NCBI GenBank assembly: GCA_002084545.1
Contig: NBLJ01000010.1
Coordinates: 1-34,366, forward strand
Direction of reading: 5' to 3'
Length of the DNA: 34,366 bases
From: Desulfobacteraceae bacterium 4572_123
GTDB taxonomy: Bacteria; Desulfobacterota; Desulfobacteria; Desulfobacterales; 4572-123
Positions within the stretch are counted from its first letter, which is position 1. Every line of letters starts with the position of its first letter. The position numbers were made by a program, and so were the translations under genes. The notes under the pieces were generated by a model. The model did no database searches. It saw nothing but the letters and a program-made list of their open reading frames with translations, and was not told the DNA's origin. Shown one piece after another: positions 1 to 34,366 of this stretch.

Positions 1-1095
1 ATGGGCTGCCACTGGTTAAATTACGGCGACCGGATCAATCCCTGGAGAAAATATGGAGAATCAAACGGATTTACAATGTTTAAGGAATCTTATGAAACTT
101 ACGGGCTCTTTGTCGGCAAAAGAAAGGCCACCCCGGAGGAAAGCGATGCCTATGACCTTGCCTGGGAGCAGATAGAAAAAGAAATCGGGGATGTTGCGGA
201 AAATTCAAAGAATCCGGATATCAGCCCGGCGGAAGCCATTGAACTGGATACCATATGGAAAAAGATGGCTGCCTATATGATAGGTCCCCTGGATATGGCA
301 AAGGAATTTGATAATTTTTCATGTCAGGATTTCTGGGAAGGTGCCGACGGCAAAACCTATTTCTGCAAGGAGGGTTATGGGTCACTGGTGGCCCATTACG
401 GACGTAATTTGCCGGTTGAACTGGCAACCCCTGCTCACCATATCGATTATCAGGGACCGGGAGTGAAAGTTGAAACCCCGAAAGGGACTATCAGAGGAAA
501 GGCTGTGATTATAACTGCTTCAACAGGCGTTCTGGCGGCTGATAAAATTAAATTCACGCCGACACTTCCCATTAAAAAACAGGAATCCTTTCAATATATA
601 TCCATGGGCACCCAGAATAATATAGCTCTTCAGTTTTCAAAAGATTTTTTCGGGCTGGGGCCTAGCCGATATGTCGACTATGTCTCTGAAGACGGCAGCA
701 GGGTCGATGGGATATTGAGCAATATCGGCGGTACCAACTTAAGCTTTATGTATTCCGGTGGTGATCTTGGTCGTGAACTGGAAATTGCCGGAATAAAGGC
801 TGGTGTAGATTTTGGATTGAATGAACTTTCAAATATTTACGGCAGTGATGTAAAAAAATATTTCATAAAAGGCAATATGACGCGCTGGGGAGAGCATCCC
901 TGGACACTGGGAGCATATGCATCAGCTAAGCCCGGTTATTACCATATGCGTGCCGAATTGAGGAAATCTGTTGCAGACAAGGTGTTTTTTGCAGGGGAAG
1001 CCACCCATCCCACGCAATGGGCAACCTGCGGCGGAGGGCTATTGAGCGGTATTGACGCAGCTAAAAATGTAGCCAAATCGTTTGGTAAAAAATAA
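1..1095 (+). CDS. Flavin monoamine oxidase family protein, 5' end outside window
   Basis: This is the C-terminal 364 residues or so of a flavin-dependent amine oxidase, a family that oxidises primary, secondary or tertiary amines with FAD. The frame is open to the first base. The N-terminal dinucleotide-binding GxGxxG motif is missing, so the true start lies upstream and the Met at base 1 is probably internal. Near the C-terminus the motif FFAGEATHPTQWATCGGG followed by LLSG is the usual FAD-contacting segment, and HWLNYGD at the start resembles the substrate/FAD region that follows the first FAD motif. The gene is followed after 37 bases by a diheme cytochrome c and then by a Rieske/cytochrome b complex, which suggests a dehydrogenase passing electrons to a cytochrome rather than to oxygen. 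The substrate cannot be read from the sequence. Whether it is exported depends on the unseen N-terminus. Confidence 0.85.
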   Translation: MGCHWLNYGDRINPWRKYGESNGFTMFKESYETYGLFVGKRKATPEESDAYDLAWEQIEKEIGDVAENSKNPDISPAEAIELDTIWKKMAAYMIGPLDMAKEFDNFSCQDFWEGADGKTYFCKEGYGSLVAHYGRNLPVELATPAHHIDYQGPGVKVETPKGTIRGKAVIITASTGVLAADKIKFTPTLPIKKQESFQYISMGTQNNIALQFSKDFFGLGPSRYVDYVSEDGSRVDGILSNIGGTNLSFMYSGGDLGRELEIAGIKAGVDFGLNELSNIYGSDVKKYFIKGNMTRWGEHPWTLGAYASAKPGYYHMRAELRKSVADKVFFAGEATHPTQWATCGGGLLSGIDAAKNVAKSFGKK

Positions 1096-1132
1096 TAGAT
1101 ATAGAAATTATAGTGGTCTTCAGGAGAATATT

Positions 1133-1720
1133 ATGAATTATTTTAAATCAGTGTTATTCGCCTCATTGTTTTTAATCGGATTTTCCTTTATTGTTACATC
1201 AAATGGCATTTGTGAAATAAAAAATGGCGAAACTATATATAAGCAAAGCTGTATGGACTGCCATGGCAAAGATGGCAAGGGCGTGCTTGCCCCGCCATAT
1301 CTTGAAAGTGATCGGTTTAAATCTCAGGACGGCGTTGTTGCATTAATTGACTATATCATGCCTGCAACAAGCCCTGATTTCTGCACAGGGACCAATGCAG
1401 AAGATGTGGCGGAATATTGTACGGAAGAATTCAAGTTCAAGATCCCGAAAGATACAACTGCGGCTGTTGATGCCACGGATGCAGAAGGCAGAAAACTTTT
1501 ATTTAACCAAACCTGCTCCGTCTGTCATGGCGTTGACGGTAAGGGTGATCTTGCCCGCCCAATCGTTGACAGCACACTTTTTAAAGCAGACAAGGATGTT
1601 GTGAAATTTATTGACGGCCTTATGCCGTTTCATAACCCACGTAAATGTAAAGATGAATGTTCGGAAAATGCGGCACAATACATCATCGAGAACTTTGAGC
1701 TAAAACTGTCTAATAAGTAA
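1133..1720 (+). CDS. Periplasmic diheme cytochrome c
   Basis: The protein is 195 residues. An N-terminal hydrophobic stretch (about residues 5-22) looks like a Sec signal or anchor, so it acts outside the cytoplasm. There are two heme c sites, CMDCH at 40-44 and CSVCH at 128-132. Each is followed by a GKG loop and by a Met-Pro (YIMP, GLMP) that could provide the distal Met ligand. The two halves have the same layout, so this looks like an internal duplication of a single cytochrome c domain. Each half also carries an extra cysteine pair (C84/C96, and CKDEC near the end), which is unusual and may form disulfides. The start at 1133 is chosen because CAGGAG lies 6 bases upstream; an in-frame start further up would overlap the amine oxidase. 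It probably carries electrons between the amine oxidase and the Rieske/b complex (inference). Confidence 0.88.
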   Translation: MNYFKSVLFASLFLIGFSFIVTSNGICEIKNGETIYKQSCMDCHGKDGKGVLAPPYLESDRFKSQDGVVALIDYIMPATSPDFCTGTNAEDVAEYCTEEFKFKIPKDTTAAVDATDAEGRKLLFNQTCSVCHGVDGKGDLARPIVDSTLFKADKDVVKFIDGLMPFHNPRKCKDECSENAAQYIIENFELKLSNK

Positions 1721-1770
1721 ACACAGATCAGTAAAGTCAATTGTTTTTATTTTTTGATAAGGAGATTGTG

Positions 1771-2247
1771 TTGGAGCAAAAAGCCACAGAAACAGATCAA
1801 GATAGTATTACACGGCGCTTTTTTATGGGCTGGGGACTTCCTGTTTTTATTGGGATTGCTTCCCTTGCAGCCTTCCTGTTGACTGTATTAAGAATGCCGT
1901 TCCCTGTTCTTCTGCCCGGTAAATCCGGCCGTTTTAAAATCGGCACCAAGGCCGATTTGCCGCCTGGGACAATTAAATACTTTAAAGATGATCAGGTCTA
2001 TGTATTCTCTGATCAGGATGGTATTTTTGCGATTTCTGCTGTTTGCACCCACTTGGGGTGTATCGTCAGTAAAGATGAAAATGGATTTGTATGCCCCTGT
2101 CACGGATCACGATATAATCTGGAAGGTAAACTTGAGAAGGGGCCGGCGCCCAAAGATTTACCCTGGTATAGCGTGTCAAGACTGCCGAATAATCAACTGG
2201 TTGTTGACAAAAAAAAATCTGTTAAACCGGGTATCAGATTTACCTGA
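1771..2247 (+). CDS. Rieske [2Fe-2S] protein of a cytochrome bc-type complex
   Basis: The protein is about 158 residues. One transmembrane helix (about 22-42) follows a twin arginine (ITRRFFMGWG), consistent with Tat-dependent insertion and a periplasmic Rieske head. The cluster ligands are complete: CTHLGC at 92-97 and CPCHGS at 108-113, including both disulfide cysteines. In this family the protein moves electrons from quinol at the Qo site to a cytochrome c. The start is uncertain: AAGGAG at 1759-1764 points to TTG 1771 (6-base spacing) or GTG 1768 (3-base spacing). A further upstream TTG at 1741 has no ribosome binding site. The gene lies between the diheme cytochrome c and cytochrome b, in the same direction with short gaps, so the set is probably one operon. 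Confidence 0.93.
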   Translation: MEQKATETDQDSITRRFFMGWGLPVFIGIASLAAFLLTVLRMPFPVLLPGKSGRFKIGTKADLPPGTIKYFKDDQVYVFSDQDGIFAISAVCTHLGCIVSKDENGFVCPCHGSRYNLEGKLEKGPAPKDLPWYSVSRLPNNQLVVDKKKSVKPGIRFT

Positions 2248-2273
2248 TAAAACTTGAGAGAACTTTCCATAAA

Positions 2274-3827
2274 ATGCAAAAAGAGGATTTAAAAGAAACG
2301 CCGAAAGATGCTATTAAGCGGGCCATTGCTAATTTACTACGATTGCCGCGGCATTTGAAATCCTCTGTTATGCGTCAAGGTGCCAAAGATGTGGACAAAT
2401 TAAAATCACAACTCGTCTTAAGCAATATCTTTTTGCACATTCATTCCATCAAAACGCACCGATTTTCCCTGCGCTGGAATTATACATTCGGTCTGGGAGT
2501 AATGTGTATCGGACTGTTTACTATTTTGGCCCTGTCCGGTTTTCTTTTGATGATTTATTATAGACCGGATACAGCTCAAGCCTATTATTCCATCAAGGAT
2601 TTAATTTACGTTATTCCGTCAGGGCGCCTTGTGAGAAATATCCATCGATGGGCGGCTCACCTGATGGTAATTGCTTGTTTTCTTCATATGGCTCGGATTT
2701 TTTATACCAGTTCCTACAAACGAGGGCGTGAGTTTAACTGGAACATAGGACTTGTTTTGTTTATACTGACACTGGGCCTTGGCTTTACAGGATATCTGCT
2801 GCCCTGGGACCAATTAGCCTATTGGGCCACGACTATCGGGGTCAACGTCGCCGCTTCACTTACGGAATTGACGGATGCACTGAATATTAACGGCTTGTTT
2901 GATATTGTCACAAAGCTGAAGCATCTTCTGCTGGGTGCAGATCAGATTGGAAATGACACACTTGTCCGATTTTACTTCCTGCACTGTATTTTATTTCCTT
3001 CATTAATGACACTGTTTATTGCTATTCACATCTGGCGTATCAGAAAAAATGGCGGGCTTTCCCGCCCGGATAGTATCGACCGGAAATTGCTGAAAGGAAC
3101 ACCTGAAAATAACAAGGTAAATAATTCAACTAAACCAGGTTTGTTTCAACATACAGATGATTCTTCATATGCTAAAGGGCAAGACGCTGAAAACCTGGTG
3201 CATAGCATTCCTCATGCTTTCCTCAAAGAATTTATCGCAGTCATCTTTATTCTGGCTATTACCGTAGCCCTTTCCTGTCTTTTTGATGCACCCTTGAAAG
3301 AACCGGCCAATCCTGTTTTTCCAGAAAATCCAGCTAAGGCACCCTGGTACTTTGTGGGAATTCAGGAGCTTGTCAGCTATTCTGCTTTTATGGGTGGTAT
3401 CGGTATCCCGATAATCGGGCTGTTTGGTCTGGCCCTTATTCCCTATATCGACAGAGATAAAGGCGCTATCGGCATATGGTTTGAGGATAAAACCGGCATT
3501 CGGGTTACAAAAATCTCTGCATGCTACGCTTTTGCTTGTTGTGCCGCAATGCTTGCATTTACGATTGTATTCGGCTGGCTCAGAGCATGGTTTCCGGATA
3601 TTCCTCAATTACTCATTATCCTGATCAATCCGGGTACCATCCTGGTAGTGATGTTTGCCGCATGGTCATTATTTGTATTACAAAAATACGATTCGATCAG
3701 AATGGGCGCGATGGCTCTTTTTACATGTTTTTTTATAGCGGTGATTATTTTAACATATTTTGCTTTGGTTCATCGCGGCCCGAACTGGGATTTTTACTGG
3801 TGGCCCTCATTATGGCCAAAACATTAA
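2274..3827 (+). CDS. Cytochrome b, fused N- and C-terminal domains
   Basis: This 517-residue polytopic membrane protein is the quinone-binding subunit of a Rieske/cytochrome b complex. The N-terminal four-helix part carries two heme-ligand pairs: IHRWAAH...LH in helix B (14-residue spacing) and FLH...IAIH in helix D (15-residue spacing; 15 is typical of b6-type proteins). The C-terminal part corresponds to subunit IV and is fused, not separate as in b6f. The Qo-site motif that is normally PEWY reads APWY at 356-359, so the usual glutamate is absent. A cytoplasmic extension of about 70 residues precedes the first helix, and a charged linker of about 60 residues lies after the first domain. The downstream pentaheme cytochrome starts 13 bases after the stop. 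It presumably works with menaquinone, as in other anaerobic deltaproteobacteria (inference). Confidence 0.93.
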   Translation: MQKEDLKETPKDAIKRAIANLLRLPRHLKSSVMRQGAKDVDKLKSQLVLSNIFLHIHSIKTHRFSLRWNYTFGLGVMCIGLFTILALSGFLLMIYYRPDTAQAYYSIKDLIYVIPSGRLVRNIHRWAAHLMVIACFLHMARIFYTSSYKRGREFNWNIGLVLFILTLGLGFTGYLLPWDQLAYWATTIGVNVAASLTELTDALNINGLFDIVTKLKHLLLGADQIGNDTLVRFYFLHCILFPSLMTLFIAIHIWRIRKNGGLSRPDSIDRKLLKGTPENNKVNNSTKPGLFQHTDDSSYAKGQDAENLVHSIPHAFLKEFIAVIFILAITVALSCLFDAPLKEPANPVFPENPAKAPWYFVGIQELVSYSAFMGGIGIPIIGLFGLALIPYIDRDKGAIGIWFEDKTGIRVTKISACYAFACCAAMLAFTIVFGWLRAWFPDIPQLLIILINPGTILVVMFAAWSLFVLQKYDSIRMGAMALFTCFFIAVIILTYFALVHRGPNWDFYWWPSLWPKH

Positions 3828-3840
3828 CAGATAAGATTTT

Positions 3841-5088
3841 ATGAAAATATTATTATACATATCATCCATTGTAATTTTATTATTTACCGGATTTTATCTG
3901 TATCAGGAGAATATTGCACCTGGATGGCGCTCGCATCAGCGTGCCTATCTTGATAAGCTTGAAAATAAACATTATCTTGAAAAATCGCAGGTATCTTATT
4001 CTTTTCCCATTAAACTCCGGCAAATCTATCTTCAGGAAATGAACCGGGTTGATCGATGTGTTTCATGCCATGTTGCGATGGAAGATCCCCGTTTTGAGAA
4101 AGAGACCAACCCATTAAAGGTTCATCCGGGAAAATACCTGAAAAAGCACGATCCTGAAAAGTACGGCTGTACAATTTGTCATGACGGACAGGGCCGAGCA
4201 GTTAACTGGAAAGATGCCGCTGCAGACGAACCTGATGTTTATTGGACTAAACCGATACTCAGAAAACCATTTCTTGAGGCTAATTGCTACCGCTGCCATG
4301 TGGATTTATTAAAGGAGACGCCTGATTATAATCTGGGCAAGCAATATTTTGAAACCAGTGGATGCCTTGGATGCCATAAACGGGACGGCAAGGGTGGATT
4401 CATGGGGCCGGAACTTGTGGGTATCGGAGATGTCAGTGCTCATATCAAGTATCCTGAAAAATCATTTGATCCGGCAATATTGTCTCAATTAAATGGTAAT
4501 CCAAATCTGGCTTATATCTATGAAGCCGTCCGATTTCCCGGAGCACAGCCGGAAGACACGGTGATGTTTGATTTTAAATTGTCCCACGAGGATACCAGGG
4601 CCCTGACGGTGTATTTAAAAAGCCTTTCCATGCATCAAACAGGGACATATCGTCTTCCTCTAAAACCTGTATGTCCATTGCAGATAATTGAAAAGGGAAA
4701 AAAAACGTTTCAGCTGTACTGCACGGCCTGCCATGGTAATAATGGAAGAGGCGGTGTGAGAAATCCAAATTACATAAATGATTATATCCCCAGGTTAAAC
4801 ACCCTGTCTGAACAGATGTTTCTTCGTAAAAAGAAGAAGCAGGAGTCGGTCATTTCAATCCTGGACGAATTTGACGATTTGCTGGAGGCAGGTCCGCAAT
4901 CCGACATCTCCGGATTTTTTAAAGTTGTCGCAAAATACATGGCCGTAAAAAATATTATTGAAAATGGCCGGGTTGCGGAAAAAAAAGATGGGCATGGTCC
5001 CATGCCTTTAAATATGCCGACATGGGGGAGAAGTTTATCTAAGCAAGATGTCGCTTCCGTGATTGCTTACCTTATTTCGGTATATTGA
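3841..5088 (+). CDS. Membrane-anchored pentaheme cytochrome c of the bc complex
   Basis: The protein is 415 residues with one N-terminal transmembrane anchor (about 3-21) and the rest presumably periplasmic. It has five CxxCH heme sites: CVSCH at 73-77, CTICH at 110-114, CYRCH at 149-153, CLGCH at 175-179 and CTACH at 294-298. The first three are closely packed, as in small multiheme modules. The last two sit in class I cytochrome c-like domains with GKGG or GRGG loops. It takes the place of cytochrome c1 or f in the complex encoded just upstream. Similar multiheme c subunits beside Rieske/b genes are known in Deltaproteobacteria and Planctomycetes. The start ATG directly follows the cytochrome b gene, with only a weak ribosome binding site (GATAAG). 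It is probably the electron exit (or entry) subunit of the complex. Confidence 0.9.
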   Translation: MKILLYISSIVILLFTGFYLYQENIAPGWRSHQRAYLDKLENKHYLEKSQVSYSFPIKLRQIYLQEMNRVDRCVSCHVAMEDPRFEKETNPLKVHPGKYLKKHDPEKYGCTICHDGQGRAVNWKDAAADEPDVYWTKPILRKPFLEANCYRCHVDLLKETPDYNLGKQYFETSGCLGCHKRDGKGGFMGPELVGIGDVSAHIKYPEKSFDPAILSQLNGNPNLAYIYEAVRFPGAQPEDTVMFDFKLSHEDTRALTVYLKSLSMHQTGTYRLPLKPVCPLQIIEKGKKTFQLYCTACHGNNGRGGVRNPNYINDYIPRLNTLSEQMFLRKKKKQESVISILDEFDDLLEAGPQSDISGFFKVVAKYMAVKNIIENGRVAEKKDGHGPMPLNMPTWGRSLSKQDVASVIAYLISVY

Positions 5089-5121
5089 TAATTAAAAAAT
5101 AAAACAAATAGGAGTGGATTC

Positions 5122-5631
5122 ATGAAAGAACGACTGGACAGAACCGATCTGAATATCATTGGTTTGCTTCAAAAAGACGGGCGTATGCCCAGTTCTGAAA
5201 TTGCTAAAAAAACAGGCATTTCCGAAGCAACGGTGCGGTATCGTCTGAAAAAACTGATTGACGGTGAATTCATACAGATCGTGGCTGCAGGCAATCCCAT
5301 CAAATTGGGCTTTGGCATTGCGGCCAATATTGGTCTTTATACCGATAACCTGCAGATTGAAGACATCATCGAAGAATTGAAAAAATTGGAACGATTGTCA
5401 TATATCGCCCAGATGACCAGTGACCCAACCATCGAGCTGGAAACATTCGTTGAGTCCATCGATGATCTTCATCAACTGCTTTCCCAAATTGAATCCATTA
5501 AAGGAATTAAAAGTATTGAAACCACCTTTATCCGGCGAATCATCAGGGAGCGTTACGATTGGGGTACCCCCGGACGGATTGTTGAACAGAACGAAATACC
5601 GGGAAAAAATAATTCCAGCAAAGGAGAGTGA
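5122..5631 (+). CDS. Lrp/AsnC family transcriptional regulator
   Basis: The protein is 169 residues. The N-terminal winged helix-turn-helix (about 4-60) includes LDRTDLNIIGLLQKDGR and the recognition stretch ISEATVRYRLKKL, typical of the Lrp/AsnC family. The C-terminal RAM/ACT-like domain (about 65-145) would bind a small ligand, often an amino acid, and drive oligomerisation. AGGAG lies about 7 bases before the ATG. The stop codon (5629-5631) falls between the Shine-Dalgarno and the start of the MttB-family gene, so the two are almost certainly co-transcribed and translationally coupled. The likely role is to control the methyltransferase/oxidoreductase genes and perhaps the upstream redox genes in response to a substrate such as a betaine or amino acid (inference). 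Confidence 0.9.
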   Translation: MKERLDRTDLNIIGLLQKDGRMPSSEIAKKTGISEATVRYRLKKLIDGEFIQIVAAGNPIKLGFGIAANIGLYTDNLQIEDIIEELKKLERLSYIAQMTSDPTIELETFVESIDDLHQLLSQIESIKGIKSIETTFIRRIIRERYDWGTPGRIVEQNEIPGKNNSSKGE

Positions 5632-5636
5632 GACAG

Positions 5637-7067
5637 ATGGCACATGCAAGAATGACGTTCTTAAATCAAGACGAGATGGACCTGATCCACGCTCGGAGTA
5701 TCCAGGTGTTGGAAGATATCGGCATCAAAGTTCACAGTGAATCCGTATTGAAGCTGTTGAGAGAAAAAGGGGCCGATGTCGATTTTGATGCCATGATCGC
5801 AAAAATACCCGAAAAAATGGTTGAAAAAGCACTTGCACTGGCGCCGAGGTCTTTCAAGCTGTGTGCCCGGGATTCGAAACACGATTTAATACTGCCCGCG
5901 CACTCCTGTCCATACGCAACAACAAGCGGGCTTGCCGTGTTTATTACCGATTATGAAACCGGCGAATACCGCAAGTCCATCCGCAGGGATATTGCTGAAT
6001 TTTCGAGACTTTGCGATGCTTTGTCTCCCGATTTTCTTTGGACTGCAATGACCGCATCCGATGTCCCCGCATTAGCTCACGGCCCCCATGAGATATGGGA
6101 AACCTTGAAAAATACGGTAAAGCATGTACAGGGCGTAACGGTACAGAGCGCAGCGGATGCGAAAGTTCAGATCGAACTGGCCGCACTCATCGCCGGTGGA
6201 AGAAAGGCGTTGAAAAAACGCCCCCTGATTTCGGTGATCAGTTGCCCCATTGCACCCCTTGTTTTTGAAAAAGGATCCATCGAGGCTCAGGTTGAGTTCG
6301 CCAAGGCGGGCATCCCCATATGCTCCATGTCCATGTCCATGGGCGGGCTATCCGCACCGGTTACGGTAGCCGGAATGATAATGACTGCCAACGCCGAAAA
6401 CATGGCCAGTCTGGTGATTACCCAGGCAGCGGCACCCGGAGCCCCCCATATTTATACATCCGAATCCGCTCCCATGGACATGCTTTCCGGCAGTATCAAT
6501 TATGGTGCTCCGGAAAAAGCGCTTGTCAGTTTCGGACTGGGCCAGATGGCCAGAAGCTATGGTTTGCCCTGTCTGGTTTCAGATATGGGCTTTGGTGGTG
6601 ATATCAAGGGCGGGCTTGAAAATGTTCAAATTTTAATCAATCAAATTGTTGGTATGACAGCCCATACGGATATCATCACTGGAATGGGGTATACTGATGA
6701 CGCCAAGGGGATTTCCTTTGAGCAGCTCGTCATCGATTCCTACATGTGGGATCTGTTTCGGAATTTCAAAAAAGAAATAGATGTTACGGAAGAAAAGATC
6801 GGTTTTGATGCGCTCAAAAATATCGGCCCGGGAGGGGATTTCCTGACCAGCGATCATACACTTAAATATTTAAGAAGCGATTTAACCATTTGGAATCAGG
6901 CAAAGACGAATCTGCTGAATATGGACAATGCCGGAATGGCAAAAGAGGCAAATCGTATCGCCAGACAAATAATCAAGGATCATCAGGTGCCGTCCCTGGA
7001 TGGGACAGTAATCCAGCGGGGGGATGAGATTATCCGAGCCTATGAGAAAGCGGTGGCTATATCGTAG
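5637..7067 (+). CDS. MttB-family (non-pyrrolysine) methylamine/betaine methyltransferase
   Basis: The 476-residue protein belongs to the trimethylamine methyltransferase (MttB) superfamily, a TIM-barrel family that transfers a methyl group from a methylated amine to a corrinoid protein. Seen here: the family N-terminus with IHARSIQVLEDIGIKVHS, the glycine-rich GGLSAPVTVAGMI stretch and a C-terminal KEANRIARQIIKDHQVP. The frame has no internal amber codon, so this is not the pyrrolysine-containing MttB but a member of the larger class that includes the glycine betaine enzyme MtgB and relatives acting on proline betaine, carnitine or butyrobetaine. The exact substrate cannot be read off. The start at ATG 5637 is chosen because AAGGAG at 5621-5626 is 10 bases upstream; GTG 5628 would sit almost on the Shine-Dalgarno. 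No corrinoid protein or corrinoid-reactivating enzyme is encoded nearby, which is unusual. Confidence 0.87.
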   Translation: MAHARMTFLNQDEMDLIHARSIQVLEDIGIKVHSESVLKLLREKGADVDFDAMIAKIPEKMVEKALALAPRSFKLCARDSKHDLILPAHSCPYATTSGLAVFITDYETGEYRKSIRRDIAEFSRLCDALSPDFLWTAMTASDVPALAHGPHEIWETLKNTVKHVQGVTVQSAADAKVQIELAALIAGGRKALKKRPLISVISCPIAPLVFEKGSIEAQVEFAKAGIPICSMSMSMGGLSAPVTVAGMIMTANAENMASLVITQAAAPGAPHIYTSESAPMDMLSGSINYGAPEKALVSFGLGQMARSYGLPCLVSDMGFGGDIKGGLENVQILINQIVGMTAHTDIITGMGYTDDAKGISFEQLVIDSYMWDLFRNFKKEIDVTEEKIGFDALKNIGPGGDFLTSDHTLKYLRSDLTIWNQAKTNLLNMDNAGMAKEANRIARQIIKDHQVPSLDGTVIQRGDEIIRAYEKAVAIS

Positions 7068-7155
7068 GTTCAAATATCGTTCTCAGAATGTTTTGCAGGT
7101 TCGGCAGCCATAAAACAGATGTTATCATCAGTGGATGTCGGGAAGGCCGGATTAA

Positions 7156-9288
7156 ATGAATAGTCAAACGGGAAAAACAAAATCGCATACCCTGCCGGTC
7201 AGCTGTAATAGAGATTGCTCCGCAGGATGCCCGTTACTGGCGCATGTAAAAAACGGGGAAATTATTAAAATTACCAACAACCCTGCCGGTACGCGATATA
7301 TGAAGGGCTGCAGTAATGGGTTCCAGGCCATGCGGGCGGCCTATGCCCCGGACAGAATATTGAAACCCCTGATCAGGACAGGTTCAAGGGGTTCCGGCAA
7401 TTTTAAGGAAGTGTCCTGGGATGAAGCCTTTGATCGTGTTGCAGCAGGATTAAGTACCGTAAAAGAAAAGTATGGGAGCAATTCCGTCATATTTCTCGGC
7501 GGCGGCGGAGCATGCAGAGGCGCTTTGCATAATACGTATCGTTTGACGGAACGATTTCTCAATATGTTTGGCAGTAACGTAAAAAAATATGGCAATTACA
7601 GCTGTTCGGCTTCCGATTTTGTTACACCCTTTGTCTTTGGCACGCATGAAGTAGGTTTTGATGCCGGTACTTTGCAACATTCCAAGATGATTATTTTATG
7701 GGGTGCCAATATTATGGACACCCGGTTTGGATGCGAATATCCAACCCGCATCAGGGAGGCTGCAAAAAACGGTGTGCCCGTTATTGTCATTGACCCCAGA
7801 AAATCCAATACAGCCAATCTGCTAAACGCCCAATGGATCAGGATACGTCCCGGTACGGATACGGCAATGATGGCAGCCGTTTTATATGAACTGATCAATC
7901 ATAACCAGGTTGATTATCCATACATGGAAAAATACTGTATCGGGTTTGATCAGGTAAAAAAATATATTCTCGGTACGGATGATCATCAGCCCAAAACGCC
8001 TGCCTGGGCGGAACCAATATGCGGTACCAGAGCCGGCACAATTAAAAAACTGGCGGATCTGTATGGCCGTACACAACCTGCGGCACTCATTCCCGGTTTA
8101 TCCATCCAAAGAAATATCGGTGGGGAAGAGGCCATGCGAATGGCTATGGTTCTGCAAGCCGCAACCGGCAATACAGGAAAAATGGGCGGCGCATCCGGCG
8201 GCTGCATCTGGGGTGGTTTGCCAGTGCCCGAATGCGGAAAAATAGATACAGCCGATATAGCGGCAAGTTCATCAATCCCGGAAATCCCGGAATACAATTG
8301 GCCGGATGCCATTCTTGAAGGTAAAAATGGCGGGTTCCCCGTGGATATACAAGCCATCTATAATGTGGGCGGAAATTATCTTTCCCAGGGCAGTGATATC
8401 CATAAAAATATTCGTGCGTTTAACAAGGTGGATTTTTCGGTCTGTCACGAGCAATTTATGACACCGACAGCCGGATACTGTGATATTATCCTCCCGGTAT
8501 CTTGCTTTCTGGAAAGAGAAGATATCCTTTTTACGGGAATGAACTACCTGCTTTATTCAGGTAAGGCCATAGACCCCCCGGGCGATGTGAAGGATGATTA
8601 TGATATTTTTTGTGAGCTTTCAAATCGTCTGGGTTTTAAAAATACATATTCAGAAGGAAAAACAGCATCACAATGGATTAAGCAATTTATGGATGGCTCA
8701 GAAATTACAGATCATGCGCTTTTTAAACGGACAGGCATTTACAGCGGAAAAGAGCAGATGAGAATCGGGCTTTCTGATTTTTTTTCCGACCCCGAAAAAA
8801 ATCCGCTTAAAACTCCTTCCGGTAGAATTGAACTGGCTTCGGAAAATTATGCAAAAACCGGTTTTCCCGCCATACCGACATATCGGGGAATGGCAGATGA
8901 AGCACAGTATCCTTTAAGACTTGTTACCCCGCATTCCCTGAATCGAATTAACTCTTCCTGTACCAATATTCAATGGTTTAAAGCACGTGAACAGCATATG
9001 CTATGGATGAATCCGGTTGATGCCCGGAAAAGAAATCTTCAGGATAAACAGGTGGTGATGGTTGCAAACGCCCGGGGGAAGATTCAAATCCCTGTTAAGG
9101 TGACCAATGACATCATGGAAGGGGTCGTTTGCCTGCTGGAGGGAATATGGCCGGACCTGGATGAAAACGGCATTGATCATGCCGGTGCGGCAAACATGCT
9201 GACTTCAACCGAACCTACGGAGCCATGCATGGGATCCAGGACACATTCCGTTCTGGTGGAGGTTTATTATGATCCCCATGCCTCCTGA
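7156..9288 (+). CDS. Molybdopterin oxidoreductase, DMSO reductase family
   Basis: The 710-residue catalytic subunit has an N-terminal [4Fe-4S] motif with cysteines at 17, 21, 25 and 52, a central molybdopterin domain, and a C-terminal molydopterin dinucleotide-binding domain (about 590-700) containing NARGKIQIPVKVTNDIMEG. The segment YGNYS at 145-149 matches the YGxYS region that in DmsA-like enzymes provides the serine ligand to molybdenum, so Ser149 is the candidate ligand and a formate-dehydrogenase-type Sec/Cys ligand is unlikely. There is no Tat signal, so it probably acts in the cytoplasm or depends on a partner. No iron-sulfur (DmsB) or membrane anchor (DmsC) gene follows, which makes it an orphan catalytic subunit. 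It lies 88 bases after the MttB-family gene, probably in the same operon. Substrate unknown; an oxidised sulfur, N-oxide or related compound is possible. Confidence 0.88.
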   Translation: MNSQTGKTKSHTLPVSCNRDCSAGCPLLAHVKNGEIIKITNNPAGTRYMKGCSNGFQAMRAAYAPDRILKPLIRTGSRGSGNFKEVSWDEAFDRVAAGLSTVKEKYGSNSVIFLGGGGACRGALHNTYRLTERFLNMFGSNVKKYGNYSCSASDFVTPFVFGTHEVGFDAGTLQHSKMIILWGANIMDTRFGCEYPTRIREAAKNGVPVIVIDPRKSNTANLLNAQWIRIRPGTDTAMMAAVLYELINHNQVDYPYMEKYCIGFDQVKKYILGTDDHQPKTPAWAEPICGTRAGTIKKLADLYGRTQPAALIPGLSIQRNIGGEEAMRMAMVLQAATGNTGKMGGASGGCIWGGLPVPECGKIDTADIAASSSIPEIPEYNWPDAILEGKNGGFPVDIQAIYNVGGNYLSQGSDIHKNIRAFNKVDFSVCHEQFMTPTAGYCDIILPVSCFLEREDILFTGMNYLLYSGKAIDPPGDVKDDYDIFCELSNRLGFKNTYSEGKTASQWIKQFMDGSEITDHALFKRTGIYSGKEQMRIGLSDFFSDPEKNPLKTPSGRIELASENYAKTGFPAIPTYRGMADEAQYPLRLVTPHSLNRINSSCTNIQWFKAREQHMLWMNPVDARKRNLQDKQVVMVANARGKIQIPVKVTNDIMEGVVCLLEGIWPDLDENGIDHAGAANMLTSTEPTEPCMGSRTHSVLVEVYYDPHAS

Positions 9289-9411
9289 TTTAATACGGCA
9301 GTAAACATCATTTTAAGCATTGATTTTTTGAACAAAACTTTTTCAGGAAGGATTTATAGCCACCTTCATCATTATTGAGGGGCCAAAGTCGGCTAAACGG
9401 CAAACAAAATA

Positions 9412-9442
9412 TCCGGGCGGCAGCGTCATTGTACCGCCCGGA
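9412..9442. terminator. Bidirectional intrinsic terminator
   Basis: A perfect 9-base inverted repeat TCCGGGCGG / CCGCCCGGA flanks a 13-base loop, between two convergent genes. On the minus strand the stem is followed by TATTTTGTTTG, a reasonable U-rich tail for the HesB-like gene. On the plus strand the tail (CATAAAAC) is weak, so plus-strand function for the molybdoenzyme transcript is less certain. Confidence 0.7.
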
Positions 9443-9472
9443 CATAAAACCCGATAGGGATAATAGAAGTTA

Positions 9473-9781
9473 CTAGCAGGAACCGGCGGAACCGCAGCCC
9501 GAGCATCCGGCGCCTAACTCTATGCCGCTGGTGATTTTAAATCCGTAATTGGTAAAATCGACATTTATTGGTGCTGCCTTTTCCATGAATTTTTTATCGA
9601 CGATATATTTAAAATTATCAATTTCATAGGTATTATCAGTGTCTTTAGGCTCATCCAGAGCCATGGCAAGCGATGGCCCGCCTCATCCACCTTCATTTAA
9701 AAATATTCGTACCGGCGAAACTTCGCGATCCTTAAAATATTCTGCAAGTTGAGCAGTTGCAGCAGCGCTGACTTGAAGCAT
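9473..9781 (-). CDS. HesB/IscA-like selenoprotein with UGA as selenocysteine
   Basis: Read through one in-frame UGA (9685-9683), the gene encodes 102 residues: an N-terminus MLQVSAAATAQLAEYF, then RIFLNEGG-Sec-GGPSLAMALDEP with Sec at residue 33, then an acidic/aromatic middle, ending ITSGIELGAGCSGCGSAGSC. A-type iron-sulfur carrier (IscA/HesB) proteins have three key cysteines: one after a glycine near residue 35 and a Cys-x-Cys/CxxC-like pair near the C-terminus. The UGA falls exactly at the first site and the C-terminal cysteines are intact. HesB-like selenoproteins have been reported in prokaryotes (recalled, not searched). The start is supported by GGAGGA, TAAC, ATG. Conventional gene calling would start at the Met after the UGA and report a 63-residue stub. 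A plain nonsense mutation is the alternative but is less likely given full conservation on both sides and a strong promoter. Confidence 0.82.
9658..9679 (-). promoter_or_regulatory. Candidate bacterial SECIS hairpin
   Basis: Three bases after the UGA, GGGCCAU pairs with AUGGCUC (7 pairs, one G-U) around an 8-base loop CGCUUGCC. A guanosine at the second loop position fits the bacterial SECIS pattern. The distance from UGA to this guanosine (12 bases) is a little shorter than the usual range, so the exact fold is uncertain. Confidence 0.5.
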
Positions 9782-9805
9782 GTTATCCTCCTTGTAAATA
9801 AGTCG

Positions 9806-9821
9806 GCCCGTCCTTCCGGGC
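9806..9821 (-). other. Hairpin in the 5' leader of the HesB-like gene
   Basis: A 5-base GC stem (GCCCG/CGGGC) with a 6-base loop lies between the promoter and the ribosome binding site of the selenoprotein gene. It could affect mRNA stability or translation. No riboswitch class is recognised. Confidence 0.35.
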
Positions 9822-9846
9822 AGGCCGGATAAAATAAACTTTAAAT

Positions 9847-9875
9847 ATTATAATAACACTTTTAAACTTTGTCAA
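9847..9875 (-). promoter_or_regulatory. Full-consensus sigma-70 promoter for the HesB-like selenoprotein
   Basis: On the minus strand TTGACA (9875-9870) is followed after exactly 17 bases by TATAAT (9852-9847). Both hexamers match the consensus at every position. The predicted transcription start is near 9840, giving a leader of about 60 bases. Confidence 0.8.
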
Positions 9876-10024
9876 TTCCGCTGTCGTAAAATTGCATGGA
9901 TACGGCAGCAAACCGGGATCTTCATCAGGTCCGATACTCTTTCAGTGTTAAGTGAAGAGAGCGCAAAAAGAAATTTTAGTTACAAAATAAAATTCAGCCA
10001 CGGAGATGTCGGTAATTGCTTAAT

Positions 10025-12133
10025 TCAATTCGTAGTTCCGTATGATGTTTTCATTACGATCAGGCTGACGGTTTTTAAGAGTATCAACACTCCCGCAGCC
10101 TGGAGAATACCGCAGTATGGAATAAGTACAACACTTGTAAAGAGTGTGCCGCAGGCCGCTCCGGCCAGGTCTGCTGAAAATGTGCGGGTTAACGCCGAAG
10201 TGTTATTCCCTTTCAAATAAAGGGCCAGTGGAAACTGAAATCCGCAGACCATGGAGATTGAAAACCCGAAGACCAGATAAAAAAAGATCGGCAACCTGTC
10301 TCCGGACTGCCAAAGGGCCATGATAAAGATGCCCATTAAGGCGATCAGAAAAAAATCAGTCAGGTATAAAAAACGTCGTCGATTCCTGCTGATCCTGGTG
10401 CCGAGCCATGCACCGGGCAGGAGACCGCTTAGAAAAGCGGTGACGATAAGCCCGATATGAAGATAGATATATCCGAAAAAAATCTGAAAGGCAAAGATGA
10501 CCAGAATCTCGCTGCCCATGGAAATCCATCCGCTGGAAAATAAAATAAATTCTTCAGCGCGGATACAAAACAGGTAGATACCGCACAGCAAAATCAGGAT
10601 AATGATGAATATGGCCGGAGATGTTGAAAATTTGGCAAACCACTGGGCAAACATCAGCCGCATCAGAGCGGGTGAGAGATCCTGGTTGATGGGTGTCGAC
10701 GGATCCAGTAATTCACGCAGGGCTGTAATCCTATTGGCTGTGATGTCGCCGTAAAAATAGCTGCCGATATACCGGCTACTGATCTGCTTTTTGGCAAGCA
10801 AGGCCGGGATGTCGCTGTTTATGGGCGCATTGCGGCATAAAAAAATGATCTGTTGCCCGGGGATCAGCAGGAGATGATTAAAAAAGGGAGTCAGTGAATT
10901 ATATACGGAAGAGAGTTTTCGGCGCTGGGGTTCGGCCAGGTAATTTTCAAACCCGGTCATGGCAAAACTCAATATTCCTTCATCGGTCAGACGGGATCTG
11001 GCAAGTTTAAAAAACCGCGTGGTAAAAAATCGGTTGAGCTGAAATGTTTCCGGTTCCGGAAGATTGATAATAACGGCATCATAGCGTTTTCGGGTTTTTT
11101 TCAGAAAGAATCTTGCATCTTCATGAATAATCCGAAGTCCTGGTATTTTTTTAATGAATTCATATTTGAATCCGGCCATGGATATTTCCGGATCAAGCTC
11201 TATATAATCGATGGATTGAAGATGATATTTTTTGATCTCGGACAGCATGCCGCTGCGGGCGGAAATCAGCAGAACATGGTGCGGTGTATCCAGTTGTGAC
11301 AGGGCATAATGAATGTTTTGCTCGGCAGCAGCCGGGCTGTGGGTGCTGAAAAGGGGCATCCCGTTTGAAAAAAGAGTGAATTGATCCAGATTTTGATGCA
11401 CCTCCACCCGGCCGTAGGGTGTTTCCCGGTAATAAGCCAGGCGTCCCGTGAGCGGATTCAGGGAAAAGGTTTCAAAAAAAACACCTGCCAGAAGGCAACA
11501 AGCCGTCAGGCTGCTGCCTGTCAGCACCCAAACCCCCCATCTACGGTTGGCTGGAAACACGAGAAAAGATGCCGCCAGCAGGGGCAGGCTGGACAGAAAT
11601 ACAGCCTGTAAAGGAGATACAAGGTAGACCAGGGCAAATGAAAAAACAACGCCGCCGGAAATATCGCCGATATTGTCGCTGATATATATCATGGCTCCGG
11701 GAAATCCGGGCTGCAGGTTTCTTAAGGCCATCAGGAAGCAGGGCAGGATAAAACCCAGCAGCAGACAGTAAGGAAGCATTAAGAAAAAAGTGTAGGCAAG
11801 AATCGGGTAAAATCCCACGGAGGAGCCGGGAATAAATACCACGTCCCGCAGCAGGCGGATGGCCATGATCTGGACCGGCGGCAAAAATGTCAACGCAAGT
11901 GCCATCCATCCTATCGTGGACAGGGTGACCTGGCGCTGACGGTCCAGCAGGCCGCGGGCCAGCAGGGTACCCATACCGTTTAAGCTCAGCCAGTTGAAAA
12001 AAATCAGGGCAATGATAAACTCATTGCCCTGGAACTGGGCCAGAAACTCCCGGATTGTCAAAAGCTGGAGCACCACCGAAGCAATGCCGGCTGCCACAAT
12101 TACACGGATGACGGCATTTTTATCTCTGTTCAT
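10025..12133 (-). CDS. Polytopic membrane protein with spermidine-synthase-like domain
   Basis: The 702-residue protein has three parts: about seven N-terminal transmembrane helices (about 8-220), a soluble spermidine-synthase-like Rossmann domain (about 235-440), and about six C-terminal helices (about 495-695). In the soluble domain IELDPE (311-316) and HEDARFFL (337-344) are recognisable polyamine-synthase motifs. The glycine-rich nucleotide loop, normally GGGDG, reads SARSG (291-295), and the catalytic DLPDP-like segment reads NLPEP (357-361). Canonical aminopropyl transfer is therefore doubtful. Many bacteria encode such membrane-fused spermidine synthase homologues of unknown function. 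The start codon overlaps the 3' end of the MEMO1-AMMECR1 gene by 14 bases, so the two are translationally coupled. No strong terminator follows, only an AT-only hairpin at 9972-9994. Confidence 0.82.
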   Translation of the reverse strand: MNRDKNAVIRVIVAAGIASVVLQLLTIREFLAQFQGNEFIIALIFFNWLSLNGMGTLLARGLLDRQRQVTLSTIGWMALALTFLPPVQIMAIRLLRDVVFIPGSSVGFYPILAYTFFLMLPYCLLLGFILPCFLMALRNLQPGFPGAMIYISDNIGDISGGVVFSFALVYLVSPLQAVFLSSLPLLAASFLVFPANRRWGVWVLTGSSLTACCLLAGVFFETFSLNPLTGRLAYYRETPYGRVEVHQNLDQFTLFSNGMPLFSTHSPAAAEQNIHYALSQLDTPHHVLLISARSGMLSEIKKYHLQSIDYIELDPEISMAGFKYEFIKKIPGLRIIHEDARFFLKKTRKRYDAVIINLPEPETFQLNRFFTTRFFKLARSRLTDEGILSFAMTGFENYLAEPQRRKLSSVYNSLTPFFNHLLLIPGQQIIFLCRNAPINSDIPALLAKKQISSRYIGSYFYGDITANRITALRELLDPSTPINQDLSPALMRLMFAQWFAKFSTSPAIFIIILILLCGIYLFCIRAEEFILFSSGWISMGSEILVIFAFQIFFGYIYLHIGLIVTAFLSGLLPGAWLGTRISRNRRRFLYLTDFFLIALMGIFIMALWQSGDRLPIFFYLVFGFSISMVCGFQFPLALYLKGNNTSALTRTFSADLAGAACGTLFTSVVLIPYCGILQAAGVLILLKTVSLIVMKTSYGTTN

Positions 12134-13616
12134 GGAAATATTGAACCTGATAGGTCATTACTTCCAGATCCGTGGTCTGCCAGGCATCGGCAGCCAGTCC
12201 GGCTTTACGGCATAAATGGCCCAGAAAATCCTCGGGCCGGGGCAACTGGTCCCATACCTGGGGCAAAAAAGTTGCACGGGCATATCCCTTGCGGATGATT
12301 ACCCCGTCTATTCCGCAACGCAATTTTGCCGCGAGATCCTTTCCGTCTGTGTACTCCAGTACCCGGGGCCGGGTCAGAACGCTGACTTCGATATCAATTT
12401 TATCCAGTTCACGGCTTGTAACCGGTGGAAAGCGGGGGTCATGAAACGCCGCATTCAGTGCATTTTTCCTTACTCCCTCACGAATGGTTTCATCAGGTTC
12501 CAGGCTGCCGATACATCCCCGCAGTTGGCCCTTGATCGTCAATGTGACAAATGTGCCGCACCTGGTTTCAAAATCCGGATCGGCCAGGGCCGTGTCAAGG
12601 GCCGCATCCTGAGAGTTGTCCATGGGCCGACCCAGTTTTTTGTTCAAAGTCCGACGGGCCATCCGGACCAGGGTCCGGCCTTGCTGTGTACTGAATTGTT
12701 TAATGGAAGTTTTGCTTTCTGTCATGGTAGTTTCTCCGTAAAAGGCGATGGCGGCATAGCCGACAACCCTGTCCCGGCTTCCGGCTGTATCGCCGCTGTT
12801 TGCATAATACAAAAGTAAAGGCTGCCAGCCGTGGCGGCGGGCCAGATCCAGAAGAATCATCAGTGGCACTTTTCCGCAGGCACGGTCGCTGCTCCCGGCC
12901 AAACGGCCGGATTCAAGATTTAAGATTATATCGATGGTCTCTCGATCTTTAATCACCGCATCCTGATAGGAAAGATAGTGGGAGAGATCGGAACTGACAA
13001 CCAGCAGGGTATCGTTATTCAACAGCGGATCAATGGCACCGGCAAGTTGCCTGGTATTGCCCGGCCCCAGAACCACGGGAACGAGTTTGAACCGGCCAAG
13101 ATATACCTGGAGCCAGGGCAGAATGACTTCTATGGAATGTTCGGCGGCATCCGATGCGGGTATCGAACGAAAAAGATTTGATTCGCGCCGGAGCAGTCCC
13201 GCATCGGGGTGCAGATCGACAAGGCCAAGAGGTGTGGCATAAGCATCAACATCACTGACGGCCCCGTTTTGAAACCCGATGCAATGGTCCGGAGCCAGAA
13301 CCATGATTTTGTCAAACCGGCCGGACTGCAGGGCAAAAGCCGCATGGGCCGCCACGGGGCCGGAGTATATATATCCGGCATGGGGCAGAATAAGGGCCTT
13401 GAGACTTTTTTGAGATGGAATTGTTACCGTCGATTCGCGCACCGCCGCAGTCTGTTTTCCAATGAGATCTTTTAACCGGGCGGCATCTGCCGGATAAAAA
13501 CTGCCGGCATATACGGGATGCCTGATATGCCGGGCCCGGGCCGGTAATGCCGCCGTCAGGCTGATTAGCGCCAGCACGAATACAACTGTCCCGAAGGGAG
13601 AAAACAGCCGGTTCAT
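12120..13616 (-). CDS. Secreted MEMO1-AMMECR1 fusion (AmmeMemoRadiSam proteins B and A)
   Basis: The 498-residue protein starts with a Sec signal peptide (about 1-29, hydrophobic VVFVLALISLTAALPARA), so it is predicted to be periplasmic. Residues about 33-295 form a MEMO1 domain, related to LigB-type dioxygenases, with PHAGYIYSG (His79), PDHCIGF (His111), EHSIE (His160), SSDLSHY (His213) and Cys247 in RACGKVP. These match the metal-binding set in human MEMO1 (two His and a Cys), and the His79-His111 spacing is the same. Residues about 310-490 form an AMMECR1 domain with the signature LRGCIG at 365-370. The third member of the usual trio, a radical SAM enzyme, is not in this window. The ribosome binding site AAGGAG precedes ATG 13616. 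The reaction is unknown for this family. Co-expression with the membrane spermidine-synthase-like protein points to a joint envelope function. Confidence 0.88.
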   Translation of the reverse strand: MNRLFSPFGTVVFVLALISLTAALPARARHIRHPVYAGSFYPADAARLKDLIGKQTAAVRESTVTIPSQKSLKALILPHAGYIYSGPVAAHAAFALQSGRFDKIMVLAPDHCIGFQNGAVSDVDAYATPLGLVDLHPDAGLLRRESNLFRSIPASDAAEHSIEVILPWLQVYLGRFKLVPVVLGPGNTRQLAGAIDPLLNNDTLLVVSSDLSHYLSYQDAVIKDRETIDIILNLESGRLAGSSDRACGKVPLMILLDLARRHGWQPLLLYYANSGDTAGSRDRVVGYAAIAFYGETTMTESKTSIKQFSTQQGRTLVRMARRTLNKKLGRPMDNSQDAALDTALADPDFETRCGTFVTLTIKGQLRGCIGSLEPDETIREGVRKNALNAAFHDPRFPPVTSRELDKIDIEVSVLTRPRVLEYTDGKDLAAKLRCGIDGVIIRKGYARATFLPQVWDQLPRPEDFLGHLCRKAGLAADAWQTTDLEVMTYQVQYFHEQR

Positions 13617-13663
13617 AACAGCTCCTTGATTCGGCGGGTTAAAATTTTTTAGGGTATATTAAT

Positions 13664-13693
13664 GGCATATAATGCCTCTTTGCTTTGTGTCAA
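13664..13693 (-). promoter_or_regulatory. Promoter with overlapping palindrome for the MEMO1-AMMECR1 operon
   Basis: On the minus strand TTGACA (13693-13688) is followed after 16 bases by TATATG (13671-13666). The -10 region is covered by a perfect inverted repeat GGCAT-TAT-ATGCC (13664-13676), a plausible operator for a repressor. Confidence 0.5.
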
Positions 13694-13948
13694 TAAAAAC
13701 CGGGCCATAGGTTAGGGTTTATCAAAAGTAAGATAATACTTTGCTCTTCGAAAATTCAAGGACGATACTTGTCGATTTTTTTAAAATAGCCTTTTTCCCA
13801 TGCGGCATATTTTTGCTTGCTGTAATTTTTTATACACACTAAGATATATATTGTTTCGGGCTTCAAGTTATCAATTTTGCCGCCGGGATACAAAATCAAG
13901 TATAAACCTTTGATTTGTCATGAAAGATGCCCGAGTAAAACTATTTCA
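13694..13948. other. Intergenic region upstream of the YbaK-type gene
   Basis: Together with 13617-13693 this makes 332 bases without a gene between divergent genes. It is AT-rich with several T-tracts. Apart from the minus-strand promoter and palindrome listed separately, no clear plus-strand promoter, RNA gene or repeat was found. Confidence 0.5.
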
Positions 13949-14431
13949 ATGTCAAAGAATAAAACCATTACAACACCGGCCGTTCGAGTTTTAAAGACCC
14001 GGCGTGTTAATTTTTTACTGCATTCCTATAAATACGAGGATAACGGCGGAGCCTCTGCGGCCGCCAGGGCCTTTAATCTCGATAAGCATCAGGTGATAAA
14101 GACGCTTGTGATGGAAGGTGATCCAAAACAGTATTTTCTGGTTTTGATGCACGGGGACAGACAGGTTTCCGTCAAAGCCCTGGCACGCTTCCTGAAAATC
14201 AAGACTGTTACCCCCTGTGAACCGGAAATCGCTCAAAAAATAACCGGATATAAGGTGGGGGGGATTTCTCCCTTTGGAATCCGAAAAGCGCTTGCGGTTT
14301 ATCTTGAATCTTCAATCATGGCACTTGATACGATATATATCAACGCCGGAAAAAGGGGGATCATGGCACAACTGGCACCAGGTGCTCTGGTCGAAGTTGT
14401 TAATCCGGTCATGGTGACCGTGGGTATTTGA
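13949..14431 (+). CDS. ybaK: YbaK/EbsC-type Cys-tRNA(Pro) deacylase
   Basis: The 160-residue protein belongs to the YbaK/ProRS-editing domain family, which hydrolyses Cys-tRNA(Pro) and related mischarged tRNAs. Seen here: TPAVRVLKTRRVNFLLHSY at the start, the conserved Lys in HQVIKTLVM, a VSVKALARFL segment, and VGGISPFGIRK (the GGxSPxG motif of YbaK). The start at 13949 matches the family N-terminus. The frame is open for 24 codons upstream, but that extension is not family-like; the ribosome binding site is weak in either case. The gene stands alone on the plus strand between minus-strand operons, in line with a housekeeping role. Confidence 0.88.
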   Translation: MSKNKTITTPAVRVLKTRRVNFLLHSYKYEDNGGASAAARAFNLDKHQVIKTLVMEGDPKQYFLVLMHGDRQVSVKALARFLKIKTVTPCEPEIAQKITGYKVGGISPFGIRKALAVYLESSIMALDTIYINAGKRGIMAQLAPGALVEVVNPVMVTVGI

Positions 14432-14461
14432 TCGGCTTTAAAAAAACCGAGGGAGGATTGC

Positions 14462-14509
14462 ATGTCTGAAGGACTGGCTATTATCATTGTCGATGACCGG
14501 CATGTATGA
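14462..14509 (+). CDS. Possible 15-codon micro-ORF or gene remnant
   Basis: A strong Shine-Dalgarno GGGAGG sits 5 bases before an ATG that opens only 15 codons (MSEGLAIIIVDDRHV, then TGA). The peptide begins like a normal cytoplasmic protein and then stops 21 bases before the end of the convergent ATPase gene. It could be the front of a gene truncated by rearrangement, or a true small ORF. No homologue is recognised. Confidence 0.25.
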   Translation: MSEGLAIIIVDDRHV

Positions 14510-14530
14510 TACACGCGAGTACCGATTTCA

Positions 14531-15394
14531 TTAATCAATATTTTTCAGTACACGTTTCCAGATTTTTTTTATCTCTTTTGCCGGCTGTGAAGCGCCGTCA
14601 TATTCAATGACGGTTTGTCCATCGACCATTGCCTTGGTAAATATTGGATCAAAAGAAATTCGTCCCACTGTTTTCAGCCCGCTTTGCCTTGCAAAATCTT
14701 CAATTTCACGGGTGACATCCGGATTCAGGTCAAATTTATTTACACAGACCATGGCGGGAACTTTAAAAAAATTCGCCAGTTGCGTCACGCGCTGCATGTC
14801 ATGTTTGCCCGATACCGTGGGCTCGGTTACGATAAGCACGGCGCTGGCCCCGCCAATGGATGCGATGACAGGACATCCGACCCCGGGAGGGCCGTCTGTG
14901 ATCAAAAGGTCCAGCTTCTTTTTCATTGCAAGGCTGCGTGCTTCCTTGCGCACCAGTGAAACCAGTTTGCCGGAATTTTCTTCGGCAATCCCGAGCCGGG
15001 CATGGACCATGGGACCAAAACGAGTATCCGATTTAAACCATTGACCGCAGGTGTTTACAGGAAAGTCAATGGCTTTTTCAGGACAGAAATAGACACAAAC
15101 CCCGCAGCCCTCACAGGCAATGGGGTCCACTTCATAACTTTCGCTGATGGATTCAAAACGGCACAGATCACGGCACAATCCGCACTCGGTGCATTTATCC
15201 GTATTTATGACGGCACTGCGCCCGCTTTGGAAATCGTGCTGCTCCAGGACCGCGGGGGATGTAATCAGGTGCAGATCCGCGGCATCAACATCGGCGTCAC
15301 ACAAAACCTTGCTCTCGGCAAGCGAGGCAAAAGCCGCCATTAAACTGGTTTTGCCGGTTCCTCCCTTACCGCTGATAACGATCAGTTCCTTCAT
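14531..15394 (-). CDS. MinD/Mrp-type P-loop ATPase with internal 2[4Fe-4S] ferredoxin domain (distal copy)
   Basis: The 287-residue protein has a deviant Walker A motif SGKGGTGKTSL at 8-18. An inserted bacterial ferredoxin domain (about 62-112) carries two clusters' worth of cysteines, CTECGLCRDLC and CEGCGVCVYFC. LLITDGPPGVGCPV provides the Walker B-like aspartate of the MinD/ParA class. Such proteins are common in anaerobes beside NifX-like small proteins and are thought to help in iron-sulfur or metal-cofactor assembly, though no function has been fixed. It is the last gene of a three-gene minus-strand operon, 15 bases after its paralogue, with GGAGC upstream of the ATG. The two paralogues may form a heterodimer (inference). 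Confidence 0.88.
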   Translation of the reverse strand: MKELIVISGKGGTGKTSLMAAFASLAESKVLCDADVDAADLHLITSPAVLEQHDFQSGRSAVINTDKCTECGLCRDLCRFESISESYEVDPIACEGCGVCVYFCPEKAIDFPVNTCGQWFKSDTRFGPMVHARLGIAEENSGKLVSLVRKEARSLAMKKKLDLLITDGPPGVGCPVIASIGGASAVLIVTEPTVSGKHDMQRVTQLANFFKVPAMVCVNKFDLNPDVTREIEDFARQSGLKTVGRISFDPIFTKAMVDGQTVIEYDGASQPAKEIKKIWKRVLKNID

Positions 15395-15409
15395 TAAAAA
15401 AGCTCCAGA

Positions 15410-16249
15410 TCAGGCATTGACGATTTGTGCAATGCGCTTGTAAAGTTTTATAAAATTTTCTTTGAATTCGGGCATGACATCCACCAGAAGCTCTCCCCGT
15501 GAATAAGCCTCGGCAATTTTTCGGTCAAAGGGTATTTCCATGAGGATGGGGAGATCCACCGATTTCGCATATTCGCGGACCTTGTCATCTCCCATGTCCG
15601 AGCGGTTGATGACCAGCCCGGCGGGAATGCCCAGAATTTTTACGGCCCCCACGGCCAGTTTCAGATCATGCAGGCCAAAGGGCGTAGGCTCGGTGACCAG
15701 CAGCACGAAATCGGTGTCGGCCATGGCGGTGATTACCGGGCAGGAAGTTCCCGGAGGGGCATCGATGATGGCGATCCTGTCCGGATCAATACGGGAGCGA
15801 ACTTTTTTGATCAGGGGCGGGGCCATGGCTTCTCCCACCCTGAGCTTGCCGTCGGCGAATTTAAGATTTTCACGATGACCGACCTGAAGGGTCCCCAGTT
15901 CACGACCGACTTCCGTGATGGCATTTTCCGGACAGACTTCCATGCATCCGCCGCAACTGTGACAGAGTTCATGAAATGTCAGCACGGTTTTCGCAATAAC
16001 CACAATGGCCTTGAACTGACAGATTTCCGCACATTTTCCACACAGATTGCATTTGTCTTTATCTATTTCCGGCACCGGAGTGGTGATTGCTTCGGTTTTA
16101 TCCATCAGTGGATTTAAAAAAAGATGAGCATTGGGCTCTTCCACATCGCAGTCAAGAATCTGTGCTTCGTCTTCAAGAGAAACAGCCAGATTAGTGGCGA
16201 TGGTAGTTTTGCCGGTCCCCCCTTTTCCACTGGCAATACTGATTATCAT
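15410..16249 (-). CDS. MinD/Mrp-type P-loop ATPase with internal 2[4Fe-4S] ferredoxin domain (proximal copy)
   Basis: The 279-residue protein is a paralogue of the next gene in the operon. It has the deviant Walker A IASGKGGTGKTTIATNLA at 5-22, a switch-like DCDVEEPNAHLFL at 33-45, a ferredoxin insert (about 60-112) with CNLCGKCAEIC and CHSCGGCMEVC, and AIIDAPPGTSCPV as the Walker B region. Members of the family couple nucleotide binding to dimerisation. With ferredoxin clusters on board, a role in cluster or electron transfer to a partner is likely. GGAGC lies upstream of the ATG, and 14 bases separate it from the NifX-like gene. The order NifX-like, ATPase, ATPase recurs in sulfate reducers and methanogens (recalled). 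Confidence 0.88.
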   Translation of the reverse strand: MIISIASGKGGTGKTTIATNLAVSLEDEAQILDCDVEEPNAHLFLNPLMDKTEAITTPVPEIDKDKCNLCGKCAEICQFKAIVVIAKTVLTFHELCHSCGGCMEVCPENAITEVGRELGTLQVGHRENLKFADGKLRVGEAMAPPLIKKVRSRIDPDRIAIIDAPPGTSCPVITAMADTDFVLLVTEPTPFGLHDLKLAVGAVKILGIPAGLVINRSDMGDDKVREYAKSVDLPILMEIPFDRKIAEAYSRGELLVDVMPEFKENFIKLYKRIAQIVNA

Positions 16250-16263
16250 ATTGGTGCTCCATT

Positions 16264-16917
16264 CTACTTTTTATCAAGCTGTTCAATGCGGTCGGAAATT
16301 TGACGCATTTGCTCTTTCAGGGCCTCAAGTTCCTGGGCTTTGGTCATATTGCCGCTCAGGGAGGAATTGGGGTAAGTTTCCGGAGTAAAGCCCCCGCCAC
16401 CGCCCATACCTCTGCCACCGCCCATACCTCTGCCGCCCCCCATGCCGCGACCGCCGCCGCCCATGCATCTACCCCCCATACCTCTGCCACCACCCATACC
16501 CATGCCTGATCCGGCACCCGGGGTCTGCGAGGAGCCTTGTGCTGCTCCAGAACCGTTCATGCCGTAATGGTCGTCGACATTGGCGCTGCTGGTGGATGAA
16601 AGCTGATTGTTTTTAAATTTTTCCAGAACATTCCTGACGGTTCCAGACTGTCCTGTAAAAAGTTCGATCCCCGCAGCCGTCAGGGTCTGGACCGCGTTGG
16701 GGCCGCAATTGCCGGTAATAACGGCACCGGCACCTTTCGAAGCAACAAGTTGGGCCGCCTGGATACCGGCGCCACCACCCAGAGCCATGGCACTGTTATC
16801 TACAGATTCAAAATCCATGGTATCGGTTTCTATCAAAAGAAAAAATGCACATCGCCCAAAACGGGTATCGATCTGCGCCTCTAAATCCGTGCCGTTGGAA
16901 CTGATGGCTACTTTCAT
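16264..16917 (-). CDS. NifX/NifB-C-like protein fused to Gly/Met-rich and coiled-coil tail
   Basis: Residues 1 to about 105 form a dinitrogenase iron-molybdenum cofactor biosynthesis (NifX/NifB C-terminal-like) domain: MKVAISSNGTDLEAQIDTRF, ALGGGAGIQAAQLVASKGAG and VITGNCGPNA. These small proteins bind metal-sulfur cofactors or their precursors. A low-complexity tail (about 137-176) is built almost only of Gly, Met and Arg with one Cys, followed by a short amphipathic helix QELEALKEQMRQISDRIEQL. The tail resembles DUF5320-type proteins, which usually stand alone next to NifX-like genes, so this looks like a fusion of the two (inference). AAAGGA precedes the start. It is the first gene of the operon with the two ferredoxin-ATPases. 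No nitrogenase genes are present, so a role in general metal-cofactor handling is more likely than nitrogen fixation. Confidence 0.82.
   Translation of the reverse strand: MKVAISSNGTDLEAQIDTRFGRCAFFLLIETDTMDFESVDNSAMALGGGAGIQAAQLVASKGAGAVITGNCGPNAVQTLTAAGIELFTGQSGTVRNVLEKFKNNQLSSTSSANVDDHYGMNGSGAAQGSSQTPGAGSGMGMGGGRGMGGRCMGGGGRGMGGGRGMGGGRGMGGGGGFTPETYPNSSLSGNMTKAQELEALKEQMRQISDRIEQLDKK
16390..16509 (-). repeat. In-gene tandem repeat encoding Gly-Met-Gly-Gly-Arg units
   Basis: About 120 bases of short imperfect tandem repeats with period near 18-24 bases encode repeated GMGGGR units in the NifX-like protein (residues 137-176). Copy number could vary between strains by replication slippage. 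Confidence 0.75.
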
Positions 16918-16962
16918 TTATTTATTCCTTTACTGTTTTGAGTTTGCTCCTGTTTCATCTAC

Positions 16963-16991
16963 ACAATAAGGGCAAAATATGTAAATGTCAA
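16963..16991 (-). promoter_or_regulatory. Sigma-70 promoter of the NifX-like/ATPase operon
   Basis: On the minus strand TTGACA (16991-16986) is followed after 17 bases by TATTGT (16968-16963). It lies about 45 bases before the start codon of the NifX-like gene. Confidence 0.65.
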
Positions 16992-16994
16992 TAC

Positions 16995-17006
16995 GGGATA
17001 TATCCC
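16995..17006. promoter_or_regulatory. 12-base palindrome next to the -35 box
   Basis: GGGATATATCCC is a perfect 12-base palindrome 3 bases upstream of the -35 box of the NifX-like operon. It may be an activator or repressor site. No known motif is claimed. Confidence 0.35.
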
Positions 17007-17103
17007 CGAAGTCATTTTTTTTCAACCTGTGTGGTTAGCCATTAGCATTGTGAAGGTTCTGGATAGTTGATAAGCGCCGGGCATAAAGGGCGGGGAAAGC
17101 AAA

Positions 17104-17141
17104 AAAAGGCCGCCGGGCATGCAAAAACACGGCGGCCTTTT
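17104..17141. terminator. Strong intrinsic terminator downstream of glutamate dehydrogenase
   Basis: A perfect 12-base stem AAAAGGCCGCCG / CGGCGGCCTTTT with a 14-base loop lies 57 bases after the stop of the minus-strand glutamate dehydrogenase gene. On the minus strand it is followed by a run of T (the A-run at 17101-17107 on plus). Confidence 0.85.
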
Positions 17142-17197
17142 AATTGTCGATTTTTTCAGGATGTGCTGAAGATCGGAGCTATGCGGGGGGCATAGGC

Positions 17198-18547
17198 TTA
17201 CACCAGGCCCTGATCCAGCATGGCGTTGACGACTTTAAGGAAACCGGCGATATTGGCACCGGCCACGTAATTACCCTGCATTCCATATTCAGTCCCGGCA
17301 TCCAGGCAGGTTTTGTGGATGCTTTTCATGATATTCTTCAACCGGGTGTCCACCTCCTCTCTGGGCCAGCCCAGACGCATGCTGTTCTGGGACATTTCCA
17401 GTCCGGACACGGCCACGCCTCCGGCGTTGGATGCCTTGCCAGGCGCATAGAGAATTTTTTTGTCAATAAAAAGATTAACCGCTTCGGGTACCGAAGGCAT
17501 ATTGGCACCTTCGCTGACCACCTTGATGCCGTTATTGATCAGGTTATAGGCATCTTTTTCGTTGATTTCGTTCTGGGTGGCGCTCGGAAAGGCGCAGTCG
17601 GCACGGTGATTCCACAACGGGTTGTAGTCCAGGGATGTGTCGACTTCGGTATAGACTGCCTGGGAATACTTGTCGATATACTCTTTTATGCGGCCGCGTT
17701 TGATATTTTTAAGCCGCTTGATATAGTCCAGTTTATCTTTATCAATTCCCTCTTCATCAAAGATATAGCCCGTGCTGTCGGAAGCTGTAACGACTTTGCC
17801 GCCCAATTGGGTAATTTTTTCTATGGTAAATTGGGCAACGTTGCCGGAGCCGGACACCAGGCATGTTTTGTCTTCCAGAGAGTCATTGATGGTCGCCAGC
17901 ATTTCAGCGGCAAAATAAACATTGCCGTAACCGGTGGCTTCCGGCCTGATCAGGCTGCCGCCCCAGCCCAGGCCTTTGCCGGTCAGGATGCCGCCGAATT
18001 TGTTGCTCAGACGTTTGTAAATACCGAAAAGATATCCGATCTCACGGGCACCGACGCCAATGTCACCGGCCGGTACATCCGTGTCAGGACCAATATGCCG
18101 ATAGAGCTCAGTCATGAAACTTTGACAGAATTTCATCACCTCATTGTCTGATTTACCTTTGGGGTCAAAATCCGAGCCGCCTTTTCCACCGCCCATGGGC
18201 AGGGTTGTCAGGGCGTTTTTAAAGACCTGCTCAAATGCCAGGAATTTCAAGATGCTGAGGTTTACCGAGGGATGAAAGCGCAGACCGCCCTTGTAGGGTC
18301 CGATGGCACTGTTCATCTGAATCCTGAAGCCGCGGTTTACATGCACCTGCCCCTGATCATCCTGCCAGGGCACCCGAAACAGAATCACCCGCTCAGGTTC
18401 CGTGATTCTTTGAAGCACAGCCAGTTTGCGGTATTCGGGATTACGATCCAGCACGGGCTGTACCGTCTCGACAACTTCCTGAACGGCCTGGAAAAATTCT
18501 TTTTCACCGGGATCTCTTTCCTTGATTAATTGCAGAATTTCGGTCAT
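17198..18547 (-). CDS. gdhA: NADP-type glutamate dehydrogenase
   Basis: The 449-residue length is typical of the hexameric bacterial enzyme, which interconverts 2-oxoglutarate plus ammonia and glutamate in the cytoplasm. Recognisable parts are GPYKGGLRFHPSVN (83-96, substrate binding), PMGGGKGGSDFDPKGKSD (117-134, with the catalytic Lys122) and the Rossmann-type segment LVSGSGNVAQFTIEKI. The ribosome binding site AAAGGAGGT is near-perfect. The gene is monocistronic, with a strong terminator after it. The anabolic NADP form is inferred from overall similarity to E. coli-type GdhA, not from a measured preference. Confidence 0.95.
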   Translation of the reverse strand: MTEILQLIKERDPGEKEFFQAVQEVVETVQPVLDRNPEYRKLAVLQRITEPERVILFRVPWQDDQGQVHVNRGFRIQMNSAIGPYKGGLRFHPSVNLSILKFLAFEQVFKNALTTLPMGGGKGGSDFDPKGKSDNEVMKFCQSFMTELYRHIGPDTDVPAGDIGVGAREIGYLFGIYKRLSNKFGGILTGKGLGWGGSLIRPEATGYGNVYFAAEMLATINDSLEDKTCLVSGSGNVAQFTIEKITQLGGKVVTASDSTGYIFDEEGIDKDKLDYIKRLKNIKRGRIKEYIDKYSQAVYTEVDTSLDYNPLWNHRADCAFPSATQNEINEKDAYNLINNGIKVVSEGANMPSVPEAVNLFIDKKILYAPGKASNAGGVAVSGLEMSQNSMRLGWPREEVDTRLKNIMKSIHKTCLDAGTEYGMQGNYVAGANIAGFLKVVNAMLDQGLV

Positions 18548-18578
18548 AAAAACCTCCTTTAGAGTTTTGGTTGTACCT

Positions 18579-18594
18579 GTTAATGTTTATTAAC
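18579..18594. promoter_or_regulatory. Palindrome upstream of gdhA
   Basis: GTTAAT-N4-ATTAAC is a perfect inverted repeat 32-47 bases upstream of the gdhA start. It could be an operator or a small leader hairpin. A weak -35-like TTGACG (18686-18681) overlaps the stop codon of the upstream gene. Confidence 0.3.
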
Positions 18595-18682
18595 CACGGC
18601 ATGGTAATATCGTCGGATATACCTTTTTTAAAAAAATGAATCTATTATTGAATCCATGCATAAACATGTTCTAAATCATTCG

Positions 18683-21649
18683 TCAAGTTCCGATTATAAT
18701 GCATTCTGATTTTCGTCCATCTATTTTTAAAAGCAATGGATTTTCCAGCCGTACATGCCTTAAAAATTTTGTTTCCCGGTTCGGCTGCAGGCTTTTTACC
18801 CATTGCCAGTCAAAAAAGTCATCCGAATCTTCAGTGACCGTGATGTAATGGATTCCCAGTGAGGTAATATTCTGGAAAAAATGGGAGCCCTGAGAGGGTT
18901 CGGCCCTGATGGCCGCATTTCTCAGTTCGATAATGGCACTGACGCCGGATATGTTCTGCCATTTGACCGGGATACCCAGCCATCTGTCGGCGGATCCCCA
19001 GCGACCCGGTCCCACCAGGAGGTAGGGCCGCTGCTCTGTTACCAGGGATGCGTTAATTTGCCCTATTTCTTCCGCTATCCGCATTGTGGCTTCAGGTTTG
19101 AAATCCTCTGGTTTTACAAAAACAATATCTTTGATCGAATTGTTAACCCCGTTGCCCAGGGCCTGGGCTGAGCGACAAACGGCCTGTTGAATATCTTCAT
19201 GGGTAATCTCTACCTCAAGACGTGCTTCATCGGGGGCCATGGGACGCATCTGGAGAAAATAAAACTCATTTTTCCCCCGATTATTTTGACGCAGGTTAAC
19301 CGAAAATTCAATCTCCACGGGACATCCTATACCTTTGTGGCCGAGAGTGAGCAGGGTCGTCAATAATTGCGGCAGGGGCAGCAGATCGTATTTAAGAATA
19401 GATGCGAAAGTCATGACCTTGGGACCTGGCATATGGCCTGAGTCACGAACTCGATGTTCATCGGGAATATAGGTGCTGGCCAGAGTTTTGACGGGAAAGT
19501 CCATGACCGCTTCGTCAACGCTCAATTTTTCAAGATTCGAGTATTTTTGAAAATTTAACTTTTCGGGGTAATCCCTGATTTTCAGCGCATAAAAGGATCT
19601 CTGTGTATTGGTCAGCATGTCTTCCACGGTTGAAAACTGAGGCAGCATTTCAGGATATTTGGGAGAAAATCGAAGCGTCTGTTCACCTTCCACAACTGCT
19701 TTGCCCAGTCCCAGGGCAATATGCACGATTCCCTCTTCCGCTTTCATGTGTGAAATCGGATAATAATTATGCGACTGTGCTACCCCGGAGACTGCCGGAT
19801 AAAAATAATCACCATATTCATCACCTGCCAGTTGCTGAATGATTACCGCCATGGATTCTTTTTGAGGCTGATTTGAGGTATTCCTGGCGAAGGCCTTGGG
19901 GCCTTCATGGTAAGTAGATGCATAAACAAGTTTAATAGCAGTGATAAGACGCTGTAGCCGGACGGGCAGTTGAACATGATTGTTTGGGATCATATAGGTT
20001 TCATACAGGCCCGCGTAGGGCTGAAACTGGGCGTCTTCCAGCAGGCTGGAAGAGCGTACGGACAAAGGATATTTTACCTGGGCCAGATAGGTTTCCAGTA
20101 TTTCGACCAGCCATTTTGGCATTTTGGCATTCAAAAAGGCGTCCCGGACCTGGGCGTCGGAATAATCACCAACGGCAAAATGCTCCAGATGATTTTGAGC
20201 AACAAAGGATTCAAAACCATCAGTACAGATCACCAGGGATTTTGGGATTTTGATATCAATTTGAGAGTATTTTTCATGAATTTGCGGATTTTGGTGCAAA
20301 AGAACCGACATAAAGGCCAGGCCCCGGGCTTTGCCGCCTAAAGATCCCTGGCCTACTTTAACAAAGTCCATGGTGTCGGCGTCAAATGTGCCGGAGTTAA
20401 ACTGGGCCACCACGCCCTTGTGGCGCCAGAGACGCAGAGCATGGACATTAGAGATGAGATATTCCCGCATATCATTGGTATTTTTGAATTCGTCGGCCCG
20501 TTTCCGACGGAAGACGGAAGCAAGGCTGATTTCACTGCGGCTCATGAGCCAGTTCGAAAAATTATTGCGCCGGGCATGATACCACAGGGATTCTTCGGGC
20601 AGGTGTACCAGTTTTTTTTCCAGTTCCTTGAGGTTGGATGCACGGTCAATCTGTGTTCCATTGGGCATCCGAAATATAAAATCACCAAAACCCAGATGAT
20701 TCATGAAAAAATCATGCAGCTCCGCAAGCAGATTTGGAGAGTTCTTATCCAGAAAGAGTGCCGGAATCCGCATGGCTTTTTTTTGGTTGTCGGGGTTTGA
20801 ACTGAGAAGCGCCATGGGCAGGTCAGGTATATCCCGTTTGATTTGAGATAACAGCACGGCCCCGGCATCGTTAACCATTTTACCGTTGCGGGGAAAGCGG
20901 GTATCGGAAATGATGCCGAAAAGATAATCGCGATACTTTTCATAATAGGCCATGGCCTCCGCATAATTTTCAGCCAGCAGAATTTTGGGTCTTACGCGCA
21001 TTTTCAGCAGGCGGTGATCTTCGTTCAATCCACTTCCCAGAACCGCCTGTGTCTGTTGAACGATTTCTTTGTAAATCAACGGTAAAAAGGAAGAATAATA
21101 TACCGGAGAATCTTCCACCAGGAGCAGAACCCGAACCATGGCTTTTTGCGTATCGTTTTCAATGTTAAGCTGATCTTCAACATTTTTTACCAGAGCCAGC
21201 AGCAGATCGGTGTTGCCGGACCAGACAAACACCTTATCGATTCCGGAAATATTTTTTTTGTCGACAATCGGCAAAATGGTGCGGGTACTGTGGGCAAGCA
21301 GAATAACCGGCAGGTCGGGATTTATTTTTTTTATCTCGATGCCAAGGGAAAAGGCATCCATATCATCCAGATTAGGCATGGTAATGACAAGATCAAATGC
21401 CTTATCATTCAAGAGTACCAGAGCTTCATTAGCCGAAGCGGTCCGGGTCACCCGGGGCGGCATGCTCAGGTTCAGCCCGCTGTATTCGTTGATAATACGG
21501 GACGCGAGGCTGCCGTCCTCTTCCAGGATGAATGCATCATAGGAACTGGCAACAAGCAGAATTTCCCTTATTTTGATGGACATGATTTCATGGAAAATTT
21601 TAAATTGGGAATAAAATTCAGTAGGCAGATAACTTTCCGATAACACCAT
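18683..21649 (-). CDS. Two receiver domains fused to a PEP/pyruvate-binding ATP-grasp domain
   Basis: The 988-residue protein begins with two response-regulator receiver-like domains. The first (about 25-160) is degenerate: DLVITMPNLDDMDAF aligns with the receiver core but has Met91 where the phosphorylated Asp should be. The second (about 171-320) looks functional, with Glu179-Asp180, phosphoacceptor Asp249 (ISDTRFPRNG), Ser284 and Lys302. A linker (about 330-425) leads to a domain related to the N-terminal ATP-binding part of PEP synthase and pyruvate phosphate dikinase, with VGQGSLGGKARGLAF (432-446) and PLSVRSSSLLED (528-539). The swivelling phosphohistidine domain and PEP/pyruvate barrel are absent. 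It may be a signalling or regulatory kinase/phosphotransferase of cytoplasmic location. Function is unknown. ATG 21649 is preceded by GGAGCG and a good promoter. Confidence 0.82.
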   Translation of the reverse strand: MVLSESYLPTEFYSQFKIFHEIMSIKIREILLVASSYDAFILEEDGSLASRIINEYSGLNLSMPPRVTRTASANEALVLLNDKAFDLVITMPNLDDMDAFSLGIEIKKINPDLPVILLAHSTRTILPIVDKKNISGIDKVFVWSGNTDLLLALVKNVEDQLNIENDTQKAMVRVLLLVEDSPVYYSSFLPLIYKEIVQQTQAVLGSGLNEDHRLLKMRVRPKILLAENYAEAMAYYEKYRDYLFGIISDTRFPRNGKMVNDAGAVLLSQIKRDIPDLPMALLSSNPDNQKKAMRIPALFLDKNSPNLLAELHDFFMNHLGFGDFIFRMPNGTQIDRASNLKELEKKLVHLPEESLWYHARRNNFSNWLMSRSEISLASVFRRKRADEFKNTNDMREYLISNVHALRLWRHKGVVAQFNSGTFDADTMDFVKVGQGSLGGKARGLAFMSVLLHQNPQIHEKYSQIDIKIPKSLVICTDGFESFVAQNHLEHFAVGDYSDAQVRDAFLNAKMPKWLVEILETYLAQVKYPLSVRSSSLLEDAQFQPYAGLYETYMIPNNHVQLPVRLQRLITAIKLVYASTYHEGPKAFARNTSNQPQKESMAVIIQQLAGDEYGDYFYPAVSGVAQSHNYYPISHMKAEEGIVHIALGLGKAVVEGEQTLRFSPKYPEMLPQFSTVEDMLTNTQRSFYALKIRDYPEKLNFQKYSNLEKLSVDEAVMDFPVKTLASTYIPDEHRVRDSGHMPGPKVMTFASILKYDLLPLPQLLTTLLTLGHKGIGCPVEIEFSVNLRQNNRGKNEFYFLQMRPMAPDEARLEVEITHEDIQQAVCRSAQALGNGVNNSIKDIVFVKPEDFKPEATMRIAEEIGQINASLVTEQRPYLLVGPGRWGSADRWLGIPVKWQNISGVSAIIELRNAAIRAEPSQGSHFFQNITSLGIHYITVTEDSDDFFDWQWVKSLQPNRETKFLRHVRLENPLLLKIDGRKSECIIIGT

Positions 21650-21691
21650 AAACGCTCCATGTGATGATTATTGTTTGGTTAATTTGGCATC

Positions 21692-21720
21692 ATATTACAA
21701 CAGGCAGGCAGGGAAATCAA
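21692..21720 (-). promoter_or_regulatory. Promoter of the receiver/ATP-grasp gene
   Basis: On the minus strand TTGATT (21720-21715) is followed after 17 bases by TAATAT (21697-21692). It lies about 43 bases before the start codon. Confidence 0.5.
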
Positions 21721-21729
21721 CATGAGGAA

Positions 21730-21742
21730 ATATTGACAATAT
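21730..21742. promoter_or_regulatory. Palindrome between divergent tetR-like and receiver/ATP-grasp genes
   Basis: ATATTG-A-CAATAT is a perfect inverted repeat just upstream of the -35 box of the minus-strand promoter. It is a candidate operator for the divergently encoded TetR-family protein, although TetR operators are usually longer. Confidence 0.3.
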
Positions 21743-21850
21743 CAAAATAATCATTGACTATATATGGAGTTAACGGCGTAGGGAAAGATTCCGTGGAAAT
21801 GATTATAAATAATATACTGAATAACCGACAGCGCCTAGTTGATATTTTTC

Positions 21851-21879
21851 TTGACTAAGCGAATAATTTAAAATAAAAT
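21851..21879 (+). promoter_or_regulatory. Sigma-70 promoter of the TetR-family gene
   Basis: TTGACT (21851-21856), a 17-base spacer and TAAAAT (21874-21879) give a near-consensus promoter about 40 bases before the start codon. Confidence 0.65.
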
Positions 21880-21921
21880 AAGTTTTAATTTATTAAATGC
21901 AATTCAGGAGGTTGTTGAATA

Positions 21922-22551
21922 ATGGGAATACAGGAAAGAAAAGAGAGAGAGAAAGAGCGCAGGCGCCAGCAGATCATTGTTGCCGCTAAACGGGTTTTTT
22001 CCGATAAGGGATTCAACAAGGCAACAATGGAGGATATTGCCAGGGAGGCAGAGTTGAGCCCGGGCACACTGTATCTCTATTTTAAAAATAAGGAAGAGCT
22101 GTATGCATCCCTCTCACTTCGAATTCTGCAGTATCTGCTGATAAGAGTGGAGCATGTCAACAGTGAAAAAGGGTTGGGGCCGGATGAAAAAATCGATACC
22201 CTGATGGAAGCCATGTATGATGTGTATGATTTTGATCCCCTGATTATTATCAACATGTTTCATCTGCAGTCGAGTGAGACCCTTAAAAATTTGTCTCCTA
22301 AACTGCTGGAAGAGATTAAAACCCTCTCACGAAAGGCCCTGGGAGCTATTGCCGCGATATTTGAAGAGGGTGCCAAAACAGGAAAATTCATTGATAAGCA
22401 TCCGATCGCCCTGGCAGATACTTTCTGGGCTCTGTTTTCCGGTGTTGTACTCTGGGAAGCCAGTAAAAAAATCATCAATGAGGACAAGGATTATCTCAAA
22501 CAGACCCTTAGACTGGCGTTTGAAATATACCGGCGTGGAATAGAAAAATAA
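21922..22551 (+). CDS. TetR/AcrR family transcriptional regulator
   Basis: The 209-residue protein has a basic N-terminus and a helix-turn-helix at about 15-62 (QQIIVAAKRVFSDKGFNKAT, then EDIAREAELSPGTLYLYF), classic for the TetR family. The C-terminal helical domain would bind an unknown ligand. AGGAGGT lies 9 bases before the ATG. It is transcribed divergently from the receiver/ATP-grasp gene with 272 bases between, and stands alone before a strong terminator. The most likely targets are itself and the divergent gene (inference). Confidence 0.9.
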   Translation: MGIQERKEREKERRRQQIIVAAKRVFSDKGFNKATMEDIAREAELSPGTLYLYFKNKEELYASLSLRILQYLLIRVEHVNSEKGLGPDEKIDTLMEAMYDVYDFDPLIIINMFHLQSSETLKNLSPKLLEEIKTLSRKALGAIAAIFEEGAKTGKFIDKHPIALADTFWALFSGVVLWEASKKIINEDKDYLKQTLRLAFEIYRRGIEK

Positions 22552-22586
22552 TCCGGCGTACAATGGTGCCGGAAAAAACTTCAAAA

Positions 22587-22630
22587 AAACAAAAGGATAC
22601 AGCAAGCATAGCTACTGTATCCTTTTGTTT
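22587..22630. terminator. Bidirectional intrinsic terminator
   Basis: A perfect 16-base inverted repeat AAACAAAAGGATACAG / CTGTATCCTTTTGTTT with a 12-base loop separates two convergent genes. T-tracts follow on both strands, so it should stop transcripts of the TetR gene and of the HAD-AIRS gene. Confidence 0.88.
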
Positions 22631-22634
22631 TCAG

Positions 22635-24266
22635 CTATTTAACAATTTTAGGCACCTGAAATAGCCGTGTAATTTCATCAACTTTAAATTCCGGCCAGGC
22701 GGCCTTGCTATTGTGCCGCAGGGCCTTTATCCCATGGCCGGCTTCAAGGATTTTGCCGATACAGGTCACCTTTATACCGGCATCACGGATTCGGGTTTCA
22801 AGCTGATCACACACATCGGGCCGGCAGCAGATCAGAAGACTGCCGGAACCGATTAGTCCCATGGGATCAATACCCAGCAGACGGCAGATCCTTTCAGTTT
22901 CCGGATATACCGGGATAAGATCCATATTGATTTCAAATTTATGCCCGCCGCAAATGCTGGTTTCCGCCAGTGCACTTGCAAGCCCCCCCTCGGTCACATC
23001 ATGCATGGCACTGACACCCTTTAAGCCTGCTGCAATGCCGGCCTCCTCCATGATGCTGATATGAGCAAGAAATCCGCGGCAGGTCTCTATCTCCGTCTCC
23101 GACATCCCCTTTTTAATTAAGCGATCTGCAAATTCACGGGCGATAATTGCAGTACCCTCCACTGCGACGGCTTTGGTGAGTAATATCCTGTCACCCGGGC
23201 GCATATTGCGCTTGTCGATAAGGGACTGCCGGCTCACTGTACCTGTCAGCATTCCACTGACCACAGGCCGGGTAACAGCGTCGGTGATTTCGGTGTGACC
23301 GCCGCACAGGGTTATATTCCAGCGTCGGCACATGGTCTGCAAATCGGACATGATACGGCAGATTCGGGAGGGCGTTATGTCGCAGGGAAGCAAAAGTGTG
23401 GTCAAAAGCCAGCGTGGAACGGCTCCGGATGTGGCTATGTCATTGGCGTTTACCAGTACAGCGTAGTCGCCGATGGAATCAGTAGCAAAGGTAATAGGAT
23501 CGGATTTTAAAACAATGACCTGTTCATCGGTCACATCTATTGCGGTTGTATCTTCCCCCACCCCCGGTTTGATTATAATCGACGGATCACTGATGTCCAG
23601 TTGCTCCAGAAAAGATTTCAGCAGGTCATTGGGCAGCTTACCGGCAGGCAGGGGAATGCCGAGGCGCACAATTTTTTCAAGCTCCTCAAGCCCTGTGATG
23701 GTAAAGTCGCTTTCTTCCGGAACAGTAAAATCTTTTGGGCTGTTGTTCAGAAAAACCGTAGTAGCACCGGCCCTGCGGCCTGCCTGGATATCAAAGATAA
23801 AATCCCCCACCACCAGAATCTGGTCAGCGCTGACATTCAATACTTGAGCGGCCCGCAGGATTCCGTCAGGACAGGGTTTGGGCGGGATCGGATCATCCCT
23901 GGAAATAATAAGATCAAAGTCGGCAGCGCGTGTCGTCTTAAAATTTTCCAGGGCCCGTTCAATGGAGCAGCGACTGTTGCGGCTGATGATGCCTATTAGC
24001 AATCCCTGGGATTTAAGCCGGGCAATCATCTGCTCGGCTCCCCCGGCAGGCCTGGATCGAATTGCAGCATCCATTTCGAATTGATCGAGTTTTTTCCGGG
24101 CCGCATCGCGCTTGGATAGGGGATTGATCTTGCAAATAAATTCAAGTACGGGTGTATCGGCCGGACAGTTCAGTTGGTTGCGGATCACTGAGAAATCAAG
24201 CGTTTCGGGTCGTGTCAGGGTTCCGTCGAAATCAAACAGGACGGCCTTTAAGCTAAATGTTTTCAT
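22635..24266 (-). CDS. HAD phosphatase-AIR synthase (HypE/ThiL-like) fusion
   Basis: The 543-residue protein fuses two enzymes. Residues about 5-205 are a HAD hydrolase of the phosphoglycolate-phosphatase type, with motif I FDFDGTLT (Asp12, Asp14), motif II IISRN, motif III KPCPDG and motif IV VVGDFIFD, all intact. Residues about 225-525 are an AIR synthase-related ATP-binding domain with GVGEDTTAIDV, NANDIATSGAVPRWLLT, CGGHTEITDAV and MHDVTEGGLASALAE, most like HypE/ThiL. The C-terminus lacks the PRIC-type tail of HypE, so it is not HypE itself, and there is no N-terminal Cys/Sec loop as in SelD. A small-molecule phosphate made by one half and removed by the other is conceivable. Reaction unknown. 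No clear Shine-Dalgarno precedes the ATG. Confidence 0.85.
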   Translation of the reverse strand: MKTFSLKAVLFDFDGTLTRPETLDFSVIRNQLNCPADTPVLEFICKINPLSKRDAARKKLDQFEMDAAIRSRPAGGAEQMIARLKSQGLLIGIISRNSRCSIERALENFKTTRAADFDLIISRDDPIPPKPCPDGILRAAQVLNVSADQILVVGDFIFDIQAGRRAGATTVFLNNSPKDFTVPEESDFTITGLEELEKIVRLGIPLPAGKLPNDLLKSFLEQLDISDPSIIIKPGVGEDTTAIDVTDEQVIVLKSDPITFATDSIGDYAVLVNANDIATSGAVPRWLLTTLLLPCDITPSRICRIMSDLQTMCRRWNITLCGGHTEITDAVTRPVVSGMLTGTVSRQSLIDKRNMRPGDRILLTKAVAVEGTAIIAREFADRLIKKGMSETEIETCRGFLAHISIMEEAGIAAGLKGVSAMHDVTEGGLASALAETSICGGHKFEINMDLIPVYPETERICRLLGIDPMGLIGSGSLLICCRPDVCDQLETRIRDAGIKVTCIGKILEAGHGIKALRHNSKAAWPEFKVDEITRLFQVPKIVK

Positions 24267-24444
24267 GGCTGCTATTCTTTGATGATTTCGTAATAAGTAT
24301 TTGGGATGCCCCCAATTTGTTAAAATTTTCCGTTAGAGCGAAAACCTTCTGTATATTAATTTTATACCGAGTGAAAGAAAAAAACAAATTTCAATAAATT
24401 TGGTTTAATTTGCAACTGTTAAAATTGTATTCCCGTTTTCCTCC

Positions 24445-24473
24445 TTGACACCCATGAATTGCTCTCTTATACC
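24445..24473 (+). promoter_or_regulatory. Sigma-70 promoter of the methionine aminopeptidase gene
   Basis: TTGACA (24445-24450), a 17-base spacer and TATACC (24468-24473) give a good promoter. The predicted leader is about 43 bases and contains a short palindrome GGTTTGTAAACC (24507-24518) near the ribosome binding site. The rest of 24267-24444 shows nothing recognisable. Confidence 0.7.
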
Positions 24474-24522
24474 TGTGGGAAGGTTTATTTAAAATATAAA
24501 CAGAAAGGTTTGTAAACCGGTC

Positions 24523-25410
24523 ATGAAAAAAAGCAGCTCGAAAATAGGCCGAAATGATCCATGTCCCTGCGGCAGCGGTCTTAAATATAAAAAATGCTGT
24601 ATGGGCAAAAAAGAAGTGAGTGCCGAATATCGTGCGAATCTGTATGCAAGACAGCACAATATCCGCGTAAAAACAGAAAAGGATATCGAGGCCATCAGAA
24701 AGGCCGGTCGTTTGACCGTTGCCACGCTTGATCTGGTTGAATCAAAAATCCGTCCGGGTATTTCAACCGAAGAGATCAATACCCTGGTTCATGAATTTAC
24801 CATAAAAAATGGCGCGATTCCGGCTCCATTGAATTACCGCGGTTTTCCAAAAAGCGTTTGTACATCCGTGAATGAAGTCATTTGTCACGGCATTCCCGGA
24901 AAACGTATTCTTAAAGACGGCGATATCGTCAATATCGATGTGACGCCGATTTTGAATGGCTACTATGCAGATGCCAATAAAACTTTTTTTGTAGGCGAAC
25001 CTGGGCCGGATGCCAAAAAAATTGTAGCTGTGGCCGGTGAATGCCTGAAACAGGGCATGGAAATGGTGCGACCCGATGCCACGATCGGTGATATCGGCTG
25101 GGCTATCCAGAAATATGCCGAAGACCAGGGCTGCTCGGTTGTCAGAGAATTTGTAGGCCACGGGGTCGGGTTTGAATTTCATGAAGCGCCACAGATTCCG
25201 CATTACGGCCGCCGGAAAAGCGGGCTGGTACTGATTCCGGGTATGGTGTTTACCATCGAACCAATGATTAACATCGGCCGTCACAACCTGTATATTCTAG
25301 ATGATGGCTGGACAGCCGTTACCGAAGATGGTTCATTGTCGGCCCAGTTTGAGCAGACTCTTGTAGTGACTGAAGACGGTGTCAAAAGTTTGACACCATT
25401 TAAATTGTAG
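24523..25410 (+). CDS. map: Type I methionine aminopeptidase with N-terminal SEC-C zinc motif
   Basis: The 295-residue cytoplasmic enzyme removes the initiator Met from new proteins. The first 30 residues carry a SEC-C motif ([16 protein letters not shown] at 11-26), a zinc-binding element also found at the end of SecA that here may help ribosome contact. The catalytic domain has all five metal ligands, Asp139, Asp150, His213, Glu246 and Glu277, and the substrate His122. These sit at a constant offset of 42-43 from the E. coli numbering, so the domain is complete. AAAGG lies about 14 bases before the ATG, a little far. The stop codon is only 3 bases from the stop of the convergent HAD gene. 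Confidence 0.95.
25378..25397. terminator. Possible terminator hairpin inside the 3' end of map
   Basis: GGTGTCAAA-AG-TTTGACACC is a perfect inverted repeat in the last codons of the methionine aminopeptidase gene. Convergent genes end 3 bases apart here, so a terminator must overlap coding sequence. The tight loop and lack of a strong U-tract lower confidence. Confidence 0.35.
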
Positions 25411-25413
25411 CTT

Positions 25414-26136
25414 TTAACTTTTCAGCCACATGTCAATGGCTTCGGCTACTCCGCAGGTGTTGTTGGAAGCCACATTCTGAAAACGGCCTTTAAGGTCATC
25501 CGGAGCATTGTCCACCACGAAACTGCTGCCGGACCATTCCAGCAGGTCCAGATCGTTAAAGTCGTTACCGATGGCCATGGTATCTTTTACCATGATTTTG
25601 AGTTCAGATGCCAGCCAGGCGGCGGCCTGGCTCTTGGAAACTTCCGGATGAAAGATTTCAAGCCAGGTGGATTGACCGTCCATGGGCGATGTGGAGTGGA
25701 TGATGCTGAAATCCGGCAGGGCCTTTCGAACAACAGCAAGCGCTGCGGCGGTCTCATTTTCGGGCACTACGGCAAGAAGCTGGGCTGCCGGGCCGAATCT
25801 GTCAGCATCTTCAATTACCAGTGGAGTTGAAAATTGTTTATACCCTGCCAATCGAGATTCAAAATCGGGGTTATGCCGACTGGTTCGTTGATATACCAGC
25901 ATGTGATTATCAGGGACCGGTTGGTGAACCATAAAATCGAAATTTGATTGCACGAAAAATTTGATTGCCCGCTCTACCGCATTGGAAGCAAGATTTATTT
26001 TTCGAACGATATTGCCTGCCGGGTGGGTTGCCACGCCGGCGCCGGTGCTGAAAATTATGTAATCAACCGGCAGATCGGCTCCCGGTGAATTCATAAATGA
26101 ATAGAAAGAACGGCCCGTGGCCACGGCACGGATCAC
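25414..26136 (-). CDS. HAD phosphatase (Cof-like) lacking the N-terminal nucleophile motif
   Basis: The 240 residues match a HAD IIB (Cof/sucrose-phosphatase-like) hydrolase from motif II onward: VIRAVATGRSFYS at the start (motif II Thr), a cap domain, a Lys in EVSKSQAAAWLASEL (motif III) and AIGNDFNDLDLL (motif IV). Motif I (DxDGT), with the catalytic Asp, is missing. The frame continues 11 codons upstream of the start with ISLPEHN, which is family-like, then meets a TGA at 26172-26170. No DxDGT is encoded in any frame before the livF 3' end at 26255. GGAG lies 6 bases before the GTG start, so it might still be translated. It is probably a 5'-truncated, inactive gene at the tail of the liv operon. 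Confidence 0.65.
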   Translation of the reverse strand: MIRAVATGRSFYSFMNSPGADLPVDYIIFSTGAGVATHPAGNIVRKINLASNAVERAIKFFVQSNFDFMVHQPVPDNHMLVYQRTSRHNPDFESRLAGYKQFSTPLVIEDADRFGPAAQLLAVVPENETAAALAVVRKALPDFSIIHSTSPMDGQSTWLEIFHPEVSKSQAAAWLASELKIMVKDTMAIGNDFNDLDLLEWSGSSFVVDNAPDDLKGRFQNVASNNTCGVAEAIDMWLKS

Positions 26137-26254
26137 ATTATGCTCCGGCAGGCTTATTTCTGATATTTGTCATTTGAAATTTTTTTGATCGCATACAGGA
26201 CGAATTAAATATTTTTGGCCTTTTTTAATTCATATTTCCGTATTTTACTAATTT

Positions 26255-26968
26255 TTATCCGCCTAAATAATATTCCTTTACTTTGGGGTTGTTCAAAAGC
26301 TCGGCGGCCAACCCCTCCAGGACGATTTCACCCCTCTCGAGCACGTAGGAGTAATGGGCAATTTTCAGGGCAGCCCTTGCATTCTGTTCCACAAGCATAA
26401 CCGTGACACCTGATTGGTTAAGTTGTTTAATGACGCTAAAGATTTCTTGAACGATTAAGGGGGCTATGCCCATGGAAGGTTCGTCTAAAAGAAGGAGATC
26501 AGGACGTCCCATCAAGGCACGACCAATGGCCAGCATCTGCTGCTCACCGCCTGAAAGGGTGCCGGCTATCTGCTTGGAACGCTTTTTCAGAATAGGAAAC
26601 ATCTGATAAACATGCTCCATTCTCTCCTTGATCTCTATCCGGTTGCTCCGCTTAAAATAATGATAGGCCCCGAGATTGATATTGTCGCGGACGGTCAGAT
26701 GGGCAAAAACCTGTCTCCCCTCCGGAACCTGTGAGATGCCCAGACGCACAATCCGGTTTGCCTGCATGTTGGCAATTTTTTGTTCCTTATAGAGAATAGA
26801 CCCCCCATTGATCTTCATTATACCGGAGATGGATTTTAAAAGGGTGGACTTGCCGGCCCCGTTGGTTCCAATGATGGAAACCACCTTTCCCGCTGGAACC
26901 CGTATGGAAACATCTTTAAGCACGCCGATGCTTCCATAAGATGCGTTGAGTTTATCAATCCTTAGCAT
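26255..26968 (-). CDS. livF: Branched-chain amino-acid-type ABC transporter ATPase LivF
   Basis: The 237-residue ATPase has Walker A GTNGAGKSTLL, signature LSGGEQQMLAIGRAL and Walker B LLLLDEPSMGI. Its short length and sequence assign it to the LivF branch of high-affinity amino-acid (HAAT) transporters. It powers import at the cytoplasmic face together with LivG. It is the last intact gene of the operon and starts 1 base after the livG stop. Substrate is set by the binding protein and is not certain. A truncated HAD gene follows. Confidence 0.93.
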   Translation of the reverse strand: MLRIDKLNASYGSIGVLKDVSIRVPAGKVVSIIGTNGAGKSTLLKSISGIMKINGGSILYKEQKIANMQANRIVRLGISQVPEGRQVFAHLTVRDNINLGAYHYFKRSNRIEIKERMEHVYQMFPILKKRSKQIAGTLSGGEQQMLAIGRALMGRPDLLLLDEPSMGIAPLIVQEIFSVIKQLNQSGVTVMLVEQNARAALKIAHYSYVLERGEIVLEGLAAELLNNPKVKEYYLGG

Positions 26969-26969
26969 A

Positions 26970-27749
26970 TCAGGCCTCTGCTCCTAAATATGCTTCAATA
27001 ACCATAGGGCTGTTCCGGACATCTTCAGGCGGTCCATCCGCAATCTTCCGGCCATAGTTTAACACCAAAATATCATCAGCGATATTCATCACCATTTTCA
27101 TATCATGTTCCACCAGTAATACGGTAATTCCTTTTGCTCTGATGGCCTTAATTAATGAAGAGGCCATGTGGGTCTCAGTTTCATTGAGGCCGGCTGCGGG
27201 TTCGTCCAGACAGATCAGTTCCGGCTCACTGGCCAGTGCCCGCCCGATCTCCAGTATTTTCTGTTCGCCCAATGGCAGGCTGTCCGCCGAATCCTTGAAT
27301 TTATCAGCAAGCCCGATAAATTTTAAAATTTTTAATGCACTTTCCCGAATCCGTTTTTCCCTGCGTCTGGACCGCGGCAAAACAAATCCGGAAGCCATAA
27401 ATGAGGTTCGAATTCGAGTATGGCATCCCAGCATGACATTTTCAAGGACCGTCATATTCCCAAACAGCTCAACTGTTTGGAATGTCCGGGAAATACCCAG
27501 GTATGCAATTTTGTGGGCCTTTAGATGCTGGATAGGCCGGCCTTTAAATCGCACCGTTCCCTCTGTTGGTGAAAAAGACCCTGTAATAATATTAAACAAA
27601 GTGGTCTTGCCGGCGCCGTTAGGGCCTATAATCGCTTTAATAATTCCTTTTTTTACCCGAAAATTAAGGTCGTTAAGAGCAATGAGACCACCAAAAGCCA
27701 TGACCACTTTTTGTACTTCCAGAACATTTTCTTCTCTAATCGTATTCAC
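26970..27749 (-). CDS. livG: Branched-chain amino-acid-type ABC transporter ATPase LivG
   Basis: The 259-residue ATPase has Walker A GPNGAGKTTLFN, signature LPLGEQKILEIGRAL and Walker B LICLDEPAAGL. The extended segment before the signature is typical of LivG. The signature reads LPLGEQ where LSGGQ is canonical, which is common in LivG proteins. The start is GTG at 27749, 6 bases after the livM stop. Partner of LivF in the cytoplasmic ATPase pair. Confidence 0.93.
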   Translation of the reverse strand: MNTIREENVLEVQKVVMAFGGLIALNDLNFRVKKGIIKAIIGPNGAGKTTLFNIITGSFSPTEGTVRFKGRPIQHLKAHKIAYLGISRTFQTVELFGNMTVLENVMLGCHTRIRTSFMASGFVLPRSRRREKRIRESALKILKFIGLADKFKDSADSLPLGEQKILEIGRALASEPELICLDEPAAGLNETETHMASSLIKAIRAKGITVLLVEHDMKMVMNIADDILVLNYGRKIADGPPEDVRNSPMVIEAYLGAEA

Positions 27750-27755
27750 CTGTAA

Positions 27756-28709
27756 CTAACTCCTGAACCAATCTTTTACGATTCCCGGCACCCCTGCCAG
27801 GCCTTGGGGCAAAAAGATCGTGACTAAAAGCAGAATAGCTCCATAGATGATAACATCAAATTCCTCAAAATAATGCAGCCACTCATAGCTTAAAAAGGTA
27901 ATCAGGCCGGCACCAATGACAGCACCCCAGATATTATGCATCCCACCTAGAGAGATCATGATCAAAAGTTTGACCGAAAAGAAAAGATCAAATGTGGATG
28001 GATTAATAAAATTAAGATAATGGGCATAAAGACTGCCGGCCAAAGATGCTAAAACAGCCGAATAAACAAAGATCATTATCTTGAATTTAAAAACATTCAC
28101 TCCCATGGCACTTGAAGCCGGTTCGCTGGCATGGATGGCTCTTAAGGCCCGCCCTGTGCCTGATTGAATTACATTGACGGTAAAAATAAAGGCAGCTAAA
28201 ACAAAACCCCACACCAGGTAAAAATATTTTTCAACAGAATCCAGATCAAATCCAAATATGCTTAAACCCGGGATTCCCGCCATGCCGTCCGGACCGCCGG
28301 TCCATTCGGCCTCTTCATTAAAAATGATGAAAATGATGACTCCGAAGGCAAGGGTTGCCATGGCCAGGTAATGGCCTTTTAATTTAAGAGAGGGCGCTCC
28401 CACCAATAGTGCAATCACCGCCGCAACAGTCATGCCTATACACATGCAGGCCCAGGGGTTCAAGTTATACCGGACTGTCAGAATAGCCGATACATAGGCA
28501 CCGATTCCATAAAAAGCTGCATGCCCAATTGATATCTGGCCGGCATACCCCATCAGCAGACTGAGGCCGATAGTAATCAGAGAAAAAATTCCCGCAAAAA
28601 CCATGATATCAGTATAATGGTCTATAGCGGGAATCTGGCGTGCAATCCATGGGAAGGTAATGATAAATAAAACAAAGATGGCTATGGGGAGCTTAGCGAT
28701 TCGTAACAT
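27756..28709 (-). CDS. livM: Branched-chain amino-acid-type ABC transporter permease LivM
   Basis: The 317-residue permease has about nine hydrophobic segments and the family stretch LLMGYAGQISIGHAAFYGIG, plus GALLLVGAP-like and SLGGMHNIWGAVIGA segments typical of LivM. It forms the membrane channel with LivH. Two bases separate it from livH. Confidence 0.92.
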   Translation of the reverse strand: MLRIAKLPIAIFVLFIITFPWIARQIPAIDHYTDIMVFAGIFSLITIGLSLLMGYAGQISIGHAAFYGIGAYVSAILTVRYNLNPWACMCIGMTVAAVIALLVGAPSLKLKGHYLAMATLAFGVIIFIIFNEEAEWTGGPDGMAGIPGLSIFGFDLDSVEKYFYLVWGFVLAAFIFTVNVIQSGTGRALRAIHASEPASSAMGVNVFKFKIMIFVYSAVLASLAGSLYAHYLNFINPSTFDLFFSVKLLIMISLGGMHNIWGAVIGAGLITFLSYEWLHYFEEFDVIIYGAILLLVTIFLPQGLAGVPGIVKDWFRS

Positions 28710-28711
28710 GT

Positions 28712-29614
28712 CTAAAACCTTTTGATTTTGCTGATCTCCATGCTTCCGAAAATTCCGCTGGGCTTAAAGAACAAGACAGCCATAAGGACAAGCAGTGCAA
28801 AGGCATCCTTGTATCCGGAAGAGATAAGTCCGGCTCCAAAGGATTCGATACTTCCAATGATCAGTCCACCCAGGATAGCACCGGGAAAGCTGCCCAGTCC
28901 TCCCAAAATAACGGCTCCGAATCCCTTTATGGCAAGCATGGCACCACGGTCATATTCCATCAAGGAGATGGGAGTCACGGTAATACCCGCCACCGCTCCG
29001 ATGCCGGCTGAAAGAGCAAAGGACAATAGAATCATCCGCTTGACATCGATGCCCACCAGACTGGCCGCATCCGCATTGTCGGCGCAGGCGCTCATGGCCT
29101 TGCCGATGATGGTCCGATCAAAAAATATGGACAGAGCAATAGCTGTGATGACCAGAAACCCAATCACCCAGAAATACTGTGGTTGAATCACGGCGCCTAA
29201 GAAAGTAATGGGATCGCGCCCGGAAAACGCGGGAAGATCGTAAGGGTTCTTGCCCCAGATAAACATGGCAATACCCTTAATCAGGGTGGAAGCTGCAATA
29301 GTAGCAATAATCAAAGTAAGAACCGAGGGCCGGCGAATGGGACGAATGGCCAACCGGTCCAAAAGCACCCCCACCAGCGTGACAAGAATTATTGTCGCCG
29401 GAAAGGCCAGAATAAAGGGCAGTCCCATGGCAACATGCAAAAAAACCATGATCAGCCCCCCCAGCATGACGAATTCACCCTGGGCAAAATTGATGATCTC
29501 GGTTACATTATAGATAATATTAAATCCCACGGCCACCATGGCATAAACACTGCCCACGGTCAGCCCGGTTATCAGATACTGAAAAAGCTGGCTCACCAGC
29601 GTAATTTTTTCCAT
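28712..29614 (-). CDS. livH: Branched-chain amino-acid-type ABC transporter permease LivH
   Basis: The 300-residue permease starts with VGSVYAMVAVGFNIIYNVTE and contains NFAQGEFVMLGG and ILGGLGSFPGAILGG, hallmarks of LivH. About eight membrane segments are visible. It follows the binding-protein gene after 101 bases, where only a weak 5-base hairpin is seen. Confidence 0.92.
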   Translation of the reverse strand: MEKITLVSQLFQYLITGLTVGSVYAMVAVGFNIIYNVTEIINFAQGEFVMLGGLIMVFLHVAMGLPFILAFPATIILVTLVGVLLDRLAIRPIRRPSVLTLIIATIAASTLIKGIAMFIWGKNPYDLPAFSGRDPITFLGAVIQPQYFWVIGFLVITAIALSIFFDRTIIGKAMSACADNADAASLVGIDVKRMILLSFALSAGIGAVAGITVTPISLMEYDRGAMLAIKGFGAVILGGLGSFPGAILGGLIIGSIESFGAGLISSGYKDAFALLVLMAVLFFKPSGIFGSMEISKIKRF

Positions 29615-29715
29615 ACGTCTCTATTTACAGCAAAGCTCCGCTTCAAACCGGCAAATTGAGTAAAAAAGTGACGGATAGCATGAAGCGAAGCCGGCTATTG
29701 TTAAAAATCAATGAA

Positions 29716-30888
29716 TCAGTCAGCCAGGGACCAGTCGCCATCTTTAACAACAACTATGTTAAAGGCATCTTTAGACAGGCCGTTATGGTCATTCGAGGAA
29801 TAATTGAAAACACCATGCTGACCCACAAAGTTAGTAATATTATTTTCAAGATAATCCCGAATTTTTGTCTTATCATCGCCAACATTCGAAAGGGCTTTTA
29901 CTACCATTTGCAATGCATCCCAGCTATGTCCGCCGAATGAACTCAGGGGTTCATTGTATTTGGCCGTATAGCTTTTAAGATAATCCATCGCTACATTTTT
30001 TTGAGGGTGGTCTGCGTGTAAAAGCTCGGCGATATTACAGGCTCCCAGCGGGCAGAAAACACCCTCGGCAGCTCCTGCGGCCAGTTTGATATTTTTACGG
30101 CTGCCAAAGCCATGGCTCTGATATAACGGGATCCCCGCCATTCCCAGATCTCTCCAGTTGCGAGTCACCGTAACCTGTGTCGGACCGATGGACCAATTGA
30201 TAATAGCGGAGGGAGCCTTGCCCTTGATTTTGGTCAACTGGGCTGTCATATCCGTGTCCTTTGGCCCGTATTTTTCATCGGCAACGATGTTCATATTATG
30301 CTCGGGTGCAAGCCGGATCAACTCTGAACGTCCACTGGCCCCAAATCCGGAAGTTACACTTATGATGGCTATTTTATTGATTCCTCTGCTTTTAAGATGG
30401 GTATAAATGGCTTCAACCGCGAGGCTGTCCGACTGGGGTGACTTGAAAACCCATTTATAAGGTTTGCCCGTTTTTTCATTGTGAACAATTTTGTAACTGG
30501 CCGCACAGGAAACCAGGGGGGTTTTATATTTTTCAACAACCGGTATCACCGCAAGAGAAAGCCCGCTCAAAGAAGGACCGATCACAGCACAGACCTTATC
30601 CCTGGTAATGAGTTTTTTTACCGCCAGGTTGCACTTGGTGGCATCCCCTTCGTCGTCATAAATAACAAGTTCCAGTTTTTTCCCGTTAATGCCGCCGGCC
30701 GCGTTAATCTTTTCAGCCAGCATCTCGGCGGTTTTCTTTTCCGGATCACCCAAAAAAGAAGCACGGCCGGTCACCGAAAAAACGGCACCTACCTTATATT
30801 CCCCTTCAAAAGCATTTGCCTGGCTGACAAGCAGCCCCATACCGAAAAAGCAAATTGTTGCAATAATAGCAATTCGTCTGAGTGTCAT
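29716..30888 (-). CDS. livK: Periplasmic substrate-binding protein of the Liv-type transporter
   Basis: The protein is about 390 residues. A Sec signal peptide (MTLRRIAIIATICFFGMGLL, cleavage likely after QANA) is followed by a type I periplasmic binding domain: YKVGAVFSVTGRASFLGDPE, AEMLAEKINAAGGINGKKLE, DDEGDATKCN and VCAVIGPSLSGLSLA. Such proteins bind branched-chain amino acids, amides or aromatic acids. The start at 30888 is chosen because GGGAG is just upstream; a start at 30933 would add residues that do not fit a signal peptide. Its neighbours (phenylacetate-CoA ligase and an ACT protein) suggest an aromatic acid or amino acid as ligand (inference). Confidence 0.9.
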   Translation of the reverse strand: MTLRRIAIIATICFFGMGLLVSQANAFEGEYKVGAVFSVTGRASFLGDPEKKTAEMLAEKINAAGGINGKKLELVIYDDEGDATKCNLAVKKLITRDKVCAVIGPSLSGLSLAVIPVVEKYKTPLVSCAASYKIVHNEKTGKPYKWVFKSPQSDSLAVEAIYTHLKSRGINKIAIISVTSGFGASGRSELIRLAPEHNMNIVADEKYGPKDTDMTAQLTKIKGKAPSAIINWSIGPTQVTVTRNWRDLGMAGIPLYQSHGFGSRKNIKLAAGAAEGVFCPLGACNIAELLHADHPQKNVAMDYLKSYTAKYNEPLSSFGGHSWDALQMVVKALSNVGDDKTKIRDYLENNITNFVGQHGVFNYSSNDHNGLSKDAFNIVVVKDGDWSLAD

Positions 30889-30965
30889 TTTCTTCTCCCT
30901 ATTGTTACTGGTATAAAAAATAATGATATTCATCTATTCGCCGGTTTAAAAGGTTTTAAACTCGT

Positions 30966-31397
30966 CTACATGGTATAAACTTCGCTTCCCTCAATCACCG
31001 TTACGTTATTTTTTTGGAATAATTCTATGGCCTTATCGATCGCATCGATTCTGAAAATCATTACCGCATTTTTCCCGCTATGCTGCACAAAAGCATACAT
31101 ATATTCCACATTGATTCCGGCCTGGTGCAAAATATCGAGTATCCTATGCAGGCCTCCGGGGCTGTCTTCCACTTCTACCGCTATAACATCCGTTTTTCCC
31201 ACGGAAAAGCCACGGTTTTTAAGTGCCTCTATGGCCTTTTGATTATTATTTACAATTAGACGCAGGACGCCAAAATCGGATGTATCGGCCAGGGCCAGCG
31301 CCCTGATATTCACATCCGCTTCTGCAAGAATAGCTGAAACTTCAGCCAAACGTCCGGCCTTGTTTTCCAAAAACACTGATATCTGTTCCGCCCGCAT
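30966..31397 (-). CDS. Tandem ACT-domain protein
   Basis: The 143-residue protein is made of two ACT domains (about 4-68 and 71-140): [20 protein letters not shown] and [18 protein letters not shown], each with the Gly that binds ligand at the strand-helix turn. ACT domains usually bind amino acids. Stand-alone two-domain ACT proteins often sit next to phenylacetate-CoA ligase and indolepyruvate ferredoxin oxidoreductase genes, as here with paaK. GGGAGG precedes the start. It probably senses an amino acid and modulates the neighbouring ligase or transporter. Confidence 0.9.
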
Positions 31398-31512
31398 ATC
31401 TTGCCTCCCTTTTCACTATCACTGGTTATTAGTAACTGATTATTGTTCGTTGATATTCGACATCTGTCACATTTCAACATCCAATCCCAGATATTCGGCG
31501 CTCAATTGATAC

Positions 31513-32814
31513 TTACATATTTCGATTGTCAATTACCCGCACCGCTTTTCCCTGGCTGCGGGCAATCATCTTTGGTTCCACCAGCTTTACTTTTGCTGAA
31601 ACGCCGAGATAATCCTTTATATTCTTTGCTATCTTTCTCTCCCTGTTCTGCAGGTGTTTTACTTCATCTGAAAACAGGCGTTCACCCATTTCGATCAGAA
31701 CCGTAAGCGTATCCAGATTATCCTTCCTGTCTACCACAAGCTGATAGTGGGGTTCAACTTCATCCATTTCCATGAGAACACTTTCAATTTGCGATGGAAA
31801 CACATTAACGCCGCGAATAATCAGCATATCGTCAGTCCGACCACTGACCCTGTTCATGCGTATATGTGTCCGGCCGCATATGCACGGCTCCGGATTGAGT
31901 GAAGTTATATCACGAGTTCTATACCGTATCACCGGGAAAGCTTCCTTGGTTATGGTTGTAAAAACAAGTTCACCGGTCTCCCCGTAAGGAAGAACTTCTC
32001 CGGTTACGGGGTCGATAATTTCGGGAATAAAATGATCCTCAAATATGTGAAGGCCTTTTTTTGCTTCGTGACATTCAATAGCAACGCCGGGCCCGATCAC
32101 CTCGCTTAATCCATAAATATCCACAGCGGTTAAATTCAACTTCCGTTCTATTTCTTCCCGCATATTCTCCGACCAGGGTTCGGCACCGAATATTCCGAAT
32201 TTAAATTTTAAATCTTCAAAAGAGATCCCCGCTTCATCCGCCACTTCCGCAAGGTGAAGCGCATATGAAGGCGTTGCCGTCAATATTGTGGGCCCAAAAT
32301 CCTTCATTATCACAACCTGTCTCTTTGTATTTCCTCCTGAAACCGGAATAACGGAAGCCCCTAATTTCTCGGCACCGTAGTGAATACCCAGACCTCCTGT
32401 AAAGAGTCCATAACCGTATGCATTGTGAATGATGTCTTCACGAGTTGCTCCACCCGCGGCAAGCGAACGGGCCATAAGCTCAGCCCAGGTATTAATATCT
32501 CTGGCCGTGTAACCTACCACGGTCGGCTGGCCGGTAGTTCCGGATGATGCATGAATACGAACGACATTTTCCATTGGAACCGCAAACATTCCAAAGGGAT
32601 AATTGTCACGCAAATCGTCCTTTGTAGTGAATGGGATTTTTTGTAAATCTTCAAGAGATTGAATGTCGTTCGGCGTGATGCCGTTTTCTTTAAATATTTT
32701 GCGGTAAAAAGGAACATTAGCATAAACACGATCAATTGTGGTCTTCAGTCTGCGTAATATGATCGCCTCAAGATCTTCTCTTGGCATGGTTTCAAATCCG
32801 ATGTCGAGAATCAT
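31513..32814 (-). CDS. paaK: Phenylacetate-CoA ligase family enzyme
   Basis: The 433-residue length is typical of PaaK, which makes an aryl-acetyl-CoA from the acid, ATP and CoA in the cytoplasm. The AMP-binding loop [16 protein letters not shown] (88-103), [15 protein letters not shown] and [14 protein letters not shown] (adenylation core) and a C-terminal [20 protein letters not shown] are all present. AAAGGAG lies upstream of ATG 32814. It heads a minus-strand cluster with the ACT protein and the liv genes, so the acid produced from imported aromatic amino acids (or the acid itself) is the likely substrate. No ior genes are in the window. Confidence 0.93.
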
Positions 32815-32909
32815 TCCAACAACTCCTTTCAGAAAAGATTGTTATGCCCGGGTTTCTCACAGGTTAAAGTCGTTCATGAAAAATACAAAAACGAGCACAT
32901 TTCCAAGAA

Positions 32910-32940
32910 AAAAGGCTGCGGGTGATACCCACAGCCTTTT
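32910..32940 (-). terminator. Terminator-like hairpin just upstream of paaK
   Basis: AAAAGGCTG-C-GGGT pairs with ACCC-A-CAGCCTTTT, a near-perfect 13-pair stem with a 3-base loop. On the minus strand it ends in a run of six T, a classic intrinsic terminator. It faces paaK and lies about 96 bases before its start, so it may be an attenuator or may end an upstream minus-strand transcript. Confidence 0.7.
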
Positions 32941-32941
32941 A

Positions 32942-32981
32942 AAAACCATGGGTTCCGCGTTTTTCGTCTACCCATGGTTTT
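32942..32981. terminator. Second terminator-like hairpin in tandem
   Basis: AAAACCATGGGT / ACCCATGGTTTT is a perfect 12-base stem with a 16-base loop, immediately next to the preceding hairpin. T-tracts follow on both strands, so it could act in both directions. Confidence 0.65.
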
Positions 32982-33006
32982 GAGTTTATATCAAGCGAGG
33001 CATTTT

Positions 33007-33249
33007 CTACATTGCCGGCCCATGGATAGACTTCCTAAAAAAGAAGTCATCCAAAAAACTAAAGTAGAAAAACCGAACTTTCATCTTTAACCCCTGTAAT
33101 TTATATAAAATAACCAGTATATCTTCAAGGAACCGTATAATGAGAAAATATATATATGTCAAGAAAAAATATTTATTCTTTTCTACATCCCGTGCAAAAT
33201 GAACATTCACTTTGTTGTCAATGAATTCTTTTGCCGCATTTTTTAACAA
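33007..33249 (-). CDS. Doubtful 80-residue ORF
   Basis: This TTG-initiated ORF begins LLKNAAKEFIDNKVNVHFAR, then is AT-rich, aromatic and hydrophobic. AAGGT lies 9 bases before the TTG. Its stop is 26 bases before two tandem terminator hairpins on the same strand, which is the main argument for a real transcript. No homologue is recognised. It may equally be noncoding DNA or a small RNA locus. Confidence 0.22.
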   Translation of the reverse strand: MLKNAAKEFIDNKVNVHFARDVEKNKYFFLTYIYFLIIRFLEDILVILYKLQGLKMKVRFFYFSFLDDFFFRKSIHGPAM

Positions 33250-33364
33250 ATTGTTTCTACCTTAAAAAAACCTGACCGCTCCTGCAGTAATCCCTTGCTC
33301 CATTTGACCTTGACACACAATTACCATTTGTTTTATGGGAAGGTATCGGCTTAAGAGAGCACAC

Positions 33365-33846
33365 ATGGAAAATTCAAAGAAAACCACGATTGATTCACCA
33401 AGTGCTTTTATCAACCGCGAGTTGAGTTGGCTCAGCTTCGCACGCCGTGTGCTCGCGCTTGGGGAGGATCCGAACCTGCCCCTGCTTGAACGCGTCAAGT
33501 TCGCCGGAATCATGGGTATGCTGTTCGATGAGTTCACAATGAAACCTGGAATATAAAGAGCTTAACAAGAAGCAGCGCACTCATATGGAGCGGTATTTTC
33601 GTGAATCGGTTGAGCCTATCCGGACACCGCTTGCAGTAGACGTTTCACATCCATTTCCTTTCATCAGCAACCTCGGGCTGAACCTTGCGGTGCAGCTCAT
33701 GAAGACCAAGAAAAAACGCAAACGTTTTGTACGAATCAAGGTGCCTGCAAATCGCCCTCGCTGGGTGCCGCTTTCCGGCGGTGCCGGTTATGTGCCATTG
33801 GAGCAGGTGATCGCATATAACCTCAACATATTGTTCCCCAAGGCAT
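33365..33846 (+). pseudogene. ppk1: Decayed polyphosphate kinase 1 gene
   Basis: The first piece (33365-33544) encodes FINRELSWLSFARRVLALGE and GIMGMLFDEFTMK, the standard N-terminus of polyphosphate kinase 1. After the Lys of FTMK about 60 codons are missing. The homology resumes in a different frame at about 33547 with LEYKELNKKQRTHMERYF and continues through EPIRTPLAVDVSHPFPFISN and GYVPLEQVIAYNLNILFP. It then stops near 33846, so the catalytic histidine domains (most of the roughly 700-residue enzyme) are gone. An internal deletion with frameshift plus a 3' truncation make this a clear remnant. What follows is the promoter region of the next gene. Confidence 0.85.
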
Positions 33847-33878
33847 CCGGCATTATAACTTCCCAGACTGAATGCTTC

Positions 33879-33907
33879 TTGACAGCTTACGGGTATTATT
33901 TTAATAT
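33879..33907 (+). promoter_or_regulatory. Sigma-70 promoter of the PA2779-family gene
   Basis: TTGACA (33879-33884), a 17-base spacer and TAATAT (33902-33907) lie just after the end of the polyphosphate kinase remnant and about 44 bases before the next start codon. Confidence 0.65.
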
Positions 33908-33950
33908 TCAAAACAAGGATTACGAAACCAAAATGTTCTGGAGGTCTTCC

Positions 33951-34355
33951 ATGCCATCTGTGAGAAACATGAAAAAGCCGGTTGGTTTTTTCCTTTTGAT
34001 TTTTATGTTTATTACCTTTATTCCCCATCAAGTCGCCCTGGCGAAAATGATTGGAACGCAAATTATTCTGGAGGCAGACGGGATCCAGTCGGCCCGTGAA
34101 ATGGTTCGGCGTACTCTGGCACGGGAAGATGTAACCACGGCCCTCGTGGCTTGGGGAATCGATGTCAGAGAGGCAAGGGCCCGGATCAACAGCCTTAACG
34201 ATGCAGAAATACTCCGCCTGGCCGATACGCTTGAAAATGCACCAGCCGGCGGCAGTGCCCTGGGGTCGATTCTCGGCGCTGCGGTTATCGTATTCATTGT
34301 TCTCCTGATTACGGATATTCTGGGCTTTACCGATATTTTTACCTTTGTTAAATAA
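33951..34355 (+). CDS. PA2779-family small membrane protein
   Basis: The 134-residue protein has an N-terminal signal or anchor (about 11-30, GFFLLIFMFITFIPHQVALA), a helical middle with ARGLAxxDV-like spacing (SAREMVRRTLAREDVTTALV, then WGIDVREARARINSLND) and a C-terminal transmembrane helix (about 108-128, SILGAAVIVFIVLLITDILG). This layout fits the PA2779 family, small envelope proteins of unknown function that often sit beside a PA2778-type cysteine peptidase. Any such partner would be beyond the window edge. GGAGGT is 5 bases before ATG 33951. The frame is open upstream into the polyphosphate kinase remnant, but that is accidental. Confidence 0.82.
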   Translation: MPSVRNMKKPVGFFLLIFMFITFIPHQVALAKMIGTQIILEADGIQSAREMVRRTLAREDVTTALVAWGIDVREARARINSLNDAEILRLADTLENAPAGGSALGSILGAAVIVFIVLLITDILGFTDIFTFVK

Positions 34356-34366
34356 AGCGCATACGC

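Follow-up and report, generated by a model that had tools for sequence, protein, structure and literature searches.

HesB-like selenoproteins have been catalogued since at least 2006, when a table listing 11 selenoproteins and two Sec-to-Cys events was published; the table spans several Deltaproteobacteria, such as Syntrophobacter, Syntrophus, Desulfovibrio and Geobacter (PMC1794560). Most of the selenoproteins with which a 2026 review groups the HesB-like proteins have no clear function; the review lists the HesB-like ones as TIGR01911 and gives them a UxGP motif (PMC13188914). Mutagenesis and 75Se labelling have also revealed a HesB-like selenoprotein in Methanococcus maripaludis, whose function is not clear (as cited in PMC11097638). 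The gene that we describe here is therefore a new member of a known and common family.

A probable selenoprotein gene with an in-frame UGA

The gene is found in Desulfobacteraceae bacterium 4572_123, within a window of 34,366 nt (the whole stretch of DNA analysed), where it occupies positions 9473-9781 on the reverse strand and runs from ATG to TAG. It encodes 102 residues if its single in-frame TGA (9683-9685, reverse strand) is read as selenocysteine at residue 33, in the context LNEGG-U-GGPSLAMALDE. Since this internal UGA would be a selenocysteine codon, the gene appears broken to gene finders; indeed, a plain ORF list contains only a 63-residue stub starting at an ATG (9664-9473, reverse strand). 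An earlier sequence-only reading of this DNA had given the same coordinates, UGA and 102-residue read-through product, all of which are present in the sequence, and we reproduced the 63-residue stub that it expected from a standard gene caller.

That reading had also proposed a HesB/IscA-like selenoprotein and suggested searching the read-through product against HesB-like families. In this search the product matched NCBIfam NF038090 (IscA_HesB_Se) over residues 1-95 with 116 bits, well over the curated cut-off of 85 (E 7.7e-34). The homology extends across the UGA, and the UGA at codon 33 provides, at the first ligand position, the Sec or Cys that characterizes members of this family. The scores against related models were below their cut-offs: 34.2 bits for TIGR01911 (HesB_rel_seleno; cut-off 66.35), 21.3 bits for PF01521 (gathering cut-off 26.3), and likewise for the IscA, SufA and ErpA models. 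A phmmer search of PDB chains matched AQ_1857, IscA and HI1723; in AQ_1857 and IscA, the residue aligned with Sec33 is the first conserved Cys. The NF038090 match and this alignment support the proposal, and we consider it very probable, from the sequence, that this is an intact HesB/IscA-like selenoprotein gene of family NF038090.

Conservation of the UGA in the order

NF038090 was found over its cut-off in 245 of 291 genomes sampled from the order (~85%), and most of the matches listed from these 245 genomes have exactly one internal stop, a TGA. In the source genome, the NF038090 search turned up this one copy only. We read the codon at the UGA site in 60 distinct homologues from the order: it is TGA in 50, TGC in 8 and TGT in 2. 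The Cys homologues for which the sequence-only reading proposed to look do exist, with Cys aligned at the UGA in 10 of the 60. Together with the NF038090 score and the homology across the UGA, this conservation rules out chance. A similar picture was seen at 14 loci in GTDB genomes (TGA in 11, TGC in 3). Further loci outside the 60-homologue count (L032-L035, L038, L039 and L045) have a stop at the same site, listed as TGA, in a GG-U-AGP context.

These counts bear on the possibility that the locus is a pseudogene or a sequencing error, in which case the UGA would have arisen lately as a nonsense mutation and the product would be the 63-residue stub or none at all. Such a reading would fit the stub in the standard ORF list. 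It is opposed by the 50 of 60 distinct homologues, spread over many families of the order, that share the UGA, with Cys in the rest, and by a reading frame that is kept on both sides of the UGA; we regard its probability as negligible. For the sequence-only reading, a pseudogene would be revealed by close relatives having another kind of stop, or a shifted frame, at this site; in the homologues that we read there was no other stop, no other sense codon and no frameshift at this position. With the UGA conserved across genera, the pseudogene explanation was in practice already refuted.

In six genomes (G207, G256, G081, G017, G277 and G230; loci L042 and L070-L086), the Sec form coexists with a stop-free paralogue that mostly carries Cys, and on one contig (G230:C403) the Sec and stop-free paralogues adjoin.

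A conserved hairpin downstream of the UGA

For the 41 nt starting from the UGA, the folding energy is -19.9 kcal/mol (z = -2.75). The apical hairpin, GGCUC-UGGAU-GAGCC (9648-9662, reverse strand), has a 5-nt loop, UGGAU, on a 5-bp stem, with 25 nt between UGA and loop and a G at loop position 2. As quoted in PMC13188914, the bSECIS model calls for a loop of 3-9 nt with a G in its first two positions, a stem of 4-16 bp, a distance of 16-37 nt from the UGA and a minimum free energy of at most -7.5 kcal/mol; the hairpin lies within all four constraints quoted there. A search with the Rfam SECIS model gave no match.

Of the cells of the helix, 97.7% are paired, compared with 5-53% when the helix is slid. 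Because it hardly varies, double compensatory changes are absent from it, and being too conserved for covariation we turned to frozen synonymous sites as evidence instead. Codons +8 and +9 after the UGA, which fall within the hairpin, are GCT CTG in 50 of 50 Sec genes, whereas elsewhere in the same UGA genes 20% of Ala codons are GCT and 29% of Leu codons are CTG. Cys homologues with Ala at +8 use GCT in just one of 7 cases (Fisher p = 1.9e-7, uncorrected for kinship). Common descent by itself accounts poorly for this invariance, since at conserved codons for Ala, Gly, Val, Thr, Pro, Leu, Ser and Arg the third base is the same between UGA genes in only 37% of cases on average. It also speaks against a pseudogene that, within the hairpin, third positions of codons stay fixed in the UGA forms only. 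Judged by its folding, its codon conservation and its agreement with the bSECIS model, the hairpin after the UGA is a conserved bacterial SECIS.

Selenocysteine machinery

The source assembly comprises 3.18 Mb in 168 contigs, and is 88.3% complete and 7.5% contaminated. Profile searches of this genome recovered a full-length selB (E 2.2e-114) and selD (E 1.3e-111). We were not able to find selA (TIGR00474, PF03841) in this 88%-complete bin, nor tRNA-Sec (selC), which was sought with Rfam RF01852, with an anticodon-loop pattern and ARAGORN, and by BLAST with a relative's gene. These two gaps are what a pseudogene might be expected to show; yet selA is present in 275 of the 291 sampled genomes of the order, and tRNA-Sec in 10 of 10 relatives examined, and we read both gaps as probably due to assembly incompleteness. 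Thus, of the four genes selABCD for which the sequence-only reading proposed to check, selB and selD were found in the genome itself, while selA and selC were missing from the bin and are near-universal in the order.

The selD gene (G000:C47:2101-3027; L014 1501-2427) is a further selenoprotein gene: it contains a single in-frame TGA, in the context GSG-U-ASKLPP.

Sec insertion at this site is deduced from sequence rather than from direct observation, which leaves some room for the UGA being recoded as another amino acid, through an altered code or plain read-through. TGA is, however, the ordinary stop of 9 of 25 main window ORFs checked, excluding a general code change; the UGA exchanges with Cys only; and the SECIS, selB and a Sec-type selD are all present. 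We therefore hold recoding to another amino acid to be very improbable, and Sec to be the residue that would be inserted at position 33.

Transcription signals and neighbouring genes

A ribosome binding site, AAGGAGG (9787-9793, reverse strand), and a sigma-70 promoter, TTGACA-17-TATAAT (9847-9875, reverse strand), precede the ATG; the promoter matches 12 of 12 consensus bases with a 17-nt spacer, and the strong signals that had been claimed upstream of the gene are thus present. Downstream of the stop codon, a GC-rich hairpin with a U-rich tail (9401-9446, reverse strand; folding z = -3.1) is a probable intrinsic terminator, although a consensus scanner did not report it. With its own promoter upstream and this hairpin after the stop, the gene looks monocistronic, and is probably transcribed alone from the strong sigma-70 promoter. 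Between promoter and ribosome binding site, a 5' untranslated hairpin (9806-9821, reverse strand) may be regulatory or may have arisen by chance.

No functional partner gene adjoins the HesB-like gene in the window. In relatives, certain genes come back upstream at about 10-13 of 28 loci; going by our own reading of their sequences, they are a macro-domain protein, a zinc-ribbon protein and a nucleoside diphosphate kinase-like gene. These recurrent neighbours gave no function, because none of them adjoins the gene in the window.

Elsewhere in the window, positions 5628-9288 (forward strand) hold a trimethylamine methyltransferase-like protein (MTTB family; under the TIGR02369 curated cut-off) adjoining a DMSO-reductase-type molybdoenzyme, and positions 12120-13616 (reverse strand) encode a Memo-AMMECR1 fusion protein. 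Another fusion protein, of 543 aa (22635-24266, reverse strand), combines a HAD-type phosphatase and an AIR-synthase/HypE/SelD-like domain. At 14531-16917 (reverse strand), a tandem pair of ParA/MinD-like ATPases carrying ferredoxin inserts adjoins a dinitrogenase Fe-Mo cofactor-like protein; of the two ATPases, the first stops at a TGA and the second is open in the same frame.

Predicted fold and C-terminal cysteines

An AlphaFold2 model built on a 48-sequence alignment is mostly beta (mean pLDDT 83, pTM 0.70), with a low-confidence, probably flexible C-terminal tail. Its best Foldseek matches are E. coli IscA, IscA with a [2Fe-2S] cluster, and SufA (TM about 0.6-0.7), and the predicted fold is accordingly of the IscA/SufA type.

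Canonical A-type carriers (IscA, SufA, ErpA) end in CxC, and our phmmer alignment with IscA and AQ_1857 is consistent with such a tail in these carriers. The C-terminal segment of the protein, GAGCSGCGSAGSC (9473-9511 with the stop codon, reverse strand), instead carries Cys93, Cys96 and Cys102 in a CxxC...C arrangement. A C-terminal CxC occurs in 0 of 60 homologues, nearly all of which have a CxxC with another one or two Cys after it. The sequence-only reading had described both C-terminal cysteines as intact; the cysteines are indeed there, but their spacing is not the canonical one, so that the ligand geometry may differ.

Discussion

We propose that ribosomes arriving at UGA codon 33 would receive Sec-tRNA-Sec from SelB, which would sit on the hairpin shortly after this codon, yielding a 102-residue protein with Sec at its first cluster-ligand position. 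In a dimer, Sec33 and the C-terminal Cys residues could then hold Fe or an Fe-S cluster, to be handed to enzymes of anaerobic metabolism. We lean towards this carrier role as the most likely function, with only modest confidence, since the CxxC...C tail departs from that of canonical carriers and the window has no functional partner gene beside this one. The use of Sec in place of Cys may affect the redox potential or the metal that is bound.

Alternatively, the selenoprotein may be no Fe-S carrier at all; a selenol-thiol redox protein, or a protein binding metal or selenium, could combine an IscA fold with Sec33 and the CxxC tail. The CxxC-type tail in place of CxC in all sampled homologues points in this direction, as do the unimpaired nitrogen fixation of a Methanococcus hesB-like disruption mutant (PMC11097638) and the occurrence of Sec mostly at redox sites (PMC1794560). 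A fold nearest to IscA/SufA, and the substitution of Sec for a known cluster ligand, argue the other way. We see this alternative as a serious contender, if somewhat short of an even chance.

A bolder reading would have the Sec protein, with its CxxC...C tail, as the only A-type-like carrier of the organism, an anaerobe; it would then provide a dedicated metal site, Fe-S or other, with selenolate as ligand. A PF01521 search of the incomplete genome gave no other match; divergent paralogues could escape this search, since the HesB-like gene itself, below the Pfam cut-off, was not recovered by it. We consider this reading unlikely. If true, a natural Sec-ligated cluster would, to our knowledge, be new for the IscA fold.

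We agree with the sequence-only reading that this is a known class whose role is unsettled. ORF callers shorten a gene whose family, of unsettled function, is spread over most of the sampled genomes of the order. The natural Sec and Cys paralogues that coexist in some of these genomes make the reason for having Sec at a cluster-ligand Cys directly testable.

Comparison with known systems

The M. maripaludis protein is likewise HesB-like with Sec, but it is archaeal, and the likeness is drawn from its description in the cited source rather than from its sequence. With the A-type Fe-S carriers IscA, SufA and ErpA (PF01521), the protein shares the fold and the first ligand position; it differs from them in that Sec replaces Cys, CxxC...C replaces the C-terminal CxC, and its score lies below the PF01521 cut-off. 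Sec at the first conserved Cys and the UxGP motif are features in common with the HesB-like selenoproteins of TIGR01911 (PMC1794560, PMC13188914); the score of 34 bits, below the 66-bit cut-off, suggests that it belongs to a sister subfamily and not to that model. Finally, the protein matches NF038090 (IscA_HesB_Se) over its full length with the same Sec/Cys position and no difference that we could find, and it appears to be an ordinary member of this family.
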